From the NCBI RefSeq assembly GCF_001005825.1, contig NZ_LBHV01000001.1, positions 620,001 to 684,000 on the forward strand: 64,000 nt of DNA. The letters are read 5' to 3'. The DNA comes from Rhizobium sp. LC145. Lineage in GTDB: Bacteria; Pseudomonadota; Alphaproteobacteria; Rhizobiales; Rhizobiaceae. Below the pieces are notes generated by a model that worked only from the letters and a program-made list of their open reading frames with translations, was not told the DNA's origin and did no database searches. This document shows, piece by piece, positions 1 through 64,000 of the stretch (position 1 is the first letter of the stretch; every line of letters begins with the position of its first letter). The translations under genes were made by a program, and so were the position numbers.

Positions 1-9
1 TCTTTCGGT

Positions 10-921
10 ATGATGACGATCGATCTGCACCATATGCGGCATTTCGTTGCCGTGGCCGAAGAACTGCATTTTGGGCGCGCCGCCGCCCGGCTCGGAATGG
101 CTCAGCCCCCGCTCAGCCAGTCGATCAAGAGACTTGAAGACCGGCTGGGATTTTCGCTGTTCGAGCGGACCCAGCGCGTGGTGAGCCTCACCGCCGCCGG
201 GCGTGTGTTTCTGGAGGAGGCGCGGCGAACCATTGCGCAATCCGAAGAGGCCGTCCGTCTGGCCCGCCGCGCGGCGTCCGACGAGCTTGCAGAGATTTCG
301 ATCGCCTTTGTCTCGGCAGCTCTCTACCGCCTGCTTCCGGCGACCATACGCGCCTTCCACGAAATTTGGCCGGATACGGCAATTCGGCTCGACGAACGCC
401 CTACGGAAGCGCAATTGGTCGATCTCGCAAGCGGCGATATCGATCTCGGCTTTTTCCATCCGCCGATCCAAACCGTCGATGGCCTCGCCGTGGAACTGAT
501 CCACCGGGACAGGCTGATCGTCGCCGTGCCGGCTCATCATCCCCTCGCCGCCCTGGATTCCTGCCGGCTCGCCGATCTGGCCGGACGAGATTTCATCATG
601 TTCCCTTACCAGCAGGGGCCGGTTCTGCACGGCAACATTACAAACGCCTGCAGGGCCGCGGGTTTCGTGCCGAATATTGTGCAGGAAGCTCGGCAGATGC
701 ATACCATCCTCAGCCTGGTGGCCGCGGGGCTCGGCGTATCGCTGGTGCCAAAAGGCGCAACGACGATGCAGATCGTCGGCGTGGCATTCGTCCCGCTGCT
801 CGATGCACCGGAAAACGTGGCCTGGGAGCTGGCTATCGGCTGGCGGCCAAGAGGCGCGCGAAAAGCGCTGCGGAACTTCCTGGAGGTCGTGCGGTCGACA
901 AGCCAGGGGCTTGAAGCATGA
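10..921 (+). CDS. LysR-family transcriptional regulator
   Basis: A 303 aa DNA-binding regulator of normal LysR length. Residues about 8-66 form the winged helix-turn-helix, with the family pattern FGRAAARLGMAQPPLSQSIK followed by LGFSLFER. Residues about 90-295 form the periplasmic-binding-protein-like effector domain. The start is the first of two adjacent ATGs; only nine bases precede it in the window, so the ribosome site cannot be judged. The gene it controls is probably divergent and lies outside the window to the left. Its ligand cannot be told from sequence. It converges on rplQ, with a shared terminator between them, and has no evident link to the ribosomal cluster. Confidence 0.9.
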   Translation: MMTIDLHHMRHFVAVAEELHFGRAAARLGMAQPPLSQSIKRLEDRLGFSLFERTQRVVSLTAAGRVFLEEARRTIAQSEEAVRLARRAASDELAEISIAFVSAALYRLLPATIRAFHEIWPDTAIRLDERPTEAQLVDLASGDIDLGFFHPPIQTVDGLAVELIHRDRLIVAVPAHHPLAALDSCRLADLAGRDFIMFPYQQGPVLHGNITNACRAAGFVPNIVQEARQMHTILSLVAAGLGVSLVPKGATTMQIVGVAFVPLLDAPENVAWELAIGWRPRGARKALRNFLEVVRSTSQGLEA

Positions 922-943
922 GGTGACCTCATCGCTCGGCAGC

Positions 944-974
944 AAAAAGGCCGGGTGTTTCCACCCGGCCTTTT
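944..974. terminator. Bidirectional intrinsic terminator between LysR gene and rplQ
   Basis: A perfect 9-bp stem (949-957 with 962-970) closes a 4-base loop. It is flanked by five A on the left and four T on the right, so it works as an intrinsic terminator in both directions. It would end the LysR transcript and the long alpha-operon transcript finishing at rplQ. On the minus strand the loop reads GAAA, a stable tetraloop. Confidence 0.9.
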
Positions 975-996
975 CATGTCCGACAATGCGGAATTA

Positions 997-1422
997 TCAA
1001 GCGGCTTCGGCAGCTTCGGATTCAGCGGCAACGCGAGCCTTGTCGGCAGCGCCCTTGGCGTTGACGTCGCGCTCGACGAACTCGATGACGGCGAGAGCGG
1101 CGTTGTCGCCCTGGCGGAAGCCGGCCTTCATGATGCGAAGGTAGCCGCCGTTGCGGGTGGCGTAACGCGAAGCGATCGTGTCGAACAGCTTGCGGACGGC
1201 ATCCTGATCCTGGATCTGCGAGATCGCCTGACGACGAGCATGCAGGTCGCCGCGCTTGCCGAGGGTGACGAGCTTCTCGACGATCGGACGGATTTCCTTT
1301 GCCTTCGGCAGGGTCGTTACGATCTGCTCATGGGTGATGAGCGAAGCAGCCATGTTGGCAAACATCGCCTTGCGGTGGCTTGCGGTGCGGTTGAGCTTGC
1401 GGCCGGCTTTCTGGTGGCGCAT
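997..1422 (-). CDS. rplQ: 50S ribosomal protein L17
   Basis: L17 of the large subunit, 141 aa. The N-terminus [20 protein letters not shown] is diagnostic. A C-terminal Ala/Glu-rich tail beyond the conserved core makes it slightly longer than the roughly 120-130 aa enteric form. It is the last gene of the alpha-type operon, 44 bp downstream of rpoA, and is followed by the terminator at 944-974. This rpoA-rplQ end is the usual bacterial arrangement. Confidence 0.98.
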
Positions 1423-1466
1423 CTCTGGTCTCCTTTACTTGCAGGCATGCGCCTGCAGTTTAATGG

Positions 1467-2477
1467 TTAGTACTGGTCTTCGTAGCGCTTGGCGAGATCT
1501 TCGATGTTTTCCGGCGGCCAGGCGGGAACTTCCATGCCAAGATGGAGGCCCATGGATGCCAGAACTTCCTTGATCTCGTTCAGCGACTTGCGACCGAAAT
1601 TCGGAGTGCGCAGCATTTCCGCCTCGGTCTTCTGAATGAGGTCGCCGATATAGACGATGTTGTCGTTCTTCAGGCAGTTCGCCGAACGGACGGAAAGTTC
1701 CAGTTCGTCGACCTTCTTGAGGAGAGCCGGGTTGAACGCGAGTTCGGTGACGGCTTCCTCTTCGGCTTCCTTCTGCGGCTCGTCGAAGTTGACGAAGACA
1801 GAAAGCTGGTCCTGAAGGATACGGGCGGCGAAGGCTACGGCGTCTTCACCAGAGACCGAACCATCGGTTTCGATGGTCATGGTCAGCTTGTCGTAGTCGA
1901 GAACCTGGCCCTCGCGGGTGTTCTCCACCTTGTAAGAGACCTTCTTGACCGGCGAATAGAGGCTATCGACCGGGATGAGGCCGATCGGAGCGTCTTCGGC
2001 ACGGTTACGCTCAGCCGGGACATAGCCCTTGCCGTTGTTGACCGTGAATTCCATGCGGATTTCCGCACCCTCGTCGAGCGTGCAGATCACGTGGTCAGGG
2101 TTCAGGATCTCGATATCGCCTACCGTCTGGATGTCGCCGGCGGTAACCGAGCCCGGACCCTGCTTGCGCACGACCATGCGCTTGGCATCGTCGCCATCCA
2201 TCTTGATGGCGATTTCCTTGATGTTGAGCACGATATCGGTCACATCCTCGCGAACGCCGGGGATGGAAGAGAATTCATGCAATACGCCATCGATCTGCAC
2301 GGCGGTGACGGCCGCACCGCGCAGAGACGACAGAAGCACGCGACGAAGCGCGTTGCCGAGCGTCAGGCCGAAGCCGCGCTCCAGAGGTTCGGCAACCAGC
2401 GTTGCCTTGGTGCGGCCGGAAGAGGTGAATTCCACCTTGTTCGGCTTGATCAGTTCCTGCCAGTTCTTCTGGATCAT
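1467..2477 (-). CDS. rpoA: DNA-directed RNA polymerase subunit alpha
   Basis: The alpha subunit, 336 aa. It dimerises to nucleate core polymerase assembly (N-terminal domain, about 1-230) and contacts UP elements and activators through its C-terminal domain (about 255-325). The family signature [17 protein letters not shown] lies near residue 35, and the C-terminal domain pattern [17 protein letters not shown] near residue 290. The start ATG gives the expected N-terminus [13 protein letters not shown]. It lies between rpsK (181-bp spacer with stem-loops) and rplQ. The long spacer before it could allow expression separate from rpsM-rpsK. Confidence 0.99.
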
Positions 2478-2573
2478 GTTTCATACCTTCCGTTCGTTGC
2501 CACCATCCAATCGTGGCAACCGAGCACGAGGAGCGCCGAGCGGAGCACATATCGCTCATCGGCATACGGTCAA

Positions 2574-2642
2574 AGCCGCCAACCTCCGGGGAGGTAAAGC
2601 GGCTATTCCCGAGTTCAATGCAGGACCGCCCGAAGGCGGTCC
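2574..2642 (-). other. Two stem-loops in the rpsK-rpoA spacer
   Basis: In the 181-bp spacer, an outer 6-bp stem (2574-2579 with 2599-2604) encloses an ACCTCC/GGAGGT inner stem (2582-2587 with 2590-2595). Next to it is a perfect 8-bp stem (2623-2630 with 2635-2642) whose loop reads TTCG on the transcribed strand. Neither has a U-run, so they look like mRNA-stability, processing or translational-control structures rather than terminators. Their function is not known. Confidence 0.5.
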
Positions 2643-2658
2643 AAGCGTAATACGACGA

Positions 2659-3048
2659 TCAGACGCGACGCTTCTTGCGCGGACGGCAACCGTTGTGCGG
2701 GATCGGGGTCACGTCGCGGATCGAGGTGATCATGAAGCCCGCGGCCTGGAGAGCGCGAAGCGCCGATTCACGGCCGGAGCCCGGACCGCAAACCTCGACT
2801 TCAAGCGACTTCATGCCATGCTCCTGAGCCTTCTTGGCGCAGTCTTCGGCAGCGATCTGAGCAGCGAACGGGGTCGACTTGCGCGAACCCTTGAAGCCCT
2901 TGGCACCAGCGGACGACCAGGCAATCGCATTGCCCTGCGCGTCGGTGATGGTGATCATCGTGTTGTTGAAGGTCGAATTGACGTGGGCAACGCCCGACGT
3001 GATATTCTTGCGTTCGCGGCGGCGAACGCGGGTGGCTTCCTTGGCCAT
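2659..3048 (-). CDS. rpsK: 30S ribosomal protein S11
   Basis: S11 of the small-subunit platform, 129 aa, standard length. Family signatures are [20 protein letters not shown] in the N-terminal half and the C-terminal [18 protein letters not shown]11 contacts 16S rRNA around the mRNA exit and E-site. It follows rpsM, but the spacer is unusually repeat-bearing (3106-3174). An A-rich stretch with AAAGGGATA lies just upstream of the ATG as ribosome site. Confidence 0.99.
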
Positions 3049-3105
3049 ATTATCCCTTTCGTTGATCTCTGCACCGCCGTAATTCCAGCGGCTCCACCTT
3101 GGAAA

Positions 3106-3174
3106 AGCGAATAGCGAATAGTTGGTAGCGAATAGAACAAAAACCTATTCGCTATTGGCTAATTCCTATTCGCT
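3106..3174. repeat. AGCGAATAG direct/inverted repeat cluster between rpsM and rpsK
   Basis: Three copies of GCGAATAG on one strand (ending near 3114, 3121 and 3135) are followed by two inverted copies (3145-3154 and 3166-3174). The central pair forms a perfect 10-bp stem, TAGCGAATAG (3126-3135) with CTATTCGCTA (3145-3154), and the outer pair can form a second layer. The unit resembles short intergenic repeats that I recall being common in rhizobial chromosomes. It fills most of the 132-bp rpsM-rpsK spacer and would fold into a long hairpin in the transcript. Confidence 0.75.
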
Positions 3175-3180
3175 CCCAAA

Positions 3181-3549
3181 TTACTTCTTCTTACCAGCGA
3201 TCGCCTTTGCCGGGCCCTTGCGGGTGCGGGCATTGGTGTGCGTGCGCTGACCGCGAACCGGAAGGCCACGGCGATGACGCAGGCCGCGGTAGCAGCCGAG
3301 GTCCATCAGGCGCTTGATGTTCATCGCGGTCTCGCGACGAAGATCGCCTTCGACCTGATAGTCGCGGTCGATGGTTTCACGGATCTGAAGGACTTCGGAA
3401 TCCGTCAACTGATGGACGCGCTTGTCGGCCGGCAAGCCAACCTTGTCCATGATTTCCTGCGCAAATTTCGAGCCGATCCCGTGAATGTAGGTCAGCGCGA
3501 TAACAACGCGCTTCGCAGTCGGGATATTGACGCCAGCGATACGTGCCAC
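3181..3549 (-). CDS. rpsM: 30S ribosomal protein S13
   Basis: S13 of the small-subunit head, 122 aa. It forms the inter-subunit bridge to L5. I chose the GTG start at 3549 because it gives the canonical N-terminus [20 protein letters not shown] and has AAGGAG about seven bases upstream. The open frame continues further upstream, but that part is not S13. The C-terminus [21 protein letters not shown]-type tail is typical. It is preceded by a 234-bp spacer with a candidate promoter, so it may start a partly separate alpha operon rpsM-rpsK-rpoA-rplQ. Confidence 0.98.
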
Positions 3550-3716
3550 GTCTGTTCTCCTTTTCCAGTTGCCATCCGGCAAGTGGTGCTTCTTCCATGA
3601 CAGCGGCCTGAAAGGCCACCAGTTCAACTTCATCCGGAACAAGTCAAAACGACCAGCTCCGGATGTCCTTTCGGGAAATCCGCGCCGATCGCTTAAAGCT
3701 GTCGCGAGTTGGCGCG

Positions 3717-3745
3717 TCTTTAACGGAATCAGCGCCGAAAAGCAA
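3717..3745 (-). promoter_or_regulatory. Candidate promoter upstream of rpsM
   Basis: On the minus strand TTGCTT (3745-3740) is followed after 17 bases by TAAAGA (3722-3717). The match to the vegetative consensus is modest, but the -10 resembles the TAAACG hexamer at other promoters in this window. It sits in the 234-bp adk-rpsM spacer, about 170 bp before the GTG start. A second nearby structure is a 6-bp GCCGGC hairpin (3778-3795) whose loop contains the adk stop codon. Confidence 0.35.
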
Positions 3746-3783
3746 CTGCTCCGCCCAAGATTCTTTAACAAGTCCAAGCCGGC

Positions 3784-4434
3784 TCAGAGGCCGGCAAGGA
3801 TTTTCTCGATGTCCGCCGTGACCGTGTCGATCTCGGCCATGCCGTCAACGACCTTCAGCTTGCCCTTGGCATAGTAGTAACCGATCAGCGGCGAGGTCTC
3901 CTTGTAGTAGACCTCCAGGCGTTTGGTCATCGTCTCGGCATTGTCGTCGGGCCGGCGCTTGAAATGGGTCGAACCACACTTGTCGCAGACGCCTTCGCTC
4001 GCCGGCTTCTTGTCGGTGTCGTGATAGACCGTTCCGCACTGGGCGCAGGAATAACGACCGGACACACGGCGGATAAGCTCCTTGTCATCCACGCGCAGCT
4101 CGACGACGACGGAAAGATCGAGCCCCTTGGACTTCAGCATTTCCTCGGTGGCGTCTGCCTGCACCAGGGTGCGCGGGAAGCCATCGAGAATGAAGCCGTT
4201 GGCGGCGTCCGGCTGATCGATACGTTCGGAAACGATCGCATTGACGATTTCATCGGAGACGAGCCTGCCCGCGTCCATAACGGCCTTGGCACGTTTGCCG
4301 ACTTCCGTCTCGGCAGCTACAGCCGCACGCAGCATGTCGCCGGTGGAAAGCTGCGGAATTCCGTGCTTCTCCACGATCCGCTGGGCCTGGGTCCCCTTAC
4401 CCGCGCCCGGCGGCCCCAAAAGAATCAATCTCAT
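3784..4434 (-). CDS. adk: Adenylate kinase
   Basis: Interconverts ATP + AMP and 2 ADP; cytosolic, 216 aa, the long-lid form. The P-loop GPPGAGKGT lies at residues 7-15, the NMP-binding region follows, and the lid (about 125-160) carries a four-cysteine zinc site: CAQC and CDKC pairs. Its start overlaps the secY stop by four bases (ATGA), which indicates translational coupling. Adk between secY and rpsM is common in alphaproteobacteria and Gram-positives. The stop codon lies in the loop of a 6-bp hairpin (3778-3795). Confidence 0.98.
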
Positions 4435-5771
4435 CGTCCCCTCTTTCCTCCGCGCAATTTCGACTTCTTGATCAGCCCCTCATATTGCTGCGCAATCAAG
4501 TGGCCCTGAATCTGAGCGACCGTATCGAGCGTTACACTGACGACGATCAAAAGCGAAGTACCACCAAGGGCTAACGGAACGCCCGTGCGAGCCACCAGGA
4601 TTTCCGGCAGGATGCAGACGAACACGAGATAGATGGCGCCGACGACCGTGATGCGGGTCAGCACGTAGTCGATGTACTCGGCCGTCCGCTCACCCGGACG
4701 GATGCCCGGAATGAAGCCGCCGTGCTTCTTCAGGTTGTCGGCGGTGTCCTTCGGATTGAAGACGATCGCCGTGTAGAAGAATGCGAAGAAGGCGATCAGC
4801 AGGCCATAGAGCAGCATGAACAGCGGCTGGCCGTGGCCGAGCGCCGAAATGATCGTCGTCGCCCAGTTCGGGAGCTGGCTGTTACCGGCGAAGCCCGCTG
4901 CCGTCGCCGGCAGAAGCAGGAGCGACGAGGCGAAGATCGCCGGGATGACGCCCGAGGTATTGAGCTTCAGCGGCAGGTGCGAGGTATCGCCCTGGAACAT
5001 GCGATTGCCAACCTGGCGCTTCGGATACTGGATCAACAGGCGGCGCTGCGCACGCTCGACGAACACGATCAAGGCGATGACGCCGATCGCAACGACGATG
5101 ACGGTCAGAATAAGTGCCGTCGAAAGAGCGCCGGTGCGGCCGAGCTCGAGCGTTCCGGCAAGAGCCGACGGAAGGCCGGCCGCGATGCCCGCGAAGATGA
5201 TCAGCGAAATACCGTTGCCGATGCCGCGCGAGGTGATCTGCTCACCGAGCCACATCAGGAACATGGTGCCGCCGAGCAGCGTCACGACCGTGGAAATACG
5301 GAAGAACCAGCCCGGATCCATCACGATCCCCTGCCCGCTCTCAAGGCCGACCGCAATGCCATAGGCCTGCAGCGTGCCGAGCAGCACGGTTCCGTAACGG
5401 GTGTACTGGTTGATGATCTTGCGACCCTGCTCGCCTTCCTTCTTCAAGGCTTCGAGCGAGGGGACGACCGAGGTCATCAGCTGCACGATGATCGACGCGG
5501 AGATATAGGGCATGATGCCGAGCGCGAAGATCGCCATGCGCTCGACCGCGCCGCCCGCGAACATGTTGAAGAGACCGAGGATGCCGCTCGCCTGGCCACG
5601 GAAGGCCTGCGCATAAGCCTCAGGGTTCAGCCCCGGAAGCGGAATATGCGTACCAAGGCGATAAACGAGGAGTGCTGCGAGCGTGAACCACAGTCGCTTC
5701 TTGAGGTCCTCCGCCTTGGCGAAGGTCGAAAAATTCAGATTGGAGGCAAGTTGTTCCGCTGCAGAAGCCAT
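4431..5771 (-). CDS. secY: Preprotein translocase subunit SecY
   Basis: Channel-forming subunit of the SecYEG translocon in the inner membrane, 446 aa with about ten membrane segments. Recognisable blocks are [19 protein letters not shown] (about 84-102), the arginine-bearing cytosolic loops with [14 protein letters not shown] near 185, and [15 protein letters not shown] near the C-terminus. The start ATG has GGCGGAGAA upstream. It follows rplO after a 237-bp spacer that contains a terminator-like hairpin, and it overlaps adk by four bases. Its partner secE is in this window at 33202-33402. Confidence 0.99.
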
Positions 5772-5965
5772 GCAATTCTCCGCCTGACCAATTCTCCGGC
5801 GGTGGACAAGTGCCGGGTCCGGAAAGCAGTCTCAAAAATTCAGTTTCAGAAAACCGGGCGGGGAGATTGCGGGCGCAATCGGCTGCCTCACCCTGTTTTC
5901 AGTATGATCCCGGACAGGCGACCGGCTAGATCGCCCCAGGATCGTGAGGCTCACATATGGAGATA

Positions 5966-6000
5966 AAATTGCCCGGTGTGAAGCTCACTCCGGGCAATTT
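5966..6000 (-). terminator. Terminator-like hairpin after rplO, before secY
   Basis: A perfect 11-bp outer stem (5966-5976 with 5990-6000) plus an inner GTGA/TCAC stem form a long hairpin. On the minus strand it is followed by TTTTATCT. It starts eight bases after the rplO stop. This is good intrinsic-terminator structure inside what is usually drawn as one spc operon, so it may separate or attenuate secY-adk and the genes after them. Confidence 0.75.
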
Positions 6001-6008
6001 CAAACGAT

Positions 6009-6488
6009 TTATTCAGCAGCGGCTTCCACTGCGAGGAGCAGCTTAACGGAACCGCCAGCCTTTTCGATCTTCTCGACGGCAGCCTTGGAAGCACCAGCGA
6101 CTTCGATCGTGACCTTCGCCTTGAGCTCGCCATCGGAAAGGACGCGAACACCGTCCTTCTCGCGACGGATCACGCCGGCAGCCTTGAGGGCGGCGGCATC
6201 GATCGTTGCCTTCGGGTCCAGCTTCTTGGCGTCGATAGCCGTCTGGATGCGGCCGAGCGACACGGTGACGAAGTCGGAAGCGAAGATGTTGTTGAAGCCG
6301 CGCTTCGGCAGGCGGCGATAGATCGGCATCTGGCCGCCTTCGAAGCCGTTGATCGACACGCCGGAGCGAGCCTTCTGGCCCTTCACGCCGCGACCACCGG
6401 TCTTGCCCTTGCCGGAACCGATACCGCGACCTACGCGGATACGATCCTTGGTGGCGCCTTCGTTGTCCTTGATCTCATTCAGTTTCAT
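6009..6488 (-). CDS. rplO: 50S ribosomal protein L15
   Basis: L15, an early-assembling 23S rRNA-binding protein, 159 aa. The N-terminal Gly/Lys-rich extension with [20 protein letters not shown] is diagnostic, and the [17 protein letters not shown] block follows. I start at the ATG at 6488 because GGAGGA lies eight bases upstream; an in-frame TTG two codons earlier is less likely. It closes the spc group and is followed by a strong hairpin. Confidence 0.98.
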
Positions 6489-6504
6489 GGTCAATTCCTC
6501 CGTC

Positions 6505-6711
6505 TCACTTCTCGTCGACGACGCGAACGAGATGCTGGACAGCCCGGATCATGCCACGAACGGAAGGAGTGTCTTCCAGCGTACGGGTCCGGTGCATCTT
6601 GTTGAGGCCGAGACCGATCAGCGTCTGACGCTGGACGGCAGGGCGGCGGATGGGGCTACCGATCTGCTGGACGGTAACCGTCTTCTTTGCGGCTTCTGCT
6701 TTCTTAGCCAT
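6505..6711 (-). CDS. rpmD: 50S ribosomal protein L30
   Basis: L30, 68 aa. The pattern [20 protein letters not shown] followed by [20 protein letters not shown] is typical of the family. A short lysine-rich N-terminal extension precedes the core. It sits between rpsE (12-bp spacer) and rplO (16-bp spacer), the conserved spc order. Confidence 0.98.
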
Positions 6712-6723
6712 GATCCGCTCTCC

Positions 6724-7293
6724 TTATTCTTCCGAGGTCACACCGGAAGAAGCACGGCGAGCCTGGAGCGTTGCATACTTGATGCCGCGCTGTGCCGCGA
6801 TGTCCTTCGGATGAACCTGGTGCTTCAGGGCGTCGAACGTGGCGCGAACCATGTTGTAGGGGTTCGACGAACCGGTCGACTTGGCGACGACGTCATGAAC
6901 GCCGAGCGTCTCGAATACGGCGCGCATCGGACCGCCGGCGATGATACCGGTACCAGCCTTGGCCGAGCGCAGCAGAACCTTGCCGGCGCCGTGACGGCCA
7001 TTGACGTCATGATGCAGCGTACGACCGTCGCGCAGCGGTACGAAGATCAGGTCGCGCTTTGCAGCTTCGGTAGCCTTGCGGATGGCTTCCGGCACTTCGC
7101 GTGCCTTGCCATGGCCGAAGCCGACGCGGCCCTTCTGGTCGCCGACGACGACGAGAGCTGCGAAACCGAAGCGACGGCCGCCCTTGACGACCTTTGCGAC
7201 GCGGTTGATCGCGACCAGCTTGTCGACGAATTCGCTATCGCGCTCTTCACGGGCCTGGCGATCTTCGCGCTGACCCCTTCTTTCCTGTGCCAT
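6724..7293 (-). CDS. rpsE: 30S ribosomal protein S5
   Basis: S5, important for decoding fidelity and mRNA unwinding, 189 aa. Start ATG at 7293 gives [13 protein letters not shown] and lies just after an AAAAGGA-rich site; the frame stays open upstream but is not S5. The dsRBD-like N-terminal domain has [20 protein letters not shown] (about 33-52), and the C-terminal domain has [19 protein letters not shown]. It follows rplR after a 145-bp spacer with three tandem hairpins, unusual in this operon. Confidence 0.98.
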
Positions 7294-7349
7294 TGTCCTT
7301 TTCCTTTTTTCTTTTCCGGGTGCAATCGGCAGATTACCCATTGAAGCAA

Positions 7350-7435
7350 CTCGGGCACGAAACCCGAGGACGCTCCTCATTTGCGGCGAACCGCAATTCG
7401 CCCGGCCTCCCCTATCAGGAAAGGCCGGGCGAAAT
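7350..7435 (-). other. Three tandem stem-loops between rplR and rpsE
   Basis: Directly after the rplR stop the transcript can form three hairpins in a row. The first is a 12-bp stem, TTCGCCCGGCCT/AGGCCGGGCGAA (7397-7433), extendable through the inner bases with G-U pairs. The second is GCGG-TTCG-CCGC (7383-7394) with a UUCG loop. The third is CTCGGG/CCCGAG (7350-7368). None is followed by a U-run. They could stabilise or process the mRNA, or dock a repressor ribosomal protein. Confidence 0.6.
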
Positions 7436-7438
7436 TCC

Positions 7439-7801
7439 TTAGAAGCTCAGGCCGCCTTCGCGGGCAGCTTCGGCAAGCGCCTTGACGCGGCCGTGATAGA
7501 GGAAGGCGCCGCGATCGAACACGACTTCCTTCACGCCGGCCTTGGCGGCACGCTCGGCGACGAGCTTGCCGACGGCTGCGGCAGCAGCAACGTCAGCGCC
7601 GGTCTTCAGCGACTTGCGCAGATCACCCTCGAGCGTGGAAGCGGCTGCGAGCGTGCGGCCGGCCACGTCATCGATGACCTGGACATAGATGTTCTTCGAC
7701 GAGCGATGAACCGACAGGCGCGGGCGGCCATTGGCGACCGCCTTGATCTGGCGACGCACTCGGCTCGCGCGCTTGGCAAGTACTTGTTTCCTGCTAGCCA
7801 T
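7439..7801 (-). CDS. rplR: 50S ribosomal protein L18
   Basis: L18, a 5S rRNA-binding protein of the central protuberance, 120 aa, standard length. Landmarks are [20 protein letters not shown] (about 27-46) and the C-terminal [20 protein letters not shown]. It partners with L5, encoded upstream in the same cluster. It is 12 bp from rplF. The spacer to rpsE downstream is long and highly structured. Confidence 0.99.
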
Positions 7802-7813
7802 TTCGCGTGATCC

Positions 7814-8347
7814 TTACTTCTTCTTGCCTTCCTTGCGGACGATCCGTTCCTCGGCGTACTTGACGCCTTTGCCCTTATAGGGCTCCGGACCGCGGTATTC
7901 GCGGATTTCCGCGGCTACCTGACCGACCTGCTGCTTATTGATGCCGGTGACGACGATTTCCGTCGGCTTCGGCACGGCAATGGTGATGCCCTGCGGCGGT
8001 TCATAGACCACGTCGTGGCTGAAGCCGAGCGCGAGCTGCAGGTTCTTGCCCTGCATCGAGGCACGGTAACCAACGCCGTTGATCTCGAGCTTGCGCTCGA
8101 AACCGTCCTTAACACCCTTGAAGATGTTCTCGACCATCGTGCGGGACATGCCCCACTTCGAGCGAGCATCCTTGGTATCGTTGATCGGAGTCACCGATAC
8201 CGCATTGTCCTTGAGTTCAAGCTTGACTTCGTCATTCGCGACGAAGAACAGCTCGCCCTTCGGGCCCTTGGCAGTCACTTTCTGGCCGTCGATAGCAGCC
8301 GTAACACCTGCAGGAACCTGAACGGGCTTTTTACCGATACGAGACAT
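7814..8347 (-). CDS. rplF: 50S ribosomal protein L6
   Basis: L6, near the sarcin-ricin loop and factor-binding site, 177 aa, two homologous domains. The N-terminus [17 protein letters not shown] and the C-terminal motif [16 protein letters not shown] (about 152-167) are diagnostic. It lies 43 bp downstream of rpsH and 12 bp before rplR. Confidence 0.99.
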
Positions 8348-8390
8348 GTTTCAATCCTGTCTGTTCGCTATGGAGAACCCCTGCCCTGTC

Positions 8391-8789
8391 TTAGAAGACC
8401 GAGCAGAGAACCTCGCCACCTACGTTCTGTTCGCGAGCCTGGTGATCGGCCATCACGCCCTTCGGAGTCGAAAGGATGGTGATGCCGAGGCCGTTCGCGA
8501 CCTGCGGAATGGACTTTACCGAGACATAGACCCGGCGGCCCGGCTTGGACACGCGGCCGATCTCACGGATCACCGACGCGCCTTCGTAGTACTTCAGCTC
8601 GATTTCAAGCTCGGACTTGCCGTTGCCGTAATCGACCTGGGAATAACCGCGGATGTAGCCTTCCGCCTGCAGAACGTCGAGGACGCGAGCACGCAGCCGG
8701 GAAGCCGGCGTGGACACGGTCGACTTGCGGCGGGAAGCACCGTTGCGGATGCGGGGGAGCATATCACCCAAGGGATCAGTCATGGTCAT
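8391..8789 (-). CDS. rpsH: 30S ribosomal protein S8
   Basis: S8, a primary 16S rRNA-binding protein and, in enterics, the translational repressor of the spc operon, 132 aa. Landmarks: [14 protein letters not shown] at the N-terminus and ISTP-like [21 protein letters not shown] at the C-terminus. The ATG at 8789 has AAGGAG with eight bases between; a second in-frame ATG two codons later is possible. Whether S8 regulates this cluster here is not shown by the sequence. Confidence 0.98.
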
Positions 8790-8801
8790 CTAACGATCTC
8801 C

Positions 8802-9107
8802 TTACCAGCTCGACTTGACGACGCCCGGCACCTTGCCGAGGTTGCCCAGCTCGCGAAGCGCGATACGCGACATCTTGAGCTTGCGATAGAAAGCGCGCGG
8901 GCGACCGGTGACTTCGCAACGGTTGCGGATGCGCGTCTTCGAGCCATCGCGCGGCAGCGAAGCGAGCTTCAGGGTTGCCTTGAACCGGTCTTCGATCGGA
9001 AGTTCCTGGTTCATGATGGTCGCCTTCAGGGCAGCGCGCTTGGCGGCCTGGACGGCGACGGTCTTGCGGCGGCGCTTGTTCTTTTCAACTGCGCTGGTTT
9101 TCGCCAT
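8802..9107 (-). CDS. rpsN: 30S ribosomal protein S14 (zinc-independent form)
   Basis: S14, 101 aa. This is the longer C-minus form: the region with [19 protein letters not shown] lacks the paired CxxC motifs of the short zinc-binding type. The C-terminus [14 protein letters not shown] is typical. It lies between rplE and rpsH with short spacers and a clear GGAG site upstream. Confidence 0.98.
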
Positions 9108-9140
9108 ATCGGAGTTCCTTCTTAACGCTCGTCGTTACGG

Positions 9141-9698
9141 TTACTGACGGAACGGGAAGTTGAACTCTGTCAGAAGAGCCCGTGCTTCGTCGTCGTTGGT
9201 AGCCGTCGTGCAAACGATGATGTCCATGCCCCACATCTGATCAACCTTGTCGTAGTTGATCTCAGGGAACACAATGTGCTCCTTGATGCCCATGGCGAAG
9301 TTGCCACGGCCGTCAAAGCTCTTGGGGTTCAGGCCGCGGAAGTCGCGAACGCGCGGCAGCGCGATGTTGACCAGGCGATCCAGGAATTCATACATGCGGG
9401 CGCCACGGAGAGTAACCTTCGCGCCGATCGGCATGTTCTCGCGCAGCTTGAAGCCGGCGATCGAATTGCGTGCCTTGGTGACGACCGGCTTCTGGCCGGC
9501 GATCGCCGCAAGATCCGCAGCAGCAACGGTGGGCTTCTTCGAGTCAGCCGTAGCTTCACCGACACCCATGTTGATCACGACCTTGTCGAGCTTCGGGATC
9601 TGCATCTCGTTCGCGTAGGCGAACTTTTCCTTCATCGCGCCGCGAATACGGGAAACATATTCCTTCTTGAGCCGCGGCTCATACTTTGCCTCAGCCAT
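9141..9698 (-). CDS. rplE: 50S ribosomal protein L5
   Basis: L5, which binds 5S rRNA and P-site tRNA, 185 aa. The block [16 protein letters not shown] (about 34-49) and the C-terminal [20 protein letters not shown] are family signatures. Its start overlaps the end of rplX by eight bases, which suggests translational coupling. Confidence 0.99.
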
Positions 9699-9999
9699 CG
9701 ATTACATCTCCCGTACGCTTGGCAACACGCACCTTCTTGCCGTCAACGACGGAGAAACCAACGCGGGTCGGCTTCCCGTCCTTCGCGACGATCGCGATGT
9801 TGGACAGGTGAATGGATGCTTCCTTGTTGATGATGCCAGCCTCAGCGGTCTGTGTCTGACGCTGATGACGCTTCACCATGTTGATACCGCGCACCAAGGC
9901 GCGATCTTCCTTCGGCAGGACCTGGAGAACTTCGCCAGTGCGGCCCTTGTCCTTGCCAGTCAATACGACGACGTTGTCGCCCTTGCGGATCTTTTGCAT
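9691..9999 (-). CDS. rplX: 50S ribosomal protein L24
   Basis: L24, an assembly-initiator protein near the exit tunnel, 102 aa. The KOW motif [20 protein letters not shown] at residues 4-23 is diagnostic. It lies 13 bp after rplN and overlaps rplE by eight bases at its 3' end. Confidence 0.99.
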
Positions 10000-10012
10000 C
10001 TTTCCCGCTCCC

Positions 10013-10381
10013 TTAGAGTACTTCCGGAGCCAGCGAGATGATCTTCATATGGTTCTTTGCGCGCAGTTCGCGCGGAACCGGTCCGAAGATACGGGTGCCG
10101 ATCGGCTCTTTCTTGTTGTCGATGAGGACCGCTGCGTTGTTATCGAAGCGGATGACGCTGCCGTCCGGACGACGGATGTCCTTGGCGGTGCGCACAACAA
10201 CCGCCTTCATCACGTCACCCTTCTTCACGCGGCCGCGCGGGATGGCTTCCTTGATCGATACGACGATGATGTCGCCGATCGAAGCGTACTTGCGCTTGGA
10301 GCCGCCCAGCACCTTGATGCACATGACACGACGTGCGCCGGAATTGTCCGCCACGTCGAGGTTTGTTTGCATCTGAATCAT
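10013..10381 (-). CDS. rplN: 50S ribosomal protein L14
   Basis: L14, 122 aa, which forms part of inter-subunit bridges. The N-terminus [20 protein letters not shown] and the [21 protein letters not shown] block identify it. It is the first gene of the spc group. A 233-bp spacer separates it from rpsQ and contains a terminator-like hairpin (10516-10544), so a promoter is expected between the two; I could not identify one with confidence. A second nested structure, CCGGA/TCCGG enclosing GGGCG/CGCCC, lies just upstream of rplN. Confidence 0.99.
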
Positions 10382-10515
10382 GTCAGGTCGCCTTTTTCTA
10401 ATGACCGGAACGACCGGGCGCGAAAACGCCCCGATCCGGCTTTTGGACAGAATTTCGATGTGCGCGGGATGGGTCTTGCCAAGGTGGTTTCCCGGATGGG
10501 ACCTTCCCTGCGCTC

Positions 10516-10544
10516 AAAGCAAAAGACGCTCGTTGCCGAGCGTC
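10516..10544 (-). terminator. Intrinsic terminator at the S10/spc boundary (rpsQ-rplN)
   Basis: A perfect 8-bp stem GACGCTCG/CGAGCGTC (10525-10532 with 10537-10544) has the loop GCAA on the minus strand, a GNRA tetraloop, followed immediately by TTTTGCTTT. It lies about 70 bp after the rpsQ stop. It marks the position where enteric genomes end the S10 operon and begin spc. Confidence 0.8.
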
Positions 10545-10614
10545 CTGCGCCAATGGCGTGCTTCATACAGGATTCTGCGCCAGACGCAAGGGCCTGACGC
10601 AGAAACCTGGGCAA

Positions 10615-10851
10615 TTAAGCCTGGGCGGCAATAACCGTCCAGCGCTTGTCCTTGGAGATCGGCGCGCATTCCTCGATGGAAACCACGTCGCCAACCTTGT
10701 ATTGGTTGTTCTCGTCATGCGCCTTGTACTTCTTGGAACGGCGGACCGTCTTCTGAAGCAGCGGATGCGCGAATCGGCGCTCTACCCGGACAACAACGGT
10801 CTTCTCGTTCTTGTCGGAAACAACTACGCCCTGCAGAATGCGTTTCGGCAT
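10615..10851 (-). CDS. rpsQ: 30S ribosomal protein S17
   Basis: S17, a primary 16S rRNA-binding protein with an OB fold, 78 aa. The block [20 protein letters not shown] (3-22) and [19 protein letters not shown] are diagnostic. It is the last S10-group gene, 12 bp after rpmC, and is followed by the hairpin at 10516-10544. Confidence 0.99.
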
Positions 10852-10863
10852 ATTATTCTTCCT

Positions 10864-11064
10864 TTAAGCCTTGGCTTCTGCCGCCTTCTGGCGGGCAATG
10901 GTTTTCACGCGGGCGATGTCCTTGCGGACTTCGTTGATGCGCGAGGACTTCTCGAGCTGACCGGTGGCCTTCTGGAAGCGCAGGTTGAACTGCTCCTTCT
11001 TGAGCTCGGCGAGCTTGTCCTTGAGCTGGTCGGCCGTGAGGCCGCGTACGTCTTCGGCTTTCAT
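10864..11064 (-). CDS. rpmC: 50S ribosomal protein L29
   Basis: L29, at the exit-tunnel rim where SRP and trigger factor dock, 66 aa. The two-helix pattern [20 protein letters not shown] and [19 protein letters not shown] is typical. It lies between rplP and rpsQ with 12-bp spacers. Confidence 0.98.
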
Positions 11065-11076
11065 CGTGCCTTCTCC

Positions 11077-11490
11077 TTACTCTGCGATGCGCTGTACGAA
11101 GCGCGTCTTGACCGAGAGCTTGGCAGAACCGAGGCGAAGAGCCTCGCGAGCGATTTCTTCCGAAACGCCGTCGATCTCGAACATCATACGACCGGGCTTG
11201 ACCTTGCATGCCCAGTATTCAACCGAACCCTTACCCTTACCCATACGGACTTCGGTGGGCTTGGCGGTGACAGGAACGTCAGGGAACACGCGGATCCAGA
11301 CACGGCCCGCGCGCTTCATGTAACGGGTGATCGCGCGGCGAGCCGCTTCGATCTCGCGTGCATTGACGCGGTTCGGTTCCTGAGCCTTCAGGCCGAATTC
11401 ACCAAAGGCAAGGTCGAAACCGCCCTTGGCAACGCCCTTGATGCGGCCCTTGAACTGCTTGCGGTACTTGGTACGCTTTGGCTGCAACAT
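11077..11490 (-). CDS. rplP: 50S ribosomal protein L16
   Basis: L16, which shapes the A-site tRNA elbow contact, 137 aa. The N-terminus [19 protein letters not shown] and the [20 protein letters not shown] block (about 82-101) are signatures. It lies 38 bp after rpsC and 12 bp before rpmC. Confidence 0.99.
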
Positions 11491-11528
11491 TTTCTTACTT
11501 CTCCGAGCTTATCTTTCGCCAGCGCTTA

Positions 11529-12251
11529 TCAAGCGTTTTCGCGGCGACGATCGCCACGTTCGCGGCTTGCCGGGCCCTGCGCATCGCCTTCCAGCGCGCG
11601 CCGCTCGGAAGCCATCGGATCATGCTCAAGGATTTCGCCCTTGAAGATCCAGACCTTGATGCCGCAGATACCGAAAGCGGTTTCGGCTTCTGCCGTACCG
11701 TAGTCGATGTCGGCGCGCAGCGTATGAAGCGGAACGCGGCCTTCACGATACCATTCGGTACGAGCGATTTCTGCACCGCCGAGACGGCCGGCGCAGGTGA
11801 TCTTGATGCCTTCGGCGCCGAGACGCATGGCCGACTGAACGGCACGCTTCATCGCACGGCGGAAAGCCACGCGGCGCTCGAGCTGCTGGGCGATCGACTG
11901 GGCGACCAGAGTCGCGTCGATTTCCGGCTTGCGCACTTCGACGATGTTGAGGTGCGTTTCAGACGACGTCATTTCGGAAAGCTTCTTGCGGAGCTTTTCG
12001 ATGTCGGCGCCCTTCTTGCCGATGATGAGGCCCGGACGGGCCGAGTGGATCGTGACGCGGCACTTCTTGTGCGGACGCTCGATAACCACCTTGGAGATGC
12101 CGGCCTGCTTCAGCTCCTGCATCAGATAGGCGCGGATCTTCAGGTCCTCATGGAGGAGCTGACCGTATTCCGCGTTATCGGCGAACCAGCGGCTGTCCCA
12201 GGTACGATTGATGCCGAGGCGAAAGCCGATCGGATTGATTTTCTGGCCCAT
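11529..12251 (-). CDS. rpsC: 30S ribosomal protein S3
   Basis: S3, at the mRNA entry channel with helicase activity, 240 aa. The N-terminus [20 protein letters not shown] is followed by the KH domain with [18 protein letters not shown] (about 73-90) and the C-terminal domain with [19 protein letters not shown] short Arg/Glu-rich C-terminal tail is present. Its ATG shares one base with the rplV stop (TAATG), so the two are translationally coupled. Confidence 0.99.
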
Positions 12252-12640
12252 TATGCGGCCTCCCCTTTTTCCTCGACTTCGCGAACGACGATCGTCAGGT
12301 GAGCGAAGGGCTTCTCGATGCGCGAAGCGCGGCCGCGGCCGCGGGCATGGAAGCGCTTCATCACGATCGACTTGCCGACATAGGCTTCGGAAACGATCAG
12401 CGAATCGACGTCGAGGTCATGGTTGTTCTCGGCATTGGCGATTGCAGACTCGAGGGTCTTCTTCACCGTGCCGGCGATACGCTTGCGGGAGAACTCGAGC
12501 TCCGCAAGCGCGCGATCGACCTTCTTGCCGCGGATCATGGCGGCAACAAGGTTCAGCTTCTGAGGGCTGACGCGAAGCGTACGGGCGACTGCCTGTGCTT
12601 CGTTGTCCTTCAGCCGGCGTTCGGTCTTAGCCTTCGCCAT
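12251..12640 (-). CDS. rplV: 50S ribosomal protein L22
   Basis: L22, which lines the exit tunnel with a long beta-hairpin, 129 aa. The block [20 protein letters not shown] (about 17-36) and the hairpin [19 protein letters not shown] (about 93-111) identify it. An Asn/Glu-rich N-terminal extension of about 15 residues is present. It overlaps rpsC by one base. Confidence 0.99.
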
Positions 12641-12642
12641 GG

Positions 12643-12921
12643 TTACTTCCTCTTCGCCTTCTTGTCCGCACCGTGACCGTAATAGGTCCGGGTCGGAGAG
12701 AATTCACCGAACTTGTGACCGACCATGTCTTCATTGACGCTGACCGGCACATGCTTGCTGCCATTGTAGACGCCGAACGTGAGCCCGACGAACTGCGGAA
12801 GGATCGTGGAGCGACGGCTCCAGATCTTGATTACTTCATTGCGTCCGCCTTCGCGCACCTTCTCAGCCTTCGTGAGAAGATAGCCGTCAACAAACGGACC
12901 TTTCCATACTGAACGAGCCAT
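12643..12921 (-). CDS. rpsS: 30S ribosomal protein S19
   Basis: S19 of the small-subunit head, 92 aa, partner of S13. The N-terminus [16 protein letters not shown] and [20 protein letters not shown] are signatures, as is the C-terminal [18 protein letters not shown]. It lies two bases from rplV and 15 bp after rplB. Confidence 0.99.
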
Positions 12922-12936
12922 TGTGTGACTTTCCTC

Positions 12937-13773
12937 TTACTTCTTGCGCTGATGGCGCGAACGCATGATGAACTTGTCGGTCGACTTGTTCGAACGCGTG
13001 CGCTTGCCCTTGGTCGGCTTGCCCCACGGGGTCACCGGATGGCGGCCACCGGAGGTGCGGCCTTCACCACCGCCGTGCGGATGGTCGACCGGGTTCATGA
13101 CGACGCCGCGGTTATGCGGACGCTTGCCGCGCCAAACGGTGCGACCAGCCTTGCCGTCGTTGATGTTGCCGTGGTCCGGGTTGGAAACCGCACCGACCGT
13201 GGCCAGGCAGGAGCCAGGAACGAGGCGCTGCTCGCCGGAGTTCAGGCGAAGGATCGCCATGCCGGCGTCGCGGCCGACGAGCTGGACATAGGTGCCGGCC
13301 GAACGAGCGATCTGGCCACCCTTGCCCGGCTTCATTTCCACATTGTGGACGATGGAGCCGACCGGGATGTACTGAAGCGGCATGGTATTGCCGGGCTTCA
13401 CGTCGACGGCCTTCTCGGAAGCGATGACCTTGTCGCCGGCAGCAAGGCGCTGCGGAGCGAGGATGTAGGCCTGTTCGCCGTCCGTGTAGGTGACGAGCGC
13501 GATGAACGCCGTACGGTTCGGGTCGTATTCCAGACGCTCGACCGTGCCTTCGACGTCGAACTTGCGACGCTTGAAGTCCACGAGACGGTAGGTGCGCTTG
13601 TGACCGCCACCGATGAAGCGAGCGGTGATGCGGCCGTTGTTGTTGCGGCCGCCGCTCTTGGTGAGACCTTCCGTCAGCGTCTTGACCGGCTTGCCCTTCC
13701 AGAGGCCCGAACGGTCGACGATGACCAGCTGGCGCTGGCTCGGGGTCGTCGGATTGTAGCTTTTCAATGCCAT
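12937..13773 (-). CDS. rplB: 50S ribosomal protein L2
   Basis: L2, a core protein needed for subunit association and peptidyl-transferase activity, 278 aa. [20 protein letters not shown] is the N-terminus. The C-terminal catalytic-region motif [20 protein letters not shown] (about 227-246), with the conserved histidine, is intact. It lies between rplW and rpsS. Confidence 0.99.
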
Positions 13774-13784
13774 TGTATCTTACC

Positions 13785-14078
13785 TCAGAGACCGGTGGAG
13801 ACGTCGATCGTCTGACCTTCGGCCAGGGTGACGACAGCCTTCTTGACGTCCTTCTGCTTGCCGATGAAGCCGCGGAAGCGCTTCACCTTGCCCTTGCGGA
13901 CCAGCGTATTGACGGCAGTGACCTTCACACCGAAGAGCGCTTCTACGGCAGCCTTGATTTCAGGCTTGGAAGCAGTCTTGGCAACGTTGAAGACAACCTG
14001 GTTCTGTTCGGATACCAGCGTCGACTTTTCGGTGATCGAAGGAGATACGATCACATCATAGTGGCGAAGATCGGTCAC
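13785..14078 (-). CDS. rplW: 50S ribosomal protein L23
   Basis: L23, the trigger-factor and SRP docking protein at the tunnel exit, 97 aa. The pattern [20 protein letters not shown] (6-25) and the C-terminal [20 protein letters not shown] are typical. Its ATG overlaps the rplD stop by four bases. Confidence 0.99.
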
Positions 14079-14695
14079 TTGAAACGCTCCTCTAGAGCTT
14101 CAACTGCGGCCTTCGACAGGACGAGCTTGCCGCGACGCAGGATGTCGTAAACGTTGATGCCCTGAACCGGCAGAACGTCCACGTTCGGGATGTTCTGAGC
14201 GGCGAGCTTGAAGTTGTTATCGAGCTCAGCACCGCCGATGAACAGGACGTTGGTGAGGCCGAGCGTCTCGAACGAACCAGCGAGAGCCTTGGTCTTTGCT
14301 TCCGCAGCAACCAGGTTGTCGATGACGATCAGTTCTTCAGCCTTCAGCTTTGCCGAGAGGGCGTGACGCAGAGCAAGCGCACGAACCTTCTTGGGAAGGT
14401 CGTGCTCGTGGCTGCGGACGACCGGGCCATGAGCCTTGCCGCCGCCGCGGAACTGCGGAGCGCGAGCCGAATGGTGACGAGCGCGGCCCGTACCCTTCTG
14501 CTTGTACATCTTGGCACCGGTGCGGGAAACTTCCGCACGGCCCTTCGTCTTGTGAGTGCCCTGCTGCTTCTTGGCGAGCTGCCAACGAACCATGCGGGCG
14601 AGAATGTCTTCACGAGGATCGAGGCCGAAAATCTCATCCGACAGGGAGACCTTGCCGGCGTCTTTTCCCTCGAGGGTCTTGACGTTAAATTCCAT
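14075..14695 (-). CDS. rplD: 50S ribosomal protein L4
   Basis: L4, which has a tunnel-lining loop and in enterics represses the S10 operon, 206 aa. The start at 14695 gives [20 protein letters not shown]; the frame stays open 27 codons further but that segment overlaps rplC and is not L4. The extended loop with [20 protein letters not shown] (about 71-90) is present. It overlaps rplW by four bases. Confidence 0.98.
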
Positions 14696-14708
14696 TTGCT
14701 TGGCTCCC

Positions 14709-15350
14709 TTACTTCGCGGCCGACTTGACGGCATCGCGAACGACGATCCAGGCGCCCTTGGAGCCGGGGACGGCACCCTTGACGAGGATCAGGCCACGGT
14801 TCTCGTCGGTGGAGACGACTTCCAGGTTCTGGGTGGTGACACGCGTCTGGCCCATGTGACCAGCCATGCGCTTGCCCTTCCAGACGCGGCCCGGATCCTG
14901 GTTGGAACCGGTCGAACCATGCGAACGGTGCGAAACGGACACACCGTGCGTGGCGCGCAGACCACCGAAGTTGTGGCGCTTCATGGCGCCGGCAAAACCC
15001 TTACCGATCGTGGTGCCGGTAACGTCCACCAACTGGCCAGCCTGGAAATGGCCCGCCGTCAGCTCGGTGCCGACATCGATCATGTTGTCTTCAGAAACGC
15101 GAAACTCTACGAGCTTCGCCTTCGGCTCGACGTTGGCGACGGCAAAGTTGCCGCGCATCGCCTTGGAGGTGTTCTTCACCTTCGCCGTGCCCGCACCGAG
15201 CTGAACAGCGGTATAGCCGTTCTTCTCGACGGTGCGGTGCGCGACGACCTGGCAGCTTTCCAGCCGCAATACGGTTACCGGGATATGCTCGCCAGCGTCG
15301 TTGTAGACGCGGGTCATTCCCACCTTCTGTGCAATTACACCCGAACGCAT
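14709..15350 (-). CDS. rplC: 50S ribosomal protein L3
   Basis: L3, an assembly initiator near the peptidyl-transferase centre, 213 aa. I start at the ATG at 15350, which gives [20 protein letters not shown]; the frame is open 21 codons further, into rpsJ. The loop containing [20 protein letters not shown] (about 134-153) is the family signature. It lies 37 bp after rpsJ. Confidence 0.98.
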
Positions 15351-15387
15351 CGGTTCAATCCTTCTCACTCCGCTCGAGGCGCAAACC

Positions 15388-15696
15388 TCAGAGCTTGATC
15401 TCAACATCAACACCGGCGGCGAGATCGAGCTTCATCAGCGCGTCTACCGTCTGCGGGGTCGGGTCAACGATATCGAGAAGGCGCTTATGCGTGCGCATCT
15501 CGAACTGCTCGCGGCTCTTCTTGTCGATGTGGGGGGACCGGTTAACCGTAAACTTCTCGATTCGGGTCGGAAGCGGAACGGGGCCCCGGACGCTAGCACC
15601 GGTGCGCTTCGCCGTCGACACGATCTCGCGCGTGGAAGCATCGAGAATCCGGTGATCGAACGCCTTCAGGCGAATGCGGATATTTTGGCCGTTCAT
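15388..15696 (-). CDS. rpsJ: 30S ribosomal protein S10
   Basis: S10 (NusE), 102 aa, a small-subunit head protein that also joins NusB and NusG in antitermination complexes. The block [20 protein letters not shown] (5-24) and [20 protein letters not shown] are diagnostic. It is the first S10-operon gene. A 309-bp spacer to tuf contains hairpins and a candidate promoter (15754-15783), which would give a leader of about 50 bases, much shorter than the regulated enteric S10 leader. Confidence 0.99.
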
Positions 15697-15753
15697 TCGA
15701 CGTTATCCTTGTTTTCTGTCACCCGCATGCCAAACGATACGGCAGGGGTTGTT

Positions 15754-15783
15754 CGTTTACCTAAGGCGGACCACCGGTTTCAA
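15754..15783 (-). promoter_or_regulatory. Candidate S10-operon promoter
   Basis: On the minus strand TTGAAA (15783-15778) and TAAACG (15759-15754) are 18 bases apart. The -10 hexamer is identical to those of the rpsL and second tuf promoters here. Transcription would begin near 15747, about 50 bases before rpsJ. Confidence 0.5.
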
Positions 15784-15859
15784 AGATCGAAGGGACACCG
15801 AATCCGGCACCCCTTCCATTCTTCGGGCCATATGACCCACCTTAAATTGTTGGGCAGTC

Positions 15860-15999
15860 GCCTGTTTCGTACATACGAAGCAGGCGCAAATTACGCTCGC
15901 GCGCCATTTGCTACATTTTTGTGTCATAAGCAAGCCGCCTCGGGCCGCTTGCTTAAAGTTTTTCGGACGAAGCCGGCATCCCAAGATGCCGGCTTCGTC
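15860..15999 (-). other. Three hairpins in the tuf-rpsJ spacer
   Basis: Right after the first tuf gene lies a perfect 15-bp stem (15966-15980 with 15985-15999). It is followed by AAGCAAGC/GCTTGCTT (15928-15954), and then by GCCTG..CAGGC enclosing TTCGT/ACGAA (15860-15885). None has a clear U-run on the minus strand; the first two have T-rich sequence only on the plus-strand side. They may weaken readthrough from str into S10 or protect the tuf mRNA 3' end. The rest of the 309-bp spacer shows only the candidate S10 promoter. Confidence 0.5.
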
Positions 16000-16005
16000 T
16001 TTGAA

Positions 16006-17181
<1,176 letters not shown>

Positions 17182-17244
17182 TGCGGCTCTCCGTTCTTGT
17201 CCCTTGACGGGAAAATTCTCTACTTTTTCAGCGGGTTACTCCGG

Positions 17245-19344
17245 TCACTTCTGACCGGAGTACTTTGCCTGGATTTCCGTTGCCACGTTCGACGGGACCG
17301 GTGCGTAATGGTCGAAGACCATCGAATACTGAGCACGGCCCTGCGACATGGAGCGCAGGTTATCGACATACTTGAACATGTTGGCCAGCGGCACATGAGC
17401 GTTGATCACGACGGCGATGCCGCGCGATTCCTGGCCCTGGATCTGACCACGGCGGGAGTTCAGGTCGCCGATCACGTCACCGACGTAATCCTCCGGCGTC
17501 ACGACCTCGACCTTCATCATCGGCTCGAGGAGCTGAGCGCCAGCCTTCTTCGCAGCTTCACGGAAGCAAGCGCGAGAAGCGATTTCGAAGGCGAGAACCG
17601 AGGAGTCCACGTCGTGGAAGGCACCGTCGACGAGGGTCGCCTTGACGCCCAGCATCGGGAAGCCGGCGAGCGGGCCCGAAGACAGAACGCTTTCGATACC
17701 CTTCTGCACGCCCGGGATGTACTCCTTCGGAACGGCACCACCGACGATCTTGGATTCGAAGACGAAATCTTCGCCATCTGGGTTCGGTTCGAAGACGATC
17801 TTGACGCGCGCGAACTGGCCGGTACCACCGGACTGCTTCTTGTGCGTGTAGTCTTCTTCGTGCTGACGCGTGATCGTTTCACGGTAAGCAACCTGCGGCG
17901 CACCGACGCTCGCTTCAACCTTGAACTCGCGACGCATGCGGTCGACGATGATGTCCAGGTGAAGTTCGCCCATGCCGGCAATGATGGTCTGGCCGGATTC
18001 CTGGTCGGTCTTGACGCGGAAGGACGGATCTTCTGCTGCCAGGCGGTTGAGCGCGAGGCCCATCTTTTCCTGGTCGCCCTTGGACTTCGGCTCGATCGCG
18101 ATCTGGATGACCGGCTCGGGGAATTCCATGCGCTCGAGGATAACCGGCTTCAGCGGATCGCAGAGCGTGTCGCCCGTCGTGGTTTCCTTCAGGCCTGCGA
18201 GAGCAACGATGTCGCCTGCGAAGGCTTCTTCGATGTCTTCACGGGAGTTGGAGTGCATCTGCAGCATGCGGCCGACGCGCTCGCGCTTGTCCTTGACCGT
18301 GTTGAGAACCGACGAACCCTTTTCGAGCTTGCCGGAATAGATGCGTGCGAAGGTCAGCGAACCGACGAAGGGGTCGTTCATGATCTTGAAGGCCAGCATG
18401 GACAGCGGCTCGCTGTCGTCGGCATGGCGCTCGATCTCGGCTTCGGTCTTGAAGTCGATGCCCTTGATCGCCGGAATGTCGAGCGGCGACGGCAGGTAGT
18501 CGACAACCGCGTCGAGAAGCGGCTGAACGCCCTTGTTCTTGAATGCGGTACCGCAGAACATCGGGTGGAACTTGACGTCAATCGTGCCGCGACGGACGAG
18601 CGCGCGGATCTGATCGTTGTCCGGCATCGTGCCTTCGAGGTAGGCTTCCATCGCGGCTTCGTCGATCTCGACAACGGTCTCGATCAGCTTTTCGCGATAT
18701 TCTTCAGCCTTGGCCTTCATGTCTTCCGGGATCTCGACGACGTCCCACTGGGCGCCGAGCGATTCGTCGCGCCAGACGAGAGCATTCATCTCGATCAGAT
18801 CGACAACGCCCTTGAACTCGGTTTCTGCGCCGATCGGCAGCTGCATGACAACGGCGGTCGCACCGAGGCGGGTCTTGATCATCTCGACGGAGCGGTAGAA
18901 GTCCGCACCGGTCTTGTCCATCTTGTTGCAGAAGATCATGCGCGGAACATGATACTTCTCGGCCTGACGCCAGACGGTTTCCGTCTGCGGCTCTACGCCG
19001 GCGTTGGCGTCGAGCAGCGCGATGGCGCCGTCGAGAACGCGCAGCGAACGCTCCACTTCGATGGTGAAATCGACGTGGCCGGGGGTGTCGATGATGTTGA
19101 AGCGGCGGGTCTTGCCGTCACGGCCCTTCCAGTAGGTCGTGGTCGCAGCAGACGTGATCGTGATGCCACGCTCCTGCTCCTGCTCCATCCAGTCCATCGT
19201 GGCCGCGCCATCATGGACTTCGCCGATCTTGTGCGACTTGCCGGTGTAATAAAGGATACGCTCGGTGGTCGTCGTCTTGCCGGCGTCAATATGCGCCATG
19301 ATACCGAAGTTACGGTAGTCTTCGATTTTATATTCGCGAGCCAT
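17245..19344 (-). CDS. fusA: Elongation factor G
   Basis: EF-G, the ribosomal translocase GTPase, 699 aa, typical length. GTPase motifs: [15 protein letters not shown] (17-31), [12 protein letters not shown] (about 88-99) and NKMDKTG (about 142-148). Domain IV, which enters the A site, carries the [15 protein letters not shown] block near residue 510. It lies between rpsG (33-bp spacer) and tuf. Nothing suggests a paralogue such as the fusidic-acid-protective or mitochondrial EF-G2 types. Confidence 0.99.
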
Positions 19345-19377
19345 AGGACTGCCTTTCGAAATTCGATCGGATGACGA

Positions 19378-19881
<504 letters not shown>

Positions 19882-19935
19882 TTATCACGCGGAGAACCTC
19901 GCGCAGCGCCGTGTAAAAAACCTCGGACCGAAGGA

Positions 19936-20307
19936 TTACTTCGGACGCTTCGCACCGTACTTGGAGCGACGCTGCTTACGGTTCTTGACACCCTGGGTAT
20001 CGAGAACGCCGCGGATGATGTGGTAGCGAACACCCGGCAAGTCCTTGACGCGGCCGCCACGGATCATCACTACGGAGTGTTCCTGAAGGTTATGGCCTTC
20101 ACCCGGAATGTAGCCGATGACTTCGAAGCCGTTGGTCAGGCGGATCTTGGCGACCTTACGCAGAGCCGAGTTCGGCTTCTTCGGGGTCGTGGTGTAGACG
20201 CGGGTGCAAACGCCGCGCTTCTGCGGGTTTTCCTGCAGAGCAGGTACCTTATTGCGCTTTACCTGTGCCTGGCGCGGCTTGCGGATCAGCTGGTTTACGG
20301 TAGGCAT
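19936..20307 (-). CDS. rpsL: 30S ribosomal protein S12
   Basis: S12, part of the decoding centre, 123 aa. Start at 20307 gives [20 protein letters not shown]; the open frame upstream is not S12. The streptomycin-determining lysines are both wild type: [13 protein letters not shown] (about residue 43) and [13 protein letters not shown] (about residue 88). It is the first gene of the str operon, with a candidate promoter about 270 bp upstream and therefore a long leader. Confidence 0.98.
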
Positions 20308-20573
20308 ATAACCATCCCTTGCAAATTTCGTCTCAAACCCTTTTCGGGCCAATCTGATGCCGTTTCCGGCGGCGGCACACACATCCCCTCATGCGCAAAA
20401 CGTGGCCCGACCCGGTTTTCCGGATGGACCACCCAAGGCAGAGGACGCATTCCTCATGCGTCATGCGTGCAGCATTCGTGTCGTCAACGTGCGTGTTTCG
20501 AACCGTGTCTGAGGTTTACTCAAGGAACGACTCGTTCCAAACGGGCAAGCCTCACATCGCTTCCGATGCGGGG
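20308..20573 (-). other. Long 5' leader of the str operon
   Basis: About 260 bases lie between the candidate promoter and rpsL with no convincing ORF. Two perfect hairpins are visible: GGAACG-ACT-CGTTCC (20524-20538) and GACGCAT-TCCTC-ATGCGTC (20444-20462). Such a long structured leader would be a natural place for translational or attenuation control, but no known motif was recognised. Confidence 0.4.
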
Positions 20574-20602
20574 CGTTTACTGTTTTCACCCCTTCTCGTC
20601 AA
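20574..20602 (-). promoter_or_regulatory. Candidate str-operon promoter
   Basis: On the minus strand CTTGACG contains a near-perfect -35 (TTGACG, 20602-20597). TAAACG (20579-20574) follows after 17 bases. The stretch just upstream (about 20603-20625) is rich in A and T runs, as expected of an UP element at a strong promoter. Confidence 0.6.
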
Positions 20603-20661
20603 GCTAAAAAGCAAAAATTAATAGATGCAAGCCCGGCAGAATAGGCCCGGAGCGCCTTGCC

Positions 20662-20686
20662 GGATGAAATCTCGACGATTTCATCC
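20662..20686. repeat. 10-bp perfect palindrome upstream of the 98-aa gene
   Basis: GGATGAAATC (20662-20671) and GATTTCATCC (20677-20686) flank a 5-base loop. An outer TGCCGG..CCGGCA pair (about 20658-20699) could extend it with an unpaired C-rich bulge. It lies in the 489-bp divergent region between the str promoter and the plus-strand small gene. It has no U-run and could be an operator, a RIME-like intergenic repeat or an mRNA 5' structure. The remainder of this region shows no gene. Confidence 0.5.
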
Positions 20687-20799
20687 TCCCCCCGGCAGAT
20701 AGTGTTTGGGAATCGGTATGGCCGGCGTTAAGGAAATCCGAGAACCTTCCGGCCGGTTCGGCGTTCAACGTCTTTCCGGCAATCGATACGGAGAACATG

Positions 20800-21096
20800 A
20801 TGATCGGCAACCCCGACAACGACAATAACCTCGAAGGGCCGATGGTGTTCATCATTATCGGCAAGGCCTATGAAATCAAGGGCGGCGAAGGCATCGACCT
20901 GCATATCCTGTTGAGCGCCGCCGATGACGATTCCGCCGTGCGCGAAGCCTTGAACGCCCTTTCCGAAGAGGGGTTCACCGAAGCCGAGCTCGACCAGATC
21001 GGCATATTGACCGATATCCCCACGGAGGAGCCGCATGCCTCCGCCTATCAGGGCGCGCTCGAAGGCGAGGTCGCGATCATCCGCTTCGACTCGTAA
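20800..21096 (+). CDS. Conserved-looking small acidic protein of unknown function
   Basis: A 98-aa protein with no family I recognise. It is acidic, with an N-terminal Asn/Asp-rich start, a hydrophobic strand MVFIIIGKAYEI and a helical middle. It has no signal peptide or membrane span that I trust. Two ATGs are adjacent at 20797 and 20800; CGGAG sits closer to ideal spacing for the second. It is the only plus-strand gene between rpsL and rpoC and ends in a strong shared terminator, so it is transcribed alone. Codon use looks native. Confidence 0.75.
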   Translation: MIGNPDNDNNLEGPMVFIIIGKAYEIKGGEGIDLHILLSAADDDSAVREALNALSEEGFTEAELDQIGILTDIPTEEPHASAYQGALEGEVAIIRFDS

Positions 21097-21180
21097 AGGC
21101 GCCCATCGCGACCGAAATCCCTGAACGGGGATGTGCGGTAGTGACGGTTCTGCATTCCTCACAGTCGAGCCCATAATGCA

Positions 21181-21212
21181 AAAGCCCGGATCGAAACGAT
21201 CCGGGCTTTTTT
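21181..21212. terminator. Bidirectional terminator between the 98-aa gene and rpoC
   Basis: A perfect 13-bp stem (21181-21193 with 21197-21209) with a 3-base loop is flanked by A residues on the left and six T on the right. On the minus strand it is followed by TTTTGCATT-type sequence. It ends the plus-strand small gene and the rpoBC transcript. Confidence 0.9.
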
Positions 21213-21259
21213 CGTTGACTGATCCGGCGATTGCAGGGGACGCATCCCCTGCCCTCACC

Positions 21260-25468
<4,209 letters not shown>

Positions 25469-25653
25469 GCCTATCTCCTTTAGGGGCGGAAGCCCTCGGC
25501 TTGCGATCGGTACGGTCCAATTTCCCGGGACGAACCATCCGACGCTTTAAAACAGTCTTAGCCGCGAAATGCGGCGAAACTTTCCCGATCCTGCCGGCGG
25601 GAACCGGCGTCGGGAGCGGCGCGCACCTCCAGGGCGCGCGCCTTCTCGCTTTG

Positions 25654-29793
<4,140 letters not shown>

Positions 29794-29951
29794 CGTCGCT
29801 CCTTCAAATCTTGCATCCGGGCCTGCAACGGACGGGGTTCGCTGGCCAGTCGATCCCGTCGAACATGGATATCTCAATCTCGTCCCGCCTCCCGAAGCCG
29901 CCGGCCGGATTGCCTGGCGTCCCGGTTCGAGACCATCCTCTTGAGAACCCA

Positions 29952-30032
29952 TTACCCAAAAGCCGTTTTGGACGGCTTTTGGGTAACCGGTTCAGAGGAA
30001 ACCGACGGGGGAGAGATGCCCCTCCCCCGTCG
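29952..30032 (-). terminator. Double hairpin (attenuator) between rplL and rpoB
   Basis: The first hairpin in transcription order is an 11-bp CGACGGGGGAG/CTCCCCCGTCG stem (30003-30032) eleven bases after rplL, followed by GTTTCC. The second is a 15-bp perfect stem (29952-29966 with 29972-29986) whose core AAAAGCCGT/ACGGCTTTT ends in a four-U run then GGG. Enteric genomes have an attenuator at the same place that lowers rpoBC relative to rplJL. Here the structures are stronger by eye, so partial termination is likely. Confidence 0.7.
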
Positions 30033-30042
30033 CATTCCGATA

Positions 30043-30426
<384 letters not shown>

Positions 30427-30484
30427 TTTACTAGTTCCTTTTATTCGGTTCGAACTGGTTGGTTATGAACAGCGAAAAACCGCC

Positions 30485-31003
30485 TCAAGCGGCTTCGTCC
30501 TTCTTTGCATAGGCCGCAAATACGCGAGCAAGCTGAGCTGCCGGAGCCTGAACGACGCCTGCGATACGGGTTGCCGGGGTCTGAATCATGCCCAGCAGCT
30601 TTGCACGCAGTTCGTCCAGCGAAGGCAGGGTCGCAAGCGACTTGACGCCTTCCGCGTTAAGCGTGGTCGTGCCCATGGAACCACCGATGACGACGAGCTT
30701 GTCGTTCGTCTTGGCGAAATCCACTACGACCTTGGGAGCGGTGATCGGATCATTGCTGTAAGCAATGAGCGTCTGACCCTTGAACAGGTCCGACATTCCT
30801 TCCGCTTCCGTGCCCTGAAGAGCGATCTTGGCCAGGCGGTTCTTCGCGACTTTGACGGTGCCGCCAGCAGCGCGCATCTTCGAACGAAAATCGTTCATCT
30901 GCGCAACTGTGACACCAGCATAGTGGGCCACGACAACCGAACCGGAAGCCTTGAAGACTTCGTTCAGCTCCGTGACGAATTCGCGTTTTTCCGCTCTTTC
31001 CAC
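30485..31003 (-). CDS. rplJ: 50S ribosomal protein L10
   Basis: L10, the base of the L7/L12 stalk, 172 aa. The GTG at 31003 is chosen because it gives [20 protein letters not shown] and has TGGAG about eight bases upstream; the frame stays open through the leader but is not L10. The C-terminal helix that binds L7/L12 dimers ([15 protein letters not shown]) is present. L10 typically represses its own mRNA by binding a kink-turn leader, and a matching structure lies at 31052-31105. Confidence 0.98.
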
Positions 31004-31051
31004 TGTCTGTCTCCAGTTGACGGGACCGCAATACTGCAGGCCCCATCGGTT

Positions 31052-31105
31052 TGCCTTTGCCTCAAGGGATCCATTGGTAAGATCCCAAGCGGCGCTTGAG
31101 GATCC
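31052..31105 (-). promoter_or_regulatory. L10-type ribosomal-protein leader upstream of rplJ
   Basis: The transcript can pair CCTCAAG (31101-31095) with CTTGAGG-type sequence near 31060, enclosing an asymmetric CGCCGCTT bulge and an inner GGGATC/GATCCC hairpin whose loop contains TTACCAATG. This stem-asymmetric bulge-stem layout is that of L10 mRNA leaders, where L10(L12)4 binds and blocks translation. The structure ends about 50 bases before the rplJ GTG start. Confidence 0.65.
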
Positions 31106-31265
31106 TGTCCCCTCGCACTGTTGCCTCAACGGCTCCAGGCACAAGGCACACAAGGCTCGAACCGAACTCCAAAAGCGCGAATGCGCCTAACGAAAATCGG
31201 GTCTTACCCGTCTCATGCAGGCATGGTGATTAAGGTCGAAACCACCTGCAATCTCGGACAGGAAT

Positions 31266-31334
31266 TCCGGATTTCTCCGGAAATCCCCGGCCCCGAAAGG
31301 CCGGGAATCTTTCACCCGGAGCACGAGGCTCCGG
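31266..31334 (-). other. Three tandem hairpins in the rplA-rplJ spacer
   Basis: After rplA the transcript can form CCGGAGC/GCTCCGG (31316-31334), CCCGGCC/GGCCGGG (31286-31305) and TTCCGG/CCGGAA (31266-31283) in a row. None has a U-run. They divide the rplKA and rplJL segments and could be a processing site or a weak terminator cluster. Between them and the L10 leader (31106-31265) I see no gene and no promoter that I trust. Confidence 0.5.
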
Positions 31335-31344
31335 AAACTTCAAA

Positions 31345-32040
31345 TCAGACCGTTACGGTCGACGGATCGATCTTGACGCCCGGACCCATGGTCGAGGAGA
31401 TCGCTACGCGCTTGACGTAGTTACCCTTGGCGCCAGCCGGCTTAGCCTTGATGACGGCGTCAGCGAAGGCCTTGATGTTCTCTTCGAGCGCCTTGGCTTC
31501 GAAGGAAGCCTTGCCGATACCGGCATGGACGATACCAGCCTTCTCGACGCGGAACTCGACGGCGCCGCCCTTGGAAGCCTTGACGGCTCCGGCGACGTCC
31601 ATGGTGACAGTGCCGACCTTCGGGTTCGGCATCATGCCGCGGGGCCCGAGAACCTTACCGAGACGGCCGACGAGCGGCATCATGTCCGGGGTCGCGATGC
31701 AACGATCGAAATCGATCTTGCCGCCCTGAACGATCTCGACGAGTTCTTCGGCACCAACGACGTCCGCGCCGGCGGCCTTGGCTTCATCGGCCTTGGCGCC
31801 ACGGGCGAACACGGCGACGCGAACATCGCGGCCGGTGCCATTCGGCAGATTGACGACGCCGCGGACCATCTGGTCGGCGTGACGCGGGTCTACGCCGAGG
31901 TTCATGGCGATTTCGACGGTTTCGTCGAACTTCGCGGTAGCCCGCTCCTTGACCATCGAAATGGCGTCGGAAAGAGCGACGAGCTTGGTCGGATCAACGC
32001 CTTCGCGGATCTTCTGAATACGCTTTGCAAGCTTTGCCAT
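31345..32040 (-). CDS. rplA: 50S ribosomal protein L1
   Basis: L1 of the mobile L1 stalk, which moves deacylated tRNA out of the E site; in enterics it also represses rplKA. 231 aa. The ATG at 32040 gives [20 protein letters not shown]; the rplK stop ends two bases upstream (TGATCATG), so translation is likely coupled. The signature [20 protein letters not shown] (about 119-138) is intact. Confidence 0.99.
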
Positions 32041-32042
32041 GA

Positions 32043-32474
32043 TCAAGCCACCACTTCCAGGCCCATGGAGCGGGCAGAGCCCTCGACCATAGCCATTGCG
32101 CCTTCGACGTCGGCTGCGTTGAGATCCTTCATCTTGGCTTCGGCGATCGTGCGAACCTGAGCCTTGGTGATCGTGCCGGCCTTGCCGCCCTTACCAGGCG
32201 TCTTGGAACCGGACTGGATCTTCGCTTCCTTCTTCAGCCAGTAGGTCACCGGCGGCTGCTTCATCACAAAAGTGAAGGACTTGTCCTGGTAATAGGTGAT
32301 GACGACCGGAATCGGCATACCCTTTTCCATTTCCTGCGTGGCGGCATTGAACGCCTTGCAGAATTCCATGATATTGATGCCACGCTGACCAAGTGCCGGG
32401 CCGATCGGCGGGGACGGGTTTGCCGATCCTGCCTTGACCTGCAGCTTGAGCTGGCCTGCTACCTTCTTAGCCAT
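32043..32474 (-). CDS. rplK: 50S ribosomal protein L11
   Basis: L11 of the GTPase-associated centre, needed for the stringent response through RelA/Rsh activation; 143 aa. The N-terminus has the proline-rich thiostrepton region [20 protein letters not shown] (about 15-34). The C-terminal domain binds the 23S rRNA GAC. It follows nusG after 180 bp; that spacer holds GCGATC/GATCGC and TTGCGGC/GCCGCAA hairpins near 32582-32645. Confidence 0.99.
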
Positions 32475-32654
32475 TCTCTCTGCCTTTCGTTATGGACCGG
32501 CTTCCCGGCCCCGATATGCCGGATCGCTCCGGCGGCTGCGGTTGCGTGGTTCGAACATGGAGCCCGGCTTCAGGCACCCACCTCTCCCACGCGATTGCGG
32601 CAAGCGCCGCAACCCGCGATCCGTCAATGACGACCGATCGCGGATTTCAGAAAA

Positions 32655-33185
32655 TCAGACCTTCTCGACCTGACCGTATTCGAGCTCGACCGGGGTCGCA
32701 CGACCGAAGATCGAAACCTCGACCTTAAGGCGGGACCGCTCTTCATCGACATCCTGCACAACGCCGTTGAAGGACGCGAACGGACCATCGGAAACACGGA
32801 CCTGCTCGCCGATCTCGAAGGAAATGGAGGACTTCGGCCGCTCCACACCTTCCTGGACCTGGCCGAGAATGCGCTCGGCCTCGAAATCCGGGATCGGAAC
32901 CGGCTTGTTGTCGGAACCGAGGAAGCCCGTGACCTTCGGCGTGTTCTTGATCAGATGATAAGCCTCGTCGGTCAGGTTCGCCCGGACGAGAACGTAGCCC
33001 GGAAAGAACTTGCGCTCGGAATCGACCTTGCGGCCACGACGCACCTCAACGACCTTCTCGGTCGGCACCAGGATCTTTTCGAAGAGATGACCCAGCCCCT
33101 TCTGGCGAGCCTTCTCCTCGATCGACTCGGCGACCTTCTTCTCAAAATTCGAATATGCGTGGACGATGTACCAACGCGCCGCCAT
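32655..33185 (-). CDS. nusG: Transcription termination/antitermination factor NusG
   Basis: NusG, 176 aa. The NGN domain (about 1-115) binds polymerase and begins MAARWYIVHAYSNFEKKVAE; the KOW domain (about 125-176) has RVSDGPFASFNGVVQDVDEE and binds S10 or Rho. Start at 33185 is preferred because GGAG lies eight bases upstream; in-frame GTG and ATG codons occur four and two codons earlier. It lies 16 bp after secE. Confidence 0.98.
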   Translation of the reverse strand: MAARWYIVHAYSNFEKKVAESIEEKARQKGLGHLFEKILVPTEKVVEVRRGRKVDSERKFFPGYVLVRANLTDEAYHLIKNTPKVTGFLGSDNKPVPIPDFEAERILGQVQEGVERPKSSISFEIGEQVRVSDGPFASFNGVVQDVDEERSRLKVEVSIFGRATPVELEYGQVEKV

Positions 33186-33201
33186 GTTCATCTCCACAAA
33201 A

Positions 33202-33402
33202 TCAGTTGCCGACGTTCAGAACGAGCCTGATCAGCCAGCCTATAAGCTGGTCCGCGGCAAAGAAAAACAGCGCGGCAAAAACCACCATCAACAGCACCAT
33301 GGCCGTTGAGATCATTGTCTCGCGACGAGACGGCCACGTGATTTTCGACGCCTCAGAGCGAACCTGCTGCAGAAACGTAACTGGATTGGTTTTAGATGCC
33401 AT
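33202..33402 (-). CDS. secE: Preprotein translocase subunit SecE
   Basis: The short single-span SecE form, 66 aa. An N-terminal amphipathic helix with QQVRSEASKITWPSRRETMI (the conserved WP motif) is followed by one membrane segment (about 36-58, STAMVLLMVVFAALFFFAAD). The ATG at 33402 gives MASKTNPVTF; a small upstream extension is possible but unlikely. A promoter lies about 75 bp upstream. SecY is encoded at 4431-5771. Confidence 0.97.
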   Translation of the reverse strand: MASKTNPVTFLQQVRSEASKITWPSRRETMISTAMVLLMVVFAALFFFAADQLIGWLIRLVLNVGN

Positions 33403-33474
33403 CGACTGCCCACGCAATTACGGCGCGTAAAGCCGATCTCGCTCAGCCCCACGCACCGCGTGTCTGTTTTGACC

Positions 33475-33503
33475 TACATAAACACCCCATTCCCTTTTCA
33501 CAA
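33475..33503 (-). promoter_or_regulatory. Candidate promoter of secE-nusG-rplKA
   Basis: On the minus strand TTGTGA (33503-33498) and TATGTA (33480-33475) are 17 bases apart. Transcription would start near 33468, giving a leader of about 65 bases for secE. It lies between tRNA-Trp and secE. Confidence 0.55.
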
Positions 33504-33596
33504 GGGGAAAAAGAATGTTCGATGAAATTTTGCCGATTTCCCGGCAGCCGCTTCCCAACGATCCCGCTGCAGATATCCGCGCCCATCGTTCGGGCA

Positions 33597-33672
<76 letters not shown>

Positions 33673-33722
33673 AAGTCGCCCTCGCGATCGGCCAATCAGC
33701 GCCGACCGGGAGACACGCGGGC

Positions 33723-33751
33723 TTCATATTCAACTTGATCCGCGATGACAA
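33723..33751 (-). promoter_or_regulatory. Promoter of tRNA-Trp
   Basis: On the minus strand CTTGTCA contains -35 TTGTCA (33751-33746), then 17 bases, then TATGAA (33728-33723). It sits just downstream of two terminators of the preceding tuf gene and about 50 bases before the tRNA. Confidence 0.65.
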
Positions 33752-33773
33752 GCACTATTGCGGAGGAAATTTC

Positions 33774-33796
33774 AAAAGCCCGCCGTTTTGTCGGGC
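33774..33796 (-). terminator. Second terminator after tuf copy 2
   Basis: GCCCG/CGGGC (33778-33796) is followed on the minus strand by TTTTGAAATTT. It forms a tandem pair with the hairpin at 33866-33893, insulating tRNA-Trp from tuf transcription. Confidence 0.6.
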
Positions 33797-33865
33797 GTGC
33801 TTCTCCACTCCCGGAAAGTCACCGGAAGGTGACGCCCGTAAGGCGCCCTTTCCCCGACCAAGCGA

Positions 33866-33893
33866 AAGGCCCCGCCGTCTCCGGCGGGGCCTT
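33866..33893 (-). terminator. First terminator after tuf copy 2
   Basis: A perfect 12-bp stem AAGGCCCCGCCG/CGGCGGGGCCTT (33866-33877 with 33882-33893) with a 4-base loop is followed on the minus strand by TTTCGCTTGG. It lies about 25 bases after the tuf stop. Confidence 0.75.
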
Positions 33894-33916
33894 CCTTGCA
33901 TTCTCTATAGAGAGAA

Positions 33917-35092
<1,176 letters not shown>

Positions 35093-35145
35093 TGAATGCT
35101 TCCTGTGAACATAAAGGTGGACCCGGCGACCGGGTTTGGTGCAGC

Positions 35146-35174
35146 CGTTTAAGGCTTTCCATAAGAATGCGCAA
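35146..35174 (-). promoter_or_regulatory. Candidate promoter of tuf copy 2
   Basis: On the minus strand TTGCGC (35174-35169) is followed after 17 bases by TAAACG (35151-35146). The start point would be near 35139, giving a leader of about 47 bases. The leader holds an ACCCGG..CCGGGT hairpin around 35121-35135. Confidence 0.55.
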
Positions 35175-35704
35175 GACATAATTGCGGCCAGCCGCCGGGA
35201 CAAGGGGAGACGCGCCGCAAGGGCACCTTCCCGGCCACGGACCATGCTTCCGATCGTCCGGCAATCTACCCGCTCCGCACAGAACAGCAGCCCCTTTCGC
35301 AGATGATTTCCCCGATCGCTTCCCCTGCCCCCCAGGCACGCAGTCGGCGTCGGCTAGCCACCCGACACTGGCCAACACCGGCAAATGTTCCGGATCGGAA
35401 CAGATGTTGTGGATATTCACGACCCGCTAACCATACGCCTTAACAGCGCTGGAACCATTTAAGGGGCGGAGACAGCTTGGCGGCGTCGCGGCCAACCCCA
35501 GCCAATCCCGGGCCGCGATCTCGAGGCTCGGCACGGCGGATCACACACGAGGTGTGCCGAGCCTCGTAGGCTTACAATTCCAATGAATGAGATTTTTCGC
35601 GCCAATGGAGGCGCGGCAAACGGGAATCGTCCCCCCATGCATTCAGCCTGAGAGGCCAACGGAACCGCGAGACTTTTCCATCATCCGCGTCACTCTGCCG
35701 GATC
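35175..35704. other. Non-coding region upstream of tuf copy 2, with a 13-bp inverted repeat
   Basis: No convincing gene is present in these 530 bp. The one clear structure is a 13-bp perfect inverted repeat, CGAGGCTCGGCAC (35522-35534) and GTGCCGAGCCTCG (35554-35566), with a 19-base loop and no U-run on either side. It lies downstream of the PepSY gene stop and could act in transcript 3'-end stability. Confidence 0.5.
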
Positions 35705-35947
35705 TTACCTGACAGCCTCGCCCGTCTTGGGATCGATCCTGATCTCGGCCTTTGCGCCATTCTTCATGAAATACTCGATTTCATAATAGCCCCGATCGTT
35801 CCAATCCACTTCATCGACATATTCCACATCCGGAGTCTGTTCGATTTTGGCGACGATCTCCGACAGCTTCGCGCCGTCGGGTGCGGCGGCGTGAGCGTTG
35901 AGCGCCGTGATCACGAGTGACAGAGCCGAGGCAAAAAACAGGCGCAT
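35705..35947 (-). CDS. PepSY-domain exported small protein
   Basis: An 80-aa protein with a signal peptide (about residues 1-20, MRLFFASALSLVITALNAHA). The rest is a single PepSY-like fold: an N-terminal helix (KLSEIVAKIEQTPDVEYVDE) followed by strands with GYYEIEYFMKNGAKAEIRID and the closing PKTGEAV. PepSY proteins are periplasmic or membrane-bound and are thought to modulate other proteins; the specific role here is unknown. It lies about 100 bp downstream of the HbpS-like gene on the same strand and may be co-transcribed. Confidence 0.85.
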   Translation of the reverse strand: MRLFFASALSLVITALNAHAAAPDGAKLSEIVAKIEQTPDVEYVDEVDWNDRGYYEIEYFMKNGAKAEIRIDPKTGEAVR

Positions 35948-36049
35948 TGAGAGCTCCTTCTTCGATAACTTACAGATAGATTTAGATCACCGGGGCCGAA
36001 CAGACCGCCCCGGTGAGATGGCAGTGGCCCTGCAGGCCACCGCTCGGGC

Positions 36050-36535
36050 TTACTCGGCGCCGCCGATCGCCTTGATCCCGGCGGCTGCGCAATTGGCGTC
36101 GACATCGCCCGAAGGGGCGCCGCCCACGCCGATCCCGCCCACCAGCGCGTCGCCGATCTTGATCGGCAGACCACCGGCCTGGATGACCATCCGCGAATCC
36201 ATATCGCGCATGCCAGCATTTGCGGGCTGCGAGGATACAAATTCAGAAAGTCCCGCGGTGTCGCGACCCAGTGCGGCGGAGGTGAATGCCTTTCCTTCGG
36301 CGCTGGACCCCGTGTGCGGGCCGGAATTGTCGGCCTTGAGCAGCACTTTGGTTCCGCCGTCGCGCCCCACAATGGCGACACTGACCCTGTTGCCCTCGGC
36401 GGCGCAGGCCTCCAGCGCGGCTTGTGCTGCCTTGGTTGCCAATTCGAGGGGCAGATAAGGAGCCGTCGGCAGGTCCTGCGCGACAGCGGCGGCAGGAGCA
36501 AAAAGCGATACTGCGAGAATGAATTTACGCATCAT
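36050..36535 (-). CDS. HbpS/GlcG-like exported protein (DUF336 family)
   Basis: A 161-aa protein with a signal peptide (about 1-20, ending AAAVAQ). The mature part matches the heme-binding HbpS/GlcG family: alternating strands with NRVSVAIVGRDGGTKVLLKA, then a helix with SSAEGKAFTSAALGRDT, and the glycine-rich GGLPIKIGDALVGGIGVGGA. Family members bind heme or related ligands; the ligand here is not proven. Two ATGs are adjacent at the start, with GAGAGG suiting the second slightly better. It lies between the PepSY gene and the tRNA pair. Confidence 0.85.
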   Translation of the reverse strand: MMRKFILAVSLFAPAAAVAQDLPTAPYLPLELATKAAQAALEACAAEGNRVSVAIVGRDGGTKVLLKADNSGPHTGSSAEGKAFTSAALGRDTAGLSEFVSSQPANAGMRDMDSRMVIQAGGLPIKIGDALVGGIGVGGAPSGDVDANCAAAGIKAIGGAE

Positions 36536-36761
36536 ATGACCTCTCTATTTCAACGAACACGATAAAGAGTAGGGCGCGGTACAAGCCGCGCCAGTCATAT
36601 GGCTCGAAGAAGGTAAAGCAGGTATGAAGCTTGGCCAGCTTCGGCGGTTCCAGGGTGGGAAGCTCTCCTCCCCGAGCGGCGCGCGAATCAACATTTGCTC
36701 ATGCGCTCGGTTTCGCCGCGCGACCGAGTGAAATGGGCTATAGCCAAGTGGTTGAAAAGCT

Positions 36762-36835
36762 TGGAGCGGGTAGCGGGAATCGAACCCGCGTATTCAGCTT
36801 GGAAGGCTGCTGCTCTACCATTGAGCTATACCCGC
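36762..36835 (-). tRNA. tRNA-Gly (anticodon TCC)
   Basis: A 74-base cloverleaf with encoded CCA. Acceptor GCGGGTA pairs with TACCCGC, the anticodon loop reads CTTCCAA, and the T-arm is GGTTCGATTCC. It lies 25 bp after tRNA-Tyr and is probably co-transcribed with it. Confidence 0.97.
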
Positions 36836-36860
36836 GGGGTGGTCCGATCCGGCGACAGAA

Positions 36861-36945
36861 TGGTGGAGGGAGTTGGATTTGAACCAACGTAGGCTGAGCC
36901 AACGGATTTACAGTCCGTCCCCTTTAACCACTCGGGCATCCCTCC
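36861..36945 (-). tRNA. tRNA-Tyr (anticodon GTA)
   Basis: An 85-base class II tRNA with a long variable arm and encoded CCA. Acceptor GGAGGGA pairs with TCCCTCC, and the anticodon loop reads CTGTAAA. A near-consensus promoter lies about 75 bp upstream. The Tyr-Gly order matches other rhizobial genomes as I recall them. Confidence 0.97.
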
Positions 36946-37020
36946 AGTTTTCCGTCTGGATCAATTGACCAAGCTCGTCAGATCGGCGGTTCGAAAGGCC
37001 GTCCCGCGATCTGCGCCGCG

Positions 37021-37049
37021 TATATGACCGTACCGTCCTCGTCTGTCAA
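37021..37049 (-). promoter_or_regulatory. Promoter of tRNA-Tyr/tRNA-Gly
   Basis: On the minus strand a perfect TTGACA (37049-37044) is followed after 17 bases by CATATA (37026-37021). It is the best vegetative promoter in the window. It lies between the tRNA pair and the divergent rlmB. Confidence 0.75.
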
Positions 37050-37149
37050 CACGAGCTTTTTGGAAAAATGCGGAAAATAATCATCGGACTGCGGGCGGCC
37101 TTTCCTGCACGGGGCTTTGCCGAACGAGCCGGCGCCGCTATAAGGCGCC

Positions 37150-38046
37150 ATGAGCAAAGATGACAAATCCGACAGATCCGGCCGCGACAGCCACTATGCA
37201 ACGCTGCGCCGGGCCGTGCGCGACGCCAAGCGCGAGCGCGGCGAAATTCCAACGCCTTCCACAAAGAAGCGGCAGAAGCCCGGCGCCGACACCTGGAAGC
37301 CGCCGCAGCTGCAGCCGGACCAAGTCTATTTATACGGCCTGCATACGGTTCGCGCCGCGCTCGACAATCCCGCACGGGAGATCATCCGCCTCTCCGTCAC
37401 GCAGAACGCCTTCGCGCGGCTCGATATCGGCGAGGCACCGGCCCTTCCCTTCCCTGTGGATTTCGTCTCTCCGCAGGAGATCGACAAGGTGCTCGGACCC
37501 GAGGCCATCCACCAAGGCGCCATGCTGGAAACGAGGCCTCTGCCCGTCCGGCGGCTGGAAGCCCTGAAGGACAGCCCCCTTCTCCTGGTGCTCGACCAGA
37601 TCACCGATCCGCACAATGTCGGCGCGATCATGCGTTCGGCCGTCGCCTTCGGCGCCGGCGCGATCGTCACCACCCAGAGACATAGCCCGACCGAATCGGG
37701 CGTGCTGGCCAAATCCGCCTCGGGTGCGCTCGAACTCATTCCCTATATCCAGATCACCAACCTGGCGGATGCACTCGGCGAACTGCATGAGCTCGGTTTC
37801 CAGACGATCGGGCTCGATTCGGAAGGACCTGCGCCTCTGGAAGGTACTTTCTCCGGCAACCGTATCGCCCTCGTGCTCGGCTCCGAGGGCAAGGGCCTGC
37901 GCCAGAAGACGCGGGAGACGGTACAGGATCTGGCGCGACTCGACATGCCGGGCGCGATCAAATCCCTCAACGTCTCGAACGCCGCCGCCGTCGCGCTCTA
38001 CGCGACGCGCCAGCATCTTCTGAGATCCGGCGCCGTGCCGGGTTGA
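37150..38046 (+). CDS. rlmB: 23S rRNA 2'-O-ribose methyltransferase RlmB/TrmH family
   Basis: A SPOUT-class methyltransferase, 298 aa, expected to modify G2251 of the 23S P-loop. A basic, low-complexity N-terminal extension (1-58) precedes the substrate-binding domain (about 59-130). The catalytic SPOUT domain has motif 1 DPHNVGAIMRSAVAFGA (about 152-168), motif 2 IALVLGSEGKGL (about 238-249) and motif 3 SLNVSNAAAVALY (about 275-287). The trefoil-knot residues are intact. It is divergent from the tRNA pair. Confidence 0.93.
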   Translation: MSKDDKSDRSGRDSHYATLRRAVRDAKRERGEIPTPSTKKRQKPGADTWKPPQLQPDQVYLYGLHTVRAALDNPAREIIRLSVTQNAFARLDIGEAPALPFPVDFVSPQEIDKVLGPEAIHQGAMLETRPLPVRRLEALKDSPLLLVLDQITDPHNVGAIMRSAVAFGAGAIVTTQRHSPTESGVLAKSASGALELIPYIQITNLADALGELHELGFQTIGLDSEGPAPLEGTFSGNRIALVLGSEGKGLRQKTRETVQDLARLDMPGAIKSLNVSNAAAVALYATRQHLLRSGAVPG

Positions 38047-38121
38047 CGGCCACGACGTCTGGCTGCAACCCCGGCGCAAGCTTTGTATGTCCTCATGCAC
38101 CATCCTTCTACAGGAGCGTGC

Positions 38122-38634
38122 ATGGACCGAGGAAGCTGGAGAAGGCCCGTCGTCCTTGAAGCGGGCGGAAGGCGGGTAACAGTGCCCGACACCTTCGTCG
38201 CGGCCAGGTTATTGGTCGGCGCATGGCCGGACAAGGGCGGCGAAACGCATGCCCAGGCGGTCAAGTCCTGTCGCGACGTGCTCAAGGGCGGAGCCATTGC
38301 CGGACTTGCGCGAGCCGACTTCATAGAGGCTGCCCTCCAGGCCGGCTTTCACGTGAGGCCGGAAACCTTCCTGGGCGAGAACTGGGCGGCATCGGCCGAT
38401 ACCCGCCCCGCGCCCGAGCCGCAGCTTTCCGGCGCCGATATCTATCCCATCATCAGGAGACAGGCGTTGTGGGAGGCTCCTGCTGCGCCTCCGATCGAGG
38501 AGGAACCTCGAATCCGCGAGCTCTTTTCCGAACTCTTCGCGATCCTCGGCATGATCGGGCGCAGGCTTTTGGGAAATGCGGGTCGCATCCTCACCAACGC
38601 CCATCGCGCCGCCCCGCATGGAGGCTTGCGGTGA
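38122..38634 (+). CDS. DUF982-domain protein with C-terminal extension
   Basis: A 170-aa protein whose first 75 residues fit the rhizobial DUF982 pattern: a PVVLEAGGRRVTVPD start, WP near residue 36, the central CRDVLKGGAIAGLARADFIE and the closing AALQAGFHV. No function is established for DUF982. The remaining part (80-170) is proline-rich, then helical, and is not part of the family. I chose the ATG at 38122 because AGGAG lies six bases upstream; the frame is open 13 codons earlier. It lies 75 bp after rlmB on the same strand. Confidence 0.75.
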   Translation: MDRGSWRRPVVLEAGGRRVTVPDTFVAARLLVGAWPDKGGETHAQAVKSCRDVLKGGAIAGLARADFIEAALQAGFHVRPETFLGENWAASADTRPAPEPQLSGADIYPIIRRQALWEAPAAPPIEEEPRIRELFSELFAILGMIGRRLLGNAGRILTNAHRAAPHGGLR

Positions 38635-38713
38635 TGGAACGCCGGATACGGGCCTAAAAGACTCGAAACCTTGCCGCAAACATGGCATGCGGAAGACAAC
38701 GAGGATGCCGCAG

Positions 38714-39511
38714 ATGCCGGACATGGGTTCCATGCTTGATATATTCGAAAAGGCCGCCCTGGCGGCCGGCAAGATCATTCTCGATATCTATCGCGCCGGC
38801 CCGGATTACAGGTTGAAGGCGGATTGCACGCCGGTGACCGAGGCCGACGAACGCGCCGAAGCGATCATTCTTGCAGCACTTGCCGCGCATTGCCCGGATA
38901 TTCCGGTGATTGCGGAAGAGTCCGTTGCGGCCGGCCGCGTGCCGGAAATCGCGCACCGTGCCTTCATCCTCGTCGATCCACTGGACGGAACCAAGGAATT
39001 CATCGGCGGGCGGAACGACTTCACCGTCAATATCGCGCTGATCGAACAGGGAAGCCCGGTGCTTGGCGTCGTTTACGCGCCGGCCCTGGGCGTTGCCTAT
39101 TGCGGCGGTCCCGAGGGCGCATGCAAGCTCGAAATCGCCGACGACCTTTCCGGCGCCACCCGGCGGCCGATCCATGCGCGTCCGGCCGCCTCCCCTCCGG
39201 TCGCCGTTGCCAGCCGTACACACGGTAATGCCGAAACCGACGCCTATCTCAAGCAGTCCGGAGCGGCCGAAATCTGCTGCATCGGGTCGTCGCTGAAGTT
39301 CTGTCTTCTGGCCGAAGGCAAGGCCGACCTCTATCCGCGCTTCAGCCGCACCATGGAATGGGATACCGCCGCCGGCGATGCCGTGCTTCGCGCAGCCGGT
39401 GGAATGACGCTGGAACTCGACGGGCTACCGCTTCGCTACGGCAAGACAGGCCAGTCCGAGGATGCCGATTTCGCCAATCCCAGCTTCATCGCGCGGGGGA
39501 TCGTCGGGTAG
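38714..39511 (+). CDS. cysQ: 3'(2'),5'-bisphosphate nucleotidase CysQ-like
   Basis: An inositol-monophosphatase-fold phosphatase that removes the 3'-phosphate of PAP formed in sulfate assimilation; 265 aa from the chosen start. Metal-site motifs are EES (about residue 72), DPLDGTKEFI (about 90-99) and EWDTAAGDAV (about 215-224). The KEFI after the DGT motif is typical of CysQ rather than SuhB. Several in-frame ATGs occur within ten codons, so the start is uncertain. It converges on the VOC gene with a 15-bp gap. Confidence 0.85.
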   Translation: MPDMGSMLDIFEKAALAAGKIILDIYRAGPDYRLKADCTPVTEADERAEAIILAALAAHCPDIPVIAEESVAAGRVPEIAHRAFILVDPLDGTKEFIGGRNDFTVNIALIEQGSPVLGVVYAPALGVAYCGGPEGACKLEIADDLSGATRRPIHARPAASPPVAVASRTHGNAETDAYLKQSGAAEICCIGSSLKFCLLAEGKADLYPRFSRTMEWDTAAGDAVLRAAGGMTLELDGLPLRYGKTGQSEDADFANPSFIARGIVG

Positions 39512-39526
39512 GCGGGACCCAGGCCG

Positions 39527-39907
39527 CTATTCGAGTTGGTTGCTGACCTCTACCAGATTGCCATCCGGGTCCTTGAAGTAAACGGACAGGATTCTTCCCA
39601 TCGCGCCGGCCCTTTCGCCCGGTCCGTCGACAATCTCCACGCCCTCACGCGTCAGATATCGGACGACGGCATCCATGGGCGTATCGGTCAGTAAACAGAA
39701 ATTACCGCTGCCGGGGACCGTCTCTCGTGCAATGGCTGGTGATGCGGCGGCATCCTGAATACTGATCTTGTTGGCGCCGAAATGCAGCGACCATTTCCCC
39801 GGCCGCTCCTCCCGCGATTCCATGTTCAGCACGCGCTCATAGAAGCGGCGAGTGGCCGCGACATCGGCGACGCAAAGGACGATATGGTCGAGAGCACGCA
39901 TCTTCAT
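39527..39907 (-). CDS. VOC-family (glyoxalase/dioxygenase fold) protein
   Basis: A 126-aa protein with the two-module vicinal-oxygen-chelate fold. The first module begins LDHIVLCVADVAATRRFYER with the metal-ligand histidine, and the second ends YFKDPDGNLVEVSNQ with the ligand glutamate. This pattern fits the virulence-associated Glo/EDO-like subgroup (ring-cleavage or thiol-transfer-like); the substrate is unknown. An alternative ATG lies two codons in. It lies upstream, in the transcribed sense, of nothing on its strand until the small ORFs at 39992-40327. Confidence 0.85.
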   Translation of the reverse strand: MKMRALDHIVLCVADVAATRRFYERVLNMESREERPGKWSLHFGANKISIQDAAASPAIARETVPGSGNFCLLTDTPMDAVVRYLTREGVEIVDGPGERAGAMGRILSVYFKDPDGNLVEVSNQLE

Positions 39908-39991
39908 GCCGCCATCCTACTCTGCTGCGCAGCCGGGCGCGCGTGGATGCACCGGAGATCTTCGACCAAGTGGACGAGAACTGGCAGCAGG

Positions 39992-40075
39992 CTAAAAGGC
40001 CAGAATCAGCAGTCCCGCCCAGAATAGTGCTGACAGTTCTGCCGCTACCAGGAATCCGAATATCGTATCGCTCAA
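39992..40075 (-). CDS. Candidate 27-aa single-span membrane protein
   Basis: A TTG-initiated ORF encoding a 27-residue peptide. It starts MSDTIFGFLVAAELSALFWA and ends in a hydrophobic GLLILAF, so nearly the whole peptide is one membrane span. GGGAGGAG lies five bases upstream, one of the better ribosome sites in the area. A perfect 10-bp hairpin (40085-40110) abuts this site. No family was recognised. It could be a regulatory micro-protein of a membrane complex or a type-I-toxin-like peptide. Expression is not shown by sequence alone. Confidence 0.5.
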   Translation of the reverse strand: MSDTIFGFLVAAELSALFWAGLLILAF

Positions 40076-40084
40076 ATGCTCCTC

Positions 40085-40110
40085 CCTCAGGCAACCTCCA
40101 TTGCCTGAGG
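40085..40110 (-). promoter_or_regulatory. Perfect hairpin abutting the ribosome site of the 27-aa ORF
   Basis: CCTCAGGCAA (40085-40094) and TTGCCTGAGG (40101-40110) form a 10-bp stem with a 6-base loop. On the minus strand its last two G residues are the first of the GGGAGGAG Shine-Dalgarno, so folding would compete with ribosome binding. Alternatively it is a 3'-end structure of the preceding small ORF at 40175-40327, though no U-run follows. Confidence 0.5.
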
Positions 40111-40174
40111 CCAGAATAAGCGAGAATCAAAAGTTACGCTACGCTAGATTTGAGGCCGACACTTTGAGCGTCAT

Positions 40175-40327
40175 TCAGTTGAGCAGTGAATACATCACAG
40201 CGCCGACAGAACTCCAGAAGCCAACCAGCACTAGCGACATAGCCACAAGGAACACCTTAGCCATAGGGCCACTCCACTCATCTATTCGAGAGCCTGGATA
40301 TCTATCGCTGCCCGGTGAACTTGGCAT
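40175..40327 (-). CDS. Candidate 50-aa (or 29-aa) single-span membrane protein
   Basis: From the ATG at 40327 this ORF gives 50 residues: a polar N-terminus (MPSSPGSDRYPGSRIDEWSG) followed by a hydrophobic helix. A second in-frame ATG at 40264 gives 29 residues, MAKVFLVAMSLVLVGFWSSV with a short tail, and has GGAG about eight bases upstream. Either way one membrane span is predicted. It lies about 100 bp before the 27-aa ORF on the same strand, in a patch less GC-rich than its surroundings. No homologue was recognised. Confidence 0.45.
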   Translation of the reverse strand: MPSSPGSDRYPGSRIDEWSGPMAKVFLVAMSLVLVGFWSSVGAVMYSLLN

Positions 40328-40543
40328 CGGTATCAGGTCCTAGGTCAGCTTGGGACTATGGTCTCATTCGGGGGAAGTGCGCCCGAAGCGCAGCGAGGCA
40401 ATCAATGCAACTCTACGACACTGTGCCCCTGGACAGCCTCCGCCGTACCCAGAATGGATGAGACCAAACTGGAAAACGCGAAACGTCCGGTAAAACGCGG
40501 TACATTAGGTATCAGGTGGGAACGCTGAAAAGTAAGGATTTAC
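40328..40543. other. Apparent non-coding stretch between the small ORFs and tRNA-Thr
   Basis: No gene is supported here. The base composition is more even than in the flanking genes. The words TATCAGGT (around 40331 and 40511) and GTCTCAT-type sequences recur, but I found no long repeat or copy of the tRNA 3' end that would mark an integrated element. Confidence 0.4.
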
Positions 40544-40619
<76 letters not shown>

Positions 40620-40795
40620 ATCCAATGACGTGGGGAGTTAGCAGATTTTCCCTTCCTGTAAAGAGAAAACTCGACGCTGGCCGGGCGTCTTTTTCCGGCC
40701 GGGGCCGAACTCCGTACCGCTCCGACCGCAAGAGCCTTGTCCGGAAAGCATTCTTTCATGTACCAAGGGCCGGTGGTTCCACGAGGCTTCGCTCC

Positions 40796-41584
40796 ATGTC
40801 CCTGCCGAAGAAGACGCTTCCGCCCAAAACATTGGGCTTCATCGCCTCCACCGCGCCGGAAGCGCAGAGCGCATTGGAAGAGCTTCTGCGCCTTTACGGC
40901 AACACGTCGATCGAAGATGCCGACGTGATCGTAGCGCTCGGCGGCGATGGCTTCATGCTGCAGACGCTGCACCAGACGATCAATACCGGAAAGCGCATCT
41001 ACGGAATGAATTGCGGGTCGGTCGGTTTTCTCATGAACGACTATCACAGGGAAAATCTCCGCGAACGCGTGGCGGAAGCCATCGAGAACGAACTTCACCC
41101 ATTGAAGATGACGACCACCAACGAGGACGGATCGAGTTCGGTCGCGCTTGCCATCAACGAGGTCTATCTCTTCCGGCAATCCTACCAGGCGGCCAAGCTG
41201 TGCGTGGAGATCGACGGGCATGTGCGGCTGGAGGAGCTGATCTGCGACGGCTTGATGGTCGCCACCCCCGCTGGTTCGACGGCCTACAATCTCTCCGCCC
41301 ATGGACCCATCCTGCCTCTCGAGGCGCCGCTTCTGGCCATGACGCCGGTCTCGGCCTTTCGCCCCCGCCGCTGGAGGGGTGCGTTGCTGCCGAATCACGT
41401 GCGCGTCGATATCCACATCCTCGAACCGGAAAAACGCCCGGTAAACGCGGTGGCAGACAATGCGGAAGTCAAATCGGTGCTGCATGTCAGGGTGGAACAG
41501 TCGACGGAGGTGACCGCCCGCATCCTCTCAGATCCGAACCACTCCTGGTCCGACCGGATTCTCGCCGAGCAGTTCAACAACTGA
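40796..41584 (+). CDS. nadK: NAD kinase
   Basis: Phosphorylates NAD to NADP, cytosolic, 262 aa, the short alphaproteobacterial form. The phosphate-binding GGDG motif lies in DVIVALGGDGFMLQT (about 42-56). NCGSVGFLMN (about 74-83) and the substrate-binding DGLMVATPAGSTAYN (about 150-164) are present. The ATG at 40796 matches the family start; the frame is open 57 codons upstream, towards tRNA-Thr, but that part is not conserved-looking. It converges on the TetR gene with a 21-bp gap. Confidence 0.95.
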   Translation: MSLPKKTLPPKTLGFIASTAPEAQSALEELLRLYGNTSIEDADVIVALGGDGFMLQTLHQTINTGKRIYGMNCGSVGFLMNDYHRENLRERVAEAIENELHPLKMTTTNEDGSSSVALAINEVYLFRQSYQAAKLCVEIDGHVRLEELICDGLMVATPAGSTAYNLSAHGPILPLEAPLLAMTPVSAFRPRRWRGALLPNHVRVDIHILEPEKRPVNAVADNAEVKSVLHVRVEQSTEVTARILSDPNHSWSDRILAEQFNN

Positions 41585-41605
41585 TCCCCGCCGGAATCGG
41601 AAGAG

Positions 41606-42256
41606 CTACCGTTTGCCGAAGGCGCGCAGGAAGGTGCGCGTCGCATTGGCCGCCATCTGCTCGATCTCCTCGTCGGGCGTCTGACGGCCGAGCTGCTGAT
41701 CGATGCGGAGATCCATCGCCAGCAGGGCTATGAACTGGCGGGCAGCCAGTGCGGGATCATCGAGTTCCAGATAGCCGGCATGGGCAAGTTGGGCGAGACG
41801 CGCGGCGACCGCCGGATATTTTTTTCCAGGCCCATATTCCTTCCAGGTCTCGAAGAGCTGCGGGAAGCGAACGCCTTCGGTTTCCACGAGCTTGCGCAGC
41901 CAGCGGCCGCTCGGATCGCAGATCGCCTTGCGCAAAAGCCGGACGGAAAACTCCGTCAGCTCCTTTTCGATATCCTTCGGTGCTACCGGAAAGGTATCCA
42001 GCACCCGAAAGAAACCCGCCGTCGAGCGCTCGGTGATCTCGGTCACCACCACCTTGAAGAGATTATCCTTATCCCCGAGCTGATTATAGATCGTCTGACG
42101 CGACACGCCTGCCCGAGCAGCGATCGCATCGATGCTGGCGCCCGCATAGCCCTGCTCCGCAAAAACATCGGCGGCGGCATTCAGGATCGCCTGGCGCTTG
42201 TTGTGCGCCGGCGGCCATGTGGAGGCTTGCTCAATTTCGGCAGACGAATTTTTCAT
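41606..42256 (-). CDS. TetR/AcrR-family transcriptional repressor
   Basis: A 216-aa regulator. The N-terminal helix-turn-helix (about 18-64) reads RQAILNAAADVFAEQGYAGA then SIDAIAARAGVSRQTIYNQL. The ligand-binding C-terminal domain has a TetR_C-like helical pattern. The start ATG at 42256 coincides with the expected transcription start of its own promoter, so the mRNA may be leaderless. It is divergent from the MFS pump, and a palindrome covers both promoters, so it most likely represses both. Confidence 0.92.
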   Translation of the reverse strand: MKNSSAEIEQASTWPPAHNKRQAILNAAADVFAEQGYAGASIDAIAARAGVSRQTIYNQLGDKDNLFKVVVTEITERSTAGFFRVLDTFPVAPKDIEKELTEFSVRLLRKAICDPSGRWLRKLVETEGVRFPQLFETWKEYGPGKKYPAVAARLAQLAHAGYLELDDPALAARQFIALLAMDLRIDQQLGRQTPDEEIEQMAANATRTFLRAFGKR

Positions 42257-42262
42257 GACACC

Positions 42263-42304
42263 AACATAACGGCACTTGACGAATTGGACAATTGTGTCCA
42301 AAAT
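42263..42304. promoter_or_regulatory. Divergent promoters with a palindromic TetR operator
   Basis: Minus strand (TetR gene): TTGTCC (42291-42286), 17 bases, TATGTT (42268-42263). Plus strand (pump): TTGACG (42276-42281), 17 bases, CAAAAT (42299-42304). The palindrome TTGGACA-ATTG-TGTCCAA (42284-42301) overlaps the -35 of the first and the spacer and -10 of the second. One bound repressor dimer would block both, the classic layout for a TetR-controlled efflux pump. Confidence 0.75.
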
Positions 42305-42430
42305 TATTTACATGAGTGACGATCGCGAGCGATATCGCACTCACCGGCTCTCATTTTTTCCATTCTTTCACAATCGTCCTGCGCATTGCCGTCTCCACGG
42401 CGGATGTGGTGACGGGAAAGGTTTTTTCCA

Positions 42431-43636
42431 ATGCAGACCAGAGCTCTTCCCCATGCTCTTACACTCGGGCTGCTCTCGGCCGTCGGGCTTTTCGCGCTCG
42501 ACATGTATCTTCCAGCACTTCCCACCATCAGCGAACACCTGAACGCCGACAGCCATGCGGTCCAGGCAAGCCTGATTTCCTTCTTCGCGGCAATGGCGGT
42601 TTCGCAGATCGTCTACGGCCCGGTGTCCGACATGTTCGGCCGCAAGCGGCCCCTGTATGTCGGTCTTGGCCTATACGCTATCGGCGCCATCGGCTGCGCG
42701 CTTTCCCCATCGATCGAATGGCTGATCGTCTTCCGCTTCCTGCAGGGTATGGGCGCCTGCGCGGGCGTGGTGATCTCGCGGGCGATCGTTCGCGACCTGC
42801 ATACCGGGCCGGCCGCCGCGCAACTGATGTCGCGCCTGATGCTGGTCTTCAGCGTTTCGCCAATCCTGGCGCCGCTGGCCGGGAGCATCGTGACGGTATT
42901 CGGCGACTGGCGGCTGATCTTCTGGGTCATGGTCGGGGCTGCCGGCGTAGTCCTTGCGGTCACAATCTTCTTCCTGGAGGAAACGCGGCCCGCCACACTT
43001 CGCGCCGAAAGCAGCATCGGCAGCGCAATCAAAGCCTATGCCACGCTCCTGAAAGACCCTTACTACCTGGGGCTGGTCTTCATCGCCTCCTTCGGCATGT
43101 CCAGCTACATGATCTATGTGGCCAACTCGTCCTTCGTGCTGATCGAGCACTACGGCCTCTCGCCTTCCTTCTACAGCATCGTGTTCTCGGTCAACGCGGT
43201 CGGCTTCATCGGCATGTCGCAGATGAACGGCTGGCTCTCCCGCAAGATCGGCCTCAGGAAGGTCATTCGTGGCGCTGTCGTGGGCTATTCCGCCATGATG
43301 GTGGCCTTGGCTTTCGTCACCTCGCTCGGCATCGACCAGTTGGAGGTCATGGCCGCCTTCCTCTTCGGCGGATACGGCTTCCTCGGCATGATCAACCCGA
43401 CCGCGGCCGTGCTGGCACTCGAACATCATGGCCGAATCGCCGGAACCGCCTCGGCCATGATGGGCATGATCCAGTTCGTGACATCCGCAATTGTGGTGGG
43501 AATCGGCGGGTTGTTCGCGGACGGCACCTCGCTGCCCATGGTCACCGTCATCGCCATCTGCTCGGTGATCGTCTTCCTGCTGACGCTCGTCGTGCTGCGC
43601 AGCGAGCGCAGCGCCGTCGCCGCCGCCGCGGAATAG
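42431..43636 (+). CDS. Bcr/CflA-family MFS drug-efflux transporter
   Basis: An inner-membrane proton-driven exporter, 401 aa, with about 12 membrane segments. The N-terminus LGLLSAVGLFALDMYLPALP is the Bcr/CflA signature (the DMYLPA motif). MFS motif A is GPVSDMFGRKRPLYVGL (about 63-79), and the motif C region with SRAIVRDLHTG follows. Family members export bicyclomycin, chloramphenicol, sulfonamides or similar compounds; the substrate here is unknown. It is divergent from the TetR gene, which likely derepresses it on binding the drug. Confidence 0.92.
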   Translation: MQTRALPHALTLGLLSAVGLFALDMYLPALPTISEHLNADSHAVQASLISFFAAMAVSQIVYGPVSDMFGRKRPLYVGLGLYAIGAIGCALSPSIEWLIVFRFLQGMGACAGVVISRAIVRDLHTGPAAAQLMSRLMLVFSVSPILAPLAGSIVTVFGDWRLIFWVMVGAAGVVLAVTIFFLEETRPATLRAESSIGSAIKAYATLLKDPYYLGLVFIASFGMSSYMIYVANSSFVLIEHYGLSPSFYSIVFSVNAVGFIGMSQMNGWLSRKIGLRKVIRGAVVGYSAMMVALAFVTSLGIDQLEVMAAFLFGGYGFLGMINPTAAVLALEHHGRIAGTASAMMGMIQFVTSAIVVGIGGLFADGTSLPMVTVIAICSVIVFLLTLVVLRSERSAVAAAAE

Positions 43637-43654
43637 GCGCTCCCTTCAACAGGA

Positions 43655-43688
43655 AAGGCGGCCGGATTTTCCAATCCGGCCGCCTTTT
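43655..43688. terminator. Bidirectional terminator between the MFS gene and prfB
   Basis: A 12-bp stem AAGGCGGCCGGA/TCCGGCCGCCTT (43655-43666 with 43675-43686) with an 8-base loop is flanked by A and T runs on the two sides. It serves the converging MFS and prfB transcripts. Confidence 0.85.
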
Positions 43689-43711
43689 CATCATTTCAAG
43701 GCTCGGGAAAG

Positions 43712-44843
43712 TCAGTCGACGTCCGCCACGGCGGCATCGGGCTTTCCGCTGATGCGATGGGCGAGAGCCGCTTCCATGAACGCGTTGAGTTCGCCATCCA
43801 GCACGTCGCCCGGCGCGGTGCTTTCGACGCCGGTCCGCAGGTCCTTCACGAGCTGATAGGGCTGCAGAACGTAGGAGCGGATCTGGTGTCCCCAACCGAT
43901 ATCCGTCTTGGAGGCGGCCTCGGCATTGGCGGCTTCCTCGCGCTTCTTCAGCTCGGCCTCGTAGAGACGCGCACGCAGCATCTCCCACGCTTTCGCGCGG
44001 TTCTTGTGCTGCGAGCGTTCCTGCTGGCAGGCAACGACGATACCGGTCGGGATATGCGTGATACGCACGGCCGAATCGGTGGTGTTGACGTGCTGGCCGC
44101 CCGCGCCGGAGGAGCGGTAGGTATCGATGCGGCAATCGCTTTCGTTGACGTCGATGTTGATGGAGTCATCGACAACCGGATAGACCCAGATGGACGAGAA
44201 CGAGGTATGGCGGCGTGCATTGCTGTCATAGGGCGAAATCCGCACCAGGCGATGGACGCCCGATTCGGTCTTCAGCCAGCCATAGGCGTTATGACCCTTG
44301 ACGAGCATCGTCGCCGACTTGATGCCGGCCTCTTCGCCGTCATGCACTTCCATGAGCTCCACCTTGAAGCCCTGGCGATCGGCCCAGCGGGTGTACATGC
44401 GCAGGAGCATGTTGGCCCAGTCCTGGCTCTCGGTGCCACCCGCGCCGGAATGCACTTCCAGATAGGTGTCGTTGCCGTCGGCCTCGCCGGAAAGCATGGC
44501 CTCCACCTGCCGGCGGTCGGATTCCGCCTTCAGCGCCTTCAGGGCATCCTCGGCTTCCTTGACGATCGCCTCGTCGCCCTCCTCCTCACCGAGATCGATC
44601 AGCTCGATATTGTCGGAAAGCTGCCGTTCGAGGGCCTTGACGCCGCCGATGCCGTCTTCGAGCTGCTGACGCTCGCGCATCAGCTTCTGTGCTTCGGCCG
44701 CGTCATTCCAGAGGTTCGGGTCCTCTGCCTTGTTGTTCAACCAGTCCAGTCGTCTTACCGCCTGGTCCCAGTCAAAGATGCCTCCTCAGCAGGCTTATGG
44801 CCTGCTTGATTTCGTCGACCACATTGATGATTTCGGCACGCAT
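43712..44843 (-). CDS. prfB: Peptide chain release factor 2 (with programmed +1 frameshift)
   Basis: RF2 terminates translation at UGA and UAA; 376 aa after frameshifting. Frame 0 runs from ATG 44843 for 23 codons to CTT-TGA (44777-44772), preceded by an internal AGGAGG at 44787-44782. Reading then continues in the +1 frame from GAC (44773). The catalytic GGQ is in [10 protein letters not shown] (about 249-258). The tripeptide SPF-equivalent is in the [14 protein letters not shown] block (about 202-215). It lies 110 bp after the PBP gene. Confidence 0.97.
44771..44787 (-). other. prfB recoding site
   Basis: The transcript reads AGGAGG-CAT-CTT-TGA-C. The internal Shine-Dalgarno and the CUU-UGA slippery stop match the well-known bacterial RF2 autoregulation site. 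Low RF2 slows termination at UGA and favours the +1 shift. Confidence 0.95.
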
Positions 44844-44897
44844 GGCGCTTTTCTTCACTCTCGATTTTCAGTGTTTCGAAGTGCCGTGGACATAGTT

Positions 44898-44933
44898 GCG
44901 CCGGCCGCGGATGTAAAGTCCCGCGGCCGGCGC
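44898..44933 (-). other. 13-bp hairpin between the PBP gene and prfB
   Basis: GCGCCGGCCGCGG (44898-44910) pairs with CCGCGGCCGGCGC (44921-44933) around a 10-base loop. No U-run follows on the minus strand. It starts 20 bases after the PBP stop and may protect that transcript end or partly terminate it. Confidence 0.55.
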
Positions 44934-44953
44934 GACTGTTCACGACAAGCGAC

Positions 44954-47428
44954 TTAGAACAATCCCGGCATGCCGGAGGTGACCGCCTGCTGAGCCTGCG
45001 GCGAGGTCTGCAGAATCTGCTCCGGCGGCAGGTTGTCGGTCATGCCGATGACCGCGAAGACGTCGGCCGGGCCGGTGCCGGGCTTGAAGGCTTCCATGAT
45101 GGTGTCCGGAGCACCTTCCGCCGCAGCCATGCCGGTCTTGCGATTGACGGGAATGAACTGCATGCCTTCCGGAACGTGGAATTTCTCCGGCGGCGAGCGC
45201 TTCACGGCCTCCTCGATGAAATCGGCGAAGATCGGGGCGGCCAGCGAGCTGCCGGTGCCGCCACGGCCGAGCGGAGCCGGCGTGTCGAAGCCGATATAGA
45301 GGCCTGCGACAAGGTTGGGGGTGAAACCGACGAACCAGGCGTCCTTCTCGTCGTTGGTCGTACCGGTCTTGCCGGCGACCGGACGGTCGGTGACGTGGAT
45401 CTTGCCGGCGGCGGTACCGCGCGTGACGACGCCTTCCATCATGGACGTGATCTGGTAGGCGGTCATCGGGTCGAGCACCTGCTCGCGGCTGTCGGCGATG
45501 ATCGGCTCTTCCTGGCCTGCCCAGTTGCTGACATTGCAGCCTTCGCAGACGCGCTCCTCATGACGGAAGATCGTCTTGCCGTAGCGGTCCTGGATGCGGT
45601 CGATAACCGTCGGCTTGATCTGCTTGCCGCCATTGGCGATCACCGCATAGGCGGAAACCATCCGCATCACCGTGGTCTCACCCGAACCGAGCGACATGGC
45701 GAGCACCGGCAGCATCTTGTCGTAGATGCCGAAGCGTTCGGCATATTCGGCGACCAGCTCCATGCCCATGTCCTGGGCCAGGCGGACGGTCATCTGGTTA
45801 CGCGACTTCTCGATGCCGAGCCGCAGGGTCTGCGGGCCCGCCGAGCCGCCACCGTAATTCTCCGGTTTCCAGACCTGGCCGCCCGAAACCAGTTCGATCG
45901 GCGCGTCGAGAATGACCGAGGCGGGCGTATATCCGTTGTCGAGCGCCGCCGCGTAGACGAAAGGCTTGAAGGACGAGCCCGGCTGACGCATGGCCTGCGT
46001 CGCGCGGTTGAACTCCGACTGGAAATAGGAAAAGCCGCCGGTCATGGCCAGAACGCGGCCCGTATGCGGGTCCATGGCCACGAAACCGCCCTGCACCTTC
46101 GGCGGCTGACGCAGGCGGTAGGCATCTCCGCCCTCTTCGAGGGCCTCGACATAGACCACGTCGCCGGGTTCCAGCACGCCTTCCGGCGACCTGGCGGTCC
46201 TGCGTTCGCCGGTCGCGTCGCGGAACGCCCACTTCATGTCCGCTGCCGAGATCGTGCCGGTGGCGCGCTTATCCTCGACCTTGCCGCCGCCGTCTGTCTC
46301 CGGGCGAAGGCCGATTTCGACGGACTTGGCCGAAACGTTGAGAACGACAGCGAGTCTCCATTCGGGCACGTCGCGAAGGTCGAGCGCCTTGCCGTCGGCA
46401 ACGGCCTTGATCAGGGCGGCGCCCCAATCCGGTGAGATATCGACCTTCGTGAGCGGTCCATGGAAACCGCGCCGCTCGTCATAATCGACCAGGCCCTTCT
46501 GGAGAATGCGGCGAGCCAGGGACTGCAGATCGGGATCGAGCGACGTGCGGACGGAAAGGCCGCCCTCATAAAGCGATTTGTCGCCGTATTTATCGATGAT
46601 CTGCCGGCGGACCTCCTCGGAGAAGAAGTCGGATGCGAAGAGATGGACGCCACCGCGGCGTGTCTTGACACCGAGCGGCTGCTTCTTGGCGTCGTCCGCC
46701 TCGGAAGCGGTGATGTAGCCGTTTTCCGCCATGCGATCGATGACCCAGTTGCGGCGCTCGACGGCGGCCGCTTCGCGACGGAAGGGATGATAATTGTTCG
46801 GACCCTTCGGAAGAGCGGCGAGATAAGCCGCCTCGGCCGTCGTAAGCTCTGTCACCGACTTGTCGAAATAGGTGAGAGCCGCGCCCGCGATGCCATAGGA
46901 GTTCAGGCCGAAGAAAATCTCGTTGAGGTAGAGTTCGAGAATCTTGTCCTTGGAATAGGTCTGCTCGATACGGAAGGAAAGGATCGCTTCCTTGACCTTG
47001 CGGTCGATGGTCTGGTCGCTGCTCAGAAGGAAGTTCTTGGCGACCTGCTGGGTGATGGTGGATGCGCCCTCGGGGCGACGTCCGGAGCCGAGGTTCTGGA
47101 AATTGTTGACGACGGCGCGGGCGAGACCCGCCGGATCGACGCCGGGATGCTGGTAAAAATTCTTGTCTTCGGCCGACAGGAATGCCGCCTTCACACGATC
47201 GGGAATAGCCTGGATCGGCAGGAAGAGGCGGCGCTCGCGCGCATATTCGGCCATCAGGGCACCGTTGCCCGCATGGACGCGCGTAGCAACCGGAGGTTCA
47301 TAGGCGCTCAGGACTTCATAATCCGGCAATTGCTTCGAGACGCCGCTCAGATAGAGCGCGACAGCCGCGGCCACGGCGAGAAAAAGCGCGCAACCCAATC
47401 CGAAAAAATAACCAATTAATCTGATCAT
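44954..47428 (-). CDS. mrcA: Class A penicillin-binding protein 1A
   Basis: A bifunctional peptidoglycan synthase, 824 aa, anchored by one N-terminal membrane helix (about 7-29). The glycosyltransferase domain has the catalytic glutamate in LSAEDKNFYQHPGVDP (about 82-97) and GASTITQQVAKNFLL (about 118-132). The transpeptidase domain has SxxK in PGSSFKPFVYA (about 484), SRN as the SxN motif (about 543) and KTGTT (about 685). An OB-like insert lies between. It is 248 bp downstream of the amidase gene, and the two may act together in wall growth. Confidence 0.95.
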   Translation of the reverse strand: MIRLIGYFFGLGCALFLAVAAAVALYLSGVSKQLPDYEVLSAYEPPVATRVHAGNGALMAEYARERRLFLPIQAIPDRVKAAFLSAEDKNFYQHPGVDPAGLARAVVNNFQNLGSGRRPEGASTITQQVAKNFLLSSDQTIDRKVKEAILSFRIEQTYSKDKILELYLNEIFFGLNSYGIAGAALTYFDKSVTELTTAEAAYLAALPKGPNNYHPFRREAAAVERRNWVIDRMAENGYITASEADDAKKQPLGVKTRRGGVHLFASDFFSEEVRRQIIDKYGDKSLYEGGLSVRTSLDPDLQSLARRILQKGLVDYDERRGFHGPLTKVDISPDWGAALIKAVADGKALDLRDVPEWRLAVVLNVSAKSVEIGLRPETDGGGKVEDKRATGTISAADMKWAFRDATGERRTARSPEGVLEPGDVVYVEALEEGGDAYRLRQPPKVQGGFVAMDPHTGRVLAMTGGFSYFQSEFNRATQAMRQPGSSFKPFVYAAALDNGYTPASVILDAPIELVSGGQVWKPENYGGGSAGPQTLRLGIEKSRNQMTVRLAQDMGMELVAEYAERFGIYDKMLPVLAMSLGSGETTVMRMVSAYAVIANGGKQIKPTVIDRIQDRYGKTIFRHEERVCEGCNVSNWAGQEEPIIADSREQVLDPMTAYQITSMMEGVVTRGTAAGKIHVTDRPVAGKTGTTNDEKDAWFVGFTPNLVAGLYIGFDTPAPLGRGGTGSSLAAPIFADFIEEAVKRSPPEKFHVPEGMQFIPVNRKTGMAAAEGAPDTIMEAFKPGTGPADVFAVIGMTDNLPPEQILQTSPQAQQAVTSGMPGLF

Positions 47429-47676
47429 CGATGCTACCGCTCAGCTTTTACTCGGCACCTAAAGACATACAATGCCATGGATTGAGGCGTTTTGCACGGT
47501 GCTTTGGAACATGCAAGCGCATCGCCGAGCGCCCCCGCGAGTCGCCTTGTCTCGTCGCGGACGAATAAACGTTCGAATGTGAGCAAAATAGGGCCCTGCC
47601 CAACGCATCCCCACCCTGCCCTCAAGGCGATCGATATTCCCGCGCGAATGTGGCGCGAAGGCCACGGAAAACAGTC

Positions 47677-48951
47677 TCAACCGCCATCTGCAAGCGCCTG
47701 GGTCCGATAGCGAACGACGGCGTTCGCGATGAGGTCGGCAACCCTGGCGCGCCATCCTTCGTCAAGCAGCAGTTTCTCGTCCTCGGGGTTGGAGAGAAAA
47801 CCGAGTTCGAGGAGTACGGAAGGAATGTCGGGCGCCCGCAGCACCTGGAAACCCGCATGCCGGTGCGGATTGTTGATCAAGCCGATCTGCCCCTCGAAGG
47901 ATTTGACGACCGTATTGGCCAATGTGATCGAAAAGGCCTGGGTCTCGCGGCGCGTGAGATCGAGCAGGATGTCGGCGACCTCCGGCGGCCCGCTCTGCAG
48001 GCTGAAGCCGGCCAGCTGGTCGGACAGGTTCTCGCGCATGGCCAGGTTTTCCGCCATCCGGTCGGAGGCCCTATCGGAAAGGGTATAGACCGTCGCGCCG
48101 CGGATGTCCTTCTGGGCGAGCGTGTCGGCATGCAGGGAAATGAAAAGATCGGCCCCGTGCTGGCGTGCGATCATCACGCGCTCGGAAAGCGAGAGGAAAG
48201 TGTCCTTGTCACGGGTGAGAAAGGCCTCGACGCCCTTCTGCTCGCTGAGCTTGGCGGCGAGCACCCGGGCAAAAGCGAGCGTGATCGTCTTTTCAGGCGT
48301 CTTCGACGCTGCACCCGTCGCGCCCGCATCGATGCCGCCATGACCGGCATCCACCGCGACCGTGAAAACGTCGTCCTTTGCCGCGGTCGTGATATCCTCC
48401 GGCTTGGCGGCTGCGGGGGTGGTCCAAGTCTGCTTCTTCACGAGGTCGGCGAAGATTTCCGCCGATACCATCTCAGCATCCAGGACGAGGCGGAAACCGC
48501 CCTGCTCGTTCGGCTGGACCTCGGCGAGAGCGAGCCGGACGGGCCGGATGGCCGTCAGCACGATGCGCGCGCTCGATTCGTCCATCGTGCCGTAGCGGAT
48601 GTCGCTGAACAGCCCGCGCGCAGCCAGATCCGCCTCGGGAAAAGCGAAAGTCGTTGCCGGGAGATCGATGATCACCCGCTCCGGCGAGCCGATATAGTGA
48701 ACGGAAAACTCGGGCTTCTCTTCGAAATCGATAACGATCCGCGTACGCGCATTGTCCCCTGCGATACGAGCGGCGAAGGCAAGAAGTGGCTTGGAATCGA
48801 CGGCCGCGGCGAGCGTCGAGGACAGGCCCGAACAGAGCCCCAGGGACAGGAGCGCCACGCAAGTGATTCGCATCAGCCGCCGGACGGTGCTTTCGCCGAG
48901 CAGATGTCCGTTCAATTTTGCCCCTTCCCTCAAGCCGTCTTTCGCAGTCAT
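47677..48951 (-). CDS. N-acetylmuramoyl-L-alanine amidase (AMIN + Amidase_3)
   Basis: A periplasmic hydrolase that cuts the stem peptide from the glycan during cell separation, 424 aa. A signal sequence lies at about residues 27-50, after an N-terminal extension; the ATG of MRITCVALL (48873) is a possible alternative start. The AMIN targeting domain (about 55-165) precedes the zinc-dependent Amidase_3 domain (about 195-415) with VDAGHGGIDAGA, PEKTITLAFA, SLHADT and LELGFLSNPED (catalytic Glu). It is of the AmiC type. Confidence 0.92.
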   Translation of the reverse strand: MTAKDGLREGAKLNGHLLGESTVRRLMRITCVALLSLGLCSGLSSTLAAAVDSKPLLAFAARIAGDNARTRIVIDFEEKPEFSVHYIGSPERVIIDLPATTFAFPEADLAARGLFSDIRYGTMDESSARIVLTAIRPVRLALAEVQPNEQGGFRLVLDAEMVSAEIFADLVKKQTWTTPAAAKPEDITTAAKDDVFTVAVDAGHGGIDAGATGAASKTPEKTITLAFARVLAAKLSEQKGVEAFLTRDKDTFLSLSERVMIARQHGADLFISLHADTLAQKDIRGATVYTLSDRASDRMAENLAMRENLSDQLAGFSLQSGPPEVADILLDLTRRETQAFSITLANTVVKSFEGQIGLINNPHRHAGFQVLRAPDIPSVLLELGFLSNPEDEKLLLDEGWRARVADLIANAVVRYRTQALADGG

Positions 48952-49266
48952 TGTCTCATGGCCTCGCCGAAAGCCGCTGGCAAACGCCTTCTACCCCGGC
49001 GCGGGCGAATCGAGCCCTGCTGCAATCGCATTCATAAGGCCCGCAATTCCATCCGCAATATGGCAGGCCTCGCCCCTATCAGGCTTTTCCCTTGCTATTG
49101 TGACAGATAAACCATACAACGCGCATGAGGGTTAAAGTGTTGACGGGATAGTCTGTCGGCAGGCAGCCAGCCAACGAGGAACCTGGCGCCGTAAGCCGAT
49201 ATTCATCCGCCGTCGCTACACTTTTTCCTGATACTCGATCAAACCGGCGGTGGCCGGAACGGTACC

Positions 49267-49505
49267 GGGTGGCACGCCACCCACGCTCACACGGAGCACA
49301 TTCATCGGACCCCTTGGGGGTCTAAGGTTCGTCGTTCTCGTTTGGACTTTTATGTTGCGGCAAAATTTGCAGAACCAGGACAGACTGAGGGAGCTTGAAG
49401 CCCCTTCGGCATTCCGGTTGCCGCAATTGTCGCGCCCGACGAGAACATCTTTATCCGGCGCAATGGCCACAATGCACGATAGGCCTGCCCTTGCGGCAGG
49501 CCTAT
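49267..49505 (+). promoter_or_regulatory. Structured 5' leader of rne
   Basis: Three perfect hairpins precede rne: GGGTGG-CACG-CCACCC (49267-49282), GACCCC-TTG-GGGGTC (49308-49322) and an 11-bp ATAGGCCTGCC/GGCAGGCCTAT stem with a 5-base loop (49479-49505). The last ends 37 bases before the start. Enteric rne is autoregulated through leader hairpins cut or bound by RNase E, and the layout here is comparable though the sequence differs. Upstream, 48952-49266 shows no gene; TTGCTA-17-TACAAC (about 49092) is a weak candidate promoter. Confidence 0.5.
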
Positions 49506-49542
49506 GTGCATCCGTGCGGCTGCGCCGAGGAGCAGAATTTCT

Positions 49543-52350
49543 ATGGCAGACAAAATGCTTATCGATGCGTCTCATGAAGAGGAGACGCGGGTAGTTGTCG
49601 TTCGTGGCAACCGGATCGAAGAGTTCGATTTCGAATCACAGCACAAGAAGCAGATACGCGGCAATATCTATCTGGCGAAAGTTACGCGGGTAGAGCCCTC
49701 CCTGCAGGCCGCTTTCGTCGATTACGGCGGCAATCGCCACGGCTTCCTGGCCTTTGCGGAAATCCACCCGGATTACTATCAGATCCCACTTGCCGACCGG
49801 CAGGCGCTGATGCAGCAGGAAGCCGAGGACCAGCGCAAGATCGCTGAGGCCGAGGCAGCCGATCCGGTGGTCGACCTCGCAAACGAGGAACAGCCGAATA
49901 TCGACGTGGCGAGCGCGGGCGAGCCTGTCGAGGCCGAAACGGCCGAAGCCGCGTCCGTCGAGGCGGCCGAGAAGCCGAAGGCCAAGCCGAAGCGCAGCCG
50001 TTCCCGCAAGAAGGTCACTGAAGCCGCAGCCACGGAGACGACGGAGCCCGCTCCCGCTTCTGAGGGCGACGACGGTTCCACGCCCGGCGAAATGGCCGCC
50101 ATGGTCGAAACCGACACCATCTCCGAGGACGTCACGAGCCGCCGCGGTCGCAACGACGATGCGGACGACGACGATGACGATCACCACGAGAAGGAAGAGA
50201 TCGAATCGGTCGGCGCCGAAGACGCAATGGAAGAGGTGCCGGACCGCGTGGTGCGCAAGCCGCGCAAGCAGTACCGCATCCAGGAAGTCATCAAGCGCCG
50301 TCAGATCCTCCTGGTCCAGGTTGCCAAGGAAGAGCGCGGCAACAAGGGCGCTGCGCTGACGACCTACCTCTCGCTCGCCGGCCGCTATTCGGTGCTGATG
50401 CCGAACACGGCGCGCGGCGGCGGCATTTCCCGCAAGATCACCAGCCCGCAGGACCGCAAGCGCCTGAAGGAGATCGCCCGCGAACTCGACGTGCCGCAGG
50501 GCATGGGAGTGATCCTGCGCACGGCCGGGGCGAACCGCACCCGCGTCGAGGTCAAGCGCGATTTCGAATACCTGATGCGCCTGTGGGAAAACGTGCGCAC
50601 GCTCACGCTGAACTCCACCGCACCCTGCCTCGTCTACGAGGAAGGCTCTCTCATCAAGCGCTCGATCCGCGACCTCTACAACAAGGATATCTCCGAGATC
50701 ATCGTTGCGGGCGAGGAAGGCTATCGTGAAGCCAAGGACTTCATGAAGATGCTGATGCCGAGCCACGCGAAGGTGGTTCAGCCTTACCGCGACCTGCATC
50801 CGATCTTCTCGCGCTCGGGTATCGAGGCCCAGCTCGACCGCATGCTTCAGCCGCAGGTGACGCTGAAATCCGGCGGCTACCTCATCATCAACCAGACCGA
50901 AGCGCTGGTGGCGATCGACGTCAACTCCGGCCGCTCGACCCGCGAGCATTCGATCGAGGAAACGGCGCTGCAGACCAATCTGGAGGCTGCCGAGGAGGTA
51001 GCCCGCCAGCTTCGACTGCGCGACCTTGCCGGCCTCATCGTCATCGACTTCATCGACATGGAAGAGAAGCGCAACAACCGCGCCGTCGAGAAGAAGCTGA
51101 AGGATTGCTTGAAGAACGACCGCGCCCGCATCCAGGTCGGCCGCATCTCCCACTTCGGCCTGCTCGAAATGTCGCGTCAGCGCATCCGTGCCTCCGTGCT
51201 CGAATCGACGACGCAGATCTGCTCGCATTGCGGCGGCACCGGTCATGTGCGCTCGCAGTCTTCGATCGCACTGCACGTTCTGCGCGGCATCGAGGAATAC
51301 CTGCTGAAGAACACGACGCACGACATCACCGTGCGCACCACGCCCGAAACCGCGCTCTACCTGCTCAATTACAAGCGCAACACGGTGGTCGATTACGAGA
51401 AGCGCTTCGGCGTCTCGATCTTCATCGAATCGGACGATGGAATAGGCTCCAGCCACTTTGCGATCGATCGCGGTGAGGCGGTGGAAAATCCGATCAAGAT
51501 CGAAAGCCTGATGCAGTTTGCGGCCATCCCCGTCGAGGAAGATGACGATATCGTCATCGAGGAGGACGAAGAGGAAGAGGAAATCGTCGAAAGCAAAGCG
51601 GCGCCCGCTGCTTCCGGCAACGGAGAAGAGCAGAACGGCCGCAAGCGCAAGCGTCGCCGCCGCCGCCGCAACAAGGGCGAACGCGGAGCGGATGCCCAAG
51701 CCGAGCAAGCTGACCGCGATACGGTTTCCGATCAGGACGGCGACGATGAAGGCGACGAAGACGAGGGCGCGGAGGAAGATCAGGTTTCTCTCGGCACCGA
51801 GAGCGACGAAGAAAACCGCCGCAAGCGCCGCCGCCGCGGCAAGCGTGGTGGTCGTCGCAACCGCAACGGCGAAGAGCAGGAGCTGACGGCAGCCGAAGAA
51901 GCTGCTGAAGAGGCCGGCGAGGATACGGAAGAAGCCGTTTCGCCCGCGACAGCCGAAGAGCCGGTCGCGGCAGCTACGCCCGCCGAGCCTGCAGAGCCTG
52001 CGGAAAGCAAGCCGGCAAAACCGCGCCGGTCGCGGCGGGCCAAGGCCGAGGCCTCCCCTGCCGAGGAAACGGCAGCGGAAGCACCGGCTCCCGTCGAGGC
52101 GATTGCCGAGCAGGCAGATGCGGCGCTCGGCGAAGAGCCTGCGGAAAGCGCTGCCGAACCCGCCCCTGCAGCGGAGGAAGCCGGAGAGCAGGATGACGCC
52201 ACAAAGCCAGCCCGCGCCAACCGCGCCTCGAACATATCCTCATCCGCCGAGCCGGTGGTGAAGAGCTCCGCCCCCGAAGCCGCGGAAGAAGGCGGCGAGC
52301 CGTCGAAACCGAAGAAGGCCGGCTGGTGGCAGCGGCGCGGTTTCTTCTGA
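49543..52350 (+). CDS. rne: Ribonuclease E
   Basis: The central mRNA-decay and rRNA/tRNA-processing endonuclease, 935 aa. The start gives MADKMLIDASHEEETRVVVV. An S1 RNA-binding fold (about 36-80 and after 240) is interrupted by a charged insert (about 86-236). The DNase-I-like catalytic domain has VAIDVNSG (about 456) and IVIDFIDM (about 500), which supply the Mg-binding aspartates. The zinc-link CSHCGGTGHV (about 559) is followed by a long, low-complexity Glu/Arg/Ala-rich degradosome scaffold (about 690-935). The end is GWWQRRGFF. Confidence 0.96.
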   Translation: MADKMLIDASHEEETRVVVVRGNRIEEFDFESQHKKQIRGNIYLAKVTRVEPSLQAAFVDYGGNRHGFLAFAEIHPDYYQIPLADRQALMQQEAEDQRKIAEAEAADPVVDLANEEQPNIDVASAGEPVEAETAEAASVEAAEKPKAKPKRSRSRKKVTEAAATETTEPAPASEGDDGSTPGEMAAMVETDTISEDVTSRRGRNDDADDDDDDHHEKEEIESVGAEDAMEEVPDRVVRKPRKQYRIQEVIKRRQILLVQVAKEERGNKGAALTTYLSLAGRYSVLMPNTARGGGISRKITSPQDRKRLKEIARELDVPQGMGVILRTAGANRTRVEVKRDFEYLMRLWENVRTLTLNSTAPCLVYEEGSLIKRSIRDLYNKDISEIIVAGEEGYREAKDFMKMLMPSHAKVVQPYRDLHPIFSRSGIEAQLDRMLQPQVTLKSGGYLIINQTEALVAIDVNSGRSTREHSIEETALQTNLEAAEEVARQLRLRDLAGLIVIDFIDMEEKRNNRAVEKKLKDCLKNDRARIQVGRISHFGLLEMSRQRIRASVLESTTQICSHCGGTGHVRSQSSIALHVLRGIEEYLLKNTTHDITVRTTPETALYLLNYKRNTVVDYEKRFGVSIFIESDDGIGSSHFAIDRGEAVENPIKIESLMQFAAIPVEEDDDIVIEEDEEEEEIVESKAAPAASGNGEEQNGRKRKRRRRRRNKGERGADAQAEQADRDTVSDQDGDDEGDEDEGAEEDQVSLGTESDEENRRKRRRRGKRGGRRNRNGEEQELTAAEEAAEEAGEDTEEAVSPATAEEPVAAATPAEPAEPAESKPAKPRRSRRAKAEASPAEETAAEAPAPVEAIAEQADAALGEEPAESAAEPAPAAEEAGEQDDATKPARANRASNISSSAEPVVKSSAPEAAEEGGEPSKPKKAGWWQRRGFF

Positions 52351-52368
52351 GCTGCAGGCAAATCTTCG

Positions 52369-52405
52369 AAAACGGCCGCGCCAGACGCGGCCGTTTTTGT
52401 TTTTG
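52369..52405 (+). terminator. Intrinsic terminator after rne
   Basis: A perfect 12-bp stem AAAACGGCCGCG/CGCGGCCGTTTT (52369-52380 with 52386-52397) with a 5-base loop is followed by TTTTTGTTTTT-type sequence. Confidence 0.9.
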
Positions 52406-52643
52406 GGCTCCGCCTCAGAGCTCCGAAACTGATTCAACGACTTGGCAGATTGAATCCGGAAAAGCCGCTAGGTTATTGAAAGCGGTGGATTTTCTTAGCC
52501 TTTCTACCGCCCATACGCAGTTGTGAAAGCCGGAAGCGCTCCCCTCGACGATTTTGCGGTTTCTTGAAAAGCGCAAGTGGCATAGTTTCGGCGCAAATCA
52601 GGACGATGTTGCGCCGACTCCGGCCCCAAAGACGAGGATATCA

Positions 52644-53402
52644 ATGACCCGCCTGTTCAAGACCCTGGCTGCCGGTACGATAATGGCCGCTTCCGCTCTC
52701 ACCGCCCCGGCATTTGCCTTGGACGAACAGCAGAAGAAGGAAATGGGCGAGTTCATCCGGGAATATCTCATCGAGAACCCGGAAATCATGATCGAAGTGC
52801 AGAACGCGCTCGAGGCGAAGCAGCAGGCGCAACGCACCGAAACGGCCAGCAAGGCCGTCGCGGAGAATACAAAAGCGATCTTCAACTCCGAGCACGACAT
52901 CTCGCTCGGCAATCCGAACGGCGACGTCACCATCGTCGAGTTCTTCGACTACAATTGCGGCTATTGCAAACGCGCCATGGGGGACATGGACGAGATCATC
53001 GCCAAGGATCCGAACGTCCGCTTCATTCTCAAGGAGCTGCCGATACTCGGGCCTGATTCAATGGCCGCCCACAAGGTCTCCAATGCCGTTCGCCTGCTCG
53101 CGCCGGAAAAATATGCCGACTTCCACCGCCAGCTTCTCGGCAGCCAGTCCCACGCGTCGGAAGAAACGGCGATCGCAGTCGCCACCTCGCTGGGGCTCGA
53201 TGAGGCGGCAATCCGCAAGTCGCTCGCGGAAAACCCGAACGATAACCTCGTTCGCGAAACCTATCAGCTCGCCTCCAATCTCGGCGTGACCGGAACTCCG
53301 ACCTATGTGGTCGGCAACGAAGCCGTTTTCGGGGCAGTCGGGCTCGATACGCTCCAGGAGAAAATCGCGAATGTACGCGCCTGCGGCAAGGCCTCCTGCT
53401 GA
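52644..53402 (+). CDS. DsbA-family periplasmic thiol oxidoreductase
   Basis: A 252-aa exported protein. A signal peptide (about 1-26, ending APAFA) is followed by a helical N-terminal segment (about 30-75) and a thioredoxin fold. The active site is CGYC (about 105-108), and the cis-proline loop TGTPTYVVG lies near residue 216. It fits the DsbA/Com1-like group that forms or shuffles disulfides in exported proteins. The ATG at 52644 is chosen for GAGG upstream and the signal sequence. It lies 290 bp after rne and is followed by a CGGCTTT/AAAGCCG hairpin (53474-53490). Confidence 0.9.
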   Translation: MTRLFKTLAAGTIMAASALTAPAFALDEQQKKEMGEFIREYLIENPEIMIEVQNALEAKQQAQRTETASKAVAENTKAIFNSEHDISLGNPNGDVTIVEFFDYNCGYCKRAMGDMDEIIAKDPNVRFILKELPILGPDSMAAHKVSNAVRLLAPEKYADFHRQLLGSQSHASEETAIAVATSLGLDEAAIRKSLAENPNDNLVRETYQLASNLGVTGTPTYVVGNEAVFGAVGLDTLQEKIANVRACGKASC

Positions 53403-53558
53403 CCTGCCCGCGCCATCCAAGACCCGAAAAGCGAAATCCTGTGGCATGAGCGGTGGGAGAGCCCGACTAACCACGGCTTTCGCAAAGCCGGGGCTTTCCC
53501 TTGCTCTTCTAGCGGTCTATAGGTGGCCCTGAATTTTTTGTTGGAACATCAGGCACCG

Positions 53559-53996
53559 ATGAACAAGACGATCTTCGTCCTCAATGGGCCCAACCTCAAC
53601 ATGCTGGGCAAGCGCGAGCCAGGCATCTATGGCGGCAAGACTCTCAAGGATATCGAGGCCGACTGCATCGCAGCCGGGCGCGACTACGGGTTTTCCGTGG
53701 ATTTTCGCCAGAGCAACCATGAGGGCGTGCTGGTGGACTGGCTGCACGAGGCCGACGACAAGGCTATCGGCGTTGCCATCAACGCCGGCGCCTATACCCA
53801 TACCTCGGTTGCACTCCACGACGCCATTCGCGCCATTTCGGTCCCCGTGATCGAGCTCCACATCTCGAACGTTCATGCGCGGGAAGAATTCCGCCATCAT
53901 TCGAAGATTGCGGCGGCATGCAAGGGCGTCATCTGCGGCTTCGGTCCCGCAAGCTACGTCCTGGCACTGCATGCCTTGAAAACCATGACCGACTGA
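53559..53996 (+). CDS. aroQ: Type II 3-dehydroquinate dehydratase
   Basis: Shikimate-pathway enzyme, 145 aa, dodecameric type II form. Signatures: FVLNGPNLNMLGKREPGIYG (about 6-25) with the catalytic tyrosine, VAINAGAYTHTSVALHDAI (about 77-95) and the IELHISNVHAREEFRHHS block (about 101-118). The start at 53559 gives MNKTIFVLNGPN; the frame is open 12 codons earlier. It heads the aroQ-accB-accC-aat run, 31 bp before accB, an arrangement common in proteobacteria. Confidence 0.96.
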   Translation: MNKTIFVLNGPNLNMLGKREPGIYGGKTLKDIEADCIAAGRDYGFSVDFRQSNHEGVLVDWLHEADDKAIGVAINAGAYTHTSVALHDAIRAISVPVIELHISNVHAREEFRHHSKIAAACKGVICGFGPASYVLALHALKTMTD

Positions 53997-54027
53997 CAAG
54001 AAGATAAACAGAACAATAGGGTTTGCC

Positions 54028-54498
54028 ATGTCTGAGAAGAAAACCGGTATCGATAAGGGACTGATCCGCGATCTCGCGAATATCCTCAACGACACCGATC
54101 TCACCGAAATCGAAGTCGAGCAGGAAGACCTTCGCATCCGCGTCTCGCGCGCCGCACCGGCACAGTATGTCCAGGCGCCGATGGCGGCCGCGCCGGCACT
54201 TGCCGCCGCTCCGGCCGCAGCCGCACCGGTAACGGCTGCCGCTCCCGCCGCGGCTCAGGACAACAAGAATGCCGTTCCGGCACCGATGGTCGGTACTGCC
54301 TATCTCTCGCCGGCACCGGGCGCCCGCGCCTTCGTGGAAGTCGGCGCGATGGTCAAGGAAGGCCAGACGCTGCTCATCATCGAGGCCATGAAGACGATGA
54401 ACCAGATTCCCGCTCCGCGCGCCGGCAAGGTCACGGAAATCCTGGTCAGCGATGCGCAGCCCGTCGAATACGGTCAGCCCCTCATCGTCATCGAATAA
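54028..54498 (+). CDS. accB: Biotin carboxyl carrier protein of acetyl-CoA carboxylase
   Basis: Carries biotin for acetyl-CoA carboxylase in fatty-acid synthesis, 156 aa. An N-terminal domain (1-50) and an Ala/Pro-rich linker (about 50-80) precede the biotinyl domain, whose biotinylated lysine is in [14 protein letters not shown] (about residue 122). It lies ten bases before accC. Confidence 0.98.
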
Positions 54499-54508
54499 GG
54501 CCTGGCCG

Positions 54509-55855
54509 ATGATTTCAAAGATTCTCATAGCCAATCGCGGCGAAATCGCGCTCCGGGTGCTTCGCGCCTGCAAGGAGCTCGGCATCGCCACCGTCGCCGT
54601 CCACTCGACGGCAGACAGTGACGCCATGCATGTGCGCCTCGCCGACGAGAGCGTCTGCATCGGCCCGCCGCCCTCGCGCGACAGCTATCTCAACATCCAC
54701 CAGATTGTCGCTGCCTGCGAGATCACCGGCGCGGATGCCGTGCATCCGGGCTACGGCTTCCTGTCGGAGAACGCTAAGTTCGCGGATATCCTCGATGCCC
54801 ACGGCATCACCTTCATCGGCCCGACGGCCGAGCATATCCGTCTCATGGGCGACAAGATCACCGCCAAGCAGACCGCTCAGGAGCTCGGCATTCCCGTGGT
54901 TCCGGGCTCCGACGGTGAAGTGAAGCCCGAAAACGCCCTTGAGATCGCCCGCGAGATCGGCTTCCCAGTCCTCATCAAGGCGACCGCCGGCGGCGGCGGA
55001 CGCGGCATGAAGGTCGCCAAGACTGAAGCCGACCTCGAGGAAGCCGTCTCGACGGCCCGTTCCGAGGCGCTCGCCGCCTTCGGCAACGACGCCGTCTACA
55101 TGGAAAAGTACCTCGGCAAGCCGCGCCATATCGAAATCCAGGTGGTCGGCGATGGCGAAGGCAATGCCATCCATCTCGGCGAACGCGACTGCTCGCTGCA
55201 GCGCCGCCACCAGAAGGTCTGGGAAGAAGCCAATTCGCCGGCTCTCAACGTCGAGCAGCGCATGAAGATCGGCCAGATCTGCGCCGATGCCATGATGAAG
55301 CTGAAATATCGCGGCGCCGGAACCATCGAGTTTCTCTACGAAAACGGCGAGTTCTATTTCATCGAGATGAACACCCGCCTGCAGGTGGAGCACCCGATCA
55401 CCGAGGCGATCACCGGCATCGACCTGGTGCATGAGCAGATCCGCGTCGCTTCCGGCGGCGGGCTTTCGGTGAAGCAGGAAGACATAAGCTTCCAGGGCCA
55501 TGCCATCGAATGCCGCATCAATGCCGAGGACCCGCGCACCTTCGTGCCCTCCCCCGGCACGATCACGCATTTCCATGCTCCAGGCGGACTTGGCGTGCGC
55601 GTCGATTCAGGGGTCTATGCGGGCTACCGCATTCCGCCTTATTATGACAGCCTGATCGGCAAGCTGATCGTCCATGGCCGCACGCGCGTCGAATGCATGA
55701 TGCGGCTGCGCCGCGTGCTCGACGAATTCGTCGTCGATGGCGTCAAGACGACGTTGCCGCTCTTCCAGGACCTGGTCTCGAACCAGGATATCGCCAACGG
55801 CGATTACGATATCCATTGGCTTGAGAATTATCTGGCCGATAGCAAGGCGCACTGA
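54509..55855 (+). CDS. accC: Biotin carboxylase subunit of acetyl-CoA carboxylase
   Basis: ATP-dependent carboxylation of biotin on AccB, 448 aa. The N-terminus [20 protein letters not shown] is diagnostic, the ATP-grasp glycine-rich loop [15 protein letters not shown] lies near 159-173, and the catalytic region [14 protein letters not shown] near 287-300. Start at 54509 is set by similarity and by the short gap after accB; the frame is open 19 codons earlier, within accB. Confidence 0.98.
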
Positions 55856-55876
55856 AGACGCGCATCAAGGAGAGCC

Positions 55877-56494
55877 ATGGGAGGGCGACGCGGCAGATAT
55901 TATCCGGCAATTACCCCTGAGGTCCTGTTGCGCGCCTATTCCATTGGCCTCTTCCCGATGGCTGAATCAGCCGACGATCCGGAAATCTTCTGGGTCGAAC
56001 CGGAAGTACGCGGCATCCTGCCGCTCGATGCCTTCCACATCTCCAAGAGCCTGGCAAAGGCGATCCGCAAGAAACCTTTCGACATACGCGTCGACACGGC
56101 CTTCGACCAGGTGATCGCCGCCTGCGCGGAGCCGGCGGAAGACCGTCCGAGCACCTGGATCAATTCCACGATCCGCAAGCTCTATTCCGAGCTGCACGGC
56201 ATGGGTCATGCCCACAGCGTCGAGGCCTGGGAGGGCGAAAACCTGGTCGGCGGTCTTTACGGAGTGTCGCTCGGCTCCGTCTTCTTCGGCGAGAGCATGT
56301 TTTCCAGGCGCACCAATGCCTCCAAGGTCTGCCTCGTGCACCTGGTGGAACTGCTGAGGGCAAGGGGCTTCACCCTGCTCGATACGCAATTCACCACGGA
56401 GCATTTGAAGACCTTCGGCGCGATCGATATTCCCAAGGAGGAATATCTCAAGCTGCTGAAGGCGGCGGTCGATCCGCCGCATCTGAAGTTTTAG
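55877..56494 (+). CDS. aat: Leucyl/phenylalanyl-tRNA-protein transferase
   Basis: Adds Leu or Phe from tRNA to N-terminal Arg/Lys, marking proteins for ClpS-ClpAP degradation; 205 aa. Conserved blocks are [20 protein letters not shown] (about 20-39), [11 protein letters not shown] (about 112-122) and [15 protein letters not shown] (about 130-144). It follows accC by 21 bp and ends only four bases from the converging DUF2155 gene, so no terminator separates them. Confidence 0.96.
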
Positions 56495-56498
56495 GCAA

Positions 56499-56930
56499 TC
56501 AATTCGTGGGCGACGGCGCCGGCACTTCGGACTGCGGCTTGCAGCCGGTCAGCCATACGTCATAGATCGGATGCTCCACGGCGTTCAGGCCGGGGCTGTC
56601 GGCGAACATCCAGCCGGTGAAGATGCGGCGGATCTTGCGGTCGAGCGTGATCTCGTCCACTTCCACGAAGGCATCGATCTTCTGAGCCTCGGATTCGTCG
56701 CGCGAATAGCAGACCTTCGGCGTCACCTGGAGGGCGCCGTATTGCACCGTCTCATCTATATAGACATCGAAAGTGGTAATGCGGCCGGTGATCTTGTCGA
56801 TGCCCGCGAAAACTGCAACCGGATTGTTGATGCGTTCCGCCGAAGCACTTCCCGCCGCCAGAGCCGAAGCCACGATCGCGAATACGGCTCCGGTCAGTTT
56901 GCGCGCAGAAACCTTCATAGATCTCATCAT
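56499..56930 (-). CDS. DUF2155 exported protein
   Basis: A 143-aa protein with a signal peptide (about 1-31, ending AGSASA). The mature part matches DUF2155: VAVFAGIDKITGRITTFDVY, PKVCYSRD and IFTGWMFADSPGLNAVEHPI, then VWLTGC. Two cysteines (in KVCYS and LTGC) may form a disulfide. The family is restricted largely to alphaproteobacteria and has no known function. It lies after NDUFA12 on the same strand, an arrangement I recall from other rhizobia. Confidence 0.9.
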   Translation of the reverse strand: MMRSMKVSARKLTGAVFAIVASALAAGSASAERINNPVAVFAGIDKITGRITTFDVYIDETVQYGALQVTPKVCYSRDESEAQKIDAFVEVDEITLDRKIRRIFTGWMFADSPGLNAVEHPIYDVWLTGCKPQSEVPAPSPTN

Positions 56931-57000
56931 GTTTCCCGTTTCGACAATCCTGCGGATGCCGGCCTAGATTGCGATTGTGGCCAAAACAGGTGGCTTGCGA

Positions 57001-57399
57001 TCAGTTGCCCGGGGTCCAGGCGTCGTAATCCCCGGTAACGCGAGCGCGCTCGCCGGTTGCGGCAAGCGAGCCCTTGGGACGATAGGCAAAAGGTGTGCCG
57101 GTGGCATTTTCGACGTGCGGCTTCTGCCACTCGCGCGGCTTGTAAGCCTCCGCCGAGGGCGGAACATCGGTGCGGTAATGCATCCAGCCGTGCCAGCCGG
57201 CCGGGATGGCGGAAGCTTCCGCATAACCCTTGTAGACGACCCAGCGCTTCGGCTTGCCCCAGGATGTCATAGGCCCTTCGTAATAGACATTGCCAAGCTC
57301 GTCTTCGCCAACCTTCTTGCCATGACGCCAGGTGAAGAAGCGGGTGCCGAGTGTCTGTCCGTTCCACCAGGTGAAAATCTGCAGCAGGAGATTTTTCAT
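57001..57399 (-). CDS. NDUFA12-family complex I accessory subunit
   Basis: A homologue of the mitochondrial B17.2/NDUFA12 subunit of NADH:ubiquinone oxidoreductase, 132 aa. The pattern WNGQTLGTRFFTWRHGKKVG then DELGNVYYEGPMTSWGKPKR and GWHGWMHYRTDVPPS is characteristic. It binds the peripheral arm near NDUFS6 in alphaproteobacterial and mitochondrial complex I. I start at the ATG at 57399, preceded by GGAAAAGAC; a second ATG lies eight codons upstream. Its neighbour DUF2155 follows after about 70 bp. Confidence 0.93.
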   Translation of the reverse strand: MKNLLLQIFTWWNGQTLGTRFFTWRHGKKVGEDELGNVYYEGPMTSWGKPKRWVVYKGYAEASAIPAGWHGWMHYRTDVPPSAEAYKPREWQKPHVENATGTPFAYRPKGSLAATGERARVTGDYDAWTPGN

Positions 57400-57509
57400 G
57401 TCTTTTCCGTCGACTTTGGGCATGATGACAGCGAAATTTCGAGATCGCCACGTAACCCGCTTATGCTACCTGACGTGCCCGATGTCCAGTGTTTCCGATG
57501 CCGCGGCGC

Positions 57510-57971
57510 CTATTTGAGCTTCATCTTGAAGCTGAAATGGCTCTTGGCGAAACCCAACCGCTCATAGAAGCGGTGAGCATCCACACGGGCCATATTGGAG
57601 GAAAGCTGCACCAGGCGGCAATCGCGACGCCTCGCCTCTTCGACCGCATGGCGAATCATCTGCGCGCCGATCCCTCTTCCGCGCATATCCTCACGCGTCT
57701 GCACCGCTTCGATGATCATGGAGAGCGATCCCCTGCCCGTCAGCGTGCGATTGAAAAGGATCTGGAAGGTGCCCACCACCTCGCCCGCCAGTTCGGCCAC
57801 GAAGAGCTGTTCGTTTTGCGAGGCGTCGATGACATGAAAAGCGCGGAGATAGTCTTCGAATGCCTCAGGATCGGTGGTGTCGCCATGTCCGCCGACCGCA
57901 TCGGCGGCGAAGATCGCAATCAGGGCGGGCAGATCGGCGTCCCGCGCCCTGCGGATCAAGAGATCAGCCAT
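57510..57971 (-). CDS. GNAT-family N-acetyltransferase (first of a tandem pair)
   Basis: A 153-aa acetyltransferase with the acetyl-CoA-binding motif A REDMRGRGIGAQMIRHAVEE (about 94-113) and motif B YERLGFAKSHF near the C-terminus. The substrate is unknown. It starts directly after the stop of the second GNAT gene (TGAATG), so the two are translationally coupled and share one transcript. The two proteins are related in fold but not obviously recent duplicates. Confidence 0.9.
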   Translation of the reverse strand: MADLLIRRARDADLPALIAIFAADAVGGHGDTTDPEAFEDYLRAFHVIDASQNEQLFVAELAGEVVGTFQILFNRTLTGRGSLSMIIEAVQTREDMRGRGIGAQMIRHAVEEARRRDCRLVQLSSNMARVDAHRFYERLGFAKSHFSFKMKLK

Positions 57972-58478
57972 TCAGAGCCCCACCAGCCGTTTTTCCATGA
58001 TGATCGCCGGCAGGCCGGAATTGGGCGCGCCCCACTCCTCCATGCGGTCCACCTCAGTGAAGCCTAGCCTCTCGTAAAAAGATTGCGCGCGGGTATTTTG
58101 AAGCGCCACCTCGACCCGCATGATTTCAGCACCCGGAAAGCAGGTCTCGAGTTCGGCAAAGATATCCCGCCCTATGCCTTCATTCTGGCAGGACGGCTTC
58201 ACGTAGAGCTGGTGCAGCATCGCCGTCTTCGCCATCTTGGGATACATGGCGGCATAACCGATGCCGCCTATTTCCTTGCCATTATCGGCCACCAGAAACT
58301 CTCCATCCTTCTTGATAATTCGGGCGCGGATCGCGCTCGCCGAGTTCCAGCCGTCGATCATCCGCTGGACCTGCGGCGCCCCGTAAAACGGATCGTAGGC
58401 CGCATGGAAGGTCTCCGCCAGAAGGGCGCGGATTTTCTCCGCGTCCTCTTCGCCGGCGGTGCGAATGAAGTAGACCAA
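57972..58478 (-). CDS. GNAT-family N-acetyltransferase (second of a tandem pair)
   Basis: A 168-aa acetyltransferase. Motif A reads VKPSCQNEGIGRDIFAELET (about 92-111), and motif B FYERLGFTEVDRMEEWG follows. It has the acidic N-terminal part typical of the family. It is 35 bp downstream of gatB and immediately upstream of its partner. Substrate unknown. Confidence 0.9.
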   Translation of the reverse strand: MVYFIRTAGEEDAEKIRALLAETFHAAYDPFYGAPQVQRMIDGWNSASAIRARIIKKDGEFLVADNGKEIGGIGYAAMYPKMAKTAMLHQLYVKPSCQNEGIGRDIFAELETCFPGAEIMRVEVALQNTRAQSFYERLGFTEVDRMEEWGAPNSGLPAIIMEKRLVGL

Positions 58479-58513
58479 GGCTTTCTCCCTGCCACATCGA
58501 CAATCGATGCGGG

Positions 58514-60016
58514 TTATTCCTCGATGCCCAGTTTCGCCTTGACGAGCGCCTGGACGGCTTGCGGATTGGCCTTGCCGCCGGTCGCCTTCATCACTTGGCC
58601 GACGAACCAGCCGGCAAGCGTCGGCTTTGCCTTCACCTTGGCGACCTGGTCCGGATTGGCGGCGATGATCTCGTCCACGGCCTTCTCGATGGCGCCGGTA
58701 TCGGTCACCTGTTTCATGCCGCGCGTCTCGACGATTTCGGCAGGATCGCCGCCCTCGTTCCAGACGATCTCGAAAAGGTCCTTGGCGATCTTGCCGGAGA
58801 TGGTCTCCGCCTTGATGAGGTCGATGATGCCGCCGAGCTGGGCCGGCGAAACTGGAGTCTCTTCAATGCCTTTGCCGGATTTGTTCAAGGCGCCCAGCAA
58901 GTCGTTGATGACCCAGTTGGCGGCAGTCTTGCCGTCGCGGCCGGCTGCCACGGCCTCGAAATAGTCAGCGATCGCCTTTTCCGAGACCAGCACCGAGGCG
59001 TCGTAGACCGAAAGTCCGAGGTCGCGAACGAGGCGCTCCTTCTTTTCATCCGGCAGTTCCGGCAGGTCCTTTTTCAGCTCCTCGACAAAGGCATCGTCGA
59101 ACTCGAGCGGCAAGAGGTCCGGATCGGGGAAATAGCGGTAGTCGTGCGCCTCTTCCTTGGAGCGCATGGAGCGCGTCTCACCCTTGTTCGGGTCGAACAG
59201 CCGGGTTTCCTGATCGATCGTGCCGCCATCCTCCAGGATGGCGATTTGCCGGCGCGCCTCAAATTCGACGGCCTGGCCGATGAAGCGGATCGAGTTGACG
59301 TTCTTGATCTCGCATCGCGTGCCGAAGGCCTCGCCCGGACGGCGCACGGAAACGTTGACGTCGGCGCGCATGGAGCCCTCGTCCATGTTGCCGTCGCAGG
59401 TGCCGAGATAGCGCACGATCGAGCGCAGCTTGCTCATATAGGCCTTCGCCTCGTCCGCCGAACGCATGTCCGGCTTCGAGACGATTTCCATCAAAGCGAC
59501 GCCGGAACGGTTGAGATCGACGAAGGACATGGTCGGATGCTGGTCGTGCATCGACTTGCCCGCATCCTGCTCCAGGTGCAGGCGCTCGATGCCAATCTCG
59601 ATGTCCTCGAACTGGCCCTGACGGTCGGGGCCGAGCGAGATGGTGAGCTTGCCCTCGCCCACGATCGGGTCCTTGAACTGGGATATCTGGTATCCCTGCG
59701 GCAGGTCCGGATAGAAATAGTTCTTGCGGTCGAAGAGCGAACGCTTGTTGATCTGCGCCTTCAGGCCGAGACCGGTGCGCACGGCCTGCTTCACGCATTC
59801 CTCGTTGATGACGGGCAGCATGCCGGGCATGGCTGCGTCGACGAGCGAGACATTGGCGTTCGGAGCCTTGCCGAACTCGGTCGAAGCTCCGGAAAACAAC
59901 TTGGAATTGGAGAGGACCTGCGCATGCACCTCCATGCCGATGATGACTTCCCAGTCGCCGGTGGCGCCGGGAATCAGGCGTTTGGGATCGGGCGTGCGGA
60001 CGTCGACAATGGTCAT
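58514..60016 (-). CDS. gatB: Asp-tRNA(Asn)/Glu-tRNA(Gln) amidotransferase subunit B
   Basis: GatB of the GatCAB transamidase, which converts mischarged Glu-tRNA(Gln) (and Asp-tRNA(Asn)) to the correct amide; 500 aa. The cradle domain begins with [20 protein letters not shown] (about 22-41), and [15 protein letters not shown] lies near 110. The helical and YqeY-like C-terminal domains (about 310-500) include [18 protein letters not shown]. Start at 60016 is preferred over an upstream in-frame start for the typical N-terminus. gatA and gatC are not in the window. Confidence 0.97.
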
Positions 60017-60199
60017 CTTGTGCTCTTTGTGTGATGCAGCGTGTTTGCTGTTGAGGTAGAACAAATGAATGCGTGGCGCAAGCTTCGCCGCCGCCGTGCA
60101 ACCACTGAAGCCCTGCCAAATCTACTCAAAATTGCCATTATTGCGGCGGCATGAACCAGCCGGTTCAATTCAACAACGAACAAATCCGTCAGCCACAGA

Positions 60200-62839
60200 A
60201 TGTCCACGCAAGATCACTCCCCGGCACCGCCAATGGAATCGATGGATACCGCCCCCTCCCCGGACGAGCTTCCTCCCAGATCGTCGCTGGCGGCATTCTT
60301 TATGCGCTTTCGCGTTTACCTGACATCCGCCGCAGTCATAGCGATCTTCGTTCTCATGGCGGTCGCCATCTACAGGCTGACGGAAGAAGTGCGCTACGAC
60401 GACGTGGTCGCCGCGCTCGCGGACACGAGCTGGACATCGATCGGGCTGGCGATCCTGTTTACCGCGCTCAGCTTCGCCGCGCTCACCTGTTACGACATCA
60501 ACGCGCTGGACTATATCGGCAAGAAGCTGCCGCTCGCGACCGTGGCGATGACCGGCTTCAGCGCCTATGCCATCGGCAACACGGCCGGTTTCGGCGCGCT
60601 GAGCGGTGGCGCGATCCGCCTGCGGGCCTATTCGCGACTGGGGCTCTCGCCGGGCGATATCAGCCGGGTCATCGCCTTCGTCACGCTATCCTTCGGGCTT
60701 GGCCTGCTTGCCGTTGCGAGCCTCTCCACGCTCGTCGTCGCGCCGCGTCTCGCCTCTATCCTGGCGATCGATGCCGATTGGCTGCGCGCCGGCGCGTTGG
60801 CCGTGGTGGCTCTGCTCGCCCTGCTGCTCGTTTTCGGACGCGACGGCCGCGCCGTCACGCTCGGCCGCCTCAGCCTGCGCCTTCCCGATACGCGCACCTC
60901 GTCGCGGCAATTTCTGGTTTCCGCCTTCGACATCGCGGCCTCGGCCTCCGTGCTCTACGTTCTGCTGCCGGAAACGCATGTCGGCTGGCCGACCTTCTTC
61001 GCAATCTATGCCGCCGCCGTCGGTCTCGGTGTGCTCAGCCACGTTCCGGCGGGGCTCGGGGTCTTCGAGACGGTCATCATCGCTGGTCTTGGCAATACAA
61101 TCAGCATCGACGTCCTGCTCGGAAGTCTGGTCCTCTATCGCCTCGTCTATCACGTCCTGCCGCTGATCCTGGCGATCGGACTGGTCCTCGTTTCGGAAGT
61201 CCGGCAGCTCGCCTCCCATCCGATGGTGGCAGGCATGGGCCAGATCGGCGTCCGCCTGGCGCCGCCTCTGCTCTCGACGCTCTGCCTCATCCTCGGCGCG
61301 ATGCTGATCTTTTCCAGCGTGACGCCGACGCCCGACACGAACCTGGATTTCCTCTCCGACCTCCTGCCCCTGCCGATCGTCGAGGGCGCTCACTTCCTCG
61401 CCAGCCTGCTGGGACTGGTGCTCGTCATCTCGTCGAGAGGCATTGCCCAGCGTCTCGACGGCGCCTGGTGGGTCTCGGTCGTCGGTGCCGCCGCCGCGCT
61501 GGTGCTCTCGCTTATCAAGGCCGTTGCGGTCTTCGAGGCGTTGCTGCTTGCGCTCTTCATCGGCGCCATGCTGTTGAACGGCAAACTCTTCACGCGGCAT
61601 GCCTCCCTGCTCAGGCAGGCACTGAGCCCTTCCTGGCTGGCGGCCACGGCAGTGATTGCCGTCGGCGCCGTCGCGATCCTCCTGTTCGTCTACCGCGATA
61701 CGCAATACAGCCATGATCTCTGGTGGCAGTTTGAGTTCATGGAGGACGCGCCGCGAAGCCTGCGCGCCACCCTCGGCGTCGTGGTCGCATCCACGGCCGT
61801 CGCCATTTTCAGCCTGCTTCGGCCAGTGGCATATCGGCCGGATACCCCGATCGCGGACGAACTTTCTCGGGCCACCGACATCGTCCGGCAACAGGACGTC
61901 GCCGATGCCAATCTCGTCCGCATGGGTGACAAGCGCCTGATGTTTTCGGAAAGCGGCAACACCTTCATCATGTACGGCATTCAGGGCCGTTCCTGGATCG
62001 CGTTTGCCGATCCGATTGGGCTGGAGGAAGAGATGGGCGAACTGGTCTGGCAATTCGTCGAAACGGCGCGCGGCGCCGGCGGACGCGCCGCCTTCTACCA
62101 GATCTCGCCCGCCATGCTTTCCTATTGCGCCGATGCCGGTTTGCGTGCGTTCAAGCTCGGCGAACTCGCCATCGTCGATCTCACGCGTTTCGAACTCAAG
62201 GGCGGAAAGCTCGCCAGCCTGCGCCAGTCCATCAGCCGCGGCGCGAGGGATGGCCTCGTGTTTTCCGTGGTGGAGATTCCCGACGTGCCGGCGATCTTGC
62301 CGGAACTGCAGGCGGTTTCCGACGCCTGGCTCGCGCATCACAATACACGCGAAAAGACGTTCTCGCTGGGCGCCTTCCGGGAGGACTACATCCTCTCGCA
62401 ACCGGTCGCCGTGCTGCGCCAGGAAGAGCGCATCATCGCCTTCGCGACATTGATGGTTACCGAGACGAGGAAGGAAGCGACCGTGGATCTGATGCGCTTC
62501 CTGCCCGAAGCGCCGCGCGGCGCGATGGATTTTCTGTTCGTCAGCATCATGCAGCACATGCGCGAGACCGGCTACGAGACCTTCAATCTCGGCATGGCGC
62601 CGCTCTCGGGCATGTCGAAGCGGGAGATAGCACCCGTGTGGGACCGCATCGGCAGCACTATTTATGAGCACGGGGAACGGTTCTACAACTTCAAGGGACT
62701 CAGAGCTTTCAAATCGAAGTTCCACCCGAGCTGGCAGCCGCGCTATTTCGCCGTGTCCGGCGGCACCGGCGCCCTGATGGCGCTGATGGACGTCACGCTG
62801 CTGATCGGCGGCGGCATCAGAGGAGTTGTCGGAAAATGA
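60200..62839 (+). CDS. lpiA: Phosphatidylglycerol lysyltransferase (LpiA/MprF)
   Basis: Synthesises lysyl-phosphatidylglycerol and flips it, lowering net negative charge of the inner membrane; linked to acid and cationic-peptide tolerance. 879 aa. The N-terminal half (about 35-560) has about 14 membrane segments with the flippase-type FGALSGGAIRLRAYSRLGLS region. The C-terminal catalytic domain (about 585-870) has FSESGNTFIMYGIQGRSWIA and MDFLFVSIMQHMRETGYETF. The start has no strong ribosome site. Its stop overlaps the next start by four bases (ATGA). Confidence 0.95.
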   Translation: MSTQDHSPAPPMESMDTAPSPDELPPRSSLAAFFMRFRVYLTSAAVIAIFVLMAVAIYRLTEEVRYDDVVAALADTSWTSIGLAILFTALSFAALTCYDINALDYIGKKLPLATVAMTGFSAYAIGNTAGFGALSGGAIRLRAYSRLGLSPGDISRVIAFVTLSFGLGLLAVASLSTLVVAPRLASILAIDADWLRAGALAVVALLALLLVFGRDGRAVTLGRLSLRLPDTRTSSRQFLVSAFDIAASASVLYVLLPETHVGWPTFFAIYAAAVGLGVLSHVPAGLGVFETVIIAGLGNTISIDVLLGSLVLYRLVYHVLPLILAIGLVLVSEVRQLASHPMVAGMGQIGVRLAPPLLSTLCLILGAMLIFSSVTPTPDTNLDFLSDLLPLPIVEGAHFLASLLGLVLVISSRGIAQRLDGAWWVSVVGAAAALVLSLIKAVAVFEALLLALFIGAMLLNGKLFTRHASLLRQALSPSWLAATAVIAVGAVAILLFVYRDTQYSHDLWWQFEFMEDAPRSLRATLGVVVASTAVAIFSLLRPVAYRPDTPIADELSRATDIVRQQDVADANLVRMGDKRLMFSESGNTFIMYGIQGRSWIAFADPIGLEEEMGELVWQFVETARGAGGRAAFYQISPAMLSYCADAGLRAFKLGELAIVDLTRFELKGGKLASLRQSISRGARDGLVFSVVEIPDVPAILPELQAVSDAWLAHHNTREKTFSLGAFREDYILSQPVAVLRQEERIIAFATLMVTETRKEATVDLMRFLPEAPRGAMDFLFVSIMQHMRETGYETFNLGMAPLSGMSKREIAPVWDRIGSTIYEHGERFYNFKGLRAFKSKFHPSWQPRYFAVSGGTGALMALMDVTLLIGGGIRGVVGK

Positions 62840-64000
62840 GACTTCGCCACGTCATGATGATGGTTAGCCTTATGGGCGCCACGGGCCTCGCCGGCACCCT
62901 TCACGCGCAGGAGCCGCCGAAATTCGATACCGGCATGATACCCTCGCAGCACATCTTCCTGCCGGATGGCGAGGCCGATGCCAGCGTCTTCCTGATATCC
63001 GATACCGCTGGCTGGAGTAACACCGACGAGCAGGAGGCCAAGGCTCTCGTCGAGAAGGGCGCTGCCGTGGTCGGCATCGATTTTCCCTCTTACCTCGCCG
63101 CGCTACGCAAGGACGATGGCGACTGCATCTACATGATTTCCGATGTGGAGGCACTCGCTCAGCAGATCCAGCGCGCCACCGGCAACAGCAGCTACCGGCC
63201 GCCTATCATCGCCGGAATTGGTGAAGGCGGAGCCTTGGCGCTCGCCATGATCGCCCAGAGCCCCGTGGCGACGATCGGCGAAGCGGTGGCGGTCGATCCG
63301 GCTGCCGGCATTCCGCTGACGAAACAGCTCTGCACTCCGGCCTCGAAGGAGCAGCGGGGCGACCGGATGGTCTACGGCCTGACCGATGGCGAACTGCCCG
63401 CGGGCGTCACGGTTCTGTTTTCCAAGAGCGCCGATCAGGACGGCCGGGACCATGTCGCGGCGCTGACGGCCGCGCACCCGGATATCGAGGTGCAGGATAT
63501 CGACGACGCGCCCGCGGATGCGCTTTTGCAGACGCTGAGCGATCGGGGCGAAGCATCGGGAGACGCCGACAACCCGCTCGGGCTTCCGCTGACCGTTCTC
63601 GAAACCGCGCCGAAATTCGACACCATGGCGGTGGTCTATTCCGGCGACGGCGGCTGGCGCGACATCGACAAGGAGATCGGCGGCGCGCTGCAATCCTCCG
63701 GCATCCCGACCGTGGGGGTGGATTCGCTTCGCTATTTCTGGTCGGAGCGCAAGCCCCAGGATGTAGCCGACGACCTGACCCGGATCATCGATACCTACCG
63801 CCATCAGTGGCATGTGAAGCACGTTCTCCTTGTCGGCTATTCCTTCGGCGCGGATGTTCTGCCCGCGACCTACAACCTACTTACCGACAAGGAAAAGCAG
63901 CATATCGCGCAGATTTCGCTGCTCGCCGTCTCGCACGAGGTCGACTACGAGGTCTCCGTGTCCGGCTGGCTCGGCGTAGCCGGCGACGGGTCGGCGGGCG
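62836..64000 (+). CDS. acvB: AcvB/VirJ-like periplasmic hydrolase (3'-truncated by window)
   Basis: At least 388 aa, incomplete at the window end. A signal peptide (about 1-22, ending LHAQ) is followed by two VirJ-type modules. The first has IAGIGEGGALALAMIAQSP, and the second begins MAVVYSGDGGWRDIDKEI (about 264) with the lipase nucleophile elbow GYSFGADVLP (about 335). AcvB of Agrobacterium is reported to hydrolyse lysyl-phosphatidylglycerol, and LpiA makes that lipid. The four-base overlap with lpiA shows a coupled operon. Confidence 0.93.
   Translation, partial: MRLRHVMMMVSLMGATGLAGTLHAQEPPKFDTGMIPSQHIFLPDGEADASVFLISDTAGWSNTDEQEAKALVEKGAAVVGIDFPSYLAALRKDDGDCIYMISDVEALAQQIQRATGNSSYRPPIIAGIGEGGALALAMIAQSPVATIGEAVAVDPAAGIPLTKQLCTPASKEQRGDRMVYGLTDGELPAGVTVLFSKSADQDGRDHVAALTAAHPDIEVQDIDDAPADALLQTLSDRGEASGDADNPLGLPLTVLETAPKFDTMAVVYSGDGGWRDIDKEIGGALQSSGIPTVGVDSLRYFWSERKPQDVADDLTRIIDTYRHQWHVKHVLLVGYSFGADVLPATYNLLTDKEKQHIAQISLLAVSHEVDYEVSVSGWLGVAGDGSAG

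Follow-up and report, generated by a model that had tools for sequence, protein, structure and literature searches.

A palindrome stands between the ribosomal protein genes rpsM and rpsK in the 64,000-nt stretch of DNA that we analyzed (the window), which raises the question of what kind of element it is and how it came to lie inside an essential operon. The first-pass annotation had described five copies of AGCGAATAG, in both orientations, forming a hairpin in the 132-bp spacer (3049-3180), and this description was borne out. The five exact copies at 3106-3174 are ordered as three forward (3106, 3113, and 3127) and then two reverse (3145 and 3166); the window holds no further copy, against an expectation of 0.30, and none of 100 shuffles reached five or more. 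They belong to two inverted arrays of the 7-nt unit TAGNNRN, which start just 3′ of the rpsM stop codon and form two 30-nt arms with 77% complementarity and a separation of 9 nt (Table 1). Both genes are on the minus strand, the downstream one being presumably rpsK, and the arm that comes first in the mRNA begins 6 nt past the rpsM stop codon.

Table 1. Positions of the palindrome and its neighbors in the window
Feature	Coordinates	Strand	Remarks
rpsM (S13)	3181..3549	-	upstream gene
Stretch from rpsM stop codon to conserved rpsK leader	3099..3180	-	82 nt
Right arm	3145..3174	-	two exact AGCGAATAG copies and degenerate heptads; first arm in mRNA
Loop	3136..3144		9 nt, without an ORF
Left arm	3106..3135	+	three AGCGAATAG copies, heptad TAGNNRN; second hairpin arm in mRNA
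rpsK (S11)	2659..3048	-	downstream gene, from sequence; name presumed

The stretch between the rpsM stop codon and the rpsK leader folded with -33.7 kcal/mol on the mRNA strand, compared with -39.5 kcal/mol on the other strand. The mRNA-strand fold of the full spacer reached -47.6 kcal/mol (z -4.6; 1 of 200 shuffles was equally good), a value that takes in a second, separate hairpin adjoining rpsK. An intrinsic terminator would have a GC-rich stem with a T run after it; here, the stem lacks GC richness and only TTTT comes after it. An Rfam search of the spacer returned no family above the gathering score.

Spread and placement of the heptad arrays

The possibility that the word occurs nowhere else in the genome was refuted by counting it: the 5.88-Mb genome contains 104 matches to AGCGAATAG, compared with 28 for the reversed word. 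Most of these are single, and true clusters exist at about ten places. The repeat unit proposed in the first-pass annotation thus stood as a dispersed word, but AGCGAATAG is merely one dialect of a TAG-phased heptad; AGCGAAT, AGTGAGT, AGCGAGT, and GGCAGTA were all seen in clusters. The AGYGART pattern was present in 71 of 297 family genomes, compared with 1 for the reversed control (table read by hand). In the 57 genus genomes, four TAG steps at period 7 gave 404 matches versus 32 for the control (hand sums), and the same pattern at period 8 gave 8 versus 14; the repeat of the genus has a period of 7, not 8. The generic TAG pattern matched at least once in 23 of 57 genus genomes, exactly as many as its reversed control (hand count), and in 54 of 397 genomes of the order, compared with about 50 for the control (by eye). 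Therefore, the excess of the generic pattern resides in copy number. At the class level, 29 of 385 genomes gave a match, in many cases with different heptads, a raw count from which we draw no conclusion. The description of the units as a dispersed rhizobial intergenic repeat held, as they were found in other families and varied between close species. Spacers of a heptad-like kind between rpsM and rpsK were also seen in other genera, among them Mesorhizobium, Chelativorans, and Chelatococcus. The genus itself is Neorhizobium-like, and two of its rpsM-rpsK spacers are identical to those of named Neorhizobium records. Our literature search found no paper on the exact repeat words; the 23S rRNA intervening-sequence protein (IVP) was searched less widely, and an earlier description of IVP with heptads is possible.

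For the placement analysis, a gene caller trained on the ribosomal genes of the window was applied to loci mostly picked by the heptad pattern. In the first 95 loci, all 41 two-armed clusters ran forward-then-reverse. A larger set, after removal of 38 duplicate and 22 weak clusters, left 115 clusters, whose counts are not independent because many lie at homologous sites, nuoC-nuoD foremost. Among its 44 two-armed clusters, 43 ran forward-then-reverse only, one held both orders, and none had the opposite order alone. Among 69 single-armed clusters, those with exactly one stop codon within 60 nt were sense in 29 cases and antisense in 8. Stop-facing sides lay within 15 nt of a stop codon in 67 of 135 cases and start-facing sides in 2 of 76, and the array itself provided the stop codon in 16 cases. 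Convergent gaps held 33 of the 102 classed clusters versus 6 of 81 in the background, and divergent gaps held 5 of 102 versus 18 of 81; of the remaining clusters, 9 were at locus edges and 4 within called genes. An intrinsic-terminator-like stem was present inside several loops. In many rhizobia, elements of this kind seem to have settled immediately 3′ of the stop codons that end ordinary genes.

A long form that encloses an IVP gene

The arms at nuoC-nuoD flank roughly 400 bp, which include an ORF that matched 23S_rRNA_IVP (PF05635, E 4.7e-38) and also the four helix bundle family TIGR02436; its match to bAvd was weaker and below the cut-off of the bAvd family. By the length of the inner part, most of the 62 two-armed elements fall into two size classes, 46 with 9-98 bp and 13 with 389-434 bp, and all 13 elements of the latter class encode IVP/S23p. 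The outlying sizes were 1432 bp with IVP, and 155 and 563 bp without it. At all 15 IVP loci, IVP runs in the direction of the gene upstream, and in 13 of them the first strict heptad starts 8-35 nt past the stop codon of that gene; at the remaining two, the 5′ arm fails the strict pattern. A nuoC-like C-terminus precedes 12 of the 15 loci, and one more precedes a nuoD-like start. The nuoC-nuoD loci with IVP are L097, L100, L103, L237-L266, L345, and L350, and this recurrent setting may reflect old inheritance or a hot spot. The genome of the window has such an element at nuoC-nuoD; its heptads read GGCAGTA, and its 25-nt arms are 96% complementary. Solved relatives of IVP are 2gsc (XCC0516) and 2rld. 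The S23p of Xanthomonas is reported to be a homopentamer of four-helix bundles, and S23p/IVP proteins are stated to have no known function (PMC4990558). Phages were rejected as IVP carriers: none of 50,697 phage records matched IVP, and viral contigs gave one pattern match and no relative.

The arrangement resembles the intervening sequence (IVS) of Coxiella 23S rRNA, which is reported to end in inverted repeats of 28 bp, to contain an S23p ORF and a variable number of tandem heptamers, and to be excised by RNase III (PMC4990558). The likeness extends to stem-forming terminal inverted repeats, tandem heptamers that vary in number, and a PF05635 protein in the long form in the transcribed sense orientation; the elements described here differ in lying in protein operons 3′ of stop codons, and the copy in the window differs in having no ORF. 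In this copy, the terminal inverted repeats pair into a stem, and the ends carry tandem heptamers; its 9-nt loop contains no IVP/S23p ORF, and it is located between rpsM and rpsK, not in 23S rRNA. Therefore, we did not file it as a full IVS, although it may work like one. ORF-less IVSs also exist in 23S rRNA.

We consider the palindrome of the window to be probably the ORF-less short form of an IVS-type element, inserted or exchanged just 3′ of the rpsM stop codon. One kind of element, with heptad ends and an optional IVP, would be the simplest account of both size classes. The ends of such an element would be the inverted tandem heptads; it would be transcribed with the operon, and its hairpin would fold out of the mRNA. 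Short and long forms would descend from one element, and IVP might help the short forms in trans. RNase III may cleave the hairpin, as in 23S IVSs, and the rpsM-rpsK mRNA may have recruited the structure as its intercistronic hairpin. Neither transposition, target duplication, nor an RNase III cut was seen; the earlier suggestion that the repeat can spread is thus retained on the grounds of its distribution, from which we infer mobility. The short elements speak against the IVS-type reading in that they hold no recognizable IVP remnant; their loops have no similarity to it, and we rejected the idea that these loops are decayed IVP genes.

The association was also approached from the opposite side, with loci chosen by IVP alone. 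A search of plasmid records with IVP only gave 35 records, and a second query gave 27; we took 28 plasmid IVP loci, of which 25 are cyanobacterial and some are near-identical (L395/L396 and L401/L402). A flank with a best period of 7, 8, or 9 at a score of at least 0.60 was present in 25 of 28 loci (23 by script at period 7 or 8, and two at period 9 read by hand). Tandem repeats were missing at the other three (L404, L415, and L421), which counts against the IVS-type reading. At period 7, the IVP flanks had a median score of 0.55, compared with 0.38 for the remaining windows of their loci. However, the 99th percentile of those windows was passed by only 12 of the 56 flanks, which also counts against the IVS-type reading, as does the cyanobacterial origin of 25 of the 28 loci, since such repeats are common there. 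Inverted flank complementarity exceeded 50 shuffles at 19 of 28 loci. Matching of flanks across loci indicated that unrelated IVP loci can have common repeat types (cross maximum 25), and the inverted complementarity is therefore partly their product. At one of the 28 loci (L411, from Azospirillum), IVP lies inside the LSU (23S) rRNA, between heptads. On cyanobacterial plasmids, IVP genes also occur within CRISPR operons (L400, L405, L410, and L421), placed in the cas6/cas4 interval, in the Cas10/Cmr2-Cmr3 interval, or 3′ of cas2; the last of these (L421) is without tandem repeats.

Tying IVP to tandem inverted repeats in both rRNA and mRNA operons gives it a likely partner sequence. Moreover, scattered rhizobial repeats become probable short forms of IVP elements, and mobility and RNA cleavage become testable in laboratory strains. 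A more speculative version, to which we give a small chance, is that IVP, together with a borrowed reverse transcriptase, retro-inserts heptad-ended RNAs behind stop codons, with slippage producing the dialects and the short forms served in trans. It takes IVP as a relative of bAvd, the partner of a diversity-generating reverse transcriptase, on the strength of the weak match mentioned above. If this were true, rhizobial and cyanobacterial dispersed heptads and 23S IVSs would form one RNA-level mobile class.

The placement past stop codons and in convergent gaps also fits published descriptions of stem-loops and REPs. The arrays might accordingly be REP/BIME-like 3′-end repeats without an IVP history, tolerated as palindromes that may stabilize mRNA, attenuate transcription, or stall ribosomes. 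Indeed, they share with REP/BIME/REPIN sequences a dispersed extragenic distribution of inverted repeats, frequent proximity to stop codons, and an mRNA hairpin. However, they are heptad arrays and not a fixed palindrome, and the 389-434-bp class always comes with IVP, which makes this account unlikely. Two of the 57 genus genomes contain the Y1/RAYT-type transposase domain PF01797; none was found in the genome of the window, for which a RAYT-driven REP was rejected. Br-REP1 and Br-REP2 of Bradyrhizobium are likewise alphaproteobacterial palindromes in 3′-UTRs, but have a fixed palindrome consensus, and heptads are absent from the consensus given. The heptanucleotide families of Geobacter metallireducens are also tandem and of many copies; they differ in their units (GGACCGG and MTYCTGA), occur within genes as well, and were read by their authors as regulatory.

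Constraint and turnover at homologous sites

Hairpins were present in every one of the 56 rpsM-rpsK spacers read among the 57 of the genus (L332 was left out), 14 of them terminator-like and 42 long, many of the latter with heptads of other dialects. A repeat hairpin inside this essential operon, which had been called unusual, is less odd in this light. The spacer differs between sister species, as the comparison proposed in the first-pass annotation brought out. In a tree from 696 columns of flanking coding DNA, in which most deeper forks are weak, the genome of the window and its sister (support 100/99) have different heptad dialects at rpsM-rpsK, and a second sister pair (support 100/98) has a terminator in one member and heptads in the other. 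The rpsM-rpsK hairpin thus turns over between sister species.

Since perfect palindromes are strand-neutral and mismatches tell the strands apart, we scored single mismatches. Pairs common to both strands were counted, with G-U forbidden, and single mismatches were classed on the mRNA strand (Table 2).

Table 2. Single mismatches in hairpins and palindromes, classed on the mRNA strand
Set	G·U	A·C	Other
42 long rpsM-rpsK hairpins of the genus	50	5	19
14 terminator-type spacers of the genus	19	0	1
17 convergent heptad palindromes	13	13	11
17 other co-directional heptad palindromes	5	10	18
13 rpsM-rpsK heptad hairpins from other genera	3	9	12

The 50 G·U versus 5 A·C mismatches indicate that the genus keeps its rpsM-rpsK hairpin at the RNA level, with a p value that is overstated because the 42 hairpins are related by descent. 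A strand-biased mutation rate is still a conceivable cause of the excess, against which the co-directional controls speak. At other sites, heptad palindromes resemble ordinary inverted repeats of DNA. These results bear on a further alternative, in which the hairpin is a regulatory RNA structure of local function: the spacer would require it, and heptads would be just one of the sequences able to form it. The hairpins in all spacers read, the G·U excess, and the exchange of terminator-type and heptad-type spacers between sister species favor it. However, the same heptads recur with one polarity at unrelated loci, and the copy in the window carries no RNA-level mark: it has neither G·U nor A·C mismatches, and the antisense strand gives the more stable fold. 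The rpsM-rpsK hairpins of other genera are also without such a mark. We therefore regard a purely local hairpin as improbable. Under the IVS-type reading, the element, or an exchanged spacer with it, would take the place of an intercistronic hairpin, and in other members of the genus it would then be retained as RNA.

Turnover was also evident at comM-cysK, where 27 of the 30 genus loci fetched were readable. Clear arrays of differing dialects were present in ten of the 27, four had merely 15-19 bp between the stop codons, and the remainder contained degenerate repeats, palindromes of another type, or additional genes. The genome of the window and G311 share a related loop with different heptad numbers there, and the arms of one site are often of the same dialect; both facts suit growth in place, with heptads arising by slippage and the inverted arm by hairpin-templated copying, but this process alone explains neither the stop placement and single polarity nor the 400-bp IVP class, and we consider it very unlikely. 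In the genome of the window (L364), comM ends with the C-terminus GGFEKRIVIGE at the TAG of the array, which thus gave comM a new C-terminus; most genus members stop soon after MAGERL. In several species (L375, L376, L378-L381, and L384), a palindrome GTCATCCTCGGG...CCCGAGGATGACGAC, which we take to be RIME-like, replaces the heptads.

Directly before rpsK lies a conserved hairpin leader (3049-3100, minus strand) that is common to Hyphomicrobiales and gave no Rfam match. It was compared with E. coli 16S rRNA, as the 35-contig assembly of the window's genome yielded no 16S match. For 10 of the 22 sequences compared, the top local match fell at positions 681-731, but the likeness exceeded every one of 100 shuffles in L111 and L140 only, and the best match of the window lies elsewhere. 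In 25 leader sequences, all 125 cells of the 5-bp stem pair, and 19 cells are changed on both sides, compared with a shuffled mean of 6.9 and none of 500 shuffles as high, which makes this a candidate uS11 leader.
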